This document shows positions 1 to 64,000 of a stretch of DNA of 64,000 bases, in pieces. The translations under genes were made by a program, and so were the position numbers. The notes below the pieces were generated by a model that made no database searches, was not told where the DNA came from, and was given only the letters and a program-made list of their open reading frames with translations. This DNA comes from Rhodothermales bacterium (GTDB taxonomy: Bacteria; Bacteroidota; Rhodothermia; Rhodothermales; JANQRZ01). The stretch is taken from the NCBI GenBank assembly GCA_028284265.1, contig JANQRZ010000003.1:186001-250000 (forward strand), read 5' to 3'. Each line of letters opens with the position of its first letter. Positions within the stretch are counted from its first letter, which is position 1.

Positions 1-295
1 TGAACACGTCTTGGCTCGGGTCGCACGACGGCTGGCAGTCGAATGGCACGAAGAAGCCGGTGTAGACACACACCACGCCCTCCGTCCCTTCGATCTCTAC
101 GTTCCAGACCGTGTCGTACATCCGGTCTTTGCCTGCCGCCTCCGAGAGCACCGACGCGGGCCTGTAGTCAGCAACCAGCGAGGCGCGAAGCTCGGTGCCG
201 GTCTGACCGGGGAAAAGGACAACTTGCTCTGGCTGCGCAACTACCGTCGTGGTGGCGAGCAGCAGCGCAGCCAGAGCAAAGGGCAGGGTGGGCAT
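1..295 (-). CDS. Secreted endonuclease I family nuclease, N-terminal part (runs off the window)
   Basis: The minus strand opens with ATG at 295 and stays open to base 1, giving about 98 residues. A signal peptide comes first (MPTLPFALAALLLATTTVVA, then QPEQ). The mature start has VLFPGQTGTELRASLVADY, then MYDTVWN and VCVYTGFFVP, ending in DPSQDVF. This order matches the N-terminal half of secreted endonuclease I proteins of Bacteroidota, where a conserved catalytic EHxWPQS stretch would follow just outside the window. The start codon overlaps the stop of the upstream T9SS gene (TAATG), so the two are probably translated together. Family assignment rests on the N-terminus only. Confidence 0.68.
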   Translation of the reverse strand, partial: MPTLPFALAALLLATTTVVAQPEQVVLFPGQTGTELRASLVADYRPASVLSEAAGKDRMYDTVWNVEIEGTEGVVCVYTGFFVPFDCQPSCDPSQDVF

Positions 296-1578
296 TAACG
301 CACGAGGGTTACGCGGCGGACCTCGGAGACCTCAGCCGTCTGGAGGCGGACAAGGTAGACGCCCCGCGACAGGCTGCTGCCGTCGAAGCGCACCGTGTGC
401 TGACCGGCTTCCACGGTGCCGTCAAGCAGCACGGCGACTTCGCGGCCCAGCACATCGTAGACCGTCACGTTCAGCGCGGTCGCCTCCGGCACGTCGAAGC
501 CGAGCGAGGTCGTGGTCTCGAACGGGTTCGGGTAGGCCGCGTGCAGCGCGAACGTCTCCGGTGTCACCGACGACATCGCCACCGGCCCTGCCTCTTCAAC
601 TACCGACCACGGGGCCGCATCGCTCACTGGCCACGACGTCGGATAGGCGTTGAGCGCGGGGCGGTCGCCCGGTCGTGCTGCCGTTACGGTGACGGTAAAC
701 GTCTCTGAGTCGATGATGCCGTTGGGGAAGACGCCGATGTTGAGGTTGTAGGTGTACGTCCCTGCCGGAGCGCTGGCCGGGACGTTCTGGGTGTAGCTCC
801 CGTTGACGGTCTGGCCGCCCGGCAGCGTGCCCGACTGGATGATGCCCGAGAGGCCGCCGGGGCTGGCCGTGAACCAGAGGTTGCCCGTGGCTGGGCTGGC
901 GGTGTTGTTGGAGATCGCGTAGTCGAACTGAATCGAGCCACCCGGAGCCACCGTCAGCGGGGTGGTGTTGGTCGCGACGAGGTCGAAGTTCGGGGCGGGG
1001 GCACCGACAGCGGTGACGTTGTCCACGCCGAGCAGGCCGACGATGTTCGGACCAGGGGCGGAGGCCGTAGGCCCGTGGTAGATGCGAAAGCGGACAACGT
1101 CCGCGAGGGTAGCGCTCACATCAGTGCCGCCGGAGGCGACGAGGTCGGCGGGATCGACCGAGAACGAGGCGCTCTGCCAGCCGCTGCTGACAGGGAGAGC
1201 TACGTTGTCGTCCGAGACAAACGTGCCGCCCGGCCCCTCGATCCACAGGCGGATCGTGAGCGGATTGGTTCCCGTATTGTTGAGGTCCATCGTGACGCTG
1301 GTGATGCCAGCGGCGGTCCAGTCACCGATCCACTGGTCGGTGTTGAAGGCCACGAGGCGGCCCGCAATGAAGCTGCCATCGGCGTTGATCTGGAGGTAGC
1401 CGTCGCCCGCGCCGTCCGGCCCGCCGTCGGGCACATTCGAGACGTCCGGCGTATTCCGTCCGTTGCGCCAGTCCTGCGTAGTACCGTCGTTGAAGTCGTC
1501 CGACTGACCGGCCATGACTTGGGCAGAAGCAGGCGAGGCGAGCAGTAGCCCGAGGAAGAGCGTAAAGAGGAGTCGCAT
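295..1578 (-). CDS. Secreted T9SS cargo protein with jelly-roll-like and Ig-like domains
   Basis: The 427-residue protein starts at MRLLFTLFLGLLLASPASAQ, a clear signal peptide; longer upstream starts would bury it. Residues about 25-190 (DDFNDGTTQDWRNG... to the end of the jelly-roll) resemble a beta-sandwich carbohydrate-binding or lectin-like fold. Residues about 195-300 form an Ig-like module beginning FDLVATNTTPLTVAPGG. The last 80 residues are a type A T9SS sorting domain (AYPNPF, VYDVLGREVAVLLDG, GVYLVRL, RRVTLVR). It should be exported by the Sec system and then moved across the outer membrane and attached or released by T9SS. The Ig-like module is nearly identical in DNA to one in the next gene upstream. 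No enzymatic motif is visible. Confidence 0.85.
   Translation of the reverse strand: MRLLFTLFLGLLLASPASAQVMAGQSDDFNDGTTQDWRNGRNTPDVSNVPDGGPDGAGDGYLQINADGSFIAGRLVAFNTDQWIGDWTAAGITSVTMDLNNTGTNPLTIRLWIEGPGGTFVSDDNVALPVSSGWQSASFSVDPADLVASGGTDVSATLADVVRFRIYHGPTASAPGPNIVGLLGVDNVTAVGAPAPNFDLVATNTTPLTVAPGGSIQFDYAISNNTASPATGNLWFTASPGGLSGIIQSGTLPGGQTVNGSYTQNVPASAPAGTYTYNLNIGVFPNGIIDSETFTVTVTAARPGDRPALNAYPTSWPVSDAAPWSVVEEAGPVAMSSVTPETFALHAAYPNPFETTTSLGFDVPEATALNVTVYDVLGREVAVLLDGTVEAGQHTVRFDGSSLSRGVYLVRLQTAEVSEVRRVTLVR
897..990 (-). repeat. Long direct repeat, copy 1 (Ig-like module of T9SS gene)
   Basis: These 94 bases are identical to 2348-2441 in the neighbouring T9SS gene. The flanking module sequence is similar but diverged. 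This suggests recent gene conversion or module exchange. Confidence 0.9.
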
Positions 1579-1697
1579 GGCAAAAGGGGAAAGGGTAGAG
1601 GAATCAGGACAATGTAGGGATGATACGATGGAGGATTGGCGCATCCGAGGTGGCACTTTTGGCTTTTTGTTAGGAATCGACCCCTCCAAACGCGATA

Positions 1698-1729
1698 GCG
1701 GCCAGCCGAGGCATCGCTCGACTGGCCGC
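1698..1729 (-). terminator. Terminator-like hairpin after the beta-helix T9SS gene
   Basis: A 13-bp stem with one G-U pair and a 6-nt loop (GCGGCCAG plus five more pairs) lies 26 nt after the stop codon of the minus-strand gene ending at 1755. The following T tract is weak, so it may be a processing or stability hairpin rather than a strong intrinsic terminator. Confidence 0.5.
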
Positions 1730-1754
1730 ATGGCGCAGGTAGAAGAAGGGAAGA

Positions 1755-4700
1755 CTACCGCGCCAGCGTCACCCGCTGCACCTGAGCATAGCTGCCTGCC
1801 ACCATTCGCACGAGGTACACCCCCGAGGCCAGTCCCGCAGCCTCGAACGATGCGGTGTGACGACCCGCCTCCAACGACTCGTCCACCAGCACCGCCACCT
1901 CGCGGCCCAGCACATCGTAGACCACCACCCGCACGTCCGCCACCTCAGGCAGCGCGAAGCCCACCGTCGTCTGGCGAGCGAACGGGTTCGGGTAGGCCGC
2001 CTCTAGCGCAAACGCTTCGGGCAGCGCCTCACTCGCCGCCTCCGGTCCATCGCTCACGGCCTCGTTGAACTCGGGCCACGGTGTTGCCTCGGTCACCGAC
2101 CACGACGCCGCACCGCCCTCGCGCATCGGACCCACCACCGTTATCGTGAATGTCTCCGTGTCTACGATCAGGCCGGGGAAGACGCCGATGTTCAGCGTGT
2201 AGGTGTACGTCCCCGGCGGGGTGAACCCCGGCACGGGCTGCGTGTAGCTCCCATTGAAGGTCTGCCCACCCGGCAGCGTACCCGAGACGATGATGCCGTC
2301 GAAGCCGCCGGGGCTGGCAGCGAACCAGAGGTTGCCCGTGGCCGGGTTGGCGGTGTTGTTGGAGATCGCGTAGTCGAACTGAATCGAGCCACCCGGAGCC
2401 ACCGTCAGCGGGGTGGTGTTGGTCGCGACGAGGTCGAAGTTGACGGGCGGGGCGAGGCCGGAGGCTTCGTCGGCGCCCATGTAGGGCGGGTCGCCCCGGT
2501 TCTCGCCGTCGATGTCAGTCGGGACGACAGCGAGGGGGGTGCCGCCGAGGTCGGTGTCGCCGTCGGAGGGACCGTCGAGGTGGAGGTCGCCGGTGGCAGC
2601 ATCGACGAAGGTGACCGCCTTCGAGACCGAATTCGGATCGAGGCCTGTGCCGGACTGATAAGCGGCGAGATCAGCGTAGGTTGTCCCAGCGAAGTCGGCC
2701 AGCACGGAACTGGTGGTGAAGAGGTCGTTGTAATCACTCGCCGTGATTGCGCCCGTATCCTCAATATCGAGCACAGGCCGGATGCCTCCTCCGCTGATGA
2801 GGATGTTGTTCGTCAGTTCGTGGTTCGACCCTGCGTCGATTATTTTGTACGTCGCCGGTTCGCCGATTCCGACACTCGTCGTCTGCCGGAGGGTGTTGTG
2901 GAAGACCTGGAGGTGGTCCACATTGGTTGTGTAGAGCGAGGCCGTGTAGCCCGTGACCATGTTGTTGGCGAGGAGCAGCGGTGTACCCGCTGTTCCGTCG
3001 TGGTCGTCCAGTTCGATCCCGTAGGCCGTATCGAGGATGGTGCTACTCACGACGACGACGTTGTTCGTCACCGATCCGCCCGTGCCGTCGCGGAGCACGA
3101 TGCCCTCAGCACCCGAGGCGAGGCCAGAGATCGTGTTGCCGTCCACGACCGGGTCGTCGCACCGTTCGATGACGACAGCGGCGACTTCTTGGTCGAGGAA
3201 GGTGCTGTTCGTCACCACGTAGTCGTTGAGACCACCGGAAGCGAGTGAAGGCACCGCATAGAGGCCGTGACTTCCGCCGTCGAACTCGGCTTCATCGAAG
3301 CTGATATTGCCGCTGTTGGTGCCTGAGATCAAGACGAGGGCCGAGGTGATAGGGTCAGTCTCGCCCGTAAGCCCGTCGAACTCGTTGTTGATGAAGCGGA
3401 CGTGCTGCACGTCGCCGTTGATCTGCAAGGCCCGACCGTAAGGTGCTGTCCCGCCATCGGCGTCGAAGTTGATATCCTCGAAGGCGAGGTAGTCGACCGA
3501 GGTGATACGGAGGATATAGTTGGTCCCGAGGCTCGTGGCGTTGTTGCGGAGTGTGGCGTTCGAGACGACGCCGGTACCCCGGAAGATGACGGAGTCGGTC
3601 GGCGCGCCGAACCGCGTGAAGTTCTCGATCTCGGCCTGTCCGGTGTAGCTGAAGGCGACGAGGTTGAAGATCACCTTGTCGCTCGTGCCGCGTGCGTTGA
3701 GCGCGTCAATGGCCTCGAATGGGTCATCGAAGTCGCTGAAGCCTACGAGGCCCACCGAGTAGGTGCCTGCCAAGGGGGAAGAATCGCCCTCGTCGGCTCC
3801 CATGAACGGTATTGTAGTGCTGCGTGGGTCACCGTCGATGTCTTCGGTGATGCCAACGGAGGTACCGAACAGGTCCATATCACTCAAGGATGCTCCTGCA
3901 AGGTGAAGGTCGCCGGTGGCGGCATCAACGAAGTCGACGGGAACGGAGACGGAGTTGGGGTCGAGGCCGGTGCCGCTCTGGTAGGCGGCAAGGGTGGCGT
4001 AATTGGTGCCATTGAAATCAACGAGCGTCGCGCCGGTCGTATAGAGGTCGTTGAAATCGCTGTCACCGATGGAAGTGACGGGGGCGTTCAACGCTTGCCC
4101 CCCCGCATCATTGATGAGAAGATTGTTACGAACCGAGACATCCGGTGCTCCGCCGGGGCCAGCGACCAGAAGGGCTGGTCCTCCCAATGGCGCGAACCCC
4201 CACACCGTGTTGTGATGGAAATCCACCTCGGCTAACGATACGAGGTAGACGCCTCCTGTGCCGATGTCCTCGACAGAGATGAAGTTGTTGGCAACGAGCG
4301 CTTCTGCGCTGCTTCCGACGAATAGACCGCTATTTTCGACCGTGACCACGTTGCGGATAATCATCCCTTGCGAGGAGAAGTTGATCCCGGTGTAGAAGAT
4401 GCCGGCGTTGGGGCCGGATGTGACCGTATTGTCACGCACCATGGCGTCGGTGTAATTGACGACATAAATCCCCTCGACATGCTGATCGGCGAAGACGTTG
4501 TTGCTCACGAGCACATCCGTGCCGGGTGAGGAGGCAGGCCTCAGGTCGAGGCCTCGATATCCGTAGGTAAAGGTGTTGCCGATGAACGAGAGGCGGTCAT
4601 GGGGATCATCGTCATCCCAGACAAGAGAGCCTGTCTCGGCAGTGGCCCCAGCAAGGCCGGTGAAGGTGCAGCCGTTCACGCTCAGGTCGTCCGTGCCGCC

Positions 4701-5102
4701 CTCGATGACAAGGATGCGGGCGTTGGCGTCGCTGCCAGTCTCGACGAAGTTGAGGTTGCGGAGCTTGACGTGGTCCGAGTTCACAATGCGCCAGACGTAG
4801 TTATCAGAGGAGGTCGCGTCGAACCGGATCGTCGGGCGGTTGTTAGGGTTGGCGGCGCGGAACTGCACGGTGTCCGCCGCCGATGTGCCGGTGATAGCGT
4901 CAATCGAAATCTGCTCGGTGTAGGTGCCTGCGCGGATGGCGAAGCGCGTCGGGCCAGAGACGCCAAGGGCGTTGAGGTCGGCCACGGCGGCGGAGATGGT
5001 GGTGTAGTCGGGGCTGGAGCCGCCGATGGTGTAGAAGCCGTTGAGCTGGGCCTGCGCCGCTGCGGGCAGCAGGAGCGCGAGGGCGAGTAGAAGGAGTCGC
5101 AT
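1755..5102 (-). CDS. Large secreted parallel beta-helix protein with T9SS sorting domain
   Basis: The 1115-residue protein starts at MRLLLLALALLLPAAAQAQ (signal peptide). It holds two related right-handed beta-helix halves of about 430 residues each. The first begins FYTIGGSSPDYTTISAAVADL and the second TYSVGLVGFSDFDDPFEAID. Both end in a matching tail (LDPNSVS...FVDAATGDLHL...DIDGD or DIDGE...MGADE), showing an internal duplication. Repeats such as VxNNxF and VxDNTVxG are typical of pectate-lyase-like beta-helices (NosD/polygalacturonase clan), often polysaccharide-binding or degrading. An Ig-like module (FDLVATNTTPLTVAPGG) and a T9SS sorting domain (AYPNPF, VYDVLGREVAVLVDE, RVTLAR) follow. 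No catalytic residues can be assigned. It is cell-surface or extracellular by inference. Confidence 0.85.
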   Translation of the reverse strand: MRLLLLALALLLPAAAQAQLNGFYTIGGSSPDYTTISAAVADLNALGVSGPTRFAIRAGTYTEQISIDAITGTSAADTVQFRAANPNNRPTIRFDATSSDNYVWRIVNSDHVKLRNLNFVETGSDANARILVIEGGTDDLSVNGCTFTGLAGATAETGSLVWDDDDPHDRLSFIGNTFTYGYRGLDLRPASSPGTDVLVSNNVFADQHVEGIYVVNYTDAMVRDNTVTSGPNAGIFYTGINFSSQGMIIRNVVTVENSGLFVGSSAEALVANNFISVEDIGTGGVYLVSLAEVDFHHNTVWGFAPLGGPALLVAGPGGAPDVSVRNNLLINDAGGQALNAPVTSIGDSDFNDLYTTGATLVDFNGTNYATLAAYQSGTGLDPNSVSVPVDFVDAATGDLHLAGASLSDMDLFGTSVGITEDIDGDPRSTTIPFMGADEGDSSPLAGTYSVGLVGFSDFDDPFEAIDALNARGTSDKVIFNLVAFSYTGQAEIENFTRFGAPTDSVIFRGTGVVSNATLRNNATSLGTNYILRITSVDYLAFEDINFDADGGTAPYGRALQINGDVQHVRFINNEFDGLTGETDPITSALVLISGTNSGNISFDEAEFDGGSHGLYAVPSLASGGLNDYVVTNSTFLDQEVAAVVIERCDDPVVDGNTISGLASGAEGIVLRDGTGGSVTNNVVVVSSTILDTAYGIELDDHDGTAGTPLLLANNMVTGYTASLYTTNVDHLQVFHNTLRQTTSVGIGEPATYKIIDAGSNHELTNNILISGGGIRPVLDIEDTGAITASDYNDLFTTSSVLADFAGTTYADLAAYQSGTGLDPNSVSKAVTFVDAATGDLHLDGPSDGDTDLGGTPLAVVPTDIDGENRGDPPYMGADEASGLAPPVNFDLVATNTTPLTVAPGGSIQFDYAISNNTANPATGNLWFAASPGGFDGIIVSGTLPGGQTFNGSYTQPVPGFTPPGTYTYTLNIGVFPGLIVDTETFTITVVGPMREGGAASWSVTEATPWPEFNEAVSDGPEAASEALPEAFALEAAYPNPFARQTTVGFALPEVADVRVVVYDVLGREVAVLVDESLEAGRHTASFEAAGLASGVYLVRMVAGSYAQVQRVTLAR
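2348..2441 (-). repeat. Long direct repeat, copy 2 (Ig-like module of T9SS gene)
   Basis: Identical over 94 bases to 897-990 and in the same reading frame. Codes for the start of the Ig-like module preceding the sorting domain. Confidence 0.9.
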
Positions 5103-5227
5103 GGTCCAAAAAGGAAGAAGGAGGAAGGTGTGCTGCCCGGTCATGCGACAGGTCCTCGCCGTTTGGGTCATCTCATTCAAGCAGGGAGCCGATGCTTCGT
5201 AGCTTCAGCATCTCACCGCTCCTCTCT

Positions 5228-6295
5228 ATGCGCTCGCTCCTCGTTTTACTGCCCCTCCTCACCCTCACGGCCTGCCGCAGCGCCGAGCCGCCCTCGGAGC
5301 TTGGGGTACCGACCGAGGCTGAGGTCCAGCTCCTCCCGCTCACCGGGCCGTGCGCCGAGCGCGACGCCGAACTGTCCGGTCTCGGTTGGATCGGCGACGA
5401 GTTGGTGCTGTTGCCGCAGTACCCCGGTCGGCTGTCGGTGACGAGCGATACGCTCGACGCAGAAGGAGTCGGTCGACCCTCGGGGGCACTCTGCGTGCTG
5501 GCGAAGGGTGACCTTCTTGCCTTCGTTGAGGGCCGCTATCGGGGGGCGCTGCAGCCTCGGCTCGTGCCGCTTGAGGCAGGCGGTGTGGCTGGGATCGCTG
5601 AGGGCTACGAAGGCTATGAGGCGATTGCCTTCCGGGGCAACCGGGTCTATCTCGCCATCGAGTCGGCCAAGAGCGAGGCCATGCAGGGCTACCTCGTCGA
5701 GGGCACCGTGACGCACTCGCAAGAAGGACGGCTCGCCGAGATCCGGCTCGATACCCAGTCGCTCGTTCCGCTGCCGGTGCAGGCGCGTATCCAGAACCTG
5801 TCTTACGAGACGCTGCTCGCTACGCCGCGCGGGATCGTCGCGCTTCAAGAGGCCAACGGCATTGCTGTCAACCCAATGCCCGAAGCCTACCTCTTCGACC
5901 CGTCGCTCGTCCTCCGCGACTCGCTCGACGTACCGACGCTCGAATACCGTCTCACCGATGCCACGACGCTTGACGCCGAGGGGCGCTTCTGGGGCCTGAA
6001 CTATTTCTACCCCGGCGACCAAGGCACGCTCCGCCCCGGTCCCGACTCGCTGGAGTTGATCTATGGAACTGGCTGGACGCATCAGCGCGAGGCCGTCGTC
6101 GAGCGCCTCGTCGAGTTCCGCCTCAACGGCGACCGGATCGTGCGGACCGACCTGCCGCCCATCCTGCTGCGCCTCCTCGGCGAGAACCGAGCCCGCAACT
6201 GGGAAGGCCTCGCCCGGCTCGACACGCTCGGCTTTATCCTCGCGACAGACAAATACCCGACGACGATCCTAGCCTTTGTGGCGCTTCCGAGGTGA
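5228..6295 (+). CDS. Putative lipoprotein, possible beta-propeller (esterase-like/phytase-like)
   Basis: The protein has 355 residues from MRSLLVLLPLLTLTACRS, where LTAC is a lipobox; an ATG 12 codons earlier (5192) is possible but weakens the signal peptide. The mature part has repeated blade-like strands (ELSGLGWIGDELVLLPQYP, GYEAIAFRGNRVYLAIES, DAEGRFWGLNYFYPGD, WEGLARLDTLGFILATD). These recall soluble beta-propellers of the esterase-like-phytase type. No catalytic residues are secure. It is transcribed divergently from the T9SS gene at 5102, with a 125-bp shared upstream region. Likely anchored in the outer or inner membrane; function unknown. Confidence 0.7.
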   Translation: MRSLLVLLPLLTLTACRSAEPPSELGVPTEAEVQLLPLTGPCAERDAELSGLGWIGDELVLLPQYPGRLSVTSDTLDAEGVGRPSGALCVLAKGDLLAFVEGRYRGALQPRLVPLEAGGVAGIAEGYEGYEAIAFRGNRVYLAIESAKSEAMQGYLVEGTVTHSQEGRLAEIRLDTQSLVPLPVQARIQNLSYETLLATPRGIVALQEANGIAVNPMPEAYLFDPSLVLRDSLDVPTLEYRLTDATTLDAEGRFWGLNYFYPGDQGTLRPGPDSLELIYGTGWTHQREAVVERLVEFRLNGDRIVRTDLPPILLRLLGENRARNWEGLARLDTLGFILATDKYPTTILAFVALPR

Positions 6296-6358
6296 CGGTT
6301 TGATCGCCATGCGCTACCTTCCGGGCTTTGCTGTCGCTTTCTCCTAGACCTCTGCTTG

Positions 6359-7906
6359 ATGGAAACGCCCACCGCTCCTCCACAAAAAGGCTTTGCCCGA
6401 TTCCTCGGCGTGATCGAGCGCGTCGGCAACGCGCTGCCGCACCCGGCGACGCTGTTCGCGCTCTTTGCCGGCCTCGTGATCGTGTTTTCGTGGGTTTTCA
6501 GTCTGCTCGACATCGAGGCCGTGATGCCGCGCACAGGCGAGGTCATCCGCCCGGTCAACCTTGTCTCGACCGAGGGGCTGCACCTCATCCTGACCGAGAT
6601 GATCGACAACTTTACCGGGTTTGCGCCGCTCGGGACGGTGTTGGTGGCGCTGCTCGGGATCGGGGTGGCGGAGCGAAGCGGGTTGATCGGGACGAGCATT
6701 CGGCTGCTCGTGCTGAGTGCGCCGCCGCGCCTGCTGACGTTCGTGATCGTGTTCGCGGGCATTCTCTCGAACACGGCGAGCGAGGTCGGTTACGTGCTCT
6801 TGGTTCCGCTCTCGGCGATCATCTTTCTCGCCGTCGGGCGGCATCCCATCGCGGGCTTGGCGGCGGCGTTCGCGGGCGTCTCGGGCGGCTACTCGGCCAA
6901 CCTCCTGCTCGGCACCATCGACCCACTCCTCGCTGGGTTGTCGGAGGAGGCCGCACGCATCATCGACCCGACCTACCTCGTCAACCCGGCAGCGAACTAT
7001 TACTTCATGTTCGTCTCGACCTTCTTCATCGCGGCGGCGGGGACATGGGTGACGGAGAAAATCGTTGAGCCGCGCCTCGGCGCGTTCAAGGGCGAGGTAG
7101 AGGCTGAGGAAATCCACGACCTGACGGCGGATGAGAGACGCGGCCTGTGGTGGGCGCTCGCATCGATCATCGCCCTGACGGCCCTCGCGCTGTGGGGACT
7201 GATCCCCGAAGGCGGCTTCCTCCGCGACCCCGAAACGGGCGGTGTCCTGCGCTCGCCGTTCATGCAGGGCATCGTGGCGGTCATCTTTATCTCGGCCAGC
7301 GTAGCGGGCATCGCTTATGGCTTGGCTGCGAAGACGCTCAAGAGCGACGCCGATGTGATGAAGGGGATGGGTGACGCCATGTCCACGCTCGGCATCTACA
7401 TGGTGCTGGTCTTCTTTGCCGCACAGTTTGTGGCCTACTTCAAGTGGACCAACCTCGGGCTGATCTTCGCCATCAACGGGGCCGCCGGATTGCAGGCGCT
7501 GAACCTCGGGCCGATCCCGCTGATGATGCTCTTCATCCTGCTCTCTGCCGTCATCAACTTGGCGATGGGCAGCGCCTCGGCCAAGTGGGCCATTATGGCT
7601 CCGGTCTTCATCCCAATGTTCATGCTTCTCGGCTATTCGCCCGAACTGGTCCAGACGGCCTACCGCATCGGCGACTCGACGACCAACATCATCTCGCCGA
7701 TGATGAGCTACTTCGCGCTCATCATTGCCTTCGTTGAGCGCTACGACAAGAAAGCCGGGATCGGGACCGTCGTGGCGACGATGCTGCCGTACACGTTCGT
7801 TTTCCTCGTGATCTGGATGATCCTGCTGGCGGTCTGGCTCGTCTTCGGCCTGCCCCTCGGGCCGGGTGCGCCCATGTTCATCGAGGCGGCTCCGGTTGGC
7901 GGGTGA
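6359..7906 (+). CDS. AbgT family transporter
   Basis: The 515-residue polytopic membrane protein belongs to the AbgT family (p-aminobenzoyl-glutamate importers and sulfonamide-type exporters). The N-terminus ([20 protein letters not shown]), the stretch [20 protein letters not shown], and the C-terminal [18 protein letters not shown] and [12 protein letters not shown] are family hallmarks. About 12 membrane segments can be followed. The ATG at 6359 is used; a TTG directly precedes it. It lies 63 bp after the lipoprotein gene on the same strand. Substrate is not deducible; family members move p-aminobenzoyl-glutamate or sulfa-like compounds with proton coupling. Confidence 0.9.
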
Positions 7907-7907
7907 G

Positions 7908-8276
7908 TTAGGCCCACGCTCGTCGGATGCGGCTAATCACGTCGGCCTCGCTCACGCTCAGGGTGCCGTCGGCACGGGCGACGTGGCCGAGGTCCGTGAG
8001 GATGCGGCGCTGGAGGTCCGGGGTCAGCGCGTCGCGTAAGTCGGCGGCTAGCGACTCCGGAGTGCCTACCATCCCGCTGCTCGCCGCTGCGAACGCGGTA
8101 TCCACCATCGACTCGACCGTGTCCGTAGCCATGTAGGGGAGCCACCGTTGGATCAGTTCGACGATGGTGTACCGCTCGGCGGGAGCGAAGTCGTCGTCGG
8201 CCCCGTAGGCGACCGCGAGGTAGAGCAGGACGAGGGTGTGAAGGTGCCGTGGGTGCAGCGGGGGCTCAGCAGACAT
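7908..8276 (-). CDS. TerB-like small acidic helical protein
   Basis: The 122-residue soluble protein has a TerB-like pattern. An opening helix (LHTLVLLYLAVAYGADDDFAPAER) with acidic residues is followed by IVELIQRWLP, then LGHVARADGTLSVSEADVISRIRRAW near the end. TerB domains bind metals and occur in tellurite-resistance and stress complexes. Here there are no other ter genes nearby, so the role is open. It ends one base after the convergent AbgT gene and lies downstream of the BLUF genes on the same strand. Confidence 0.55.
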   Translation of the reverse strand: MSAEPPLHPRHLHTLVLLYLAVAYGADDDFAPAERYTIVELIQRWLPYMATDTVESMVDTAFAAASSGMVGTPESLAADLRDALTPDLQRRILTDLGHVARADGTLSVSEADVISRIRRAWA

Positions 8277-8352
8277 GGCGAGGCGGAAGGAGAGAGAAAG
8301 CCTCTAAACAACGCCGTATGGTCTCGAAATAGCAAGCCTTGTGTTCAGGCTA

Positions 8353-8775
8353 TCAGCCGGACACCGCATCCCGGAAGTTCAGGAGCAACTTGTAGACGAG
8401 TCCGCCGCGTGCATCCGCTGTCTTCGGATCGGAAGGCTCAGACAGGAAGACGTTAATGGCTTTCTTGTCCTCGCCTGAGAGCTTGTCAGCATTACGAAAG
8501 CCCATCGACCATCCGGCAAAATTCCGCACCTCCGTAGGCCGTTCGAGGATCTTGATCACACTTTTGTGGCGTGGGTCGCGGAATATCCGCTCGTAGGTCT
8601 CGCGCACGGCTTGGGGGGGGCCTTCGAGCGTTTGGATGAAGTTGCCATTCCGATATAGCAGCATCCCCGTGATGTCGGCCGCCTCGTTGTTCCGACGGCT
8701 GACGTGCAGGATGTCGCCGAGTTCTTCGTCGCTGAGAAGTGTAGTCGCCGTGCTGACGTAGACGAGGTAGATCAT
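8353..8775 (-). CDS. BLUF-domain blue-light photoreceptor (copy 1)
   Basis: The 140-residue protein is a single BLUF domain, started at MIYLVYVSTA because the domain begins there. All flavin-site residues can be placed: Tyr6 and Ser8, the Asn29-Asn30 pair, Gln48 (in GNFIQTLEG), Trp89 and Met91 (WSMGF). They match the Tyr8, Asn31-Asn32, Gln50, Trp91 and Met93 spacing of PixD-type short BLUF proteins. It should bind FAD and switch on blue light. No output domain is fused, so signalling needs a partner. A second BLUF gene of identical length lies 135 bp upstream on the same strand. The 77-bp spacer to the TerB-like gene has no clear terminator. Confidence 0.93.
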   Translation of the reverse strand: MIYLVYVSTATTLLSDEELGDILHVSRRNNEAADITGMLLYRNGNFIQTLEGPPQAVRETYERIFRDPRHKSVIKILERPTEVRNFAGWSMGFRNADKLSGEDKKAINVFLSEPSDPKTADARGGLVYKLLLNFRDAVSG

Positions 8776-8910
8776 AGTTTCCTTCGGGTGGCTCCGATTC
8801 ACGGATTTGCCTCTCAGGTAGGTCTTGGTACTATCGGACAAGGCCTGGGGTCGCTAAATAGTGCCCAAGTATTCCACGAGCTAGGTCGTCGTCCTCGTAG
8901 GCGACCCTTG

Positions 8911-9333
8911 CTATCGAGCCACCGACCGCTTGAAGCTCAGCAACAGCTTGTAGGCGAGGCTGCTTTGGTTCGCGATGCTTTCCATTCCGGCTGGTTCAGT
9001 CAGGAAGGGCGTCACTACGTCTCGGTCCGGTTGTGGCAGCTTGTCGGCATTGTAGAAGCCCATCGTCCAGTCGGGGAAAAAACGCTGGTGCAGAGGTCGG
9101 TCGGCGATCTTGATGATGCTGCCGTGACGCGGGTCGTGACAGAGCGTGTCGTACACCTGTCGGACAGGTCTCTCCGGGCCTTCGAGCGCTTGGATGAAGT
9201 TGCCGCCCCGATAGAGCAGCATCCCGGTTACCCCTAGGCGTTCGTTGTTGCGACGGCTGGACCTCAGAATGTTCCGTAGTTCTTCGCCGCTAAGGAGCCA
9301 GCTAGCGCTGCTAACGTAGACGATGCATAACAT
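8911..9333 (-). CDS. BLUF-domain blue-light photoreceptor (copy 2)
   Basis: A 140-residue single BLUF domain, paralogous to the gene downstream and colinear without gaps. The same residues are present: Tyr6, Asn29-Asn30, Gln48 (GNFIQALEG), Trp89 and Met91 (WTMGF). The N-terminal segment MLCIVYVSSASWLL differs, and Cys3 and Trp12 are copy-specific. Upstream (9334-9421) is a noticeably AT-richer spacer that probably carries the promoter for both BLUF genes. Downstream partners are not obvious; short BLUF proteins usually act through PatA-like regulators, cyclases or EAL proteins, none of which is adjacent. Confidence 0.93.
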   Translation of the reverse strand: MLCIVYVSSASWLLSGEELRNILRSSRRNNERLGVTGMLLYRGGNFIQALEGPERPVRQVYDTLCHDPRHGSIIKIADRPLHQRFFPDWTMGFYNADKLPQPDRDVVTPFLTEPAGMESIANQSSLAYKLLLSFKRSVAR

Positions 9334-9421
9334 AACCTGATCCTCAAGTGAGCCATTTTAACTACGTCATATGTAATTCAAAGTTTCTTTCTGTATTCTT
9401 TAAGGGAGTAGTGTGATATGA

Positions 9422-10612
9422 CTAAGGTTTTCTGGCGACGATTGTATTGCGCTCGGCGAGTCGATCTAGCTCATCATTGTTCAGTCCAAGTCGATCACCT
9501 AACACGGTGTGGGTATCGACCGCATAGTGCGGTGGTGGCGTGAGCGTAGCGGGGGCGTGGTTGTCCTGCTGGAACGCAACGTGCCGCACGCCAGCTAGCG
9601 CTTCGTCGCGCACGACGAGCGACTGGGCAGCGGACTGCTCGAACACGGCAGGCATATCGTTGACGGCCCCGGCGGGGACGTGCCGTTCGGCGAGGGCAGC
9701 AAGGAGCACACTGCGGTCCCGTTCAGCGATGCGCTCGGCGAGAAGCAGGTCGAGGAAACCCCGGTTCCGCACGCGCTGCTGGTTCGTGGCGAAGCGCGGC
9801 GCACCCGCGATAGGCCCCATGTCGAGCACCTCGCACAGCGCCGCAAACTGCCGGTCCGTCCCGACCGCCAGCACGACGCGCTCACCATCGGCGGTCTCGA
9901 ACACAGTGCCGTAGGGCGCGATGTTCGGGTGCGCCGAGCCGATGCGCTGCGGCGCATGCCCTGCGGTGAGCCAGTTGGTCGCTTGGTTCGCTAGCGAGGC
10001 GACGGCGGACTGAAACAAGGAGACAGTGAATCGACCCCCGCGCCCCGTCCGCTCGCGCTCGATCAATCCGACGAGCAGCGCCTCTTTGAGTTGGTGCGCC
10101 GCCAGCACATCGACGAGCGCGACGGGCATCTTGACGGGTGGCCCGTCGGTCTCGCCGTTCATGAATGTGAACCCGCTTTCGGCTTGAACGACGGCGTCAT
10201 ACCCCGCCCGGTCGCTGTCGGGATAGCCGACGACCTCGGCGTAGAGTAGGCGTGGGTTGAGTGCTGCTAGCGTCTCGAAATCCGCGCCGAGCTTGGCAGC
10301 GTCGCCGGGCTTGTACGAGGTGACGACGATGTCGGCTTGCAGGACGAGGTCGTGGAGAAGCTGTTGCCCAGCGTCCCCCCGCAGGTCCAGCGCGACGGAC
10401 TGCTTGCCCCAGTTGGCGGCGGCGAAGTAGGCTGAGCGCTCATCCTCCGGGTCTTCCGTCGGGAGCGTCCAGCGCCGCGTCACGTCGCCGTCCGTCGCGG
10501 GGTTCTCAATCTTGATAACCGTGGCACCTAGCTCGGCGAAGAACTGCCCGACGCTCGGCCCAGCAAGGACACTCGCCAGTTCCAGTACCACCAGATCGGC
10601 AAAGACAGCCAT
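9422..10612 (-). CDS. CoA-transferase family III (CaiB/BaiF) protein
   Basis: The 396-residue protein starts with MAVFADLVVLELASVLAGP and contains ELGATVIKIENP, NWGKQSVALDLR, VVTSYKPGD and YDAVVQAESG. Asp139 of YDAVVQ is the expected catalytic aspartate that forms the acyl-anhydride intermediate in class III CoA-transferases. These enzymes move CoA between carboxylic acids such as formate/oxalate, carnitine/crotonobetaine or succinate/mesaconate; the substrate cannot be read here. The start lies 2 bp after the stop of the ParA gene, so both are probably on one transcript, an unexpected pairing. Confidence 0.9.
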   Translation of the reverse strand: MAVFADLVVLELASVLAGPSVGQFFAELGATVIKIENPATDGDVTRRWTLPTEDPEDERSAYFAAANWGKQSVALDLRGDAGQQLLHDLVLQADIVVTSYKPGDAAKLGADFETLAALNPRLLYAEVVGYPDSDRAGYDAVVQAESGFTFMNGETDGPPVKMPVALVDVLAAHQLKEALLVGLIERERTGRGGRFTVSLFQSAVASLANQATNWLTAGHAPQRIGSAHPNIAPYGTVFETADGERVVLAVGTDRQFAALCEVLDMGPIAGAPRFATNQQRVRNRGFLDLLLAERIAERDRSVLLAALAERHVPAGAVNDMPAVFEQSAAQSLVVRDEALAGVRHVAFQQDNHAPATLTPPPHYAVDTHTVLGDRLGLNNDELDRLAERNTIVARKP

Positions 10613-10614
10613 GG

Positions 10615-11376
10615 CTACGCGGTGTCGAGTTCGTCGTAGAGCGCTACGAACGCCTTCGACAGCTTGTGCTTCGGCGCGAAATGCACGAGCGGCGTCTCGG
10701 CCTCGTGCGACTCGCGCATCTTCACCGAGGCCGGGAGGAGCGTCTCGAAGAGCGGCAGCTTCTCGGCCCGAAGCTCGTCCACGATCCGGCGTGGCAGCTT
10801 GGCTTGGCTCTGGAACTGGTTGACGATAATTCCCTCGACCTTCAGCGTCGGGTTGTGATCGGCCTTGACCTCCGCGACGTTCTCCAGCAGATGGTAGAGC
10901 GCTTCGCGCGCGAAGCTGTCGCAGTCGAACGGGATCACGCAGGTGTCGGCGGCGATGAGCGCGGAGAGGGTGTAGAAGTTGAACGCGGGCGGCGTGTCGA
11001 TGTAGACCGCGTCGTAGGTTCCAAGCGCGTCCAGCCCATCGCGGAGCTTGTTGATCTTGTGCTTGGCCTCTAGGCGGCTTTGCAACTCCGTTAGCTCCGG
11101 CGAGGCGGCGACGAGGTCGAGGTTGCCGTAGGGGGTGTGGAGGACGAACTCGCTGAGTTTTTCTTCCGAGAGGTGGAACGAGAGGAACTGCTCGAAGAAC
11201 CCGGCGACGGTCGTCTCGGGTTGGGCGTCGCCGAGGAGGTACTGCGTCGCGTTGCCTTGGGCGTCGAGGTCGAGCAGGAGGGTGCTCAAGCCGCGCTGCG
11301 CGCTGAGGGCGGCGAGGTTGACGGCGATGCTAGACTTGCCGACGCCGCCTTTCTGGTTGAAGATGACTCGTCGCAT
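10615..11376 (-). CDS. ParA/Soj family ATPase (orphan)
   Basis: The 253-residue protein begins MRRVIFNQKGGVGKSSIAV with the deviant Walker A box (signature Lys9 and Lys14), followed by LLLDLDAQGNATQYLLG and VYIDTPPAFNFYTL (Walker A' / switch regions) and VIPFDCDSFAREALYHLL. It dimerises on ATP and binds DNA nonspecifically in the family's partition or positioning systems. No ParB, parS cluster or cargo gene adjoins it. An insert (FFEQFLSFHLSEEKLSEFVLHTPYGNLDLV) is typical of chromosomal ParA-like proteins that position other cargo. The start is set by the Walker box; longer forms lack support. Confidence 0.88.
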   Translation of the reverse strand: MRRVIFNQKGGVGKSSIAVNLAALSAQRGLSTLLLDLDAQGNATQYLLGDAQPETTVAGFFEQFLSFHLSEEKLSEFVLHTPYGNLDLVAASPELTELQSRLEAKHKINKLRDGLDALGTYDAVYIDTPPAFNFYTLSALIAADTCVIPFDCDSFAREALYHLLENVAEVKADHNPTLKVEGIIVNQFQSQAKLPRRIVDELRAEKLPLFETLLPASVKMRESHEAETPLVHFAPKHKLSKAFVALYDELDTA

Positions 11377-11464
11377 CGGTGGAGCGGAAGAGCGGGGGGA
11401 GAAACCTAAAGGTCGCGTCCGCCGAGGATGCCGCGCAACGCCGCCGGGTGAAAGGTGCGCCAAC

Positions 11465-12295
11465 TCAGTCGGGCAGGGTGGAGGCGAGGCGCTGGTGCAA
11501 GTCGTTGAGATACGATGGCATCAGTCGCATCCGGCTGCCGTACCACGAGAAGAGTTCCCCGTCTACCAGTTCCACCGCCGCGCTCGGCACCGCAGCTTCG
11601 ACCTCCGCGATATGCTGCTCTCGAAACGGAAACGGCTCCGACGACAACAGCACGACCTCCGGCTTCGCCGCTGCGATGTCTTCGAGGCTGGTCGTCGGGT
11701 AGCGTGTCTGCTCGCCAAAGACATTGGTGAGCGAGGCCCGGCGCATCACATCGTGGATGAATGTGTCGCCGCCGACCGTCATCCACGGGGCGCGCCAGAT
11801 CAGGTAGGTCGCCCGCAGCGGCTTCTGCTCGGTGAGGGTGGCGAAGCCGCGCTCGATCTCAGCGGCAAGACGTTCGGCGTACTCCTTTCGACCGACGAGG
11901 GTGCCGACGGTACGGATCATGGCCAAGCCAGCATCCACCGTCGCCACGTCCGTCACGAACACGGGCGCGATGGGATCGAGGGCCTCGACCTGCTCGCGGA
12001 CGTTCTCTTCGAGGTTGGCGAGCACGAGGTCGGGTTTGAGCGCGGTCACGCGCTCGACATTCACGTTCTTCGTTCCTCCGACGATCTGTTTCTGCTCTTT
12101 CCACCCTACGGGATGTACGCAGAACCGGGTCAGGCCGACGACCTCAGCATCTAGTCCAAGATCAGCCAGCAACTCGGTCTGGCTGGGGACGAGCGAGACG
12201 ATCCGGCGTGGCGGTAGGTTGAGGGTAAGCGTTCGACCACGCGCGTCGGTCAAGGGCTGTTCCAGCGTGGAGGGAACGGAGGGTGAGGAGAGCAT
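11465..12295 (-). CDS. Helical backbone metal receptor (BtuF-like, cobalamin/iron type)
   Basis: The protein has 276 residues from MLSSPSVPSTLEQPL. The lobes are typical of class III substrate-binding proteins: RIVSLVPSQTELLADLGL, VVGLTRFCVHP, VGGTKNVNVERVTALKPDLVLANLEEN, then IWRAPWMTVGGDTFIHDVM and DIAAAKPEVVLLSSEPFPF. No signal peptide or lipobox is seen from this start, nor from the longer start at 12349. Bacteroidota have cytoplasmic or unexported forms of this family. No BtuC/BtuD permease or cobalamin riboswitch is present nearby, so the ligand is uncertain. Confidence 0.82.
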   Translation of the reverse strand: MLSSPSVPSTLEQPLTDARGRTLTLNLPPRRIVSLVPSQTELLADLGLDAEVVGLTRFCVHPVGWKEQKQIVGGTKNVNVERVTALKPDLVLANLEENVREQVEALDPIAPVFVTDVATVDAGLAMIRTVGTLVGRKEYAERLAAEIERGFATLTEQKPLRATYLIWRAPWMTVGGDTFIHDVMRRASLTNVFGEQTRYPTTSLEDIAAAKPEVVLLSSEPFPFREQHIAEVEAAVPSAAVELVDGELFSWYGSRMRLMPSYLNDLHQRLASTLPD

Positions 12296-12375
12296 CACAG
12301 GGTCAACGTCAGATATAACCGGTAAGGATAAGGTGTACCCTCCCTGCATTCCATTCCTTCCACGCCCTTACCACC

Positions 12376-13869
12376 TCATCGTCCCTCCACCGCCTCGCGC
12401 TCGCGCAGCGCCGCCATCAGCTTCTGCTGCAAGCCGCCGAACGAACCGTTACTCATGACCAGCGCCACATCGTTTGGCTGGAGCGTGTCGAGCAGGGCGG
12501 GTAGCAGGGCATCGGCGTCCGCGAAGGCAGCGGCTGGAATGCCGTGCCCGGTCACGCGCTCGATCACCGCATGCACATTGAGGAAGTCTGCCGGGTCGTC
12601 GTTGTGGCGGAGCGGAGGGGCGCTGAGGAACGCGGCATCGGCTTGGGCGAGCGCATCGGCATAGGGCATCTCGAAGATTTTGCGCCGACTGGAGTTGCTG
12701 CGCGGCTCAAAGACGGCGACCGTCCGCCGCCCTGGCCAGCGCTCTTGCACGGCGTGGACGGTGGCATCAACGGCGGTCGGGTGGTGGGCGAAGTCGTCCA
12801 CGACGATCACGCCGCCTGCCTCGCCCAGAACCTCCTGTCGCCGCTTCATACCCTTGAATGAGGCAAAGGCCGCGGCGATCTGCTCTGGGCTGATCTTTTC
12901 ACTGAGCGCGATGGCGCAGACACCGAGTGCGTCAAAGCGGTTGACCCAGCCACTCATCGGCAGAAAAATCTCGATCAACTCATGCCCGTTGATGACGAGC
13001 CGGAAACGTTGACCCCCCTCCACTTGACGGATATCCGTCGCGGTGACGTGGTCGTCGCCCCCTTTGAGGCCGAAGAAGCGAACGCGAGCTTTGGTGTGAT
13101 CCGCGAGGTCTCGAACCTCGTCATCGTCGCCATTAAGGACGAGGAGGCCGTCTTCAGGCAGCAGGCCCACGAAAGCGCGGAAGGCGTCGCGGTAGTCGTC
13201 CCAGTCGGCATAGATGTCCGCGTGGTCGAACTCCATCGAGGTGACGATGGCGCTCGTCGGCTGGTAGTGCATGAACTTGGGCCGCTTGTCGAAATAGGCC
13301 GAGTCGTACTCATCGCCTTCTACCACGAAGTGGGGGCCGGAGCCGACGGCGCATGTCGCACCGTAGTTCGTCATCACGCCGCCGATGAAAAAGCCGGGGG
13401 CGAGGCCTGCGTGACGGAAGACGTGAGCCATCATCCCGGAGGTCGTCGTTTTTCCGTGCGTGCCTGCCACGACGAGGCTGCGACGTTCGCGGAGGAAGAA
13501 GTGGGCGAGCGCTTCGGGCAGGGACAATTGCACGAGACTGTGCTCGCGGGCGTAGGCCGCTTCCGGGTGCGTCGGCACCGAGGCGTTGCCGACCACGACG
13601 AGGTCTGGGGCCGGGTCGAGATGGCTCGGGTCATAGCCTTCGTCGATGGCGATGCCGAGGTCGCGCAGCCGCGTGCTCATCGGGGGGTACGCAGCCTCGT
13701 CGGAGCCGCGCACAGCGTAGCCTGCCTGCGTCAGCAGTTCCGCCAGCGCCCCCATACCCTTGCCGCAAATACCGATGAGATAGACCGACTTGATCTCGTC
13801 CGGCGTTGGAAGGTCAGGTCGGTCGAAGATGCGGAGATCGGCGTCGGGGAAGTCTTCGAGGCGGCGCAT
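12376..13869 (-). CDS. mpl: UDP-N-acetylmuramate:L-alanyl-gamma-D-glutamyl-meso-diaminopimelate ligase
   Basis: The 497-residue Mur ligase reattaches recycled murein tripeptide to UDP-MurNAc in the cytoplasm. The N-terminal Rossmann-like domain has YLIGICGKGMGALAELL. The ATP site is VVAGTHGKTTTSGMMAHVF and the substrate loop FFIGGVMTNYG. The central domain has VEGDEYDSAYFDKRPKFMHY and MEFDHADIYADW, and the C-terminal domain GMKRRQEVLGEAGG, VDDFAHHPTAVD and EPRSNSSRRKIF. These are Mpl rather than MurC forms. The start is taken at MRRLEDFPDADLRIFD. It lies 45 bp after the CNNM-like gene and probably shares its transcript. Confidence 0.95.
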   Translation of the reverse strand: MRRLEDFPDADLRIFDRPDLPTPDEIKSVYLIGICGKGMGALAELLTQAGYAVRGSDEAAYPPMSTRLRDLGIAIDEGYDPSHLDPAPDLVVVGNASVPTHPEAAYAREHSLVQLSLPEALAHFFLRERRSLVVAGTHGKTTTSGMMAHVFRHAGLAPGFFIGGVMTNYGATCAVGSGPHFVVEGDEYDSAYFDKRPKFMHYQPTSAIVTSMEFDHADIYADWDDYRDAFRAFVGLLPEDGLLVLNGDDDEVRDLADHTKARVRFFGLKGGDDHVTATDIRQVEGGQRFRLVINGHELIEIFLPMSGWVNRFDALGVCAIALSEKISPEQIAAAFASFKGMKRRQEVLGEAGGVIVVDDFAHHPTAVDATVHAVQERWPGRRTVAVFEPRSNSSRRKIFEMPYADALAQADAAFLSAPPLRHNDDPADFLNVHAVIERVTGHGIPAAAFADADALLPALLDTLQPNDVALVMSNGSFGGLQQKLMAALREREAVEGR

Positions 13870-13914
13870 GGGCGGGTGGGGCGCGAAGCGTAGGGTGAGC
13901 CGCAAAGGTACGGG

Positions 13915-15132
13915 CTACTCGGTATTGCCCGGCTTGGGTTCGTCGGGCAGGGCCGTTGTAATGGGCGGTGGGCTGCCGGTGAGGCCGAACTTGATTCCGG
14001 CATCGCGCTCCTTGAGGGTCTGGTCGAGCGATGTATCGGTCGGATCATCGAGTAGGCCGAGGTTACGGGCGCGTTCGGCCCAGCGCTCGCGGGCGAGGAC
14101 TTGCATGTCGTGCTCCGTATCGACCTCGTCCACGATCTCCAGCCCGAGGAGTGTCTCGATCACGTCTTCCATCGTCGCCAGCCCCTCGGTTCCGCCGTAC
14201 TCGCCGACGACGAGGGCGATGTGCTCGCGTCGCTCCAGCAGGCGCTCGAACAGGCGGGGGAGCGGCAGTGTGTCGGGGACGGCTAGGATGTCGCGTTTGA
14301 GCGAGCCAACCGGTGTATCGGGCCGGTCCTCGGCGATCTCCTTCAGGATGTCGGCGCGGCGCGCATAGCCAGTGACGTGGTCGAGACCTTCATCGTAGAT
14401 CGGCAGGCGCGAGAAGCGTAAGGCACGCTCGGAGATGTCGCGGACGGGCGTGGCTTCCTGAAAGGCCACCATCACCGTGCGTGGGGTCATCACGTCGCGG
14501 GCGGTCAGTTCGTTGAAGCGGAGGAGGTTCTGCAGAATGTGCGACTCTTGTTTCTCGAAGATGCCCTCCTCGGCCCCAATCGTGGCAAGGGCGGCGAGTT
14601 CAGCGCGGCTGACGGGGGCCTCTTTCTTGCCTCGGGCGATGAGCTTCGTCAGTACCTGCGAGAGCCAGACGAGCGGATAGAGCATCCAGATCAGTAGCTT
14701 GAGCAGGCGCGCGACTGGCCCTGCGAGTGCTCGCCAGTAGACGGCTCCGAGCGTCTTGGGGATGATCTCGGAGAGAACGAGGATGCCGAGCGTGAGAATC
14801 GCCGAGAAGATGCCGAGGTAGGCATTCCCGAAATAAGCGGCCGCCTCTGCCCCGGCTCCCGCTGCACCGATGGTGTGGGCGACGGTGTTGAGCGTGAGGA
14901 TGGCCGCGAGCGGCCGGTCCACGTCGTCCTTCAGTGCCTTGAGCCGGGACGCCGTCTCTGGACTATCCACCTCCAGCGCGCCGATGTACGCGGGCGTCAC
15001 ACTCAGCAGCACCGCCTCCATGATCGAGCACAGAAACGAGACCCCGATGGCGAGGGTGATGTAGACGATTAGGAGCGTGAGTGAGCCGGAGCCATCGCCG
15101 AGCGGGAGGTCGAGGGCGAGGTAGAGGGGCAT
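13915..15132 (-). CDS. CNNM/CorC-type membrane protein with CBS pair
   Basis: The 405-residue protein has an N-terminal DUF21 (CNNM) membrane domain of about 190 residues (SFLCSIMEAVLLSVTPAYIG, AAAYFGNAYLGIFSAILTL, LSEIIPKTLGAVYW). Two CBS domains follow (ARDVMTPRTVMVAFQ, SRLPIYDEGLDHVTGY, HIALVVGEYGGTEGLATMEDVIETLLG). Family members act in magnesium or other cation transport at the inner membrane. The transporter-associated CorC_HlyC domain that usually follows is missing; after the CBS pair only about 70 mostly polar residues remain. The preceding 90-bp spacer is a long imperfect palindrome. Confidence 0.9.
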   Translation of the reverse strand: MPLYLALDLPLGDGSGSLTLLIVYITLAIGVSFLCSIMEAVLLSVTPAYIGALEVDSPETASRLKALKDDVDRPLAAILTLNTVAHTIGAAGAGAEAAAYFGNAYLGIFSAILTLGILVLSEIIPKTLGAVYWRALAGPVARLLKLLIWMLYPLVWLSQVLTKLIARGKKEAPVSRAELAALATIGAEEGIFEKQESHILQNLLRFNELTARDVMTPRTVMVAFQEATPVRDISERALRFSRLPIYDEGLDHVTGYARRADILKEIAEDRPDTPVGSLKRDILAVPDTLPLPRLFERLLERREHIALVVGEYGGTEGLATMEDVIETLLGLEIVDEVDTEHDMQVLARERWAERARNLGLLDDPTDTSLDQTLKERDAGIKFGLTGSPPPITTALPDEPKPGNTE

Positions 15133-15147
15133 GAATGAGGAGAGAAA

Positions 15148-15222
15148 GAGGGGAAGGAGAACGGAGAGGGGAGAGCGCTTTCTTTTCTATCTCGTCTTTC
15201 TCCTCTCTCCGTTCTTTATCTC
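15148..15222. repeat. Imperfect palindromic spacer
   Basis: Purine-rich left arm and pyrimidine-rich right arm (GAACGGAGAGGGGAGAG at 15159-15175 against CTCCTCTCTCCGTTC at 15200-15214) fill most of the gap between the translocase-like gene and the CNNM gene. It could fold into a long hairpin in the transcript. Confidence 0.6.
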
Positions 15223-18054
15223 CTACCCAACGTTGCCTGTTTCCGGGTCCACCGCTGCCCCATCGCCCGCCGCCGAGGGACGGAACGGAGCTGGGGCCTC
15301 GCCGTGCATCTCAGGCGGGTCGTCGGACGGATCAGGGGTGCAGGCGGCGTGGGCGATCTCGGCGAGGTCGTCGGGGAGGGCATCGGGGTGTGCTTCATAG
15401 ACTGCGTCGAGGGCGCAGGCGAGGGGGCGTGGGTGACGGACGAGAAGCAAATCGCGCAGGGCGCTCTGCCAGGTCGGGAAGGCTTGCTCGGCCATCTCCT
15501 CGGCGACGCGGACATCGCCTTGGTCCGGTGCTTCGTCGAGGAGGGGGACGAGAAAGCGTTTTAGCTCCCAGTCGAGCACGCTGTCGAGGAACTCGGCGGC
15601 GGAGGCGCGGAGCGTATCGTCTTCGGTCAGGCCGAGGTAGGCGCTGTGCATATCCGTCGACGGGTAGCGCAGGCCGAGCATCCGCGAGACGCGCTCTAGG
15701 CTCTGCTCGCGCTCGTGGTACAGGGCCTCGCGCACGAGGGGTGCGCCGGGCGACTGCGTGTAGGCGTCCTTCGCCCGACTGTGGCGGAACAGCGTAGCCT
15801 GCACGGTCGCCAGCGCCCGGATTTCGCCGAGGGCCGCCACGTCAATCGCGGCCTCGTTGAAGCGGAGGCCGGGGTTGCTCGCCCTGATCTTGTTGAGGGC
15901 CTTGACCACGTCGTAGAGCAGCGGGGCGCGCAGGCGCTCCAGACTCAGCAGCATTAGGTCCACCGCCGACTGGGTCGGTAGCTCGGACAGGATGCGCGGG
16001 ATGTTGCGGCGGACCGGCTCGTCCACCTCGTCGTCGGTGAGGTGGTCGTAGAGGGTGCCGAAGATGCGCTCGCCGTAAGCGACCAAGGCTTCACGGGCGG
16101 CTTTCTCATAGGTCTTCTCGCCGAGGAGCCGGAGCAGCTTGCCCACGAACAGCCGGTGCCCAGTTTTGCCCGCCGCGTGAATCGCAGCCCGGACCACTTG
16201 CGGCTGGCTGCGCTCCAAGAGGTCGCGGATCGTGTCATGGAAGGCGGGTCGGTCGAGTGCGCCCATCGCCTTGATCGCCTCGACGCTCGTCTCGATGCGC
16301 GCCGTGCCCGTGTGGTCGAGTAGGCCATGTAGCATCTCGTCGGTGATGAGCGCCTGCTCGGCCTCGGTGCCCGACTCGGCGACGACGCCGATGGCAGCCG
16401 CACGAATGCGGACATCGGGGTGTTCCAGCCCACGCTTCAGGAGAACCTGATGTTTGCTGCCGAGGGTCTGGTAGAGGAAGCGCGCCGCTTCGAGCCGGAC
16501 CTCGGCGTCGCGGTCGGTGAGGTAGGTGGCGATCACGTCGGCGAAGCCCTCCTCGCCCTGCTTCGCTAGAAGGGCGATCACCCGCCGTCGTACCCGCGCC
16601 GAGCGGTGATCGAGCAGGGCGCACGCCCGTTCCACCGGCAACTCGGCGTCGATGGCGTCGAGGGTTTCGAGCGTATCGAGCACCTCCTCAGTATCGTCCG
16701 ACGACAGCGCGCCGACGAGGGTGGGCACGTCCTCGGTGGTGCGTGTTGGTTTGCGATCTTGAGGTGGGGCTGCATCCTCGCGAGGAAGCGTCTCGCGGAA
16801 GGCCTGGACGTAGGACCGCCGTGCCCACAGCACGAGGCCGATCCACAGGGTCAGCAGCGCGAGCACGATCAGGCTGACGCCTTCGAGCGAGACGCCGACC
16901 GCCAGCGCGGCCAAGAGCACGAGGCCCGCCAGTCCCTGCATCCCTTGGTCCACGAACACGTCGATGAACACCTTAGTCTGCTTCTTCACCGCGAGCGGGA
17001 CCGGCAGGAACAACAGCTCGCGTCCGGTTCGGTCGATGGAGTGCTTGAGGCTCTGGTCGGCCCCGCGGAGGAGGACGCCCGCGATAAGGCCGGGCACGAC
17101 GAACATCGCCACCGACCCAACGGCGAGGGCGATGGGCAGCACGAGCAGCGCCCCGCCGACGCCTTGCATACGGATGATCCGGGGGGCGATAAAAAATTGG
17201 AGCGCGAGGGCGATGATGCTGACGCGGGCGTAGAACCGCCCGAGGAACGAGGTCAGGTCGCCCCGCACGGGGAAGGCGTCCGACGAGACCGTCTTGAACT
17301 GGAAATCCACGAGCGCCGTCGTGAGCACCGCCACGGCGATGACGGCGGTGATGAGCTGTAGGTGCCGCGAGTCTTTGAGGAGGCCGAGCACGGGCTGATT
17401 CTCCGTCGGTGTATCGTTCCGGCGCAGCCCCTCGGGGCGTCCGGTTTGCCCGTCCGTCGCCCGCCATCGGATCAGGTTGACGAGCACGACCGTCAGCGTC
17501 AGCACGCCGACTGCCACCCAGAGCAGATCGCGCGTTCGCAGTTCCACTTCCTCGACGAGATAGCCCGTCAGTTCGCCTCCGACGATTGCGCCGAGGATGG
17601 CCCCGAACGAGAGGAGCGCGAAGATGCGCTTCGCTTGGGCCGGGTCGAAGACCGCGCCTGCGAGGAGCCAGTATTGCGAAGTGGCGAGAACGCTGTAGAT
17701 CGAGACCCAGACGTAGAACAGGAAATAGGTCCAGTCGGCTTCCAACGCCACCGCCCACCGCATGACAATGAGCGAGGCGATGAGCACGACCGTCGTCCAG
17801 TTGACCAATCGTGAGAGCTTCACCCGTCGCCCGATCCGCCCGTAGAGGATCGTCACCGGCACCACTGCCGCCGCGGTCGCCAGAAAGACCAGCGGCAGGT
17901 TCACCGCCCCGACCTCGATCAGGAAGAGGCTGTCGCGCGCGGGCTTGAGCAGGTAGAGCGTGACGAGGAGCGCGACGTTGTACGCGAACATCATCCCCAC
18001 GAGCGCTCGCTCGCCGACGCGGAGGTCGAGGATCGTACCAGTCGGAAGGGCCAT
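15223..18054 (-). CDS. ATP/ADP translocase-like (NTT) membrane protein fused to HEAT repeats
   Basis: In this 943-residue protein, residues about 15-420 form a 12-segment NTT/AAA-type carrier with the family's early motif LKPARDSLFLIEVGA; further markers are LATSQYWLLAGAVFDPAQAKR and a late VKKQTKVFIDVFVDQGMQG. Residues about 440-800 are HEAT-like helical repeats (EVLDTLETLDAIDAE, RSARVRRRVIALLAKQGE, DRDAEVRLEAARFL, HPDVRIRAAAIGVVAESG). NTT carriers exchange nucleotides, but HEAT-fused homologues in free-living bacteria are uncharacterised. A paralogue without HEAT repeats lies at 22877-24238. The divergent serA gene starts 117 bp away and both have a TATCTTGC element upstream. Confidence 0.82.
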   Translation of the reverse strand: MALPTGTILDLRVGERALVGMMFAYNVALLVTLYLLKPARDSLFLIEVGAVNLPLVFLATAAAVVPVTILYGRIGRRVKLSRLVNWTTVVLIASLIVMRWAVALEADWTYFLFYVWVSIYSVLATSQYWLLAGAVFDPAQAKRIFALLSFGAILGAIVGGELTGYLVEEVELRTRDLLWVAVGVLTLTVVLVNLIRWRATDGQTGRPEGLRRNDTPTENQPVLGLLKDSRHLQLITAVIAVAVLTTALVDFQFKTVSSDAFPVRGDLTSFLGRFYARVSIIALALQFFIAPRIIRMQGVGGALLVLPIALAVGSVAMFVVPGLIAGVLLRGADQSLKHSIDRTGRELLFLPVPLAVKKQTKVFIDVFVDQGMQGLAGLVLLAALAVGVSLEGVSLIVLALLTLWIGLVLWARRSYVQAFRETLPREDAAPPQDRKPTRTTEDVPTLVGALSSDDTEEVLDTLETLDAIDAELPVERACALLDHRSARVRRRVIALLAKQGEEGFADVIATYLTDRDAEVRLEAARFLYQTLGSKHQVLLKRGLEHPDVRIRAAAIGVVAESGTEAEQALITDEMLHGLLDHTGTARIETSVEAIKAMGALDRPAFHDTIRDLLERSQPQVVRAAIHAAGKTGHRLFVGKLLRLLGEKTYEKAAREALVAYGERIFGTLYDHLTDDEVDEPVRRNIPRILSELPTQSAVDLMLLSLERLRAPLLYDVVKALNKIRASNPGLRFNEAAIDVAALGEIRALATVQATLFRHSRAKDAYTQSPGAPLVREALYHEREQSLERVSRMLGLRYPSTDMHSAYLGLTEDDTLRASAAEFLDSVLDWELKRFLVPLLDEAPDQGDVRVAEEMAEQAFPTWQSALRDLLLVRHPRPLACALDAVYEAHPDALPDDLAEIAHAACTPDPSDDPPEMHGEAPAPFRPSAAGDGAAVDPETGNVG

Positions 18055-18075
18055 GCGGGGGTGCGTGAACTCGGT

Positions 18076-18137
18076 GCAAGATAACGCGGATAGCGCCCCT
18101 CTCTCAGTAGGGCGGGGCCGCCGGTCCGGTATCTTGC
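18076..18137. promoter_or_regulatory. Divergent promoter candidates between the NTT-HEAT gene and serA
   Basis: TATCTTGC occurs at 18130-18137 on the plus strand and again on the minus strand at 18083-18076, an 8-bp inverted repeat. Each sits 20-35 nt before a start codon and resembles the Bacteroidota -7 element TAnnTTTG. No convincing -33 TTG is seen, so this is tentative. Confidence 0.33.
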
Positions 18138-18170
18138 GCGCTGTCTATTCGCCCCTCCGTCTTCCGTTCC

Positions 18171-19400
18171 ATGTCCGTTGTCTCCTTCTCCCGCGACCGC
18201 CTCCGCGTCCTCCTCCTCGAAGGCATCCACCCCGGTGCCGTCGAGGTTTTCAATCAGGCGGGCTACACCAATGTCGAGCGCGTCGAAGGGACGGTGCCAC
18301 GCGATGCGCTACCGGGCCTACTCGCCGATGTGCATTTCCTCGGCATCCGCTCGCGGACGAATCTAACGGAGGCCATCTTCGAGGCTGCGCCGAAGCTCGT
18401 CGCCGTCGGTGCGTTCTGCATCGGGACGAACCAGATCGACCTCGACGCGGCGGCGGGGCGGGGGATTCCCGTCTTCAACGCGCCGTTCTCAAATACCCGC
18501 TCCGTCGCGGAGTTGGTGCTGGCCGAGGCGATCTTACTCCTGCGGGGTATCCCTGAGAAGAACGCGAAGGCGCACCGGGGCGTCTGGGCCAAGAGCGCCG
18601 CGTCGTCGCACGAGATCCGGGGCAAGACGCTCGGCGTGGTCGGCTACGGCAACATCGGGGCGCAGCTCTCGGTCCTAGCCGAAGCGCTCGGGATGCGGGT
18701 GCTGTTCCACGACACGGCCGCCAAGCTCCCGCTAGGGAACGCGATGGCGAGCGACAGCCTTCGCGACCTGCTTGCCCAATCCGACATCATGACGCTCCAC
18801 GTCCCTGAGACGCCCGAGACGAAGTGGATGATCGGGGCGAAGGAACTCGCGCAGATGAAGCCGGGAGCCGTCCTCATCAACGCCTCCCGCGGAACGGTCG
18901 TCGAGATTGATGCCCTCGCCGATGCGCTCGACAGGGGGCACCTCGGCGGAGCGGCGCTCGACGTGTACCCCAAGGAGCCGCGCTCGAATGCCGACCCGTT
19001 CGAGTCGCCGCTCACGCGGTTCGACAACGTGATTCTCACCCCGCACATCGGCGGCTCGACGGTCGAGGCGCAGGCCAACATCGGGGCCGAGGTGGCGGGC
19101 AAGCTCGTCCGCTACAGCGACAACGGCAGCACGATGTCGGCGGTGAACTTCCCCGAGGTGGCGCTCCCGCCGCACCCCGGCGAGCACCGGCTCCTCCACG
19201 TTCACGAGAACCGCCCCGGTGTGCTGAGCGCGATCAACCAGGTGTTCTCGGAGGAGGGCGTGAATATCTCGGGGCAGGTTCTCCAGACGAAGGGCGCGGT
19301 CGGCTACGTCGTGCTCGACGTGGACACGGAATCGTCCGAAGCGGCCCTTGCCGCCCTCCGCGCCATCCCCGGCACCATCCGCACGCGACGGCTGTTCTAG
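18171..19400 (+). CDS. serA: D-3-phosphoglycerate dehydrogenase with ACT domain
   Basis: The 409-residue enzyme oxidises 3-phosphoglycerate with NAD+, the first step of serine synthesis. The N-terminal substrate domain has LLLEGIHPGAVEVF, VGAFCIGTNQIDLDAAAGRG and APFSNTRSVAELVL. The NAD fold is LGVVGYGNIGAQLSVLAEAL. The catalytic region contains LINASRGTVVEIDALADAL, GAALDVYPKEP and ILTPHIGGSTVEAQ. A C-terminal ACT domain (LLHVHENRPGVLSAINQVF, GYVVLDVDTE) ends the protein, the E. coli-type length and architecture that is feedback-inhibited by serine. Single gene, no serB or serC adjacent. Confidence 0.95.
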   Translation: MSVVSFSRDRLRVLLLEGIHPGAVEVFNQAGYTNVERVEGTVPRDALPGLLADVHFLGIRSRTNLTEAIFEAAPKLVAVGAFCIGTNQIDLDAAAGRGIPVFNAPFSNTRSVAELVLAEAILLLRGIPEKNAKAHRGVWAKSAASSHEIRGKTLGVVGYGNIGAQLSVLAEALGMRVLFHDTAAKLPLGNAMASDSLRDLLAQSDIMTLHVPETPETKWMIGAKELAQMKPGAVLINASRGTVVEIDALADALDRGHLGGAALDVYPKEPRSNADPFESPLTRFDNVILTPHIGGSTVEAQANIGAEVAGKLVRYSDNGSTMSAVNFPEVALPPHPGEHRLLHVHENRPGVLSAINQVFSEEGVNISGQVLQTKGAVGYVVLDVDTESSEAALAALRAIPGTIRTRRLF

Positions 19401-19503
19401 ACAGTGTCGTAGCGAGGGCGGCGGTACTATCTCTCCGGATGTTATATGATAGGCTTCACTATATTGGCTGAGAAGCATTCTAGAGCCTTAGCCGAGAATA
19501 CGA

Positions 19504-20580
19504 ATGTTAGATAGTGCAGACCAACCGATGCGATACACGCATCCCTGTGATCATATTCCCTGTGATCATCCGTTCGAGGTTCATGCCGCGGAAGTGTTTC
19601 GTTTGGCGAGCGCAACTCGCTACTATCCAAACTTATGGATTGGTCCCAACGACCATTTCGTCTTCCCCGATCATATCTATAAGTGCCGTACCGTTCGGAT
19701 GGCTGCGGGTGGCCGCGTCAAGTTTAATCTGATGCAACCGTATAACTGGTATGCCTTCGTTGTTGAGGAACTTAAGGTCGATATAGTTGACTCTGATGAC
19801 TTCGACTTGGTCTTTGAGTGGTGGGACCAAACGTTAGGCGAACTCCAGAAGTCACTGATTGGAATAGATGGCGAAAAGGCACCGGATGCACCGATAACCA
19901 AGAAAGGTCGGCCCGGTCCTCCTGGTGAGACTGGGGGGAAGGGGGGGACGCGCCACAGTCCTCACATCTTTCTTTTCGTCCGGCGGATAGTCGGAGCAGA
20001 AGATGATCTAAACCTCACCTCCTTTCATTTCGATCTCAATGGGGTTCCTGGTGGAGTTGGTGGAAAGGGAGGGAGTGGCGGGAAAGGAGACGAGGGGAGA
20101 CGAGGAAAAAATGGCAAAATAGGTAACATATTCACGGGATGTACAGGTGGAAAGCGTGGCAGAAGAGGCGGCGCTCCTGGCAAGGGAGGGCGTGGAGGAG
20201 ATGGAGGCTGTGGGGGCGCAGGTCCCGAGGTACAGATCTACTACGGCGACCAGAACCTCCGCAACGTGTTCGAGAGATCGAAGTACAGTGTGAACGGTGG
20301 CCCGCGCCCTAGTGATGATTTCTACGGCGGTGGCGAGCCGGGGCTAGCGGGCCAGCCGGGAAGGGGCGGGAAGGGCGGAAAGCGCGCTGGTAACTGTGGC
20401 CCAGGTAAGCGAGGCCCTGAGGGAGAGCCAAGCGCTGGCAGTGATGAATGGAACCGCTGGAATCGCGGGCGCGGGCTCCCAGGGACGGAAGGCCCAGACG
20501 GAGACTACGAACTGACGCCCATTGAACCCGGCTCTATTGAAGAAAGCGTGTTCCTCGACCCCATCCCCGTATCCGGGTAA
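19504..20580 (+). CDS. Collagen-like glycine-rich protein of unknown function
   Basis: The 358-residue protein starts MLDSADQPMRYTHPC. Residues 1-130 are non-repetitive and beta-rich (NLWIGPNDHFVFPDHIYKC, AAGGRVKFNLMQPYNWYAFV). Then come collagen-like G-X-Y tracts: RPGPPGETGGKGG, GVPGGVGGKGGSGGKGDEG, PGKGGRGGDGGCGGAGP and EPGLAGQPGRGGKGGKRAG, separated by short ordered segments such as HIFLFVRRIVGAEDDLNL and VQIYYGDQNLRNVFERSKYS. There is no signal peptide, membrane segment or T9SS domain. Base composition in the first half is visibly more AT-rich than the neighbours, suggesting transfer. It stands alone with 100-bp spacers. I do not recognise a named family. Confidence 0.75.
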   Translation: MLDSADQPMRYTHPCDHIPCDHPFEVHAAEVFRLASATRYYPNLWIGPNDHFVFPDHIYKCRTVRMAAGGRVKFNLMQPYNWYAFVVEELKVDIVDSDDFDLVFEWWDQTLGELQKSLIGIDGEKAPDAPITKKGRPGPPGETGGKGGTRHSPHIFLFVRRIVGAEDDLNLTSFHFDLNGVPGGVGGKGGSGGKGDEGRRGKNGKIGNIFTGCTGGKRGRRGGAPGKGGRGGDGGCGGAGPEVQIYYGDQNLRNVFERSKYSVNGGPRPSDDFYGGGEPGLAGQPGRGGKGGKRAGNCGPGKRGPEGEPSAGSDEWNRWNRGRGLPGTEGPDGDYELTPIEPGSIEESVFLDPIPVSG

Positions 20581-20677
20581 CTAATTCTACTGGTCGATTC
20601 GTAGCATGTTAGGCCGTGCAAAACGTGTATAGTATCGCTATATCTCTGTCGGATCTAGGGATAGTTTGTAGGGTCAT

Positions 20678-20995
20678 TCATTGTATCAACCACTCAATCA
20701 AGCGTGGCGCTCGGGTCGTATCGACAATCTCTCGCTGTTTTTCCACGAGCGGTGGCAGGTTGTATTGCGACATCTCGTGTAGCGTACTGCGTAGCCCCAG
20801 TTTCGTGTTCTGAGCGGCGTTATCCGGTTGCGGCGACTTCGCGAGACGGCGGTTTTCCATCTCAGCGAACTGCTTCCCGGCGTAGCGGGCGGCGACGGCC
20901 CACACGGCGACGAGGGCGAGGGTCAGTAGACTCAGCCACCGGATCGTCGAGAAGTCGGCGAAGATCAGCGTCACGAGGAGGCTGGCGTGGGGCAT
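20678..20995 (-). pseudogene. Displaced 3' end of an NTT-like translocase gene
   Basis: The open frame codes MPHASLLVTLIFADFSTIRW and continues through AARYAGKQFAEME, the same as the C-terminal 43 residues of the complete translocase at 22877-24238. It then has its own 58-residue tail ending IEWLIQ. The rest of the transporter is missing; SLC13 starts 60 bp away on the other strand. The homology is exactly 129 bp (20855-20983) without gaps. Best read as a gene remnant left by insertion or deletion; expression as a small membrane protein is possible but unlikely. Confidence 0.75.
20855..20983 (-). repeat. 129-bp direct repeat flanking the SLC13 gene, left copy
   Basis: 117 of 129 bases match 22901-23029, with no gaps and the same orientation and frame. 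Similarity stops abruptly at both ends. Confidence 0.88.
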
Positions 20996-21055
20996 TGCAC
21001 ACAGTCTTACGTGGGCGCGGCGTATTCTCCGCCGTACACCCACTCCTGAGCCTTC

Positions 21056-22870
21056 ATGACGGGCGATGCCCTTCTGGTCTTCGGCCTGCTGGCCGTCACC
21101 ATCCTGCTCTTCGTCAGCGACAAGCTCCGGCTGGACGTGGTCGCGCTCCTCTCGCTACTCGCCCTCTCGCTCACGGGCGTGGTCGCGCTGGACGAGGCGC
21201 TAGCCGGGTTCGCCGACCCCATCGTGATCATGATCGCGGCGCTGTTCGTGGTCGGGGGCGGGCTGGCTCGGACCGGGGCAGCCGAGCGGTTCGGACGGGC
21301 CATCGGCGCGGCGGCGGGGCAGAGTCGCGCCGGGCTGACCGCCGTCCTGATGCTGGGGGCGGGTGTGCTCTCGGCGTTTATGAGTTCGACGGGTACCGTT
21401 GCCGTGATGCTGCCCGTGGCGGCGGCGCTCGCGTGGGACGCCCGGCTCAGTCCGTCGCTGTTGTTGATCCCGCTGTCCATCGGCGCGTCGCTGGGAGGGA
21501 TGCTGACCCTCATCGGGACGCCGCCCAACCTGGTCGTCGCGGCAGAGCTGGAAGCGGCGGGGTATGAACCGTTCGGGTTCTTCGACTTCACGCCCGTCGG
21601 GCTGGCTGCCCTCGCGGTGGGCGTGGGCGTGCTGGCTGCGCTGGGCGGGCGACTGTTACCGGCCCGTGCTTCGGCGGACGGCCCCCAGTCAGAAGGTCCC
21701 ACGATCATCCCCGGCGACGAGTTAGTCCGCGAGTTCGGACTGGGCGAATTGGTGCGCATGAGCGTACCAGCAGCGTCTCCGCTCGTCGGGCTGTCTCCCG
21801 CGCAGGCCAACCTCCGTCAGCGCTACGGCGTGAACGTCGTGGACATCCGACGGAAGCAGCCCCTCGGCTCATGGGTGCGGCTCGACCACACCGGCAACCA
21901 AGCGATGCACGCCGGGGATCAGGTGGACGTGCAGGGGACGCCCGAGGCAGTCGCCCGCGTCGTGGAAGAGCAGTCGCTTCAGCGGATCGGGACGCAGGGG
22001 GAGCCGGAGGCGGTGTTGGCCGAGGTGTTGCTCACCCCGCGCTCGCGACTGATCGGTCAGACGCTCGCTATGGCGAGCTTCCGCGAGCGCTACGGCGTCA
22101 ACGTGCTCTCGATTAAGCGGCGCGGTAAGCCCGTCGAGGGATACCTCGCTGCGCTTCCGCTCCAGTTCGCCGACGCCCTCCTCGTGGGCGGAACGCGGGA
22201 GCGTATCGGGATGCTGCGCCAGGAGGCCAGCGACTTCGTCGTCGTAGCGCGTGCCCCGAAGGTGGAGCCGGACGGACCGATCACGGCGGGGCAGGCGACG
22301 GCGCTCGCCATCACGGCGGGGATGATGGGCCTGCTCACGTTCGAGGTCGTTGCGCCTGTGATCGCGGTACTGCTGGCAGCAGTGGCGATGGTGCTCACCC
22401 GCTGCCTGCGTGTGGAGACGGCGTACCGGTCGATCAACTGGGAGAGCGTCGTCCTCATCGCGGCCATCCTCCCGATGGCGACGGCGCTGCGCAAGACGGG
22501 CGGCGTCGATCTGATCGTGAGTCAGCTTGGTGCGCTGGACGGGGCCGGTCCGTTGGCCCTGCTGGCCGCGTTGTTCGTCGTGACCGGGGTGCTGAGTCAG
22601 GTGATCTCGAACACGGCGACAGCGCTTCTGGTGGCACCGGTTGCATTGCAGTCCGCCCTCGCCATCGGTGCGTCGCCCTATCCGTTCCTGATGGGCGTAG
22701 CGGTGGCGGCTTCCTCGGCGTTCGCCACGCCGGTTGCCTCCCCGATCAACACGCTCGTGCTCGGGCCGGGGGCCTACCGCTTCGGGGATTTTCTCCGCGT
22801 TGGGCTGTTGGTACAGGGGCTGCTCCTGTTCCTGACGCTGGCCTTGGTGCCGATCCTGTTTCCGTTCTAG
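21056..22870 (+). CDS. SLC13/DASS-type anion permease with two RCK_C domains
   Basis: The 604-residue protein has two membrane halves around a soluble middle. Half 1 has LFVSDKLRLDVVALLSLLAL and FMSSTGTVAVMLPVAAALAW, then SIGASLGGMLTLIGTPPNLV. The middle carries two RCK_C (TrkA C-terminal) domains at about residues 240-310 and 325-390, each with QRYGVNVVDIRRK or RERYGVNVLSIKRR. Half 2 has INWESVVLIAAILPMATALR, VISNTATALLVAPVAL and AFATPVASPINTLVLGPGAY. The paired SNT/SST-P motifs match sodium-coupled dicarboxylate or sulfate carriers. It ends 6 bp before the convergent translocase gene and lies between two direct repeats of that gene's end. Confidence 0.9.
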   Translation: MTGDALLVFGLLAVTILLFVSDKLRLDVVALLSLLALSLTGVVALDEALAGFADPIVIMIAALFVVGGGLARTGAAERFGRAIGAAAGQSRAGLTAVLMLGAGVLSAFMSSTGTVAVMLPVAAALAWDARLSPSLLLIPLSIGASLGGMLTLIGTPPNLVVAAELEAAGYEPFGFFDFTPVGLAALAVGVGVLAALGGRLLPARASADGPQSEGPTIIPGDELVREFGLGELVRMSVPAASPLVGLSPAQANLRQRYGVNVVDIRRKQPLGSWVRLDHTGNQAMHAGDQVDVQGTPEAVARVVEEQSLQRIGTQGEPEAVLAEVLLTPRSRLIGQTLAMASFRERYGVNVLSIKRRGKPVEGYLAALPLQFADALLVGGTRERIGMLRQEASDFVVVARAPKVEPDGPITAGQATALAITAGMMGLLTFEVVAPVIAVLLAAVAMVLTRCLRVETAYRSINWESVVLIAAILPMATALRKTGGVDLIVSQLGALDGAGPLALLAALFVVTGVLSQVISNTATALLVAPVALQSALAIGASPYPFLMGVAVAASSAFATPVASPINTLVLGPGAYRFGDFLRVGLLVQGLLLFLTLALVPILFPF

Positions 22871-22876
22871 CAGGTG

Positions 22877-24238
22877 TCACGCGGATGATTGCCCGCGGGC
22901 TTCCATCTCGGCGAACTGCCGACCGGCGTAGCGTGCGGCGACGGCCCACACCGCGACGAGCGCGAGGGTGAGCAGGCTCAGCCACCGGATCGTCGAGAAG
23001 TCGGCGAAGATGAGCGTGACGAGGAGGCTCACGCCGACGGCGACGGACTTGGCGAAGCGCTGCACGAACATGTCGATGAACGCCTTAGCCTTGTACTTCT
23101 CGTCGCGTGTCGTCGGCGTGTAAAGCGCTTCTCTCGCGGATTGGTTGATCGAGTACGCGAACGCGCTGTCGGTGGTGTTGAGGAGCGAGCCGACCCACAG
23201 GGTCGGTACGGCTAGGAAGGCGACCGAGCCGAGGACCATCACGAACGGGGTGATGAGGAGCGCCGTCGTCAGCCCAAAGCGCCGCATCACAACCGTCGTC
23301 AGGAAGATCTGCACGACGAGCGCGACGACGTTCGAGATCGCGAAGACCGTCGCGAACTGCTGGCCGATGGCGGGGCCGTCGAGGTAGTAGGCAATCGTTG
23401 AGGAGAACTGGAAGTCGAGGATCGTCGAGACAATCTCGTAGATGCCGACGATGGCAACGATGGAGAGGAGGTACTTCGAGCGGAAGACGAGCCGCGCCCC
23501 TTCGAGCGCCGCGTTCGATTTCTTCGTCGCGGCCTCGTCGCGCCTTGGGTCGATGCCTTCGCGTGCCACTTCCGGCGGCGGGTTCTGCCGGACGATCCGC
23601 CCGGCCACGTACGCCAGCCCGATGATCGCCACGGCCATCCCGAAGCAGATCCACAGCCACGCCGAGACAGGAATGTCGTCGATGTAAACCGCGAGAAAGG
23701 TCGTCCCGAACGCCCCGCCCGCGACGCCGCCGAGGACGACGAGTCCGTAGAGCCGCTTCGCCGCGCTCGGCGTCACGCTGTCGTTGAGGAACGCGAAGAA
23801 TGTCGCCACCATCAGCGTCGTCCACAGGTCGCCGAAGAGGTAGAAGCTCCAGACCGTCGCCCCGCCGGGGTCGTTGATGATGAGCGAATAGGCCGCGAAC
23901 GCTGCGAGAAAGAATCCAGCGAAGGCGTAGGTCAGTTGCTCCCGCCGCATCCGCCGCGCGAGGATCGTGAACACGACGACGGCCACCGCCGCGACGACCA
24001 TGTTCAGCACCTTCGCCAGCAACTCTGCCTGCGAGGCCAGCAGTTCTAGCTGAAACAGACCGCTGATCGCGAGGGTGAAGCCTTCCTCATCGTAGAACTG
24101 GATGAACAGGCTCTTCTTGATCGGCTTGAGAATCCAGAAGGAGGTGATGACGAGGAAGAAGTACCCGAACATCGAGAGTGCCAGCGGCCACTCGTCGCGG
24201 CGGAGGTCGAGAAACTCGTCTTTGAGCCGTTGGAGCAT
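22877..24238 (-). CDS. NTT-like (Npt1/Npt2) membrane transporter
   Basis: The 453-residue carrier has about 12 membrane segments. The N-terminus MLQRLKDEFLDLRRDEWPLA leads into WILKPIKKSLFIQFYDEEGF, the family's first-helix motif. It goes on with YLFGDLWTTLMVATFFAFLN, SVTPSAAKRLYGLVVLGGVA, NQSAREALYTPTTRDEKYKA and AFIDMFVQRFAKSVAVG. The last feature matches the late motif of the HEAT-fused paralogue at 15223-18054. Homologues in obligate intracellular bacteria import ATP or NTPs; the substrate in free-living relatives is unknown. The C-terminal 43 codons are repeated 1.9 kb downstream as a gene remnant. Confidence 0.85.
   Translation of the reverse strand: MLQRLKDEFLDLRRDEWPLALSMFGYFFLVITSFWILKPIKKSLFIQFYDEEGFTLAISGLFQLELLASQAELLAKVLNMVVAAVAVVVFTILARRMRREQLTYAFAGFFLAAFAAYSLIINDPGGATVWSFYLFGDLWTTLMVATFFAFLNDSVTPSAAKRLYGLVVLGGVAGGAFGTTFLAVYIDDIPVSAWLWICFGMAVAIIGLAYVAGRIVRQNPPPEVAREGIDPRRDEAATKKSNAALEGARLVFRSKYLLSIVAIVGIYEIVSTILDFQFSSTIAYYLDGPAIGQQFATVFAISNVVALVVQIFLTTVVMRRFGLTTALLITPFVMVLGSVAFLAVPTLWVGSLLNTTDSAFAYSINQSAREALYTPTTRDEKYKAKAFIDMFVQRFAKSVAVGVSLLVTLIFADFSTIRWLSLLTLALVAVWAVAARYAGRQFAEMEARGQSSA
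22901..23029 (-). repeat. 129-bp direct repeat flanking the SLC13 gene, right copy
   Basis: Lies inside the 3' end of the intact translocase gene; 12 differences from 20855-20983. Confidence 0.88.
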
Positions 24239-24262
24239 TAGGGTTGGCGATCAATCAAAGGT

Positions 24263-24350
24263 TGTCATCTCGAGCGAAGCGAGAAGTCCCCGTCGTTGAA
24301 TCTATCTCTGAGGTTGGAGATTTCTCCTCGCTACGCTTGTCGAAATGACA
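24263..24350. repeat. Dispersed hairpin repeat, family 1 (TGTCATCTCGAGCGAAGC)
   Basis: An 88-bp imperfect inverted repeat with ends TGTCATCTCGA and TCGAAATGACA, and inner arms GCGAGAAG against CTCCTCGC. It fills the gap between two minus-strand genes. The same design occurs at 45524-45646. This type of GTCATxTCGA...TCGAxATGAC hairpin is a common non-coding dispersed element in Bacteroidota. Confidence 0.75.
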
Positions 24351-24365
24351 GGTTGTGGGGTGGTG

Positions 24366-26162
24366 CTACTCCCGCTCGATGCCGACGACGCGGATACGGC
24401 CATCGGTGGGGAAATGGAGGTAGACGTTCACGGCGTCGCTCGGCTCGTGCCCGTCGCGGAGGGTGACGAGTTCGACGCGGAGCACGCGGTCGTCCTCGTC
24501 GGATGAGTCGAGGGCAGAGGCAGGAAGCGCTGGAACCGGGACGCTCGGCGCGTCGGCGATGCCGTCAGAGAGTTGAGTGCCGTCGTGATGGACGGTGTAG
24601 GCGTAGCGGCTCGACGCATCGCTTTCCAGCCCGTAGGTCACAGCGAGGTCGTCGAACTCCAGCACGAACGGGCGTACTCCAGCTACATTTTCTGAGCCGA
24701 CTCGCTGTCCATCAACGTAGTAAGCCACAGGACCGCCGCGAATGGAGAGATCGGTGTCGCCGCCAATGTTGTCTAGCCGCGCAAGCACAAATCGGTCGAG
24801 GGGGTTGACCTGCTGGAACCAGTAGCGCCCGATGGCTTCGCGGCGGGCGAGGAGGGTCTGAACGAGGTACTCCTCGGCCTCGGGATCAGTGAGTTGCCCC
24901 TCATCCACGATGGCGCGGACATCGGCTTCGGTGAAAGCCATCACGCGCTTCGCGCCCCAGAAGCCGTCGCGGTCGGTGCGGTACTCATAGGCCGGGTTCG
25001 GGTGGACCATCACCCAGTCCTCCGGCTCGAAATACTCCGCCGTGAAATAGCCGATCGACGGGTACTTGATTTCCAGCGGCTGGAACTCCCACGGCTTCGG
25101 GTCGACGCCGAGGGTGACGGTCTGGTAGGCCATCGTGCGCGGGTCGAAGAGGTACTCCTGCCCGTGCTGGACGATGTGCGTGCCGGAGCCGTTCGCGCCG
25201 AGGGTCGAGCCCATGTCGAGGACGTAGTGCTTGATGTAGCGCGCCGTATCGCCGGGGGCACGGATGTCGGTCGTGTAAACCGAGAGCGTGTTCGCGTTGC
25301 GGCGGTCGGCGTCGTTGAGCCACGACCCGAGGACCGAGAGGCCGCGAAGCTCGCGGCGGTGCTCGTGGCGGACGCGGTCGTTGGGGTCGTCGCGCTTGGT
25401 TCCCCGGAAGGTCCAGATGCCGATGGGGCGACCGTTGACGTACTTACTCGCCATTGCCCGGATGTGTCCGTCGGCGCGGCGCGGCTGGGGATCGAGGATG
25501 GCGGCGAGGTCGGCGTCGGTCATCAGGCGATCTTCGCCCTCGACCGTCACCTCGGCCTCGGGATCGAGCGCGATGATCGCGGGGTCGAAGTAGGTGATCG
25601 TGTTCTGGGGGACGAAGTACCCGGCGGCGTGGTAGATCTTGGTCGAGATCACCTCGGCGGATGAGGTCAGTTCGGGGTAGTTCGGGCCGTCAAACTTAAT
25701 GATGTAGCGGTCGCCGCGCGCGTCTCTGATCGTGAAGCCCTTCGTCTTGCCCTCGCTCTTACCCGCGATCACCGTCCACGCTGAGAGGTCGGGTCCGTCG
25801 GTGACGTTGGGGCCGCGCCGCAACTCATCTTCCGACATCGGGAAGTAGAAGTGCCGCTGCGTGAACCACGACGAGTTCGGCACCTCGTCGAGCATATTGA
25901 CGTTCTGCGCTTCCTTCGGTCCGACGAGACCGAGACCCTGCACGAGTTTGCGGAACGTCCAGTTGAGGTCGAGCGGCTTCTGGATTTGGTAGAAGAACGT
26001 CCGGTCAATGGGGTCCCAGTACTGGTTCTCGCGGGCCTCGACGGGGCGCGGGATGTCACGGTTGTCTGGGTCAGACGTCTTGATCGGCCCGGTGGTGTAG
26101 GGCTTCGTGCCTGCGCACCCGGCGAGGAGCAGAGCCAAAAGGAGGAGGGTGTATCGCATCAT
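24366..26162 (-). CDS. Lipoprotein with kinase-like residue pattern, coupled to an outer-membrane barrel
   Basis: The 598-residue protein starts MMRYTLLLLALLLAGCAGTK with lipobox LAGC (Cys16). No family name is certain. The middle has the spacing of a HipA/FAM20C-like kinase core: a strand with Lys156 (DRYIIKFD), Glu170 in a following helix (TSSAEVISTKIYHAAGYFVP), a loop WLNDADRRNANTL (Asp284, Asp286, Arg287, Asn289, Asn291), and then HYVLDMGSTLGANG (Asp316). Catalytic function is inference. Its ATG overlaps the stop of the upstream beta-barrel gene (TGATG), so the pair is translationally coupled. A location at the periplasmic face of the outer membrane is likely, where ATP would be lacking. 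Confidence 0.7.
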   Translation of the reverse strand: MMRYTLLLLALLLAGCAGTKPYTTGPIKTSDPDNRDIPRPVEARENQYWDPIDRTFFYQIQKPLDLNWTFRKLVQGLGLVGPKEAQNVNMLDEVPNSSWFTQRHFYFPMSEDELRRGPNVTDGPDLSAWTVIAGKSEGKTKGFTIRDARGDRYIIKFDGPNYPELTSSAEVISTKIYHAAGYFVPQNTITYFDPAIIALDPEAEVTVEGEDRLMTDADLAAILDPQPRRADGHIRAMASKYVNGRPIGIWTFRGTKRDDPNDRVRHEHRRELRGLSVLGSWLNDADRRNANTLSVYTTDIRAPGDTARYIKHYVLDMGSTLGANGSGTHIVQHGQEYLFDPRTMAYQTVTLGVDPKPWEFQPLEIKYPSIGYFTAEYFEPEDWVMVHPNPAYEYRTDRDGFWGAKRVMAFTEADVRAIVDEGQLTDPEAEEYLVQTLLARREAIGRYWFQQVNPLDRFVLARLDNIGGDTDLSIRGGPVAYYVDGQRVGSENVAGVRPFVLEFDDLAVTYGLESDASSRYAYTVHHDGTQLSDGIADAPSVPVPALPASALDSSDEDDRVLRVELVTLRDGHEPSDAVNVYLHFPTDGRIRVVGIERE

Positions 26163-27487
26163 CAAAACGAGGTGCCGACTTGGGCGATCAGGCGCGGTGG
26201 ACCTTCGGGGCTGAAGGCGAGTTCGAGGCGGGCCGCGACGTTGCTGCCGCCGTAGACCCGGAAGCCGCCGCCGAAGTCGGTGTGGAAGTCGTCGAAGCCA
26301 ATCTCGTCGAAGTCATCGAAGACCTGCCCGGCGTCGGCGAAGAGGACAGCGTCGAAGGTGTTGAAGATGGGCCAGCGGTACTCGGCGGTCAGGAGCAGGC
26401 TGCCTTGGTCGCGGAAGCGGTCGAAGCGGAAGCCGCGCAGGTCGTCTGGCCCGCCGAGGGTGGCGAGTTCGTAGAACGGCACCGTGTCGTCGCCGGGCGC
26501 GTTGACGCGGACCAACCGAGCGCGCAGGCCGAGCCGCCGGTCGAAGGGGAGGAACGGGACTGGCACGAATTGCCGGACCTCGGCGGAGGTGCGGAGGTAG
26601 CCGAGCGCTCCCTCTGCCGGGGCTGTCGAAAGGTCGGTGCCATAGCGAACACCGAGCAGGACTGCGGTGCCCTTGTAGGTACGGGGCGCATACAGCCCGC
26701 CTGCCGTGGTGAAGTCGAGCGTGAGGAGGCCGCCGACCGAGAGGAAGTCGGCTCCGCCGAAACCGGGGACGCCCGCCGGGAACGGCTCGCCGTCGTCGAT
26801 GCTGAGTACCTCGAAGTGCTCGAACTCGCCGTCGGTCGTCACGCGAATCCGGTCGGTGAGGGGAAGGTCGAGGGTGAGTCCCGCGCGTCCCTGTTCGGAG
26901 GCGTACTCGATCAACTCATCGTCATCGCTGTCGTTGCCGATGGCGAAGAAGTTTTCCTCAGCGTCGCGTTCGTAGCCGCCGCTGACCGTCAGGCCGAGCG
27001 GGCTGCCGCCGAGGCGTAGGGCTTGGAACCGACCGAAGGCGGCATACGAGCCGTCCGCCGCGTAGCGCCCGCCGATGCGTCCGCTGCGGCCCGGCCCGAG
27101 CAGGCCCTCGGTGGCGAATACGGTGAGGCCGCCTGCAAGCCCTTCGCGCCCACCCGCGCTGACGGTGGGCAGGGCGTAGAAGGCCGGTCGCTCCTGAAGC
27201 AAACGCTGCCCCTTCTCAATCGTACCGCTGTACTCGGCGTAGAGCACGACGGAGCGAAACAGGTAGGCTACCCCGCCCCAGACCGTCGCTGGGAGCGCGA
27301 GGGCGTGCGCGCCGAGGCTCGTCTCGGTCTCGTAAGGAATCCGGTTCGGGTCGGACGCTTGGTTGGCCTCGTCGTCCGGGGCCGGTTCCTGAACCGTCGC
27401 GACGGAGTCGGCAGGGGTGAGGTACTGAGCGCGGGCGGGCGAGGCGGCGAGGGCGACCGCGAGCGCGCACAGGAAGGCGAAGCGCAT
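26162..27487 (-). CDS. BamA/TamA-type outer-membrane beta-barrel protein
   Basis: The protein has 441 residues from MRFAFLCALAVALAASPARAQ (signal peptide). Most of it is alternating beta strands, ending in LIAQVGTSF with the C-terminal Phe expected for BAM-inserted barrels. The motif LGGPDDLRGFRFDRFRDQ corresponds to the Omp85 (bacterial surface antigen D15) strand motif with its RGF core, and LLLTAEYRWPIF and AVLFADAGQVFDD follow as in BamA. POTRA domains are not evident: only about 100 residues precede the barrel, so this is a short Omp85 member rather than BamA itself. The gene is directly coupled to the kinase-like lipoprotein. Confidence 0.82.
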   Translation of the reverse strand: MRFAFLCALAVALAASPARAQYLTPADSVATVQEPAPDDEANQASDPNRIPYETETSLGAHALALPATVWGGVAYLFRSVVLYAEYSGTIEKGQRLLQERPAFYALPTVSAGGREGLAGGLTVFATEGLLGPGRSGRIGGRYAADGSYAAFGRFQALRLGGSPLGLTVSGGYERDAEENFFAIGNDSDDDELIEYASEQGRAGLTLDLPLTDRIRVTTDGEFEHFEVLSIDDGEPFPAGVPGFGGADFLSVGGLLTLDFTTAGGLYAPRTYKGTAVLLGVRYGTDLSTAPAEGALGYLRTSAEVRQFVPVPFLPFDRRLGLRARLVRVNAPGDDTVPFYELATLGGPDDLRGFRFDRFRDQGSLLLTAEYRWPIFNTFDAVLFADAGQVFDDFDEIGFDDFHTDFGGGFRVYGGSNVAARLELAFSPEGPPRLIAQVGTSF

Positions 27488-27557
27488 GAACGAGGGCGGG
27501 GTGCAGAGGAGTGGCGGCACCGCTCCAACGCAGCCGCCGGGGTGGGGTTCGCCTAGC

Positions 27558-29042
27558 TCATAGTCGCGTGTGCTTCCACGTACCTCGGCGGAATAGCACA
27601 ATCGCCGCGATGGCGGCTGTTGACTCCGCTATGACGATGGCGGTGTAGACGCCGCGTGCCTCCAGCCCGAACGGCATTGCCAGCGTGTAGGCCAGCGGAA
27701 TCTCTAGCGCCCAGAAACACGCGAGGTTGATCCACGTCGGGGTGAGGGTGTCGCCCGCGCCGTTAAACGCTTGCGGAATCACCATCGCCCACGCGTAGAT
27801 CACGTAGCCATAGGCCATGATTCGCAGGCAGTCGGCCCCGGCTGTGATGACGGCGGGGGCGTCCGTGAACAGCCCCACGAGCGCCTCGTCGTAGACGACG
27901 TAGAGAACCGAGACCATGCCGAGCACGACCATCGTGACAAGCCCTGCGATCCATACCGAGCGCTCGGCTCGCTCGGGCTGCCCGGCTCCGAGGTTCTGAC
28001 CGACGAGCGTGGCGGCGGCGTTAGCAAGCCCCCACGCCGGGAGCAACGTGAAGAGAAAGACGCGCACGGCAATCGTGTAGCCCGCCAGCGCTTCGGCCCC
28101 GAACTCCGCCACGATCCGCACCAGCCCGACCCACGACGACGTAGCGACGACGAACTGGGCGATGCCCCCGATCGAGGTCCGTACCAGTCGCTTCATCACG
28201 TCGAACTGAAGGCGGACCTGAGAGCCGAGCACGCGGATATGTTTCGCGCCCCGGAAAAGCACCCAGAGTTGGACCGCGACTCCCACGCCGCGCCCGATGT
28301 TCGTCGCCACCGCTGCGCCCATCACGCCGAGTTCCGGGAACGGTCCCCACCCAAAAATGAGCACAGGGTCGAGCACGATGTTGAGTCCGTTGGCGAGCCA
28401 CAGCACCCGCATCGCGATGGCGGCGTCGCCCGCGCCGCGGAACACGGCGTTGAGCACGAACAGGAGCATGATGACGGCGTTGCCGCCGAGCATCCACGCG
28501 GCATAGCGATAGCCCTCCTCGACAACCCATGCGTCGCCGCCCATCAGGGCCAACAGGTCTTTGGCAAAGAATACCCCTACTATCGAGAACGGGACGGAGG
28601 CAGCTATGGCTACGAGCATGGCCTGAACGGCGGCATCGGCTGCGGCCTCGGGGTTCTTCTCGCCGATGCGGCGGGCAACGATGGCTGTGGTTGCCATCGC
28701 AAAGCCCATCGCGACAGCGTACATCAGCGTCAGCACCGATTCGGTCAATCCCACCGTCGCCACGGCTGAGGCCCCGAGCGAGGCGACGAAGTACACGTCC
28801 ACGACAGCGAAGACGGACTCCATCACCATCTCCAATACCATCGGTACGGCGAGGAGAAGGAGTGCCCGTCGGATGCTGCCGGTCGTGTAGTCGCGCTCGG
28901 TCCCGCGTAGCGCGTCGGCCATGTCGCGCATGAGGCCGCGAAGCCCTGTGCGTTCCTTCGGGTCGTAGGCTTCCTCGTGCGGAGCCTCGCCGTCAGCCCC
29001 GGTCTTGGCCGGAGCGGTCTCGTCGATGGGGTCGGGAGGCAT
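27558..29042 (-). CDS. MATE family efflux transporter
   Basis: The 494-residue protein has 12 membrane segments after a polar 50-residue lead (MPPDPIDETAPAKTGADGEA). Motifs include LAVPMVLEMVMESVFAVVDV, TESVLTLMYAVAMGFAMATT, IVARRIGEKNPEAAADAA and, in half 2, AATLVGQNLGAGQPERAERS and PQAFNGAGDTLTPTWI. It exports cationic or other small compounds with Na+ or H+ antiport. A slightly longer start at 29087 cannot be excluded. Same strand as psd upstream, separated by 161 bp with a hairpin. Confidence 0.92.
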   Translation of the reverse strand: MPPDPIDETAPAKTGADGEAPHEEAYDPKERTGLRGLMRDMADALRGTERDYTTGSIRRALLLLAVPMVLEMVMESVFAVVDVYFVASLGASAVATVGLTESVLTLMYAVAMGFAMATTAIVARRIGEKNPEAAADAAVQAMLVAIAASVPFSIVGVFFAKDLLALMGGDAWVVEEGYRYAAWMLGGNAVIMLLFVLNAVFRGAGDAAIAMRVLWLANGLNIVLDPVLIFGWGPFPELGVMGAAVATNIGRGVGVAVQLWVLFRGAKHIRVLGSQVRLQFDVMKRLVRTSIGGIAQFVVATSSWVGLVRIVAEFGAEALAGYTIAVRVFLFTLLPAWGLANAAATLVGQNLGAGQPERAERSVWIAGLVTMVVLGMVSVLYVVYDEALVGLFTDAPAVITAGADCLRIMAYGYVIYAWAMVIPQAFNGAGDTLTPTWINLACFWALEIPLAYTLAMPFGLEARGVYTAIVIAESTAAIAAIVLFRRGTWKHTRL

Positions 29043-29146
29043 GAGGGGCGGTGGGACAGAAAGGGGTGGTGCTTGGACGAGATGCACGCCCTCAGCGTTA
29101 CGGGTAAAGTAGCACAGCGGGGCGACCCCTGCGTGTCATAGGCAGG

Positions 29147-29187
29147 GCCTCGCCGGAGATAGAGCAGCAAATAAGGAGCGGCGAGGC
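29147..29187 (-). terminator. Hairpin between psd and the MATE gene
   Basis: Nine-bp perfect arms GCCTCGCCG and CGGCGAGGC with a 23-nt loop lie 17 nt after the psd stop on the minus strand. No clear T tract, so possibly a transcript-stability hairpin. Confidence 0.4.
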
Positions 29188-29203
29188 TCAGGCTGGGGAC
29201 GAT

Positions 29204-30031
29204 CTACTGAGTGCCTACGCCGATCGCCTCGCCCATCCGCACGACCGAGCCTGCAGCCAAGCCGTTGTGCAATCGCACAAGGTCACGCTCGAAGGCGAGG
29301 ATAACGGTGCTTCCGAGCAAGAAGCGCCCGATCTCGGCACCCTTCTCGAAGGCGAGGCCGTGCTCCGTGACTTGCTTCGTGCGGTATGGCGAGGGTGGGC
29401 CGCCCCACACCGTCTCGATGCTTGCCACGATCATTGCCCCGACCAGGACGACGAGCATCCTGCCCACCTCCGTCTCGAACTCGCACACGAGCCGCTCATT
29501 CACGGCGAAGAGGCCCTCAATCTCGGCCTCGGTGGTGGCATTGACCGAGAACAGCTTGCCGGGAATTGAGACCGTCCGCACAAGTCGCCCCGCGAACGGA
29601 ATATGGACTCGGTGGTAGTCCTTCGGCGAGAGGTAGATCGTCGCAAACGCGCCGCCCTCGAACGCCGGGTGAGCGCAGGCGTCGGCGAGGGCGTTGAACG
29701 AATACTGGATGCCCTTCGCTTGCAAGAGTTGGCCGTCTTCGATGATGCCCGTCTGGCTCACGACCCCATCGGCGGGGCTGACGACCGAATCGGGGGCAGG
29801 GTCAATGGGGCGAGCGCCCGGTTTCAGCGGGCGGGTAAAGAAGTCATTGAAGGAATGGTAGGCCGCGAGGTCGGCATGCTCGGCCTCAGTCATGTTGACC
29901 TTATAGGCACGGGCGAAGGTGCGGATGAGCGGAGCGCTTATCCAGCGTGCCTCCGATGCGGCGAGGCGACCCACGGCGCGGGACAGGCCATGCTGCGGGA
30001 GGAGGTTCTGAAGGCGGACGAACGCACTCAT
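29204..30031 (-). CDS. psd: Phosphatidylserine decarboxylase proenzyme
   Basis: The 275-residue enzyme makes phosphatidylethanolamine from phosphatidylserine at the inner membrane. It shows FNDFFTRPLKPGARPIDP, VVSPADGVVSQTG, IYLSPKDYHRVHIPFAG and PGKLFSVN. The self-cleavage motif is LGST with Ser241, which becomes the pyruvoyl group of the alpha chain. It is of the long, PSD-I type. The start is taken at MSAFVRLQNLLPQ; an in-frame GTG lies four codons earlier. It follows the membrane cyclase gene by 70 bp. No pssA gene is present in the window. Confidence 0.95.
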   Translation of the reverse strand: MSAFVRLQNLLPQHGLSRAVGRLAASEARWISAPLIRTFARAYKVNMTEAEHADLAAYHSFNDFFTRPLKPGARPIDPAPDSVVSPADGVVSQTGIIEDGQLLQAKGIQYSFNALADACAHPAFEGGAFATIYLSPKDYHRVHIPFAGRLVRTVSIPGKLFSVNATTEAEIEGLFAVNERLVCEFETEVGRMLVVLVGAMIVASIETVWGGPPSPYRTKQVTEHGLAFEKGAEIGRFLLGSTVILAFERDLVRLHNGLAAGSVVRMGEAIGVGTQ

Positions 30032-30101
30032 GGGCAGAGGCACAGAAGGGGTGGAGGCGTAGCCCCGAAGGATATCGCTAGGCTACTTCACGTCGGGTGA
30101 A

Positions 30102-31238
30102 TTACCCTAGACTTGCTATCTCTTCTTCCGCACCCACGGCACGTTTCTTCGGGGTAGGTCCTTCGTCCTCGGGGGCGACACTGTAGAGCCGCACCGCCTC
30201 GACTTTGCCGCGCAACGGAACTGCGCCCACCTCCTCGGTGGTCAGGTCAACGGGCAGGGTGCAGCGCTCCAGCAGATCGTCCGAGATGAGCAGCCGGTGG
30301 CCGAGGGGGCGGCACTGACCCTCGATCCGCGCCGCCGTGTTGACGACATCGCCTGAATAGGCCAAGTCGCTCTTGAGGTCGCCGATGAAGGCGGTCACCA
30401 CCTCGCCGCCGTGGCAGCCCGCCTTGAACCTCGGCACGCAGTCATAGGTCGCTTGGTAGTAGGCCGCGCGGCGCTGGACCCGGTCTTCGAGCAGGAAGAA
30501 GCATCGGAGGAACGCGCCGTTGCGTAGCCCTTCTTTCATCGGCCACGTAATCACCACCTCGTCGCCGACGTACTGGTAGATCTGGCCGCCAGTCGTCAGG
30601 ACGGGCTGGGCTACATCGGCGAAGAAGTCGTTCTTGAAGTCGGTGAAGCGGAACGGCCCGAGTCGCTCGGCGATGGCCGTCGAGTCGGTCAAGTCGAGGA
30701 ACATGAAGAGGCGTTCTTCGCGGGTGGGGCGGAGGTAGCGGCCCACGAGGAGCGCCCACAACGTGCTACCGCCGAGCACGCGGCGCAGTTGGAGCGCGAG
30801 ATTGATGAAGAACGAGCCGAGCACCAGCAGCGCCAAGACCGTCCAGAAGTTTCGAGTTATTTGCTGAAACCCGACATCCTGCACGAGGGTGTCCAACGAC
30901 TGCCCGGTCAAGGCGGGAAGGATTTTCACGATCATCACCGCGAGTGCGATGAACACCACGAAGGCGTAGAGCGCCGTCCGAAGGCCGAGCGTGAGGCCGA
31001 GCGGCAAACGACGCCCCGCCCGTGCCAGCACGCCTGTTTCCAGCCACGCTCCGCCTGCTGCCACGAGAGCGCCTACGAGAAGAGGGAGCACCACGCCGTG
31101 CCACCACGGGGCCTCAGCAGGCCGAGCATCCACCAATTCGGCGGCCACGTAGGTCGTTACGCTCCACGCCACCCACAGGGGCACGACGAGACGCGCCCAG
31201 CGCCGCAGTCGTGCCCCTATGAGTGAGAGTCGAGTCAA
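30102..31238 (-). CDS. Membrane-anchored class III adenylate/guanylate cyclase
   Basis: The 378-residue protein has four to five N-terminal membrane helices (residues about 15-155), then a class III cyclase domain. Metal-binding Asp182 (FLDLTDST) and Asp226 (YQYVGDEVVITW) are present, as are Asn300 and Arg304 (SGDVVNTAARIEGQC) for transition-state binding. It probably makes cAMP; GDVVNTAARI is typical of Bacteroidota adenylate cyclases. The start codon appears to be TTG at 31238, just 6 bp after the stop of the RND gene, which points to co-transcription with the efflux operon. No cAMP receptor is nearby. Confidence 0.88.
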   Translation of the reverse strand: MTRLSLIGARLRRWARLVVPLWVAWSVTTYVAAELVDARPAEAPWWHGVVLPLLVGALVAAGGAWLETGVLARAGRRLPLGLTLGLRTALYAFVVFIALAVMIVKILPALTGQSLDTLVQDVGFQQITRNFWTVLALLVLGSFFINLALQLRRVLGGSTLWALLVGRYLRPTREERLFMFLDLTDSTAIAERLGPFRFTDFKNDFFADVAQPVLTTGGQIYQYVGDEVVITWPMKEGLRNGAFLRCFFLLEDRVQRRAAYYQATYDCVPRFKAGCHGGEVVTAFIGDLKSDLAYSGDVVNTAARIEGQCRPLGHRLLISDDLLERCTLPVDLTTEEVGAVPLRGKVEAVRLYSVAPEDEGPTPKKRAVGAEEEIASLG

Positions 31239-31244
31239 AACGGA

Positions 31245-34200
31245 CTAGCTGCGCGGTGTCGGCTGCTCAGTCACCGCGCCGCCATCGCCGTGTCCGTTGC
31301 CGGAGACCGCGACCGTGGCAGGCACGGGCGTCAGCGCTGCGTCGGACTGCGTAAGGGCGTCAGCGACTTCCTCGCGCTGGCTGCTGAACCGCGTCGCAAT
31401 CGAATCGAAGGTCGAATACATCACCGGCACGATGACGAGCGTGAGGAAGGTAGCGAACGTCAGGCCTGAGATGATGGCGGTGCCCATCGGTCCCCAGAAT
31501 TGGGTGTTCTCCGAGCCGATGCCGAAGCTCGGGTCGAGGTCCGCGATGAGGCCGACGAAGTCGATGTTGATCCCGAAGGTAAGGGGGATCAGGCCGATGA
31601 TCGTCGTGAAGGCGGTCAGGAGCACCGGGCGGAGACGGGTTGCCCCGCCTTCGACTACCGCGTCCTGCTTCTCCAATCCTCGGTCGCGCAACTGCTCGAT
31701 GTAGTCGATCAGCACGATGGCATTGTTCACCACGATCCCGGCGAGCGAGATCAGGCCAATGAACGTCATCAGCCCGAACGGCGTCCGCGTCAGGATCAGG
31801 CCGAGCATCACGCCGATGAGCGAGAGGCCGGTGGCGATCATGATGATGAGCGGGTTGCGCACCGAGTTGAACTGGAGCAACAAGATGATCGTGATGAGCG
31901 CGAGGGCGATGAGGAGCGCCGTCGTGAGGAAGGCGAAGCTCTCTTCTTGGTCCTCACTCTCGCCCGTGTACCGGATCGTGACACCAGCGGGCACCTCGTT
32001 GTCCACGTACTCGGCGAGGTAGCCCTTGACTTGGGCCAAGAGTGCGTTGCCGTTGACGCCTTCGGCGGCGTCGCCGGAGACGGTCACGACGCGCTCCTGA
32101 TCGAGCCGGGTGATCGAACCGAGGCCGGTGCCGACCGAGATGTCGGCGACGGAGACGAGCGGGATCTGCTGGCCTTCGTAGAGGATCGTCAGGCTCTGAA
32201 CGGTGGCGAGGCTCTCGCGGTCCTGCTCGCGGAGGCGGACGGTGATGTCGTACTCGTCCTCGCCCGTGCGGTAGGTGCTGGCCTCAATGCCGTTGACGGC
32301 AGCGCGAACCGTCGTGGCGATCTGCCGCGTCGAGAGGCCGAACTGCGCGGCCCGCTCGCGGTCGATGTCCACCTGGAACTCAGGCCGACCCGTGTTGAGG
32401 TTGTCGCCGATATCGACGAGGCCGACGAGGTACGGTGCCTCCGTCTCGGGGTTGATCTCGGTCGCACCTCGGGCGAGGCGTTGCTTCAGCTCGCGCGAGA
32501 TCGCCATGATCTGGCCGAAGTCCTCGCCCGCGACCTCAATCGTCACCGGCTTGCCGGTCGGCGGACCGTTTTGGTCCTTCGTGATCTCGATGGTCGCGCC
32601 GGGGATGCCCTGAAGCTGATCGCGAATCTTGCGGAGCGTCATCGTGCTCGGCTCGGCGCGGTCCGAAAAGTCCTTCATGGTCATTGTGATGCTGCTGTTC
32701 TCCGGGCGCGACGAGCCGCCGCCGAACGCCGCGTCGCCGCCGACACCCACGCTGGAGAGGATCGTCTTGACGTTCTCCTCGCTGTCGGCGTTCTCGGCGA
32801 GCACGCCCTGAATACGCTCGTAGGCTTCCTGCGCCATCTCGTTTGACGCCTCGATGTTGGTCCCGAGCGGAGCCTCGACTCCGACCGCGATGAAGTTCGG
32901 GTCGGAGTCGGGGAAGAACTCGCTGCCGGTCGGTGCGAGGGCGAAGAGGCCCACGATCGCGATGAGGGAAGCGAGCGTGGCCGTTAGCAAGCGGGCGCGG
33001 TTATCAGTCAGGATCAGATGCGTCTGTTGCTTGAGCGCAATGATGCCGATGATGCCGAACACGACAATCACGGCGGGCAGCGTCATCAGCTCGAAGATCA
33101 GGAGTGGGTCCGTGATCCGCCCACCGAACCAGAGCAGCACGCACAGCCCGCCCACGACTGCACCGAACCACAGCCCGGCCTTGACCGAGCCGCCGCGCCC
33201 CAGCATGATCGTCTCGGCCGCGTGGATCAAGAGGCCCACGGCCCCGGCAAGGAGGAGCGCGCCGCCCGGAATCTGGAGCAGCATCGCCGCCTGCTCGCTG
33301 ATACCACCCAGCATCGCCCCGCCGATGTTCAGCAGGAAGCCGAGCGTGAAGGAGGTCAGCACGAACGTGTTGCGGAACATCGCGTCCTTCACTTTGACGA
33401 GCGCGACGAGCACGCCCGCGCCGGAAAGCAGCATCCCGATGGGTGGCAGAATCTCAGCCACAGCTTCAGGGATCTCGGCTTCGGGGTTCATCACGGCCCC
33501 AACGGCCATACCGCCTGCGAAGATTAACCCTGTCGCGAGGGCGAGGGCACTCTTGTGGTTGCTGAGCGCGTCGCGCACGCCATAGTCGCGCTCCAGCATC
33601 CAGCCGAGGAACACGCGGTAGTTCTTGGTCAGGCGCGGCACCGTCTGGTTTTGGAATCGTTTGCTGAACGGGGCGAGCACGCGGGTATAGAGGAAGTAGA
33701 GCGTCGGGATCGCTGCCGCGAGGAACACGAACGTCTTCCAGTTGGCGAGCAGCACGACAACCGCGATGAACACAATCGCGGCGGTCGCGCCGAGCCGGAA
33801 GCGGCGGCTCCGCTTCGGGCCTTCCTCGCCGTCAAGCCGCATGAAGTAGCCCGTGATGACCGGGTTGATGACGAGTGCGACGAACAGCGAGGCCGAAAGC
33901 GTCACGATCAGCGTCAGCGGCATGTAGCCCATGAACTCGCCGATGATGCCCGGCCACAGCATCATCGGGGCGAACGCCGCGACGGTCGTGGCTGTGGACG
34001 CCGCGACGGCCATGCCGACCTCACCTGTACCCAACCGCGCCGCTTCCCAGCGGCCATAGCCTTCTTCACGGTAGCGGTAAATGTTCTCGATGATCACCAC
34101 CGCGTTGTCGACCATCATCCCGAGCGCGATGATGAGGCTGAACAGGATGATGAAGTTCAGCGTCTGCCCCATCGCGGTGAAGATGAGGAACGTCAGGAAC

Positions 34201-35342
34201 ATCGTCAGCGGGATCGCCACCCCGACGAGGGTAGCGTTGCGGACGCCGAGGAAGAACAGCAGGACCGCGATCACGAAGATCAGCCCGGCGATGATGTTGT
34301 TCTCGAGGTCCTTGACGAGCGTCTCGACGTTCTCCGAGCTGTCGCCGGTGTAGGTGATCTCAGTGCCACCCGGCATCGGGAACTCGGCGACGGTCTCGCG
34401 CACGCGGTCGACGGTTTCGATGATGTTCTCGCCGGGGCGCTTCTTGACACTCAGCGAGATGACGTTCAGGTTGACCGGGTTCGGGTTGACGAGGTAGTCG
34501 CCATCGACCTCCGTGCGGAGGACTTTCAGGCGGGCGTAGGAGTCGCGGTCCTTAAAGCCCATCTGGACGCTCGCCACGTCGCGGACGTAGATCGGTGTGC
34601 CGCCGGGCGCGTCGATCACGAGGCTCTCGATCTCCTCGGGGGTGTCGAACTCGCCGTCCACGCGGACGAGGTAGTTGAGCCGGTCTACGTCGATGGATCC
34701 GCCGGGGATGTTGGTATTCTCGCCCTGAATCGTCTCGATGACTTTGTTGAACGAGAGGTTGTAGCCCTGGAGTGCGGCGAGGTCCACGTCCACCTGCACC
34801 TCGCGCGTCAGTCCGCCGATCAGGTCCACACCGAGCACGCCGCGCACGCCTTCGACCTCGTCCTGCAAGTCTTCGGCCACGTCGCGCAGTTGAGCGAGCG
34901 AGTAACTCGCCGCTAGGTTGATCGTGATGACGGGAAACTCACTCGTGTCGATCTCCGAGACGATGGGTTCCTCCACGTCAGTCGGCCACTCGACCTTGGC
35001 GCGGTCCACCGCCTCGCGCACGTCCAATTCCGCGTCGTCCACATCCACGTTCGGGGTGAACTCGATCACGACCGTCGAGACGCCCTCCGACGAGGTGCTG
35101 CGCAGGTCGTCGATGCCATCGACTGTCGAGACTTCGCGCTCGATCTCCTGCGTGATGATCGACTCGATGTCGTCTGGACTGGCACCGGGATAGACGGTTG
35201 TGACGACGATGGTGGCGAACTCGATTTCCGGCTCGGCTTCTTTCGGAATCGCGGAATACGCCAGCAGGCCGCCGACGACGAGCACGAGCGTCAGGACGGC
35301 GACAGCGATCCGGCTGTTGATGGCGAGATTGGTGATCTTCAT
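31245..35342 (-). CDS. RND efflux transporter with an extra membrane domain
   Basis: The 1365-residue RND (HAE1/AcrB-like) permease is longer than the usual 1020-1060. Standard parts are MKITNLAINSRIAVAVLTLV, PKEAEPEIEFATIVVTTVYP, porter domains, ALGMMVDNAVVIIENIYRY with the proton-relay Asp, and the second half (TNIEASNEMAQEAYERI, SLAGIVVNNAIVLIDYIEQL). Between residues about 510 and 780 (DNA about 33000-33810), where AcrB has a short link, there are about seven additional hydrophobic segments. Adaptor and TolC genes lie upstream with gaps of 33-54 bp. It takes substrates from the periplasm and inner membrane. The function of the insert is unknown. Confidence 0.92.
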   Translation of the reverse strand: MKITNLAINSRIAVAVLTLVLVVGGLLAYSAIPKEAEPEIEFATIVVTTVYPGASPDDIESIITQEIEREVSTVDGIDDLRSTSSEGVSTVVIEFTPNVDVDDAELDVREAVDRAKVEWPTDVEEPIVSEIDTSEFPVITINLAASYSLAQLRDVAEDLQDEVEGVRGVLGVDLIGGLTREVQVDVDLAALQGYNLSFNKVIETIQGENTNIPGGSIDVDRLNYLVRVDGEFDTPEEIESLVIDAPGGTPIYVRDVASVQMGFKDRDSYARLKVLRTEVDGDYLVNPNPVNLNVISLSVKKRPGENIIETVDRVRETVAEFPMPGGTEITYTGDSSENVETLVKDLENNIIAGLIFVIAVLLFFLGVRNATLVGVAIPLTMFLTFLIFTAMGQTLNFIILFSLIIALGMMVDNAVVIIENIYRYREEGYGRWEAARLGTGEVGMAVAASTATTVAAFAPMMLWPGIIGEFMGYMPLTLIVTLSASLFVALVINPVITGYFMRLDGEEGPKRSRRFRLGATAAIVFIAVVVLLANWKTFVFLAAAIPTLYFLYTRVLAPFSKRFQNQTVPRLTKNYRVFLGWMLERDYGVRDALSNHKSALALATGLIFAGGMAVGAVMNPEAEIPEAVAEILPPIGMLLSGAGVLVALVKVKDAMFRNTFVLTSFTLGFLLNIGGAMLGGISEQAAMLLQIPGGALLLAGAVGLLIHAAETIMLGRGGSVKAGLWFGAVVGGLCVLLWFGGRITDPLLIFELMTLPAVIVVFGIIGIIALKQQTHLILTDNRARLLTATLASLIAIVGLFALAPTGSEFFPDSDPNFIAVGVEAPLGTNIEASNEMAQEAYERIQGVLAENADSEENVKTILSSVGVGGDAAFGGGSSRPENSSITMTMKDFSDRAEPSTMTLRKIRDQLQGIPGATIEITKDQNGPPTGKPVTIEVAGEDFGQIMAISRELKQRLARGATEINPETEAPYLVGLVDIGDNLNTGRPEFQVDIDRERAAQFGLSTRQIATTVRAAVNGIEASTYRTGEDEYDITVRLREQDRESLATVQSLTILYEGQQIPLVSVADISVGTGLGSITRLDQERVVTVSGDAAEGVNGNALLAQVKGYLAEYVDNEVPAGVTIRYTGESEDQEESFAFLTTALLIALALITIILLLQFNSVRNPLIIMIATGLSLIGVMLGLILTRTPFGLMTFIGLISLAGIVVNNAIVLIDYIEQLRDRGLEKQDAVVEGGATRLRPVLLTAFTTIIGLIPLTFGINIDFVGLIADLDPSFGIGSENTQFWGPMGTAIISGLTFATFLTLVIVPVMYSTFDSIATRFSSQREEVADALTQSDAALTPVPATVAVSGNGHGDGGAVTEQPTPRS

Positions 35343-35390
35343 GGGCCCAAAGGCTTAGAGCGGGTGGAAAGATGACGGCTAGCGGTGCCG

Positions 35391-36569
35391 TCAGTCGTCG
35401 AGGCGTACGGGGGTGAAGGAAGACGAGCGTTCGTCAGCGATGCGGACGCGGTCGCCCTCGGCGACGGTTGCCTGTCCGGTGGCGATCACGCGGTCGCCGA
35501 CGCTCAGGCCAGAGGCGATGACAACGAAGCCGCCAGACTGTGCGCCGAGTTCGGTCGGGCGATGCGCGGCGATGAGGCCGCCGTCTGCTTCTTCCACGAC
35601 GAGGACGCTCGTCCCGCGCTCGTCACGGACGATGGCCGAGAGGGGGAGGGCAATCGCCTCGTCGATCTCTTGGCGTTGGACTTCGAGCTTCACCACCATC
35701 TCCGGCTTGAGAGCCAAGTTGCGTTCGTCGAGCGCGACCTCGATGGGGAACGTGCGGTTTTGCGTATTGATGGCGCGACCGACGAACGAGACGGTACCAA
35801 ACAGCGGCTGGATGTTGTACGACTGCGGCACGATGCGTACCGGCGTCCCGCGTTCGATATCCCCTGCATACCGCTCAGGCACGCCCGCCTTCACTTTGAC
35901 CTGCGCCGTCGAGACGATGCGGACGACGGGGAGGCCCGGCACCACCTGCTCGCCGCGCTCGGCGAAGTGCTCCTCGACGGTGCCGGTAAACGGAGCGACG
36001 ACGCGGGTGTTGGCGAGGACTTCGCGGGCTTGGGCCAGCGCAGCCCGCGCCTGTGCTACGCCCGCCAGCGCCGAAGCCCGCTGCGTGCGTACGGCTTGGA
36101 ACTCGGCAGCGGAAATGATCGAGTCACGCAGCAGCGGCTCCTGCCGTTGGAACTGGTCCTCGGCGAGTTCAGCCTGCGCCTCGGCGGCTTCGAGCGCGGC
36201 CTCGGCTTGGGCCACACCCGCCCGACCCATCGTCGCGTTTACTTGGGCGATGGTGCCCCCGCGCGCGATGGTGGTGCCGAGTGGAGCAAGGGCCGTCAGC
36301 GTGCCTGCGGTCTCTGCCGAGAGCGTCGCGTCGTCGGGCGCTTCGACCGTGCCTGTCATCTCGATCACATCCTCAAAGGAGTTCGTCTCCACGACGATCA
36401 CCTCGACCGGGAGCGAGCGGTCCACTTCCACCGCTGCCGTCTCTTCGGTTGGTTCCTCAGCGGAACTACACGCGGCGAGGAAGAGAAGCATCGGGATAAG
36501 AAGGATAGCGGCGGCGAGGCGGTAGCCGAAGGAGAGGCGGTCGATCATGTCAGTCAGGGAATAGGTCAT
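35391..36569 (-). CDS. RND periplasmic adaptor (membrane fusion protein), lipoprotein
   Basis: The 392-residue protein begins with a signal peptide ending LLFLAACSSAEEP (lipobox LAAC), so it is anchored in the inner membrane. The order is MFP-like: a barrel-sandwich half LSAETAGTLTALAPLGTTIA, a helical hairpin QAEAALEAAEAQAELAEDQF with REVLANTRVVAPFTG, then beta-barrel RIVPQSYNIQPLFGTV and a membrane-proximal end VIATGQATVAEGDRVRI. It bridges the RND pump and TolC. ATG at 36569 or 36548 are both possible. The gap to the pump gene is 48 bp and to tolC 33 bp. Confidence 0.93.
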   Translation of the reverse strand: MTYSLTDMIDRLSFGYRLAAAILLIPMLLFLAACSSAEEPTEETAAVEVDRSLPVEVIVVETNSFEDVIEMTGTVEAPDDATLSAETAGTLTALAPLGTTIARGGTIAQVNATMGRAGVAQAEAALEAAEAQAELAEDQFQRQEPLLRDSIISAAEFQAVRTQRASALAGVAQARAALAQAREVLANTRVVAPFTGTVEEHFAERGEQVVPGLPVVRIVSTAQVKVKAGVPERYAGDIERGTPVRIVPQSYNIQPLFGTVSFVGRAINTQNRTFPIEVALDERNLALKPEMVVKLEVQRQEIDEAIALPLSAIVRDERGTSVLVVEEADGGLIAAHRPTELGAQSGGFVVIASGLSVGDRVIATGQATVAEGDRVRIADERSSSFTPVRLDD

Positions 36570-36602
36570 GGTCCCGGCGGTTGGGTGCGTGGACGGGCGG
36601 TG

Positions 36603-38246
36603 CTACTGGGCAGAGGTCAGGGTGACGTCACTTGTGCCAATCGGCTCGGGCAGGACGACGCCAATGGCTTTCTGGAGGGCGCTGCGGGCGACGAGATAGT
36701 CGTAGACGGCTTGGAGGTAGCCGAGTTGGGCTTGGTCGAGCTGGGTCGAGGCGAGGCGGACGTCGATCTGCGTTGCCATGCCGGTGGTGAGGCGCTGTGA
36801 GGCGAACTCGTAGGCCACCTGCGCCGTCTCGACCGTCTGCTGCTGCCCGGCGATCCGCTGGCGCGACGAGGCGAGGTTGCGAAGCGCCTGCTCGACTTCC
36901 AGCACCGCCGCTTGCACGCCCTGTTCGAGCGCGATCTCAGCCTTCTGCACCTCGATGGTGTTTTGCTGGACGCGGTAGCTCGTCTGGAAGCCGTTGAAGA
37001 GGTTCCAACTCAACTGGACACCCACCGCGACGTTCGGATTCCAGTAGCTGTCGTCGAAGAACCCGCTCGTATTGGTGGTCACGGCGAAGGGGTCGTCCGG
37101 GTCGGCCCCTTGGATCACCGAAGTGCGGTTGTCGGGGACGTTACCGATGTAGCTCAGGTTGGCGAAGGCGCTGAGGTTGGGGAAGTACTGCGACTTCGTG
37201 ATGTCGCGGTTGACCTTCTGAAGCTGGATGGCGAGGCGTGCCTGTTCGAGGTCGGGTCGCCGCTCCAGCGCGGTCGCTATGGCATCGTCCAGCGAGACGG
37301 TGTCGAGGAAGAGGTCGTTCGGCAGGCCGAGGTCGCCGACGAGCGCGACGGGCTGGTTCACCGGCAGGCCGAGGGCGAACATGAGGTTGTTCTTCGCCAG
37401 CGCCGCCGCGTTCTGCACTTCGATGAGTTGCGTCTGCTGGTTCGACACCTCGACCTCGGCGGTCAGCCGCTCAAACTTCGGCAGCACGCCCTGTGCCACG
37501 CGGCGGGCCGTCTCGCCGAGCGTCTCCTGCGTCCGTCCCACACTCGCCTGCACCACACCGACCTGCTCCTGCGCGAGCAGCGCGCCGTAGTAGAGTTGCC
37601 GCGTCTGGTCGATGGCTTGCTGTTGCTGCTGGGTGAGCGCGGCTTGGTTGATGTCTTTCAGGCTGCGTGCTCCCTTGATTGCTGCAAAGGCGCTCCCGTT
37701 GTAGAGGGTCTGCGAGATCGAGAGCGTGCTCTGGAACTGGTTGTCCACCCCGAACGGGTTGCCGCCATCGTCGATTACGATGCCTGCGTTGTCGAAGCCC
37801 TCCTGCTGGCGCTGCCGAAACTCGCCGAGGGTGATCGGCTCGGTGGACGGGTCCTCATCGGTGCGGGCGTCCTCGTTGAACGCGAGCCAACTGATGGCAT
37901 TGAGGCCGTCGAAGAGGCCTCCAGCGTCGGACCCGGCGAAGGGGTTGGCCTGGACGAGGTTGCGCGTGTAGGAACTCGCCACGTCAGCGCTCGGGAGAAC
38001 TTGGCCCCATGCCTCGCGGACCTGCGCCCGTGCTGTGGCAACGTCGAGGGCGGCAGTGCGGACGGCGTAGTTCCGCTCTAGCGCGATCTGGATCGCCTCC
38101 TCCAGCGAGAGCGAAAGCACGCCTGGGGCGGAGCTGTCGGTCTCAGAGATAGGCTGCACGGGCGCAGGGTCAGCGAGGGAAGAGGGCTGAGCGGCAATCG
38201 GGGCCGCGAGAGCCAGCAGAGTCAGGGCAAGCGTCAGGCGTTGCAT
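36603..38246 (-). CDS. TolC family outer-membrane efflux protein
   Basis: The 547-residue protein starts with signal peptide MQRLTLALTLLALAAPIAAQ. Two outer-membrane efflux domains follow, with the long helices of the tunnel: LSLEEAIQIALERNYAVRTA, VATARAQVREAWGQVLPSAD, then DDAIATALERRPDLEQARLA and STQLDQAQLGYLQAVYDYLV. It forms the trimeric exit duct for the RND pump. The insertion between the first strands (GGLFDGLNAISWLAFNEDAR) makes it somewhat longer than E. coli TolC. It is the second gene of the tetR-tolC-adaptor-RND operon. Confidence 0.93.
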   Translation of the reverse strand: MQRLTLALTLLALAAPIAAQPSSLADPAPVQPISETDSSAPGVLSLSLEEAIQIALERNYAVRTAALDVATARAQVREAWGQVLPSADVASSYTRNLVQANPFAGSDAGGLFDGLNAISWLAFNEDARTDEDPSTEPITLGEFRQRQQEGFDNAGIVIDDGGNPFGVDNQFQSTLSISQTLYNGSAFAAIKGARSLKDINQAALTQQQQQAIDQTRQLYYGALLAQEQVGVVQASVGRTQETLGETARRVAQGVLPKFERLTAEVEVSNQQTQLIEVQNAAALAKNNLMFALGLPVNQPVALVGDLGLPNDLFLDTVSLDDAIATALERRPDLEQARLAIQLQKVNRDITKSQYFPNLSAFANLSYIGNVPDNRTSVIQGADPDDPFAVTTNTSGFFDDSYWNPNVAVGVQLSWNLFNGFQTSYRVQQNTIEVQKAEIALEQGVQAAVLEVEQALRNLASSRQRIAGQQQTVETAQVAYEFASQRLTTGMATQIDVRLASTQLDQAQLGYLQAVYDYLVARSALQKAIGVVLPEPIGTSDVTLTSAQ

Positions 38247-38300
38247 ACGGGCGGTCAGATGGAGGGCCTGTCGTAGAGTAAGCAGTAGGGGTGACAGCCT

Positions 38301-38954
38301 TTAGTCGCGGGGCAACAGACCGTCAAAAAGAATCGACGTGATGAACTCGGCAGCCTCGTCAAGCGAGGCAAATTCGTGCGTGTCCTCGGGGTGGCATTCA
38401 GAGTGGGCGTACATGAGGTAGCCCTTGACGTTGCCCATCAGCATATGAGCAATCACCTGAGGCGGAAAGGCACGAAGTTCGCCCTTCTCGATGGCGTGTT
38501 CGATGGGGGCGACGAGCGCATCGATGGTGCGGTCACGGCGGCGGTGGAGGGTGGCGACGTGGTCATGCTGGGTGAGCATCAGGCGCTGGGCCTCCTTGAT
38601 GAGGAGGAAGAACGTCTCGCGGTTCTCGGTAAAGTGGTTGAGTAAGCGAGCGATAAGGTCGCGGAACGCCTCGCGGGCGTGCTGGCTCTGGTGGGCCTCT
38701 TCCTCAAAGTGTGTCTGGATGAGAGTGGCGATCCCGCCGAACATCTCGTCGAAGAGGGCGAAGAGGATTTCTTCTTTGCCGTCGGGGAAGTAGTTGTAGA
38801 TCGTGCCCTTGCCGAACTCGGCGCGCTCGGCGATGGCGTCGAGCGTGGCCCCCTCATACCCCTTCTGGGCAAAGACCACGAGGGCGGCGTCAAGCATGGC
38901 GCGGCGGCGCATCAGGCGCTCACGGTCGCGGCGGGATAAGGTGGGAGTCTCCAT
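38301..38954 (-). CDS. TetR family regulator of the efflux operon
   Basis: The 217-residue protein has an N-terminal helix-turn-helix: RRRAMLDAALVVFAQKGYEG, then ATLDAIAERAEFGKGTIYNY, the usual TetR recognition region. The C-terminal ligand domain of about 150 residues is rich in His and Glu. ATG at 38954 is used; a TTG precedes it. It is the first gene of the operon and likely represses itself plus tolC, adaptor and RND. GTCA/TGAC half-sites 25 nt upstream fit an autoregulatory operator. Confidence 0.9.
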   Translation of the reverse strand: METPTLSRRDRERLMRRRAMLDAALVVFAQKGYEGATLDAIAERAEFGKGTIYNYFPDGKEEILFALFDEMFGGIATLIQTHFEEEAHQSQHAREAFRDLIARLLNHFTENRETFFLLIKEAQRLMLTQHDHVATLHRRRDRTIDALVAPIEHAIEKGELRAFPPQVIAHMLMGNVKGYLMYAHSECHPEDTHEFASLDEAAEFITSILFDGLLPRD

Positions 38955-38978
38955 CAAGCAGGATGTGTTGTGAACTCT

Positions 38979-39015
38979 TGGTCACTAGGTGACTGGCTGG
39001 TCATTTGGCGACTGC
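38979..39015 (-). promoter_or_regulatory. Putative TetR operator
   Basis: Two tandem 18-bp boxes with a 19-bp period: TGGTCACTAGGTGACTGG (38979-38996) and TGGTCATTTGGCGACTGC (38998-39015). The first holds the palindrome GTCAC-TAG-GTGAC. Such GTCA/TGAC half-sites are usual for TetR regulators of RND operons. It sits just upstream of the tetR start. Confidence 0.5.
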
Positions 39016-39101
39016 TACGTCACGTCGTGGGGATAGTTGCATGCGAATCCGTCTCTTTTTGTGATGAAACGATTAAGGTTTGATAGGGGGGCACATAACG
39101 G

Positions 39102-39135
39102 AAAAGCGCCCGACCTCTGCGACAAGGCCGGGCGC
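39102..39135 (-). terminator. Intrinsic terminator after the mannose-1-phosphate guanylyltransferase gene
   Basis: On the minus strand an 11-bp stem (GCGCCCGGCCT with AGGTCGGGCGC, one G-U pair) and an 8-nt loop are followed by TTTT. It begins 24 nt after the stop codon at 39159. Confidence 0.8.
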
Positions 39136-39158
39136 TGATAGCGATGCTCGGAGGAAGC

Positions 39159-40253
39159 CTAGACGTATTCCTCTAATCCATGCGAGCCGAGATAGTCGAC
39201 GATGTTCTTGACCTGCTGCGTCGCGTCCATCTTGCAGACGAGGAGGGCGTCGCCCGCGTCTACGACCGCAAGGTCCTGAACCCCGATCAGCACGATCAGC
39301 TTGTCGTGACCGCGGACGTAGGACCGGCTTGTGTTGTGAACGATCACGTTGCCCTCGGCGGCGTTGCCCGCTTGGTCTTTGTCGCTCACGTCATAGACCG
39401 CGCGCCAGTCGCCCACATCGCTCCAGCCGAACGAGCCGGGGACCACCCACGTGTTCATGTCCGGTGCGGCGGGTTCCATCACGCCGTAGTCGATCGAAAT
39501 CTTGGGCGTTTTGCGGAAGGCCTCGTCAATGGCCGATTGGATTGCGTCGGCATCGCCCGAGCGAACAGCGTTCTCGACAGGAACGAAGGCCGCGTGAACC
39601 TCGGGGAGGTACTTCGCCACCTGGTCGAGGATCGAGTCGGCGCGCCAGACGAAGATGCCGCTGTTCCAGAGGAAGTCGCCGGAGTCGAGGAAGCGCTCGG
39701 CGGTGGCGAGGTCGGGCTTCTCGGCGCAGGTGAGCACGACGTAGGCGTCTGGCCTGTCGGCCTTGCCTTCGGAGGCATCGTACTGGAGATAGCCGTAGCC
39801 GGTCTCGGGGTAGGTCGGCTCGATACCCACTGTGATGAGAGCGCCGGGGTCAGCGGCTTTCGCGATGCTCGCTTCCAGCACCTCGTGGAAGGCGGGTACG
39901 TTGTGAATCGCGTGGTCCGCCGAGAGGATGATCATCACGGCGTCGGGGTCCTTCGCGTGCAGCGTGGCGGCGGCGAAGGCGATGGCCGGGGCGGTGTTGC
40001 GCGCCATCGGCTCCGCGAGGATGTTCTCCCGCGGGATGGCAGGCAGGTGGTTCTGTGTCTCCTCCACCGAGCGCTGGTTGGTGACGACGTAGACCTGTTC
40101 CGGCGGCACGAGTGGCTGGAGGCGAGCAAAGGTGTTCTGGATGAGGGACGCCTCGTTAAAGACATCGAGGAACTGCTTCGGGGTGCTCTGCCGACTGCGC
40201 GGCCACAGCCGACTGCCGACTCCGCCTGCCATAATCACTGCGTAAAGCGCCAT
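39159..40253 (-). CDS. manC: Mannose-1-phosphate guanylyltransferase
   Basis: The 364-residue enzyme makes GDP-mannose from GTP and mannose-1-phosphate. The nucleotidyltransferase loop is AGGVGSRLWPRSRQSTPKQF (residues 9-28). FAEP-type motif ENILAEPMARNTAPAIAFAA, ILSADHAIHN, GIEPTYPETGYGYLQY and FLWNSGIFVWRADSILDQ follow. It has no phosphomannose isomerase domain, so it is the short monofunctional form. The C-terminal half has the left-handed helix signature VVDAGDALLVCKMDATQQVK. It is divergent from ugd; a TATCTTGT element lies 40 nt before the start. It supplies mannose, and possibly fucose or rhamnose-like, sugars for surface glycans. Confidence 0.93.
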   Translation of the reverse strand: MALYAVIMAGGVGSRLWPRSRQSTPKQFLDVFNEASLIQNTFARLQPLVPPEQVYVVTNQRSVEETQNHLPAIPRENILAEPMARNTAPAIAFAAATLHAKDPDAVMIILSADHAIHNVPAFHEVLEASIAKAADPGALITVGIEPTYPETGYGYLQYDASEGKADRPDAYVVLTCAEKPDLATAERFLDSGDFLWNSGIFVWRADSILDQVAKYLPEVHAAFVPVENAVRSGDADAIQSAIDEAFRKTPKISIDYGVMEPAAPDMNTWVVPGSFGWSDVGDWRAVYDVSDKDQAGNAAEGNVIVHNTSRSYVRGHDKLIVLIGVQDLAVVDAGDALLVCKMDATQQVKNIVDYLGSHGLEEYV

Positions 40254-40375
40254 GCTTCGTGGGGAGAATTAAGATGGTTAAGAAGGGGGCCGACAAGATA
40301 AGGGAGAGTGTGAGATGGAAAGAGACGGAGGTGTTATGTCTATGCTTTCCGTCTCCATTCTCCGCCTGATCTTCC

Positions 40376-40407
40376 TTTGGCGCTCGCATGGCCGATAGGT
40401 AGTTTCA
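40376..40407 (+). promoter_or_regulatory. Promoter candidate for ugd
   Basis: TTTG at 40376-40379, a 20-bp spacer, and TAGTTTCA at 40400-40407 fit the Bacteroidota TTTG / TAnnTTTG promoter form with two mismatches. It would start transcription near 40414, about 85 nt before the ugd ATG. Confidence 0.4.
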
Positions 40408-40500
40408 AGGCGCGTTTAACCTTCTTTACCACTCTGTGGAAGAGCGAGGCCGAGCATCCGGTCTCCGCGCTTCTGTTCCTGACCGCACCTGCACCCTACT

Positions 40501-41883
40501 ATGAAAATCGGAGTCATCGGTACCGGCTACGTCGGCCTCGTTTCGGGCACCTGCTTTGCCGAGATGGGCAACGACGTTATCTGCGTGGACATCGACGAAC
40601 GCAAAGTCGAAAAACTGAGCCGGGGTGAACTGACCCTCTTCGAGCCGGGCATCGAGCGTTTCCTGGAGCGCAACCTCCGCGAGGACCGGCTGCACTTCAC
40701 GACCGACCTCGCTGAAGCCGTCGAAGCCGCGACCATCCTCTTCCTCGCCCTCCCGACGCCGCCCGGCGAGGATGGCTCCGCCGACCTCTCCTACGTCCTC
40801 GGCGTGGCGGGCGACATCGCCGACCTGCTGAAGCAGAACGACTGGGGCTACCGCGTGATAGTCGATAAGAGTACTGTTCCGGTCGGGACCGCCGAGCGGG
40901 TGACGGAGATCATGGAACAGCACGGCCTCACCGTGGGCAAAGACTTTGACGTGGTCTCGAATCCCGAGTTCTTGCGCGAGGGCGTCGCCGTGGACGACTT
41001 CATGAAGCCCGAGCGCGTCGTGATCGGCACCGACAGCAAGAAGGCCGCCGAGTTGATGACGCAGCTTTACGAGCCGTTCGTCCGCTCGGGCAACCCCATC
41101 ATCGTGATGGACGAGAAGAGCGCCGAGATGACGAAGTACGCTGCCAACTCGCTCCTCGCCACCAAGATCACGTTCATGAACGAGATCGCCAACGTGTGCG
41201 AGCGCGTCGGGGCCGACGTGGACAAGGTGCGCCACGGCATCGGGACCGACAGCCGCATCGGGACCAAGTTCCTCTATGCTGGGATCGGTTTCGGTGGGTC
41301 GTGCTTCCCGAAAGACGTGCAGGCGCTCGCTAAAACCTCGACAGAGAACAACTACACCTTCGAGATTCTGGAGTCGGTACTCCGCGTCAACGCTCGGCAG
41401 CATGGCCTGATGGGCCAGCGCGTGCTCGACCATTTCGGCGGCGACATCCAGGGTAAGCGCTTCGCCGTCTGGGGGCTGGCGTTCAAGCCCAACACGGATG
41501 ACGTGCGCGAGGCCCCGAGTCATGTCGTCATTCGTGCGCTCACAGACCAAGGAGCCGAGGTGGTGGCTTTCGATCCCGAAGCCATCGAGACGACGCGCGA
41601 CGTGCTCGGCGAAGGCGAACTCGGCAACGGGTCCATCTCCTACGCCGCTGACTCGTACAGCGCCCTCGTCCGTGCCGACGCGCTCGTGATTTGTACTGAG
41701 TGGCCCGAGTTCCGCCGCCCGGACTTCGAGCGGATGCAGCGCCTCCTCAACGAGCCGCTGATCTTCGACGGACGTAATCTCTACGACACGGAGCGTATGG
41801 CCGAGGCGGGCTTCGAGTACCACTCCATTGGTCGTCCGTTCGTGGCCCCGGCGATGTCCATCTCGGAGAACGGCCAAGCCTGA
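40501..41883 (+). CDS. ugd: UDP-glucose 6-dehydrogenase
   Basis: The 460-residue enzyme oxidises UDP-glucose twice with NAD+ to UDP-glucuronate. The N-terminal Rossmann fold is [54 protein letters not shown] and [20 protein letters not shown] are substrate-site motifs. Catalytic Cys268 lies in [10 protein letters not shown]. The C-terminal domain has [18 protein letters not shown]. The product feeds the next gene, a UDP-glucuronate decarboxylase. The spacer to that gene is a long imperfect palindrome. Confidence 0.96.
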
Positions 41884-41887
41884 TTCC

Positions 41888-41971
41888 AGCGAGCAGAGGG
41901 CGGCGAGCAGAAGGCAGAGCGAACAACGACCTCTGACTCCTGCTCGCTGCTTTCTGCCCTCTGCCCTCTGA
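41888..41971. repeat. Imperfect palindromic spacer
   Basis: Left arm GCAGAGGGCGGCGAGCAG and right arm CTGCTCGCTGCTTTCTGCCC pair around a short loop between ugd and the decarboxylase gene. The right arm carries a few extra bases. Confidence 0.6.
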
Positions 41972-41976
41972 TACAA

Positions 41977-42927
41977 ATGCCTCGTACCCTCATCACCGGC
42001 GGTGCCGGTTTCCTCGGGTCCCACCTCTGCGACCGTTTCATTGCGGAGGGCCACGAAGTCGTCTGCATGGACAACTTCATCACGGGCAGCCCGGACAACG
42101 TCGCCCACCTCGTCGGTCACGAGCGGTTCGACCTCGTCCGGCACGACGTGTCGAACTACGTCTACGTCGCGGGCGATCTCGACTATATCCTACACTTTGC
42201 CAGCCCGGCTTCGCCGATTGACTACCTCAAGCTGCCGATCCAGACGCTGAAGGTTGGCGCACTCGGGACGCACAACCTGCTCGGTTTGGCGAAGGCGAAA
42301 GGGGCGCGGTTCCTGCTCGCCTCGACGAGTGAGGTCTACGGCGACCCCGAGGTGCATCCCCAGCAGGAGACCTACTGGGGCAACGTCAACCCGGTCGGGT
42401 TCCGGGGCGTCTACGATGAGGCCAAGCGCTTCGCCGAGGCCATCACGATGGCCTATCACCGCTATCACGGCGTCGAGACGCGGATCGTTCGCATCTTCAA
42501 CACCTACGGCCCCCGGATGCGCCTCGACGATGGGCGGGCACTTCCCGCGTTCATGGGCCAAGCGCTGCGCGGCGAGCCGATCACGGTGTTCGGCGACGGC
42601 AGTCAGACGCGCTCGTTCCAGTACGTCGATGACCTCATGGAAGGCATCTACCGGCTGCTGATGTCTGACGAGACCGAGCCGGTCAACATCGGCAACCCGG
42701 ATGAACTGTCGATCAAGGCGTTCGCCGAGGAAGTCGTAGCGCTTACCGGATCGTCGTCCACGATTACCTATCAGCCGCTTCCGGCGGATGACCCGCAGGT
42801 TCGGCAGCCCGACATCACGAAGGCGCGCGAGGTACTGGGCTGGTCGCCGCAGGTGGACCGGGCCGAGGGACTGCGCCGCACGCTGGACTATTTCCGCGAG
42901 GCCGTCGCCGAGCAGGCCACGGCCTGA
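41977..42927 (+). CDS. uxs: UDP-glucuronate decarboxylase (UDP-xylose synthase)
   Basis: The 316-residue short-chain dehydrogenase-type enzyme converts UDP-glucuronate to UDP-xylose. The NAD site is [20 protein letters not shown] and the signature [33 protein letters not shown] is characteristic of this subfamily. The catalytic set is Ser118 ([15 protein letters not shown]), Tyr146 and Lys150 (YDEAKR). [20 protein letters not shown] and [14 protein letters not shown] follow. It sits directly after ugd, which makes its substrate. Confidence 0.93.
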
Positions 42928-42928
42928 G

Positions 42929-42998
42929 AAAAGAAAGAGGAAAGGACAGAGATAGAAGAGACAGCTCGCTCTCTTCTATCTTTTCTTTCTTCCTCTTC
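42929..42998. repeat. Imperfect palindromic spacer
   Basis: GATAGAAGAG (42951-42960) pairs with CTCTTCTATC (42971-42980), and the purine-rich left and pyrimidine-rich right flanks continue the pairing imperfectly, between uxs and rmlA. Confidence 0.6.
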
Positions 42999-43015
42999 TC
43001 GCGCTCCTATCCTCG

Positions 43016-43876
43016 ATGAAAGGCATCATCCTCGCTGGCGGCGCTGGCACCCGGCTGTACCCGCTGACCCTCGCCGTCAGCAAGCAGCTCATGCCGGTCT
43101 ACGACAAGCCGCTCGTCTACTACCCGCTCTCGACGCTCATGCTGGCGGGTATCCGCGAGGTGCTCGTCGTCTCGACGCCGCGCGACCTCCCGCTGTTCGA
43201 GCGGCTCCTCGGCGACGGCAGGAAGTGGGGCATGACGTTTTCCTACGTCGAGCAGCCCGAGCCGAAGGGCATCGCCGAGGCGTTTCTGCTCGGGGCGGAG
43301 TTCATCGGCAGCGATGGCGTAGCGCTCGTGCTGGGCGACAACATCTTCTATGGGCAGGGGCTGTCGGGGCGGCTCCAGCAGGCCGCGCAGCAGGAGCAGG
43401 GCGCGACGGTTTTCGGCTACCGCGTCCGCGACCCCGAGCGCTACGGCGTCGTCACATTTGACGATACGGGGCGGGCCATCGACATCACGGAAAAACCCGA
43501 GCACCCGACTTCCAACTACGCGGTGACGGGGCTGTATTTCTACGACAACGCCGTCGTGGACATCGCCCACAACTTGAGGCCGTCCGCAAGGGGTGAACTA
43601 GAGATCACGGACGTGAACCGGGCCTATCTGGAGCGCGGCGACCTCCGCGTCGAAACGCTGGGGCGGGGGACCGCGTGGCTCGACACGGGCACCCATCAGG
43701 CGCTCCTCGAAGCAGCGAATTTCATCGAGGTCGTCGAGAGTCGGCAAGGGCTGAAGATCGCCTGCCCCGAGGAGGTGGCCTACCGGATGGGGTATATCGA
43801 CGCCGCCGCGCTCGAAGCGCTTGCGCAGCCCCTCGCCAAGAGCGCGTATGGGGAGTACCTTCTAGGTCTCCTATGA
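43016..43876 (+). CDS. rmlA: Glucose-1-phosphate thymidylyltransferase
   Basis: The 286-residue enzyme makes dTDP-glucose from dTTP and glucose-1-phosphate. [73 protein letters not shown] and [17 protein letters not shown] are diagnostic RmlA stretches. Length and order match the family. Next comes rmlC, starting 16 bp downstream. Confidence 0.95.
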
Positions 43877-43891
43877 CCCATCTCGCTGCGC

Positions 43892-44467
43892 GTGACCACC
43901 ATCGAAACCGACCTCCCCGGCCTCCTGCTCTTTGAACCGCGTGTGTTTGAAGATGGGCGCGGCGCGTTCATGGAGTGCTACCACGCCGACCGCTACCGCG
44001 CACACGGCCTCGACGTGGAGTTCGTGCAGGACAACCTCTCGCGCTCGAAGCGGGGCGTGCTGCGCGGGCTGCACTTTCAGAAACGGTATCCGCAGGGTAA
44101 GCTGATCTGGGTCGTGCGCGGCACGGTCTACGACGTGGCGGTCGATCTTAGACCCGGCTCGCCGACGTTCGGGCAGCACGCTGCGGTCGAACTGTCCGAA
44201 GCCAACGGGCGGCAGCTCTACGTCCCACCCGGCTTCGCCCACGGTTTCTGCGCCCTCTCCGACCGGGCCGACGTGTTCTACAAGTGCACCGATGTCTACC
44301 ACCCGGACGACGAGGGCGGCCTCCGGTGGAACGATCCCGCCCTCGGCATCGACTGGCCCATCGCGGAGCCGATTCTCTCGGAGCGTGATCGGCAGCACCC
44401 GACGCTCGCGGAGCTTGGCCCGGACGATCTGCCGCAGGTCGAGGGCGTGCTGACGGATTCGTCGTGA
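43892..44467 (+). CDS. rmlC: dTDP-4-dehydrorhamnose 3,5-epimerase
   Basis: The 191-residue cupin epimerase begins at a GTG (43892); the nearby ATG at 43873 is out of frame. The fold shows LLLFEPRVFEDGRGAFME, VEFVQDNLSRSKRGVLRGLH with the active-site His, FQKRYPQGKLIWVVRGTVYD and YVPPGFAHGFCALSD. It catalyses the double epimerisation of dTDP-4-keto-6-deoxyglucose. Spacing suggests co-transcription with rmlA. A dispersed hairpin repeat lies between it and rmlD. Confidence 0.93.
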   Translation: MTTIETDLPGLLLFEPRVFEDGRGAFMECYHADRYRAHGLDVEFVQDNLSRSKRGVLRGLHFQKRYPQGKLIWVVRGTVYDVAVDLRPGSPTFGQHAAVELSEANGRQLYVPPGFAHGFCALSDRADVFYKCTDVYHPDDEGGLRWNDPALGIDWPIAEPILSERDRQHPTLAELGPDDLPQVEGVLTDSS

Positions 44468-44490
44468 CGCTGTCTGGTTTTTGATAACGA

Positions 44491-44561
44491 GTCATCCCCG
44501 ACCCTGATCGAGGACCCACCGGCTACTTCCAACTCTGGATCCCCGCCTGCGCAGGGATGAC
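44491..44561. repeat. Dispersed hairpin repeat, family 2 (GTCATCCC...GGGATGAC)
   Basis: A 71-bp imperfect inverted repeat with ends GTCATCCCCG and GCAGGGATGAC, in the rmlC-rmlD spacer. GTCATCCCCG-type hairpins are widely dispersed in many bacteria. Confidence 0.65.
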
Positions 44562-44609
44562 GTGTTCAAAGAATAGGTTTTGAGCACAAAAGGTTTGATC
44601 ACGTCTACT

Positions 44610-45482
44610 ATGAAGATCGTCGTCACAGGAGCGAGTGGGCAGGTCGGGCGCGAGCTATTGCGGGCGGGCGAAGGCAACGTCGTCGGGCTGACGCGGGCCG
44701 ACTTGGATATCACCGACCGGGAGGTAGTGCGCCACGCCGTGGAGACGCACGCGCCCGATGTCATTATCAACGCGGCGGCGTACACGGCGGTGGACCGGGC
44801 CGAGTCGGAGCCGGACCTCGCCTTCGCCGTCAACCGCGACGGTCCGGTGCATCTCACCGACGCTTGCGCCGAGTTAAGCATTCCGCTCGTCCACCTTTCG
44901 ACGGACTATGTCTTTGACGGGACGAAGGGTGCGCCGTACACCGAGAGCGACCCGGCGAATCCGCTTGGGGTCTACGGGCAGAGCAAGTGGGAAGGGGAGG
45001 AGGCTGTCCGCGCCCGGCTCGACCGGCACGTCATCTTCCGCACGAGTTGGGTCTTCAGCGCGCATCGGCACAACTTCGTCAAGACGATTCTCCGCCTCAG
45101 TAGCGAGCGCGACACGTTGCGCGTCGTCGCCGACCAGCACGGTAACCCGACCGCTGCCGCCGACATCGCCCGCGCCGCCCTGCACATCGCCGAGCGCATC
45201 GCTACCGATCCCGATGCACCGAGCGGAACCTTCCATTTCGCCGGAACACCTGTGACGACGTGGCACGGCCTCGCCGAATCGGTTGTTGAAGAAGCCCGGC
45301 AGCACGGCCCCATTCGCACGGAGCGCATCGAGCCAATCCCGACAAGTGCCTACCCGACGCCTGCTCGCCGTCCGCCCGACGCCCGGCTCCACACGGCCCG
45401 CCTCGCCGACCTCTGGGGCATGGCCCCGCCCCCGTGGCAGCCCGCGCTGCGCGACGCGGTAGCTGAGCTTATGGGCAGCTAG
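44610..45482 (+). CDS. rmlD: dTDP-4-dehydrorhamnose reductase
   Basis: The 290-residue NADPH-dependent reductase completes dTDP-L-rhamnose. MKIVVTGASGQVGRELLRAG is the nucleotide site; a TTG ten codons earlier is rejected as start. INAAAYTAVDRAESEPDLAF, VHLSTDYVFDGTKGAPYTES and the catalytic Tyr/Lys in GVYGQSKWEGEEAV follow. FRTSWVFSAHRHNFVKTILR and DQHGNPTAAADIARAAL match RmlD. The 4,6-dehydratase rmlB is not in the window. Confidence 0.94.
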   Translation: MKIVVTGASGQVGRELLRAGEGNVVGLTRADLDITDREVVRHAVETHAPDVIINAAAYTAVDRAESEPDLAFAVNRDGPVHLTDACAELSIPLVHLSTDYVFDGTKGAPYTESDPANPLGVYGQSKWEGEEAVRARLDRHVIFRTSWVFSAHRHNFVKTILRLSSERDTLRVVADQHGNPTAAADIARAALHIAERIATDPDAPSGTFHFAGTPVTTWHGLAESVVEEARQHGPIRTERIEPIPTSAYPTPARRPPDARLHTARLADLWGMAPPPWQPALRDAVAELMGS

Positions 45483-45523
45483 TGTAGGTCACCGACTCAT
45501 GCTTCGTTGAGAAGCTCTGCTCC

Positions 45524-45646
45524 TGTCATCTCGACCGAGCGCAGACACAGCGTGTCGGAGCGAGTGGAGAGATCTCTCCGGGCATGGTGTTGCTAGGTTG
45601 CGAAGAGTTTCGCCGAAGAGATCCCTCGACTGCGCTCGGGATGACT
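45524..45646. repeat. Dispersed hairpin repeat, family 1, second copy
   Basis: Begins TGTCATCTCGACCGAGCGCAG and ends CTGCGCTCGGGATGACT, with inner AGAGATCTCT against AGAGATCCC. It is the same design as 24263-24350 but with a longer loop. It lies in the 405-bp gene-free spacer 45483-45887 after rmlD. Confidence 0.72.
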
Positions 45647-45663
45647 CATCCTTTTAGGTTCTC

Positions 45664-45812
45664 AACAGAGCAACCAACTCGCTTCCTAGCAGGGGGGGGG
45701 CGTAGGGCAAGCGGGGGGCGAGCAAGCAAAGCCCGACGATGGTTTCCGCTCTCGCCCCCCTCCTGTCCTCCCTCCCCGCCTTCGCGGGGACAGGCTATGC
45801 TAAGGGGAGGAA
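45664..45812. repeat. Gene-free spacer with a G-tract and palindromic GC-rich elements
   Basis: The rest of the 405-bp spacer after rmlD starts with a run of nine or more G, then a GGGGGGCGAG / CTCGCCCCCC inverted repeat, then a CCCCGCCTTCGCGGGG hairpin (CCCCGC TTCG-type). No open frame with protein features is seen. It looks like accumulated dispersed repeats. Confidence 0.5.
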
Positions 45813-45887
45813 CTCCATGCTGAATCCTTTTGCCGGATTCGTTTCGAGCGACGCTGTATCTTTTCGCCTCACCTTACCTCCGATCTC

Positions 45888-46025
45888 ATGAACCTGCTCC
45901 TCTACGTCCAGGCCGCCGATGTGCCGCACGGCACCGGCCTCGAATGGATGCCGATTGCCAGCGTCGTCGTCCCGGTGCTCCTGCTCCTCGCCATCATCCT
46001 GCTCGGCAGCCGCAACACGGTCTGA
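45888..46025 (+). CDS. Small single-span membrane protein (45 aa)
   Basis: The ATG at 45888 opens a 45-residue frame: MNLLLYVQAADVPHGTGLEW, then MPIASVVVPVLLLLAIILLG and SRNTV. One strong membrane helix of about 20 residues is followed by a short positively charged end. GC-rich third positions fit the genome. It is preceded by an AT-richer stretch suitable for a promoter. No family is recognised. It could be a real small inner-membrane protein or a chance frame; position-specific hydrophobicity favours the former. Confidence 0.5.
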   Translation: MNLLLYVQAADVPHGTGLEWMPIASVVVPVLLLLAIILLGSRNTV

Positions 46026-46111
46026 GTAGTTCATGTGACGTTATCGCGCCTTGGGGCCTGATAACACCACCATCCGTCCCGATAAGTAAGGTTTAGGCGG
46101 ATCTCGAACCA

Positions 46112-46705
46112 ATGATCCAATCTGTAGAAATCGAGACCGATCTCTGGTTCGCGCGGCGGCTGCCTCAGAACACAGGTTGGACTTGGACACTCGCCTCTCG
46201 ATTAGGTCACATCCTCCGGGTCGCTCAGGATTTATACGGCCCGAGGGATTCGAGCTACACTGTATTAGGCGTTGAGTTCGGCGGCCCCACGCCTCAGATC
46301 TGGTATCCGGGCAACTGCGGCCATGTCGTCATACAGATCACACCGAGGTGCGCTACTGATATGAACCGAGCGAGCTTTCAGATGGCTCATGAGGCCATCC
46401 ACCTACTCTCGCCCTCGGGCGGAAAGAGGACCACCGTTTTCGAGGAGGGCTTGGCTAACCACTTCTCCATTCGCTACATGCGTGAGCACTTGGGTGCCAC
46501 TTGGAGCGCCGACGTTGACAGCTACCAACATGCTTCTGATCAGCTTGAGCAGTTATTGGAGATTGAGCCCGATGCTGTTCGATTGGTCCGCCAGCGACAG
46601 CCTGCCCTGTACCTACTCACTCCTGCCGACATTCAAGCTGCCTGTCCATCTGCACCCTCTGATCTAGCGGTCTCGCTGTCACGTTCTTTCGAGCGCGGAG
46701 CATGA
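46112..46705 (+). CDS. Putative zinc metallopeptidase-like protein
   Basis: The 197-residue soluble protein starts MIQSVEIETDLWFARRLPQN. It contains His93-Glu94-Ala-Ile-His97 (MAHEAIHLLSP), an HExxH zinc motif, followed 14 residues later by Glu111-Glu112-Gly-Leu-Ala (VFEEGLANHFS), the usual form of the third zinc ligand helix in gluzincins. The rest is unremarkable. No signal peptide is seen. Codon use is less GC-rich than its neighbours and it stands alone between sugar genes and an ABC-F gene, so it may be horizontally acquired. Protease activity is inference. Confidence 0.6.
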   Translation: MIQSVEIETDLWFARRLPQNTGWTWTLASRLGHILRVAQDLYGPRDSSYTVLGVEFGGPTPQIWYPGNCGHVVIQITPRCATDMNRASFQMAHEAIHLLSPSGGKRTTVFEEGLANHFSIRYMREHLGATWSADVDSYQHASDQLEQLLEIEPDAVRLVRQRQPALYLLTPADIQAACPSAPSDLAVSLSRSFERGA

Positions 46706-46716
46706 GCCGCCATCTG

Positions 46717-48750
46717 TTATGCAGCAGCTTCGAGCTTGGCGGCGGCGTCTTCCCAGCGCTTCATCAGCGTCTTGAGCTCGGCCTCGACTTCGCCGAAGGC
46801 GCGCATGGTCTCCTGAAACGCCTCGGCCTGCTGGTAGAACGTCGGGTCGGCGAGCTTGGCCTCTAGCGCTTCCTTCTCCTCCTCCTTGGCGGCGACCTCG
46901 TTTTCCAGTTTCTCGACGAGGCGGGCCAGAAGCTTCGGGTCTTCGATCTTTCCGGCGGGCTTGCCTTTCTGGAGCGTCTGGTAGAGCCGGTTGCGCTCCT
47001 CGGCCTCGCGGCGCTTCTGCTCTTTTGTCTTCTTTCCGCCGGAGGGCTTCGGCTTCGACGCAGCCGGTTTTGGCGGAGCGCTTGCCTGTCCGTCGCCGGA
47101 GGCGCTACTCGTCGGCTGGCCTTGCTTTTCGCGCTGCCAGACGAAGTCGGAGTAGCTCCCATCATAGACACGCAGCCCGCCGTGATCGACCCACCACACG
47201 CTGGTCACGATCTGGTCGAGGAAGTGCCGGTCGTGGCTGACGACGACGAACGTGCCCGCGTACTGCCGGAGCGCTTCGACGAGGACGGCCTTGCTCGCCA
47301 TGTCGAGGTGGTTCGTCGGCTCGTCGAGGATGAGGAAGTTGGCGGGGGAGAGGAGCGTCCGGGCGAGGGCGAGGCGGGAACGCTCGCCGCCGGAGAGGAC
47401 GCCGACGGTTTTGAACACGTCATCGCCCTGGAAGAGAAACGCGCCGAGGAGAGAGCGAAGCTCCGTCTCAGATTGCCCACGCGACACCTCACGGAGCGCG
47501 TCGAGCGCCGTCAGCTTGTGGTCAATCGTGTCGGCCTGGTGCTGGGCGAAGAAGGCGGGCTGGACCTGATAGCCTACCTCACGTTCGCCCTCGAACGGCT
47601 CCTGCCCGTCGAGGATGCGGGCGAGGGTCGACTTGCCCGCGCCGTTCTTCCCGATGAGGGCGATCTTGTTGCCCCGCTCGATCAGCAGCGGCCCCGCGTT
47701 ATCGAAAACCTGGATGGTGCCGCCTTCGGGGTTGGGGTAGGTCTTCGAGAAGGGCGAGACTTCGAGGACCGAGCGACCGGAGCGCGGTGGCTCGGGGAAG
47801 CGGAAGTGGATCGCGGCCTCCTCGCTCGGCGGCGGGGCGATGCGGTCGAGTTTTTCGAGCATCTTGACCCGGCTCTGGACCTGTGCTGCCTTCGATGCCT
47901 TGTAGCGGAAGCGCTCGATGAACCGCTCGGTCTGGACGATCTCGCGCTGCTGGTTGTCGTAGGCCGCCTGCTGAAGCGCTCGTCGTTCCTTCCGCTCTTC
48001 GAGGTAGAACGTGTAGTTGCCCGCGTATTCTGTCGCTTTGCCCGCGTACAGTTCGGCGATGCTCGTTACCATCCGGTCGAGGAAGTAGCGGTCGTGCGAG
48101 ACGAGGACGACCGCGCCGGGGTAGCTCTTGAGGTAGGTTTCGAGCCAGTCGATGCTTTCGATGTCGAGGTGGTTGGTTGGCTCGTCGAGGAGCAGCACCG
48201 ACGGGTTCTGGAGCAGCAGCCGGGCGAGGGCGACGCGCATCCGCCAGCCGCCGGAGAACGTGCGGAGCGGGCGCTCCATGTCGTCCGCCTCGAAGCCCAG
48301 CCCGGAGAGCACCGACTCGGTCTTGGGGCGGATCAGGTGGCCCTCCATCCGGTCGAGGTCAGCCTGCGCGCGCGTCAGGCGCTCGACGCGCTTCATGTAG
48401 GCGTCGGAGGTGTGGTCGTCCATCGCCTCCAACTCGGCGGCGAGGTCGTGGACGGCCCGCTCGGCGTCGAGGACCTCGGAGAACGCATCGAGTGCCGCGT
48501 CGAGGACCGTTGTCTCGCCGGGCATCTCCTGCACGTCCTGCGTGAGATACCCGACTGTCGTTCCACCCTCAAACGACACCTCGCCGCCATCGGTGTGCTG
48601 CGTCCCCGAGATCACCCGGAGGAGCGTCGACTTCCCCGCGCCGTTCGGCCCGACCAGCCCGGTGCGGACGCCGGGCCGGACCGCCCACGTTAGCCCGTCG
48701 AGAACCACCTGCCCGCCGAAGGCGACCGAGACGTTGGTGAGGTAGATCAT
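46717..48750 (-). CDS. ABC-F type ATPase (Uup-like)
   Basis: The 677-residue protein has two ATP-binding domains without membrane parts. The start is set at MIYLTNVSVAFGGQVVLDGL; a longer frame runs back through the next gene but has no support. Domain 1 has GPNGAGKST (Lys40), FSGGWRMRVALARLLLQ and LLDEPTNHLDIESIDWLE. The ABC-F linker is YAGNYTFYLEERKERRALQQ. Domain 2 has GKNGAGKST, LSGGERSRLALARTLL and LILDEPTNHLDMASKAVLVE. A C-terminal coiled-coil of about 100 residues (RLVEKLENEVAAKEEEKEAL) matches Uup/YheS-type proteins. Such factors bind the ribosomal E site or resolve DNA structures. Confidence 0.94.
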   Translation of the reverse strand: MIYLTNVSVAFGGQVVLDGLTWAVRPGVRTGLVGPNGAGKSTLLRVISGTQHTDGGEVSFEGGTTVGYLTQDVQEMPGETTVLDAALDAFSEVLDAERAVHDLAAELEAMDDHTSDAYMKRVERLTRAQADLDRMEGHLIRPKTESVLSGLGFEADDMERPLRTFSGGWRMRVALARLLLQNPSVLLLDEPTNHLDIESIDWLETYLKSYPGAVVLVSHDRYFLDRMVTSIAELYAGKATEYAGNYTFYLEERKERRALQQAAYDNQQREIVQTERFIERFRYKASKAAQVQSRVKMLEKLDRIAPPPSEEAAIHFRFPEPPRSGRSVLEVSPFSKTYPNPEGGTIQVFDNAGPLLIERGNKIALIGKNGAGKSTLARILDGQEPFEGEREVGYQVQPAFFAQHQADTIDHKLTALDALREVSRGQSETELRSLLGAFLFQGDDVFKTVGVLSGGERSRLALARTLLSPANFLILDEPTNHLDMASKAVLVEALRQYAGTFVVVSHDRHFLDQIVTSVWWVDHGGLRVYDGSYSDFVWQREKQGQPTSSASGDGQASAPPKPAASKPKPSGGKKTKEQKRREAEERNRLYQTLQKGKPAGKIEDPKLLARLVEKLENEVAAKEEEKEALEAKLADPTFYQQAEAFQETMRAFGEVEAELKTLMKRWEDAAAKLEAAA

Positions 48751-48752
48751 TC

Positions 48753-48820
48753 GGGATAGGGAGTGAGGGCGACAGAGGGAGAATACAATCAAACAGACGC
48801 TCCCTGTCTTCACTATCCCC
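48753..48820. repeat. Imperfect palindromic spacer
   Basis: GGGATAGGGAGTGAGGGCGACAG (left) and CTGTCTTCACTATCCCC (right) pair with an internal bulge, between the ABC-F and sugar-transferase genes. Confidence 0.55.
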
Positions 48821-48833
48821 CGTTCGCCCTTTC

Positions 48834-50228
48834 TCAATAGGCGTTCTCGTGGACGAAGCCTTTGAAGAGGGTCAGGAAGACGATCTTCACATCCAACCAC
48901 AGGCTCCAATGTTGGATGTAGTAGATATCGAACTCGATCCGCTTCTCGATGCTCGTGTCGCCGCGCCAGCCGTTGACCTGTGCCCAGCCGGTGATGCCTG
49001 CCTTGACCTTGTGGCGGAGCATGTAGTGCGGCACCCGCTCCTTGAACTCGTCGATGAAGACCGGCCGCTCGGGGCGCGGGCCGACCACCGACATGTGGCC
49101 GAGGAGCACGTTGATAAATTGCGGCAGTTCGTCGAGGCTCGTCCGGCGGAGGAAGGCCCCGACGGGCGTCGCCCGGTTTTCGCCCGGTGAGGCCCACACC
49201 GCGCCTGTTTTGGCCTCGGCGTTGACGGGCATCGAGCGGAACTTGAGCATCTCGAAGCAGCGCCCGTTGAGGCCCATCCGCTCCTGCCGGTAGAACACCG
49301 GCCCCGGTGACGACAGCTTGACCGCCACCGCGATGGCGATAAAGACCGGCGACAGCAGCATGAGCACCGCGAGCGAGAACGCGATGTCGGCACCGCGCTT
49401 GACCACGCGGCGGAAGTCGAACGGCGTCTCGTCGATCAGGTGGATCACCGGCAGCCCGTCGATGTCTGAGACCCGGCTGTTGAGGATCATCTCGAACTGG
49501 AACAGGTCCGGGACGAGACAGACGTGCGCGAGGCGCGTCGCCGCGTCGTCGATCAGCCGCTCGATTTTGCCCGCTGCCCACGACGGGAGGCAGACGTAGA
49601 CGAGGTCCACCGATCGCCCCGTAGCCGAGAGGCGGTCCATCACCGCGGTGAAGTCGTCCACGGTGCCCAGCACATCGGGGTCGTCCGCCTTCTCGTCATC
49701 GAGGAAGCCGACGACCTCGAAGCCCATCCACGGGTACTGCTGGAAGGCGCTCGCGAGCCGCTGTCCCGCTTTCCCGGCCCCGACCACGAGCACGCGGCGG
49801 AGGTTCTTGCCTTGCTGCCGCGCCCGGCGCAGGACGGCATAGATCGACAACCGTAGCAGGACGAGGAACGTCGAGGTGAGGACCCCGAACAGGAGCATGT
49901 GCAGCCGCGAGAACGAGAACTCGCGGTAGAAGAACACGGCGGCTATCGAGGCGAAGAGGCCGAGCGTCACGGCGCGCGCCACGGCGAAGACGACGAGCGG
50001 GAGGCGCTGGGCGCGCCGGGTCCAGTACAGCCCGGACAGGAGAAACACCGCGCCCCAGATCACGAGGACAGCGGGGAGGAAGGTGAGGTACTCCGCGAGG
50101 GGGCGGAATGCCGGTGGCGTCAGCAGTTCGAAACGGATCACCCACGCTAGGGTCCACGCGAGGGCGATCAGGCCGAGGTCGGCGGCGAACAGGAGCCGTT
50201 GCAGCAGGCGGCTACGCTCTTTGAGCAT
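48834..50228 (-). CDS. Polyprenyl-phosphate sugar-1-phosphate transferase (WcaJ-type)
   Basis: The 464-residue enzyme starts surface glycan synthesis by moving a sugar-1-phosphate to undecaprenyl phosphate. It has four N-terminal membrane helices, a nucleotide-binding-like domain (VLVVGAGKAGQRLASAFQQY, GFEVVGFLDDEKADDP), a fifth helix (FSLAVLMLLSPVFIAIAVAV) and the PglC-type catalytic domain: SSPGPVFYRQERMGLNGRCF, MLKFRSMPVNAEAK, LDELPQFINVLLGHMSVVGP, RPERPVF and KAGITGWAQVNGWRGDTS. It is the probable first step for the sugars made by the ugd-rml cluster nearby. Confidence 0.93.
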   Translation of the reverse strand: MLKERSRLLQRLLFAADLGLIALAWTLAWVIRFELLTPPAFRPLAEYLTFLPAVLVIWGAVFLLSGLYWTRRAQRLPLVVFAVARAVTLGLFASIAAVFFYREFSFSRLHMLLFGVLTSTFLVLLRLSIYAVLRRARQQGKNLRRVLVVGAGKAGQRLASAFQQYPWMGFEVVGFLDDEKADDPDVLGTVDDFTAVMDRLSATGRSVDLVYVCLPSWAAGKIERLIDDAATRLAHVCLVPDLFQFEMILNSRVSDIDGLPVIHLIDETPFDFRRVVKRGADIAFSLAVLMLLSPVFIAIAVAVKLSSPGPVFYRQERMGLNGRCFEMLKFRSMPVNAEAKTGAVWASPGENRATPVGAFLRRTSLDELPQFINVLLGHMSVVGPRPERPVFIDEFKERVPHYMLRHKVKAGITGWAQVNGWRGDTSIEKRIEFDIYYIQHWSLWLDVKIVFLTLFKGFVHENAY

Positions 50229-50408
50229 CGTATGCGGTCGGAGAGAGACTTAGAAGCGTTCAGTAGCCAATCTCTGCATAGGCAGGGCCGACGGGTATAC
50301 GGGGAGCGTGAGGAAACGATAAGGAAATATAGCCGCTTTCGGGGGAATATAGCCCGCCGTGCCTCTGCCGGGCGACAAGGGTTCGTGGATTTCCCCTTTT
50401 GCCCACCG

Positions 50409-51953
50409 CTACCGCACGACGGAGAGTGCCTGTGTCTGCGTTTGCGATCCGTTCTCTAGCCGCACGAAGTACGTCCCGCTCGGCAGGTCCGTGCCATCGA
50501 GCACCGCTTCATGCCGACCGGCTCCGACCTCGCCATCGGCCAGCACCGTTACCTCACGACCGAGCACGTCGTAGACCACGAGCCGCACGTCCGTCGCCTC
50601 AGGCACGGCGAAGCCGATCCGCGTCTCGCTTGCAAACGGGTTCGGGTAGGCTGGGGCCAGCGCGAACGCCTTGGGGAGCAAATCGTCGGTCGGTTCGGCG
50701 TCGGTGGTAGGGCAGATGTCGTCGAGGACTTCCTGCGGCGAATTACACTGCCCGTCTGGGTCGTTATCGAAAATGTTGATGCCGCCATCGACGCCCGAGA
50801 AAACGGGCGGATCGCCGAAGATGAAGCCGGAGAGCCCGCACGAGCACTGGCGTAGCACATTGTTGAACCGGATGAACAAGGTGCTGCCGACGGAAGTGAG
50901 GGCTTCGAGTCCGTCGAGCGAGGCCAACGCATCGTTATCGCTGATTTCGAGGAAGCCGCCGACGGAGGCGAGATTGCTGAGCCCGTGGAGCGATGTGAGC
51001 GCGTCGTTGCCGTGGATATAAGCCGAGCCGCCGATGGAAGAGAGCTTTCCAATTCCAGCCAGCGAACTTAGCGCGGCGTTGTCCTCTATGTCGAATCTAC
51101 GACTGGAAGCGAGGGCGTCGAGTCCATCAAGCGAGGCCAGCGCACCGTTATCCCTAATGAGGAGGCCGCCGACAGAGGCGAGATTGCCGAGGCCGTGGAG
51201 CGATGTGAGCGCGTTGTTATCGCCGATGACGAGGAGGCCGCCGATGGAGTTGAGGTTGTCGGGGCCGTCGAGCGATGTGAGTGCGTCGTTGTCCTCAATG
51301 ATGATGTCGCCGCCGACGGAGTTGAGGTTGTCGAGTCCATCGAGTGATGTGAGCGCGTCGTTGTCGTCAATGCTGATGTCATCGCCGATGGAGTTGAGGT
51401 TGCCGAGTCCTCCGAGCGATATGAGCGCCGCGTTGCCGATAAAGAGGCTGCCGCCGATGGAGTTGAGGTTGTCGAGTCCATCGAGCGATGTGAGCGCGGC
51501 GTTGCCGGAGATAGAGAGGGTGCTGCCGATGGAGATGATGTTGCCGAGTCCGTCGAGCGATGTGAGTGAAGTGTTGAACTCAATGCTGATGTCGCTGCCG
51601 ATGGAGGACAGGTTATCGATTCCGCCGAGCGATGTGAGCGCGTCGTTGTCCTCAATGTCGAGGGAGCCGACAGAGTCAAGATTGTCGAGTCCATCGAGCG
51701 ATGTGAGCGCGCCGTTCCTCACGATCGTGAGGGAGCCACTGACGGAGGAAAGCTCCGAGATTGGAGTCAGGTCTGTGATGTTCGAGCCGCCAGAAAAAAC
51801 ACCGATCCTCAGGCTTAAGGCCACTTCGGTGCAGTCGAAGGCGTCGACTTCAGCTTGCGTCTCAAGCACAATGTCACCGTTGCATACCTGAGCGTCCGCA
51901 GGTGCAGCAGTGCAGGCGAGGAGGGCGAAGAATGAGACAATGGCGCGTTTCAT
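50409..51953 (-). CDS. Secreted LRR-like repeat protein with T9SS sorting domain
   Basis: The protein has 514 residues with signal peptide MKRAIVSFFALLACTAAPADA. Residues about 55-360 are about 13 repeats of 22-24 residues of the form ALTSLDGLDNLNSIGGDIII (a Receptor-L-like or leucine-rich solenoid, with regular Asn-Asp turns). The DNA copies are nearly the same, so repeat number may change. A short Cys-rich link (LRQCSCGLSG) leads to the T9SS domain (AYPNPF, VYDVLGREVTVLADGE, GTYFVRL). It is secreted to the surface and could bind ligands or other cells. This is inferred from the fold only. Confidence 0.9.
   Translation of the reverse strand: MKRAIVSFFALLACTAAPADAQVCNGDIVLETQAEVDAFDCTEVALSLRIGVFSGGSNITDLTPISELSSVSGSLTIVRNGALTSLDGLDNLDSVGSLDIEDNDALTSLGGIDNLSSIGSDISIEFNTSLTSLDGLGNIISIGSTLSISGNAALTSLDGLDNLNSIGGSLFIGNAALISLGGLGNLNSIGDDISIDDNDALTSLDGLDNLNSVGGDIIIEDNDALTSLDGPDNLNSIGGLLVIGDNNALTSLHGLGNLASVGGLLIRDNGALASLDGLDALASSRRFDIEDNAALSSLAGIGKLSSIGGSAYIHGNDALTSLHGLSNLASVGGFLEISDNDALASLDGLEALTSVGSTLFIRFNNVLRQCSCGLSGFIFGDPPVFSGVDGGINIFDNDPDGQCNSPQEVLDDICPTTDAEPTDDLLPKAFALAPAYPNPFASETRIGFAVPEATDVRLVVYDVLGREVTVLADGEVGAGRHEAVLDGTDLPSGTYFVRLENGSQTQTQALSVVR
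50860..51790 (-). repeat. Tandem 66-72 bp coding repeats
   Basis: About 13 in-frame units with recurring segments such as GTCGAGTCCATCGAGCGATG and GTTGAGGTTGTCGAG encode the LRR-like solenoid. They are not a CRISPR array: there are no unique spacers and the frame is kept. Confidence 0.85.
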
Positions 51954-52031
51954 CGGGACGACCGTTGGGGAGAGCAGGGAGGCTTGAAGATAGGCCGCTG
52001 GAACGCACGCGGCCTAGACCTACTTTGTCCT

Positions 52032-52829
52032 CTATCCTTCGGCCTTCTCCGCGAGTGCCTCGGGGAGCGGCTTGAGCTTGTCGGGGTGCGTGGCCCGGAT
52101 GAGGGCCCGGGCGAGGGCGTCCGTCGAGTCGATGATCGGGACGCCCTCGAACTCTGGCTCGGGCACGGCCAGCGGAAGCTCGGTGCAGCCGAGGATGACG
52201 GCGTCGGCTCCGCGCTCGCGGAGGTGGCGGATGCCATCGAGGAGCCGGTTGCGGGCCTCCTCGGTCGGCGGGTCGCTCTGGGCCTTCAGGCCCCACGTCT
52301 CGTCAAAGATCACGGGGTTGAGCACGGCCTCTTGATAGTCCCAGTCGGGCCGCACGCCCTCCAGCCCGATCTGCTCCAGCGCAATCGAGTGGAGCCGACC
52401 TTTGAGGGACGAACTGGTCGCCAAGACCCCGACGCGGCGAATGCTCGGGTCGCGCCGCCGCGCGGCCTCGGCGCAGGCTTCGATGATGCTGATGAGCCGG
52501 ATCGTCCGGCCTTCGCGCTCCATCGCTTCGGTGAGCGCGTCGTAGATCACCGGCGCGTGGGCCGTGTTGCACGGCATACCCGCGATGGCGCAGCCCACAT
52601 CATCGAGCCGCCGGAGCACCTCGACGAGCGCAGGAACGGGGCTGGGCTTCGACTGGTCGGCGACATAGGCCGAGCGGTCCGGGAAGTGGCCGGGGTAGGA
52701 GATCAGAACGACCGGTAGGTGCTGTTGGTCGGTCGAGGCGGCGGTGTTGTCGAAGACCTTCTTGACGAGGTCGAGTCCGGCGTAGGGGCCGAGGCCACCG
52801 ACGACGCCGATGGCGTTGCGTTCGTCCAT
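52032..52829 (-). CDS. Aspartate/glutamate racemase family protein
   Basis: The protein has 265 residues from MDERNAIGVVGGLGPYAGLD. The two catalytic cysteines are present: Cys87 (AGMPCNTAHAPV) and Cys215 (ILGCTELPLAV). SIIEACAEAARR and VGVLATSSSLKG complete the pattern. It belongs to the YgeA/aspartate racemase branch rather than MurI. It probably racemises an acidic or broad-range amino acid, perhaps for cell-wall D-amino acids. The start is chosen at this methionine because the longer frame has no homology. Confidence 0.9.
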   Translation of the reverse strand: MDERNAIGVVGGLGPYAGLDLVKKVFDNTAASTDQQHLPVVLISYPGHFPDRSAYVADQSKPSPVPALVEVLRRLDDVGCAIAGMPCNTAHAPVIYDALTEAMEREGRTIRLISIIEACAEAARRRDPSIRRVGVLATSSSLKGRLHSIALEQIGLEGVRPDWDYQEAVLNPVIFDETWGLKAQSDPPTEEARNRLLDGIRHLRERGADAVILGCTELPLAVPEPEFEGVPIIDSTDALARALIRATHPDKLKPLPEALAEKAEG

Positions 52830-53025
52830 CGAGGAGGGGTAGGGGGGAGAAAAGGGAGCGGTAGCGCTCGTATCGCATGAAGGCACCGCGAAATCGAGGC
52901 GATTACCAGAGGAATTGGCGGGGCGTACTGGCAGCGAGCGCGGGGTGAGTCCCGCAAAGTAGGGCACAGCGGGCGAATGCCACGACACAGGCCCGTCGAG
53001 CGTTCCTTTTGTGGAGGTCGTGTCG

Positions 53026-53057
53026 TTGACAGCGAGCCGCCCGGATCGCTATTTTTG
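53026..53057 (+). promoter_or_regulatory. Promoter of tRNA-Gln
   Basis: TTGACA (53026-53031), 18 bp, then TATTTTTG (53050-53057), an exact TAnnTTTG Bacteroidota -7 element. Transcription would start near 53064, about 35 nt before the tRNA. Confidence 0.65.
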
Positions 53058-53098
53058 CCAGTCTATGGAGGCGATGCGTCTGTACTCGTCTTGCTTCC

Positions 53099-53169
53099 TG
53101 CCCGGTGGTGTAATGGCAGCACAGCAGGTTTTGGTCCTGTTAGTGGGGGTTCGAGTCCTCCCCGGGCAA
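53099..53169 (+). tRNA. trnQ: tRNA-Gln (anticodon UUG)
   Basis: The sequence folds as a cloverleaf of 71 nt. The acceptor stem TGCCCGG pairs with CCGGGCA, the D arm has GTGTAATGGCAGCAC, the anticodon loop is TTTTGGT (anticodon TTG), and the T arm is GGGGG-TTCGAGT-CCTCC with one G-U pair. The U1-A72 pair and discriminator A fit glutamine tRNA. The 3' CCA is not encoded. It lies 79 nt before prs. Confidence 0.96.
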
Positions 53170-53248
53170 CTTCCGAGAGGTCGTCCTCTCCGGTACCGTT
53201 CTCTCTCCGAGGCGGGCTTTTTTGTTTTTCACTCGCGCGCTCTGCACG

Positions 53249-54190
53249 GTGCTCTCCAACGATTTTCCCATATCGCTCTTCGCGGGCCGCTCCCACCCGG
53301 CGCTCGCGCAGGCCATTGCCCGCGCCTACGGGCAGGAACTCGGAGCCGTCACCATCAAGGATTTCTCCGATGGCGAGATCTACGTCCGCTACGGAGAGTC
53401 GATTCGCGGGACCGATCTGTTCATCATCCAGACGACGCCGCCCCCGGCGGACAACTGGCTGGAACTGCTCTTCCTCATTGACGCGGCGAAGCGGGCGAGT
53501 GCGGCGCGTGTCACGGCGGTGATGCCGTACTTCGGCTATGCGCGGCAGGACCGGAAGGACCAGCCCCGCGTCTCCATCGCCTCGAAGGCCCTTGCCAACG
53601 TCCTCACGACGGTCGGCGTGGACCGCATCCTGACGATGGACCTCCACGCCTCGCAGTTGCAGGGCTTCTTCGACATCCCGGTGGACCACCTCTACGGCTC
53701 CGCCGTGCTCATCGAGCACCTCCGCGAGCAGGCCGCTGACAACCTCGTCGTCGTGGCCCCGGATGTGGGATCGCTGAAGCTGGCCCGCGCCTACGCCAAG
53801 CGGCTCGATACCGAGCTGGCCCTCATCGACAAGCGGCGACCCCGCCAGAACGTCGCCGAGGTAATGAACATCATCGGCGATGTGCGCGGCAAGAACGTGC
53901 TGCTGCTTGATGACATGGTGGATACGGCGGGCACGCTGGTCTCCGCTGCGCAGGCGCTGCTCGACGCGGGCGCGCTGTCCATCGAAGCCGCGGCCACGCA
54001 CGCGCTGCTCTCCGGTCCGGCCTACGACCGGATCGAGGCCTCGCCGATCAGCCGCCTGCTCGTCACCGACACCGTGCCGCTTCAGCGGACCTCGGACAAG
54101 ATCGAGGTGATCTCCGTCGCCGACCACTTCGCCGACGCCATCCACCGCATCTACGCCGACGAGTCCGTCTCTACCCTTTTTATCCCGTAA
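53249..54190 (+). CDS. prs: Ribose-phosphate pyrophosphokinase
   Basis: The 313-residue enzyme makes PRPP from ribose-5-phosphate and ATP. Motifs: FAGRSHPALAQAIARAYGQE, IKDFSDGEIYVRYGESIRGT, YFGYARQDRKDQPRVSIASK, DLHASQLQGFFDIPVDHLYG and the PRPP loop LLLDDMVDTAGTLVSA. The start is the GTG at 53249, giving MLSNDFPISLFAG and the family's usual length; the frame also opens at a TTG 27 nt earlier. rplY follows at 27 bp, pth after it. This prs-rplY-pth order is common in bacteria. Confidence 0.94.
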   Translation: MLSNDFPISLFAGRSHPALAQAIARAYGQELGAVTIKDFSDGEIYVRYGESIRGTDLFIIQTTPPPADNWLELLFLIDAAKRASAARVTAVMPYFGYARQDRKDQPRVSIASKALANVLTTVGVDRILTMDLHASQLQGFFDIPVDHLYGSAVLIEHLREQAADNLVVVAPDVGSLKLARAYAKRLDTELALIDKRRPRQNVAEVMNIIGDVRGKNVLLLDDMVDTAGTLVSAAQALLDAGALSIEAAATHALLSGPAYDRIEASPISRLLVTDTVPLQRTSDKIEVISVADHFADAIHRIYADESVSTLFIP

Positions 54191-54217
54191 CGAACCCGGC
54201 TAACGAAGCCACGCATC

Positions 54218-54880
54218 ATGGACGCCATCACGATTGACGCGCAGCCGCGCGACACTGGCAAACGTGCCACCAAAGCCATCCGCCGCGCCGAAGAGGTGCC
54301 CTGCGTGCTCTACGGGCAGCACACCGATCCGGTCCACTTCCGCGTGCCGATCCTCGACCTGCGCCCGTTGATCTACACCGCCGAGACGCACGTCGTCTCG
54401 CTGAGTGTCGACGGCGAGTCGCACGACGCGATTGTCAAGAACATCGACTTCCACCCCGTCACGGACGTGCCGATCCACATGGACTTCCTCGCCCTCACGG
54501 CGGGCGAGACCTTGGACATGACGATCCCCGTCGTCACCGTCGGTATCGCCGCGGGCGTCAAGGCGGGCGGTATCCTCTCGCAGCCGCTCAACGAACTGGA
54601 GATCCGTTGCCTGCCGAAGCACATCCCCGGCCAGGTCGAAGTCGAGGTCACCACGCTGGAGATCGGCGACTCAATCCACGTCTCTGAACTGGAAGTCGAG
54701 AACGTCGAGATTCTGACGGATCCCGCCCGGACCGTGGTGTCGATCACCGCGCCGCGCGCCGAAGAGGAGCCGGAGGCAGAAGATGGCCTCCTGCTCGAAG
54801 GCGACGAGGGAGCCGCCGAGGCTGCCGAAGGTGGAGAGGGCGAGGCTGCCGACGCCGGCTCCGACGAAGCCGAAGGCTAA
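54218..54880 (+). CDS. rplY: 50S ribosomal protein L25 (Ctc/TL5 form)
   Basis: The 220-residue protein binds 5S rRNA. The N-terminal L25 domain has RDTGKRATKAIRRAEEVPCV, LYGQHTDPVHFRVPILDLRP and VSLSVDGESHDAIVKNIDFH. The C-terminal TL5 domain has IDMFL-type strands HMDFLALTAGETLDMTIPVV and GGILSQPLNELEIRCLPKHI. It ends in an acidic Glu/Ala tail of about 35 residues. The last gene gap, to pth, holds a 13-bp perfect hairpin. Confidence 0.93.
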   Translation: MDAITIDAQPRDTGKRATKAIRRAEEVPCVLYGQHTDPVHFRVPILDLRPLIYTAETHVVSLSVDGESHDAIVKNIDFHPVTDVPIHMDFLALTAGETLDMTIPVVTVGIAAGVKAGGILSQPLNELEIRCLPKHIPGQVEVEVTTLEIGDSIHVSELEVENVEILTDPARTVVSITAPRAEEEPEAEDGLLLEGDEGAAEAAEGGEGEAADAGSDEAEG

Positions 54881-54896
54881 ACCGCCACGCGAGCAT

Positions 54897-54951
54897 CGAG
54901 TGTCGAATGACGGGTGGTTGCCCAGTGCAGCCGCTCGACATTCGACACTCG
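54897..54951. repeat. Hairpin with 13-bp perfect arms between rplY and pth
   Basis: CGAGTGTCGAATG (54897-54909) is the exact reverse complement of 54939-54951, with a 29-nt loop. No T tract follows. Confidence 0.7.
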
Positions 54952-54967
54952 TTATTTCTCCCTCCTC

Positions 54968-55543
54968 ATGGCGCGTGCCAAGCGAATCATCATCGGGCTG
55001 GGCAACCCCGGACCCGACTACGAGGGCACCCGCCACAACGCCGGGTTCATGGTCGCCGATGCGGTGGCTCGAAAAGCAGGGCTTGCCTTCGAGGTTGGCG
55101 GCGGACCGTTTGCCAGCGCGTGGGGGAGCTACCGGGGCACGCCCATCGGGGTGGCCAAGCCACTGGACTTCATGAACCGTAGCGGTACTGCCGTCAAGAA
55201 GCTCGTCGCCCTGAGTCGCGTCGAGATCGAAGATGTCCTCGTGGTCTACGACGACCTCGCGCTCGATACGGGGCAGATCCGGCTCCGTCCGGGCGGCTCG
55301 GCGGGCGGACACAACGGCGTACAGGACATCATCGACCGGCTCAATTCGGCGAATTTTCCCCGTCTACGTGTCGGCATCGGGTCTAGCTTCCCGCGTGGCC
55401 GACAGGTCGATTACGTGCTCGCGCCGTTCGATGCCGACGAGCAACCCGTGATCGAGGAGGCGGTGGCGGCGGCGACGGAGGCGGCGCTCACGTTTGTCCG
55501 CGAGGGCCTGACAACGGCCATGAACCGATACAACCGGAGGTAG
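54968..55543 (+). CDS. pth: Peptidyl-tRNA hydrolase
   Basis: The 191-residue enzyme releases peptides from peptidyl-tRNA. [20 protein letters not shown] with Asn13, GTRHNAGF with catalytic His23, [35 protein letters not shown] and [13 protein letters not shown] are diagnostic. The C-terminus ([20 protein letters not shown]) is the usual one. The upstream ATG at 54914 has no homology. Confidence 0.96.
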
Positions 55544-55550
55544 GGAGTTG

Positions 55551-55607
55551 GAGGTTGTGGGTTTGGGGTCCGAGACCCCACCGTTTCCCACGCCAAACTC
55601 AGAACCT
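55551..55607. repeat. Imperfect palindromic spacer before hppA
   Basis: GAGGTTGTGGGTTTGGGG (55551-55568) pairs with CGCCAAACTCAGAACCTC (55591-55608) with three mismatches; inside is a GGGGTC-CGA-GACCCC hairpin. Confidence 0.55.
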
Positions 55608-55646
55608 CTCACCCAAAACCCTTTCTCACCCACTAACCTTTTTCTC

Positions 55647-57770
<2,124 letters not shown>

Positions 57771-57793
57771 TCTTCAGACGAGATAGCTTCATC

Positions 57794-57842
57794 GAGAAGC
57801 CTGGTCTTGCGACGCTGGAGCGTCAGCAGGGCCGGGCTTCTC
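57794..57842 (+). terminator. Terminator after hppA
   Basis: GAGAAGCCTGGTCTTGC pairs fully with GCAGGGCCGGGCTTCTC if three G-U pairs are allowed, enclosing a GACGC-TGGA-GCGTC hairpin, then TGTTGTAT. It lies 24 nt after the stop. Confidence 0.65.
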
Positions 57843-57862
57843 TGTTGTATGGGTTGCTGAGT

Positions 57863-57912
57863 TTGCGCCTAAAGCACCATGATGGTTGCGCCTAAATCAC
57901 ATCATTGTGTGA
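57863..57912 (+). promoter_or_regulatory. Direct repeats and palindrome upstream of a T9SS gene
   Basis: TTGCGCCTAAAGCAC (57863-57877) and TTGCGCCTAAATCAC (57886-57900) are 15-mers with one difference, 23 bp apart. The second runs into TCACA-TCATTG-TGTGA (57897-57912), a perfect 5-bp palindrome. A promoter-like TTGCGA-16 bp-TAGGCT (57913-57940) follows. This looks like an operator region for the gene starting at 58005. Confidence 0.45.
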
Positions 57913-58004
57913 TTGCGATTCTGGTAGAATATGGTAGGCTACGTTGCCAGTCGTGCGTTCCGGCTTCGGCTTTCCGTTTTCGATCCTCCCAACCTCTTCG
58001 ATTC

Positions 58005-59153
58005 ATGAAAAGCATTCTACACAGTCTGGGTATTGCGGCTCTTCTGGTGGCCCTTGTTCCCACAGCGTCGGCACAGGTCACGCTTACGGCCTCGGCCAGC
58101 ACCATGGCAGTTCCGCAGGGCGGACAGGTCACATTCGATTACCAAGTGTGCAATGATCGTCCTGAGACGATCACAGGTGGACTTTACTACAAAGTGGCCG
58201 GCCCCGTGGCTGTCGGCTTGGTGTTGGTGCAGCCAGGCTCCGTGGCGAGCGGGGCGTGCTCGCCGAACCTCTCATTCACGTTGAACGTGCCGGGTAGCGC
58301 ACCGACGGGTAACTACGTCGTGCGACTGGAAGCACGCTTCAACCCAGGCACTTCACCCGTTGCCGGGCAGAGTTTCGATGTCCAAGTGACCCCAGCCGCA
58401 CGTCCGACAGGCTCGGCGACCGGGTGGTCAGTCGTTGACGTTGCACCGTGGCCTGAACTCGAAGCGATGCGAGGTGGCATCGTCGATATCACAGCATCTG
58501 CCGACACCGAGTCCGTTGCTCCGGGCGGTCAGGTCACATTCACCTATCAGGTGTGCAACAACGATGAGATAGAGCGCTCCGGCTCTGTGTTTTACCGCGT
58601 GCTCCGTCTGCCGAGTGGCACGCCGGTGACGGATGAGACCGTCGTGGTAAGTGGTTCGCTCGCGGCGATGACGTGCACCCCGGACCGCTCGTTTACGGTG
58701 AACGTGCCGGGTGCCGCGCCAGCAGGGAATTACCGGGTTAGGATCGGCGCTGGGCCTGCTCCCGGCTCGCCTGCTGCCAACGCCTTCGTCGAGATCGAAG
58801 TGACACCGGCGGCGCGTCTAGCAGGATCGGCGACGGACTGGTCGCTGGTCTCATCGGAAGCGTGGCCGAGCCTAGAAGCCGCAGCCACAACGGTTCCGGT
58901 CGGACTCGGCGCCTACCCCAACCCCTTCTCCCGTCAGACCACGCTGGCCTTCACGCTCGACGAAGCCGCCGACGTGCGGCTGGCGGTCTACGACGTGCTC
59001 GGGCGCGAGGTGGCGGTGCTGTCCGACGGGCCGCGCGAGGCCGGGGCGTTTGAGGTCGGCTTTGAGGCGGTGGACCTGCCGAGCGGGGTATACATGGTCC
59101 GGCTCGTGGCGGGCAGCGTCGTGGAGACGGTGTCGGTGACACTGGTGCGCTAG
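58005..59153 (+). CDS. Secreted T9SS cargo protein with two Ig-like repeats
   Basis: The protein has 382 residues, signal peptide MKSILHSLGIAALLVALVPT ending ASAQ. Two related domains of about 140 residues each: VTLTASASTMAVPQGGQVTF and ITASADTESVAPGGQVTFTY, both with YQVCN, SGxLAAMxCxPxxSF-like cores and VNVPGxAPxGNYxVR. They are CARDB/Ig-like beta-sandwiches with conserved Cys pairs. The end is a T9SS sorting domain (AYPNPFSRQTTLAF, VYDVLGREVAVLSDG, GVYMVRL, VTLVR). Function is unknown; probably adhesive or structural. Confidence 0.85.
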   Translation: MKSILHSLGIAALLVALVPTASAQVTLTASASTMAVPQGGQVTFDYQVCNDRPETITGGLYYKVAGPVAVGLVLVQPGSVASGACSPNLSFTLNVPGSAPTGNYVVRLEARFNPGTSPVAGQSFDVQVTPAARPTGSATGWSVVDVAPWPELEAMRGGIVDITASADTESVAPGGQVTFTYQVCNNDEIERSGSVFYRVLRLPSGTPVTDETVVVSGSLAAMTCTPDRSFTVNVPGAAPAGNYRVRIGAGPAPGSPAANAFVEIEVTPAARLAGSATDWSLVSSEAWPSLEAAATTVPVGLGAYPNPFSRQTTLAFTLDEAADVRLAVYDVLGREVAVLSDGPREAGAFEVGFEAVDLPSGVYMVRLVAGSVVETVSVTLVR

Positions 59154-59170
59154 GCCGATGAAAAGATGAG

Positions 59171-59209
59171 GCCCGGCTCTGCTATGTGCAGGGCCGGGCT
59201 TTCTTTTTT
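59171..59209 (+). terminator. Terminator after the T9SS gene
   Basis: GCCCGGCTCTGC pairs with GCAGGGCCGGGC (one T-G pair), 5-nt loop, then TTTCTTTTTT. It starts 18 nt after the stop codon; a clear intrinsic terminator. Confidence 0.88.
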
Positions 59210-59368
59210 GGTGTTCGGCGCTGTAGAATAAGCGGATACGACGTGACCCGTTTGAACAGGCTCCGACGCATGGTCAGGTCGTGAGGGGACGTTCGCGCTT
59301 TTCTCGCCTTGCTTGGTATAGAGGCAGCGATCCTCCTGTCTACCTCCCACACCCAACTCCCCCTTGCT

Positions 59369-60241
59369 ATGAAGAACGCGCTCAAGTGGACAGGCATCGT
59401 GATCGGTGGCCTGCTCACACTCCTGCTGGTCGCCCTCGGGGCGATGTATTTCATCGGCAGCTCGAACGTCGAGCGTACCTATGAGGTGCAGACCGCCAGC
59501 CTGACCCTCCCCACGGACTCCGCTTCCATCGCGCACGGGAAGCACCTCACAGAGATTTACGGTTGTGCAGACTGTCACGGTGCCGACTTCAGCGGTCAGG
59601 TGATGGCCGATGCGCCCCCGTTCCGTGTGGTCTCGTCGAACCTGACGAGTGGGGCGGGCGGCGTCGGGGCGCACTACACGCCGGAGGACTACGACCGGGC
59701 TATCCGGCACGGAGTGAAGGCGGACGGTCGGTCCGTACTCATCATGCCGTCGGCGGCGTATCACAAGTTGGGCGATGCCGACATCGGGGCGATCATCGCT
59801 TACCTCCAGCAGGTGCCACCCGTAGACAAAGAACTTCCGGCCACCGAGGTGCGTCCTCTCGGACGCCTCCTCTCAGCAGGGCCGTTCGATCCGGGCTTCG
59901 AGGTGAACATGGAACCGGCGCGCGTAGACGTTCCAGCCATCGGAGCGAATGCCGAGTATGGGGCTTACCTCTCCAGCCTGTGTGCCTATTGCCACGGCGA
60001 TAACCTCATGGGGATGGAGCAGCCGCCGGGACCCCCCGGTATGCCTCCATCGCCCGCTCTCGCGGCTGCCGGACAGTGGACGCTTGAAGAGTTCATGACG
60101 GCAGTGCGGACGGGGATGCGGCCGAGTGGCATAGAATTGAGAAAGGAGTTCATGCCGCGTTTTCCAGCGATGAATGATGTAGAGCTAGCTGCGCTCCATG
60201 CACATCTAGGTACGCTCCGTATGACCTCAAGTGATACCTGA
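59369..60241 (+). CDS. Membrane-anchored dihaem cytochrome c
   Basis: The 290-residue protein begins MKNALKWTGIVIGGLLTLLL, an N-terminal membrane anchor. Two class I haem c sites: CADCH (YGCADCHGADFSGQ) and CAYCH (SLCAYCHGDNLMGM). Domain 1 has the distal part PSAAYHKLGDADIGAIIAYL; domain 2 has GMRPSGIELRKEF and FPAMNDVELAALHAHLGTL. It should carry electrons on the periplasmic side. Convergent to the aminopeptidase gene, with 10 bp between. No oxidase or reductase partner is adjacent. Confidence 0.9.
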   Translation: MKNALKWTGIVIGGLLTLLLVALGAMYFIGSSNVERTYEVQTASLTLPTDSASIAHGKHLTEIYGCADCHGADFSGQVMADAPPFRVVSSNLTSGAGGVGAHYTPEDYDRAIRHGVKADGRSVLIMPSAAYHKLGDADIGAIIAYLQQVPPVDKELPATEVRPLGRLLSAGPFDPGFEVNMEPARVDVPAIGANAEYGAYLSSLCAYCHGDNLMGMEQPPGPPGMPPSPALAAAGQWTLEEFMTAVRTGMRPSGIELRKEFMPRFPAMNDVELAALHAHLGTLRMTSSDT

Positions 60242-60251
60242 ATCAGCCCGG

Positions 60252-61865
60252 TCACCTTGCCTTAACCGAGAGGGCAGCTAGTACGTTCACGTTCGGGTCG
60301 AGAAGAACGCTAAGTGGGGGCGCATCGAGCGGGATCGTGATGGTCTCGCTCGATGTGGTCACCTCGACGGTCTGGACTTGCATGCCCTCCGCCGTCATGA
60401 TGCCGATGTCGAGGGGAAACGTCCACACACCGCTCGTCTGCTGAAGCTCGATCGTAAGCGCCCCATCACCGTAGCTCCACATCGCGTCGAGATGGGGAAC
60501 GCCGGGGCGCTCGGTCCACTGGGCGAAGAAGTCGCCGAGCGGCTTGCCTGAGGTTTCTTCCATCCCCCGGCGCAGGTCGGTGGTGGTCACGTTCCCCCCG
60601 CGGTGCCGGTCATAGAAGAGGCGTAGCCCATCGAAGAATGCCTCGTCGCCGACGTGGTGGCGGAGTAGGTGGAGTGTCCAGCCGCCGCGCTGGTACGAGT
60701 TCGGGTTGAGGAGGTCGGTCGGGGCGACGTAGGCCGTGTCCACGAGCGGACGGGTCGGTTGGGCTTCGGCGAAGGCGACCACACGATCGCGATCGGTGCG
60801 GAGCCGGGCGTTCATCGCGTCGCGGCCATAAGTGAACTCGTGGTAGACGTGCGTGAGGTAGGTGGCGAAGCCTTCGGAGAGCCAGAGGTGCGGCCAGTCG
60901 CGTTCGGTGACGGCGTTGCCGAACCACTGGTGTGCTACCTCGTGCGCGATCAGGCTCTCACTCGACCGGGTGCCCGTGACCGAGTTCTCATCGTAGAAAA
61001 TGGCGCTCGCGTTTTCCATCCCGCCGTAGCGCGTCGTGGACTGCACGTTGGCGAGCTTGGCGAAGGGGTAGGGGCCAAGCAGCAGCGTAAACACTTCCAT
61101 CACCCGCTCAGCACGCTCGTAGTCGAAGAACCCGGCCTCGCGGTCCTGCGGGTACACCCACGACGCGACCGGCACGCCGCCCACTTCATCGACGTAGTCC
61201 ACCGCGAACTGCGCCACGCCGATCACCGCGATTTTGGTGGCAAGCGGGGCTGTTGACGCCCACCGCGTCAGGCGAAGGCCGCCGGGCAGGTCGGTCTCTT
61301 CCTTCAGCCGCCCGTTCGCTACCACCTGATAATGGTCCGGTGCGGTGATGGCCCACTCGATGAACGCCTTGTCCGAGGGGTGGTCGACGGTCGGGAGCCA
61401 GTGGCGGGCACGGTTGGGCCAGTTGTCGCCGAAGAAAGTCCGGTCACCGTGGCGGTTTTCGGAGATGATGAGACCATCGGCAGGTGTCCCGGCATAGGCG
61501 ATGGTATAGGTTCGCCGCTCTTCCGGCGTCGGCGGCGTCGCCACCGAGATCCAGAGCGTGTCGCCAACCTGCCCGAACTCGACGGGCTTGCCGTCCTCCA
61601 TGACGCCCTCGACCATCATGCCGGTACCCTCGTCCTTAGGTCCTACGAGGTCGAGGGCGAGTGCCGAGATGCTGGCAGCGAATCGTACGGCGACATCGGC
61701 TTCACCTTCGATGCGGTCCGTGTCGTCGGAGAGGGTGAGGCGGAAGGTGTAGCGCTCGACATCGACGCCGGGACGGTAGCCGTTGGAGGCAATGAGATCA
61801 GCAGGCGCAGGCTGCGCGATGGCTGGCGAAGCGATCAGGATGGCGAGGAGGATGAGGAAGCGCAT
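60252..61865 (-). CDS. Secreted M1 family aminopeptidase
   Basis: The 537-residue zinc enzyme has signal peptide MRFLILLAILIASPAIA. The substrate motif is GGMENASAIFYDE (residues 281-293, a GxMEN form). The zinc site is HEVAHQWFGN (His308, Glu309, His312) with Glu331 in LSEGFATYL. The C-terminal domain is short (GMEETSGKPLGDFFAQWTER). It removes N-terminal residues from peptides outside the cytoplasm. Length is shorter than aminopeptidase N because the helical C-terminal domain is lacking. Confidence 0.93.
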   Translation of the reverse strand: MRFLILLAILIASPAIAQPAPADLIASNGYRPGVDVERYTFRLTLSDDTDRIEGEADVAVRFAASISALALDLVGPKDEGTGMMVEGVMEDGKPVEFGQVGDTLWISVATPPTPEERRTYTIAYAGTPADGLIISENRHGDRTFFGDNWPNRARHWLPTVDHPSDKAFIEWAITAPDHYQVVANGRLKEETDLPGGLRLTRWASTAPLATKIAVIGVAQFAVDYVDEVGGVPVASWVYPQDREAGFFDYERAERVMEVFTLLLGPYPFAKLANVQSTTRYGGMENASAIFYDENSVTGTRSSESLIAHEVAHQWFGNAVTERDWPHLWLSEGFATYLTHVYHEFTYGRDAMNARLRTDRDRVVAFAEAQPTRPLVDTAYVAPTDLLNPNSYQRGGWTLHLLRHHVGDEAFFDGLRLFYDRHRGGNVTTTDLRRGMEETSGKPLGDFFAQWTERPGVPHLDAMWSYGDGALTIELQQTSGVWTFPLDIGIMTAEGMQVQTVEVTTSSETITIPLDAPPLSVLLDPNVNVLAALSVKAR

Positions 61866-62019
61866 GAGGAGGGAATGCGTGGAACGGAAACAATCAAGTT
61901 AACGAGACCGAGGTCCATCGTCTCACCCGCTACCGGACAATCTGGGGCAGGGCGGGGCGTTGTAGCGGGCGTATCTTATGATTCTGTGCCTCAGCTCTCC
62001 TCGGACACGCCCGACCCAC

Positions 62020-64000
62020 ATGAAAGGGACCCTGATCGACCGGCTCGTTGCCGCCGGAGTCTTCGTCTTCTCACTCGTCCTCTACCTGATGACCGTCGCC
62101 CCGACGGCGTCGTTCTGGGATGCGGGTGAGTTCATCGCCATTGCTGACGGGTTGCAGGTGTCCCACCCGCCGGGTGCCCCGTTCTACATGCTCATCGGAC
62201 GGCTCTTCTCGATGGTCTTCGGGCCGATCCTGGGCATCTTCATGGCTTCGGGGTACACGGCGGTCGCCATCAACCTCGTGAGCGTGCTGGCAAGTGCGCT
62301 CACGATCCTGCTGACGCACCTCGTGATCGTCCGGCTGATCCGCATCTGGCAGGGCACGCCCGATGTATGGACCGGGGCCGACCGACTCGCCGCGCTCGGC
62401 GGTGGGGTCATCGGCGCGCTGACGTTTGCGGTGACGGACTCGTTCTGGTTCAACGCCGTCGAGGCCGAAGTCTACGCGATGTCGATGTTCTTCACGGCTA
62501 TCGTGGTGTGGCTGATCTTGCGCTGGCGTGAGGAGAAGTTGGCCGAGGAGGAGGCACTCCGCGCCCGCGACGAGCACCCGTTCGGGCTGAAGTCGGATCG
62601 CTACCTAGTGCTCATCGCCTACCTGTTCGGCCTCGCCATTGGCGTCCACCTACTGAACGTGCTGACGCTGTTCTTCATCGCCCTGGTCGTCTACTTCGCT
62701 GACTTCGACCGCGAGGACTGGACGACCGGCAAGCGGTGGATCGGCATCGCGGTAGCCGGGGCGGTGGCCTCGGTCATCTTTGTCACGATCTACCCCGGTT
62801 TGGTGCAGAAGCTGCCGACGATGGCCGAGGCCTTTGGACTCGCTCCCACCCTCATCGTCGTGTTTGGTGCGGTCGCCGGGGCCGTGTGGTGGACGCAGAA
62901 GAACCGGCGGCCCGTCGGCAACCTCGTCGCGATCTCGGTGCTCATGCTACTCATCGGGTACTCGACCTACGCGCTCATCTTCATCCGTTCCGCCGCCGAC
63001 CCGCCCATCGATGAGAATGACCCGGAGACGACCGAGGCTATCGTTTCCTATCTCAAGCGCGAGCAGTACGGCGCGACTCCGCTTTTCAAAGGGCCGACCT
63101 TCGACAACGCGACGGGTAGCTTCACGCGAGATGACAAGCTCTTCCCGCGCCGATGGTCGCCTGTGCCACAGCACGCCCAGGTCTATGCCCAGTACGACTC
63201 CGACATGGAGTTCTTCTGGAGGTACCAGGTCGGGCATATGTACATGCGCTACTTCCTCTGGAACTTCGTCGGCAAGGCGTCCGACGTGCAGGACGCGCAG
63301 TGGACGTCGGGATTGGTTCAGACGGCGGGCACGGCGGCGGAGGCGCGGACGCCGAGTGAGCGAGCGGGCTACAACATCTACTTCGGGCTGCCGCTGCTGC
63401 TCGGGTTGATCGGGATGGCATTCCACTTCGTGCGGGACTGGCGTCGGGCTTTTGCCGTGGCTGTGCTCTTTTTCATAACCGGCATCGGGATCATTGTCTA
63501 TCTCAACCAGAACCCGATGCAGCCGCGCGAGCGGGACTACTCCTATGTGGCGAGTTTCTTCGCGTACAGCCTGTGGGTCGGGATTGGGGCGACGGGGCTG
63601 ATCGCGCTCACAGCCGAGGCGCTTGCCGAGAAGGGGCGCAGCCTCCGGCTCGGCCTCGCCACGGCGATGGCAGCGCTGCTCTTCATCGCGGTGCCGGGCT
63701 GGATGATGATCCAGAACTACGATGACCACGATCGCTCCGGGCGCTACGTGGCCCCGGACTTCGCGTACAACATGCTCCAGAGCCTCGCGCCGAACGCGAT
63801 TCTCTTCACCAACGGCGACAACGATACCTTCCCGCTGTGGTACCTCCAAGAGGTCGAGGGCATCCGGCGCGACGTGCGTGTGGCGAACCTCTCGCTGCTT
63901 CAGACGTCGTGGTACATCAAGCAGCTCAAGAACCAGTGGTCGCGGGACTCCGAGCCGCTGCCGATCTCGTTCACCGATCAGGAGATCGATGCGCTTCAGC
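62020..64000 (+). CDS. GT117/DUF2723 (TMEM260-like) membrane protein, 3' end outside the window
   Basis: The frame runs from ATG at 62020 to the window end (660 codons, no stop). MKGTLIDRLVAAGVFVFSLV starts the first of about 12 membrane helices. VAPTASFWDAGEFIAIADGL and QVSHPPGAPFYMLIGRLFSM are hallmarks of DUF2723. AEVYAMSMFFTAIVVWLIL and LFTNGDNDTFPLWYLQEVEG, then RRDVRVANLSLLQTSWYIKQ follow. The family resembles O-mannosyltransferases; in Bacteroidota it is a large multi-span protein. It is divergent from the M1 gene. A TATCTTAT element lies at 61972, 48 bp before the start. Confidence 0.9.
   Translation, partial: MKGTLIDRLVAAGVFVFSLVLYLMTVAPTASFWDAGEFIAIADGLQVSHPPGAPFYMLIGRLFSMVFGPILGIFMASGYTAVAINLVSVLASALTILLTHLVIVRLIRIWQGTPDVWTGADRLAALGGGVIGALTFAVTDSFWFNAVEAEVYAMSMFFTAIVVWLILRWREEKLAEEEALRARDEHPFGLKSDRYLVLIAYLFGLAIGVHLLNVLTLFFIALVVYFADFDREDWTTGKRWIGIAVAGAVASVIFVTIYPGLVQKLPTMAEAFGLAPTLIVVFGAVAGAVWWTQKNRRPVGNLVAISVLMLLIGYSTYALIFIRSAADPPIDENDPETTEAIVSYLKREQYGATPLFKGPTFDNATGSFTRDDKLFPRRWSPVPQHAQVYAQYDSDMEFFWRYQVGHMYMRYFLWNFVGKASDVQDAQWTSGLVQTAGTAAEARTPSERAGYNIYFGLPLLLGLIGMAFHFVRDWRRAFAVAVLFFITGIGIIVYLNQNPMQPRERDYSYVASFFAYSLWVGIGATGLIALTAEALAEKGRSLRLGLATAMAALLFIAVPGWMMIQNYDDHDRSGRYVAPDFAYNMLQSLAPNAILFTNGDNDTFPLWYLQEVEGIRRDVRVANLSLLQTSWYIKQLKNQWSRDSEPLPISFTDQEIDALQ

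Follow-up and report, generated by a model that had tools for sequence, protein, structure and literature searches.

A kinase-fold lipoprotein paired with a POTRA-less Omp85 barrel tracks NTT-family transporters across bacterial phyla

How might an enzyme with a kinase-like active site be supplied with substrate at the outer membrane of a bacterium? The bacterial periplasm is generally taken to lack ATP. The question is raised by part of a Rhodothermales contig (JANQRZ010000003.1, positions 186,001 to 250,000; this whole stretch of 64,000 nucleotides is referred to here as the window), in which a gene for a lipoprotein with a kinase-like residue pattern overlaps a gene for an Omp85-type barrel. 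The original prediction suggested that, with ATP scarce at that location, the fold may have been repurposed to act on cargo of the barrel. The features considered here are as follows, in positions of the window.

15223..18054, minus strand: second NTT, fused to HEAT repeats (NTT-HEAT), 943 aa (PF03219 and PF13646)
22877..24238, minus strand: single-domain NTT (TLC), ATP/ADP-translocase-like, 453 aa (PF03219)
24263..24350, minus strand: strong hairpin between the lipoprotein stop and the NTT start (RNA fold -37.4 kcal/mol, z -4.3)
24366..26162, minus strand: exported lipoprotein, predicted kinase core and C-terminal FN3-like domain (ORF; 598 aa)
24402..24806, minus strand: C-terminal FN3-like beta-sandwich, residues ~453-587 (VIA-align)
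24807..25802, minus strand: predicted kinase core, residues ~121-452 (VIA-align, invariance, hhalign)
25217-25215, minus strand: codon of D316
25292-25290, minus strand: codon of N291
25307-25305, minus strand: codon of D286
25655-25653, minus strand: codon of E170
25697-25695, minus strand: codon of K156
26162..27487, minus strand: POTRA-less Omp85-type barrel, 441 aa, signal peptide, LRGF motif (PF01103, AF2, Foldseek)

The open reading frame bears out what was first read from the lipoprotein gene, namely its coordinates, its length of 598 aa and the residues K156, E170, the WLNDADRRNANTL loop (D286, N291) and DMGS (D316). The same is true of the overlap with a short Omp85-type barrel gene: in TGATG, the barrel stop TGA (26164-26162) and the lipoprotein ATG (26162-26160) have a single A in common. 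The lipoprotein carries a signal peptide and a lipobox (LLAGC, Cys16 at 26117-26115). As candidate identities for the gene, a defence system was set aside when PADLOC gave no match, and plasmid or phage cargo when tblastn against plasmid and phage collections gave no match in either.

The AF2 model of the lipoprotein (pLDDT 92.7, pTM 0.91) has the two-lobed fold of the atypical protein-kinase superfamily. In VIA-align, its core matches CtkA (Z 14.6 over 236 residues), FAM20C (13.6), PI4KIIalpha (12.9), CotH (12.3), HipT (11.3) and HipA (10.6); the alignments to these six kinase families span 204-258 residues, and their Z scores of 10.6-14.6 exceed those of the FN3 rows (~8). The C-terminal domain aligns to many FN3 domains (Z ~7.5-8.2) and contains a low-confidence insert at residues 467-482. 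Foldseek alone ranked Golgi casein kinase (FAM20) structures at the top, at E ~1e-3. The modelled core is that of an atypical kinase of the CtkA/HipA/FAM20C/PI4KII/CotH type, and the HipA/FAM20C-type fold first proposed for the lipoprotein stands: structure prediction and fold search found kinase-like lobes, and the Lys, the catalytic Asp and Asn and the DFG-type Asp of the superfamily occur in order, family-wide.

Comparison with an eight-member HipA profile by hhalign gave E 0.0013 with a probability of only 18%; it pairs K156/E170/D286/N291/D316 of the lipoprotein with K181/E203/D309/N314/D332 of Escherichia coli HipA, which are invariant positions in the HipA alignment. K181, D309, N314 and D332 are established active-site residues of HipA. 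Against E. coli HipA alone, the family profile gave nothing significant. The only Pfam hint for the window lipoprotein is HipA_2 (E 0.028, sub-threshold); PF20613 reaches 14.1 bits against a cut-off of 27, and no Pfam HipA model (PF07804, PF20613) exceeds its cut-off. HipA_2 is weakly matched by 6 of 77 family members (best E 0.0055) and HipA_C by 3 of 77 (best E 0.03). The FAM20 and CotH Pfam models match none of the 77 at E 0.1, so the likeness to these kinases is one of fold only. The lipoprotein had no match in NCBIfam or among PDB sequences, and no direct sequence relation to solved structures was found.

The nearest solved folds are those of the CtkA, HipA and HipT Ser/Thr kinases, with catalytic positions paired by the profile alignment with HipA; unlike these kinases, the window protein is an exported lipoprotein with an FN3-like domain. 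HipA is a cytoplasmic enzyme with an HTH antitoxin partner, whereas here the partner is an Omp85 barrel (67/71 loci) and the protein has a signal peptide and a lipobox. The absent antitoxin partner, the export signals and the Pfam scores under cut-off rule out a HipA toxin-antitoxin system, and the lipoprotein is a new family inside a known fold class, distinct from HipA toxins. CotH, which acts on the spore coat, and PI4KII, a eukaryotic lipid kinase, share this class of atypical kinase fold (Z 12.3 and 12.9), but neither is a barrel-paired lipoprotein.

In about 85,000 genomes scanned, 227 relatives of the lipoprotein turned up, the best 80 of which were used for the analysis of loci. These 80 come from Bacteroidota/Rhodothermota/Balneolota, KSB1, Calditrichota, Latescibacterota, Gemmatimonadota, Nitrospirota, Acidobacteriota, Zixibacteria, Marinimicrobia, Krumholzibacteriota, Eisenbacteria and Fibrobacteria; the 77 homologues that we aligned span about 12 phyla. 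The predicted catalytic pattern proved to be conserved, with K156, D286, N291 and D316 present in 77/77 together with K135, G138, G142, D262 and H312. The alignment is also invariant at G322, D399, W402, R440, W99 and R103, and E170 is kept in 59/77. Because catalytic and other residues are identical in all 77 homologues, the residue pattern is more than chance. The family consensus, EGxTPGF...YxIKFD...AEVIST...NHxDxKxxN...HYLIDFGSTLGS, has the ordinary kinase order and contains the catalytic signature HxDxKxxN...DFG. Nearly all of the 77 members have a signal peptide; most have a lipobox, and some have a plain signal peptide. The absence of a lipobox from some members was counted against reading the family as an outer-membrane kinase supplied by an NTT.

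The fold and the nucleotide-site residues would suit any ATP-using member of the superfamily, and SelO, for example, transfers AMP. An exported nucleotide-dependent enzyme that uses ATP delivered by an NTT to place AMP or another group on the barrel or its cargo could also explain the invariant D399, W402, R440, W99 and R103, as added family-specific chemistry or structure. However, the canonical HxDxKxxN loop and DFG, in ordinary order, favour ordinary phosphotransfer, and no AMPylation-specific feature was seen in the lipoprotein family; we regard a transferase of something other than phosphate as unlikely.

The firmest partner of the kinase-fold lipoprotein is the barrel. The proposed survey of the pair in other genomes placed the barrel gene immediately upstream of the kinase gene in 67 of the 71 loci with room for it, at a median gap of 32 bp. 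The window barrel matches Pfam PF01103 (E 1.1e-12), as do 57 of its 58 orthologues; POTRA models matched none of the 58. In its AF2 model (pLDDT 87.5), the barrel is built of 16 strands, with two helices in the N-terminal part (58-98), and Foldseek relates the model to BamA/TamA (E about 1e-12). The 16 strands, the RGF/Y loop motif and PF01103 are those of the Omp85 superfamily, which agrees with the first assignment of this gene. In comparison with BamA/TamA barrels and TamL-type lipoproteins, the barrel fold and the LRGF loop motif are common ground; unlike BamA/TamA, the window-type barrel lacks POTRA domains (58 orthologues) and has a kinase-fold lipoprotein as its constant partner. Since neither the barrel nor its orthologues have POTRA domains, it is not a BamA/TamA orthologue, although it is an Omp85-superfamily barrel.

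The next gene downstream of the lipoprotein gene, on the same strand and 127 bp away, encodes the single-domain NTT (PF03219 E 1.4e-24, 87.3 bits against a cut-off of 21). It was missed by the original prediction, as was the NTT-HEAT elsewhere in the window (PF03219 E 2.6e-14, 53.3 bits against a cut-off of 21; PF13646 also matches). No other NTTs were found in the source genome. PDB relatives of the single-domain NTT include the ADP,ATP carriers 9j3j and 9j3n as well as plastid and other solved carriers, and the protein retains the charged positions K41, D137, D275 and K397. In plastid NTT1, E245 serves translocation and K527 serves ATP binding (PMC3306366); the equivalents of E245/K527, mapped by alignment offset, are D137/K397 in the single-domain NTT and Ser/Gln in the NTT-HEAT. 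The lysine equivalent to K527 is missing from NTT-HEAT proteins, and in half of the neighbouring single-domain NTTs its place is taken by Asp; without the ATP-binding lysine of NTT1, such NTTs may differ in substrate, a point that weighs against the combined kinase and NTT reading. So does the hairpin between the lipoprotein and NTT genes of the window, which may limit read-through into the NTT gene.

The accessible portion of Major et al. 2017 (PMC5381601) describes NTTs as widespread in free-living bacteria, calls the functions of NTT fusions unknown and treats the role of 'parasite-type' NTT ATP/ADP translocases in free-living bacteria as an open question. It catalogues the same two architectures, NTT-HEAT included, and the window NTTs share both of these and PF03219 with the NTTs of free-living bacteria. 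In the two nearest relatives, the gene after the kinase gene is the same NTT gene as in the window. Among the best 80 of the 227 relatives, an NTT lies within ~5 kb of the kinase gene in 29 of the 51 loci with adequate flanks, as counted with an NTT-only profile, and 31 of 36 flank NTTs are on the strand of the kinase.

The association extends beyond the neighbourhood. A further 44 kinase genomes, chosen mostly because their flanks held no NTT, were searched, and 41 have one elsewhere; 3/44 showed none (some are partial assemblies). In three phylum samples, NTTs were found in every genome with an intact kinase (11/11, 2/2 and 7/7; 20/20 in all) and in 14/381, 8/116 and 44/143 genomes without a kinase (66/640 in all), giving a pooled CMH p of about 2e-28 for co-occurrence when relatedness is ignored. 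The presence of NTTs in 66 of 640 kinase-less genomes means that they have other jobs too. Both these genomes and the 3 of 44 kinase genomes without an NTT were entered against the kinase and NTT reading.

Relatedness was addressed in the family that contains Salinibacter, in which 27 genomes were compared. Of the 14 genomes whose kinase is intact, 13 carry an NTT, and the one that does not is 56% complete; NTTs were found in 0/6 genomes that have only a degenerate homologue and in 0/6 without any homologue, and one further genome has a kinase fragment only and no NTT. On an RpoB tree, 8/8 independent pairs were concordant (p 0.008), as were 5/5 when pairs were limited to genomes at least 90% complete: in the pairs compared, an NTT was also missing from the genomes in which the kinase was gone or had been stripped of its catalytic residues. 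The kinase and NTT genes are linked in many of these genomes, so one deletion could account for both losses in some cases, and the co-loss evidence is weaker for it; in several genomes of the Salinibacter family, an NTT is not linked to the kinase.

The degenerate homologues form a sister group, seen here only in Salinibacter relatives, that has lost K156, D286, N291 and partly D316 and retains the barrel and other invariant residues. Because these homologues keep the barrel, part of the function needs no catalysis. Another reading is that the fold has been repurposed and is catalytically silent, acting as a periplasmic cap or chaperone for the barrel, and that its association with NTTs is incidental. 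This reading could draw on the sister group, which shows that the family includes a non-catalytic role. As an account of the main family, it is improbable, because the catalytic residues there are invariant over about 12 phyla and track the presence of NTTs. The degenerate-only genomes themselves keep the barrel without an NTT, so it is catalysis, and not the barrel, with which the NTT goes. Repurposing because ATP is scarce, as first suggested, thus fits poorly with the main family, in which the catalytic residues are invariant and the NTT is both a recurrent neighbour and a co-occurring gene; the NTT is a direct candidate for overcoming the scarcity of ATP. A still less probable alternative is nucleotide scavenging, with extracellular nucleotides entering through the barrel, being bound by the lipoprotein and trimmed by phosphoesterases, and finally being imported by the NTT. 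It is consistent with the phosphoesterases among the neighbours, with the nearly constant barrel and with nucleotide import by the NTTs of intracellular bacteria (PMC5381601), but a protein that only binds nucleotides would not need a catalytic Asp, an Asn and a DFG Asp that are all invariant (77/77), and the degenerate-only genomes retain the barrel yet have no NTT.

We return to a catalytic reading: the lipoprotein is probably exported and anchored in the outer membrane, where it would act as a kinase (or as another transferase that uses ATP), work with a POTRA-less Omp85 barrel and be supplied by a putative ATP/ADP exchange through an NTT. Sec export and lipidation would fix the enzyme to the outer membrane on its periplasmic side, as the signal peptide, lipobox and partner suggest. 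Gene linkage and overlapping reading frames point to docking on the barrel encoded immediately upstream, in which case the N-terminal and FN3-like parts of the lipoprotein may replace the missing POTRA domains of the barrel. At the inner membrane, the NTT would swap cytosolic ATP for periplasmic ADP, judging from neighbourhood and co-occurrence, and the enzyme would thereby be supplied with substrate and its product recycled. The phosphate could then be moved to an envelope acceptor, with the barrel, its cargo, a lipid or a glycan as candidates. An exported kinase-fold protein that is nearly always found beside a barrel, and very often together with an ATP/ADP-translocase-like gene, points to deliberate outward pumping of ATP by some free-living bacteria for phosphorylation outside the cytoplasm. 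The wider proposal, that free-living diderms of about 12 phyla export ATP by NTT to power a barrel-bound outer-membrane kinase and so have a periplasm with usable ATP, is one to which we give slightly less than an even chance.

The closest working analogue, resembling this putative module in logic, may be that of the FAM20 kinases and the endoplasmic reticulum exchanger SLC35B1. FAM20C/FAM20A have the fold in common with the lipoprotein (Z 13.6) and act in a topologically equivalent place outside the cytosol, for which ATP must cross a membrane; SLC35B1/AXER brings ATP into the lumen of the endoplasmic reticulum in exchange for ADP (PMC6113206). Unlike FAM20, the lipoprotein family is bacterial and coupled to an Omp85 barrel, has no detectable sequence relation to those kinases and is associated with a transporter of the unrelated NTT class. 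The barrel-kinase-NTT module is apparently undescribed: a search of the open-access literature found no exported bacterial kinase tied to an NTT (papers outside that literature are possible), and the accessible portion of Major et al. 2017 (PMC5381601) makes no mention of such a tie.

A conserved exported kinase that tracks NTTs in both its presence and its catalytic residues makes the questions of periplasmic ATP and of NTTs in free-living bacteria testable with three genes. If the proposal is true, bacteria would have in this module an equivalent of what FAM20 and SLC35B1 form in the secretory pathway of eukaryotes. Phosphorylation, whether post-translational or of lipids, would become part of outer-membrane biology, and NTT transporters would gain a physiological role beyond parasites and plastids. 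Among 80 operon-like neighbour proteins, PAP2 (12) and Metallophos/calcineurin-type phosphatases (7) are the most frequent of the other families; their recurrence hints weakly at a phosphate economy of lipids or the envelope, and, more speculatively, these phosphatases may reverse or complete the cycle.

Relatives of Salinibacter (loci L116, L117, L118, L119 and L121) carry a catalytically degenerate sister group of the kinase, from which the lysine, the catalytic aspartate and the asparagine (K156, D286 and N291 in the window protein) have been lost and in which the non-catalytic invariant residues and the partner gene for the Omp85-type barrel are both retained. This group is a natural pseudokinase control for the kinase family.

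In Nitrospira and its relatives (L040, L041, L044, L046, L050, L052 and L055), a PAP2 phosphatase is encoded immediately upstream of the barrel and an exported protein of around 310 amino acids downstream of the kinase; this layout is a Nitrospira-type version of the kinase cluster. At six loci from Zixibacteria and similar genomes (L049, L058, L061, L066, L067 and L093), the kinase is followed by a conserved exported family of around 430 amino acids, which has a weak match to a RelA/SpoT domain (E = 0.008) and after which, in most cases, comes a PAP2 phosphatase.

Further features of the window are as follows.
19504–20577, + strand: glycine-rich, collagen-like low-complexity protein (358 amino acids)
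24263–24350: strong hairpin, with a z of −4.3, that separates the lipoprotein gene from that of the ATP/ADP-translocase-like transporter (NTT)

A Pfam search with the glycine-rich protein returned no match. The hairpin occurs once in the window; it resembles intergenic hairpin elements of the dispersed kind, and NTT expression could be decoupled by it.
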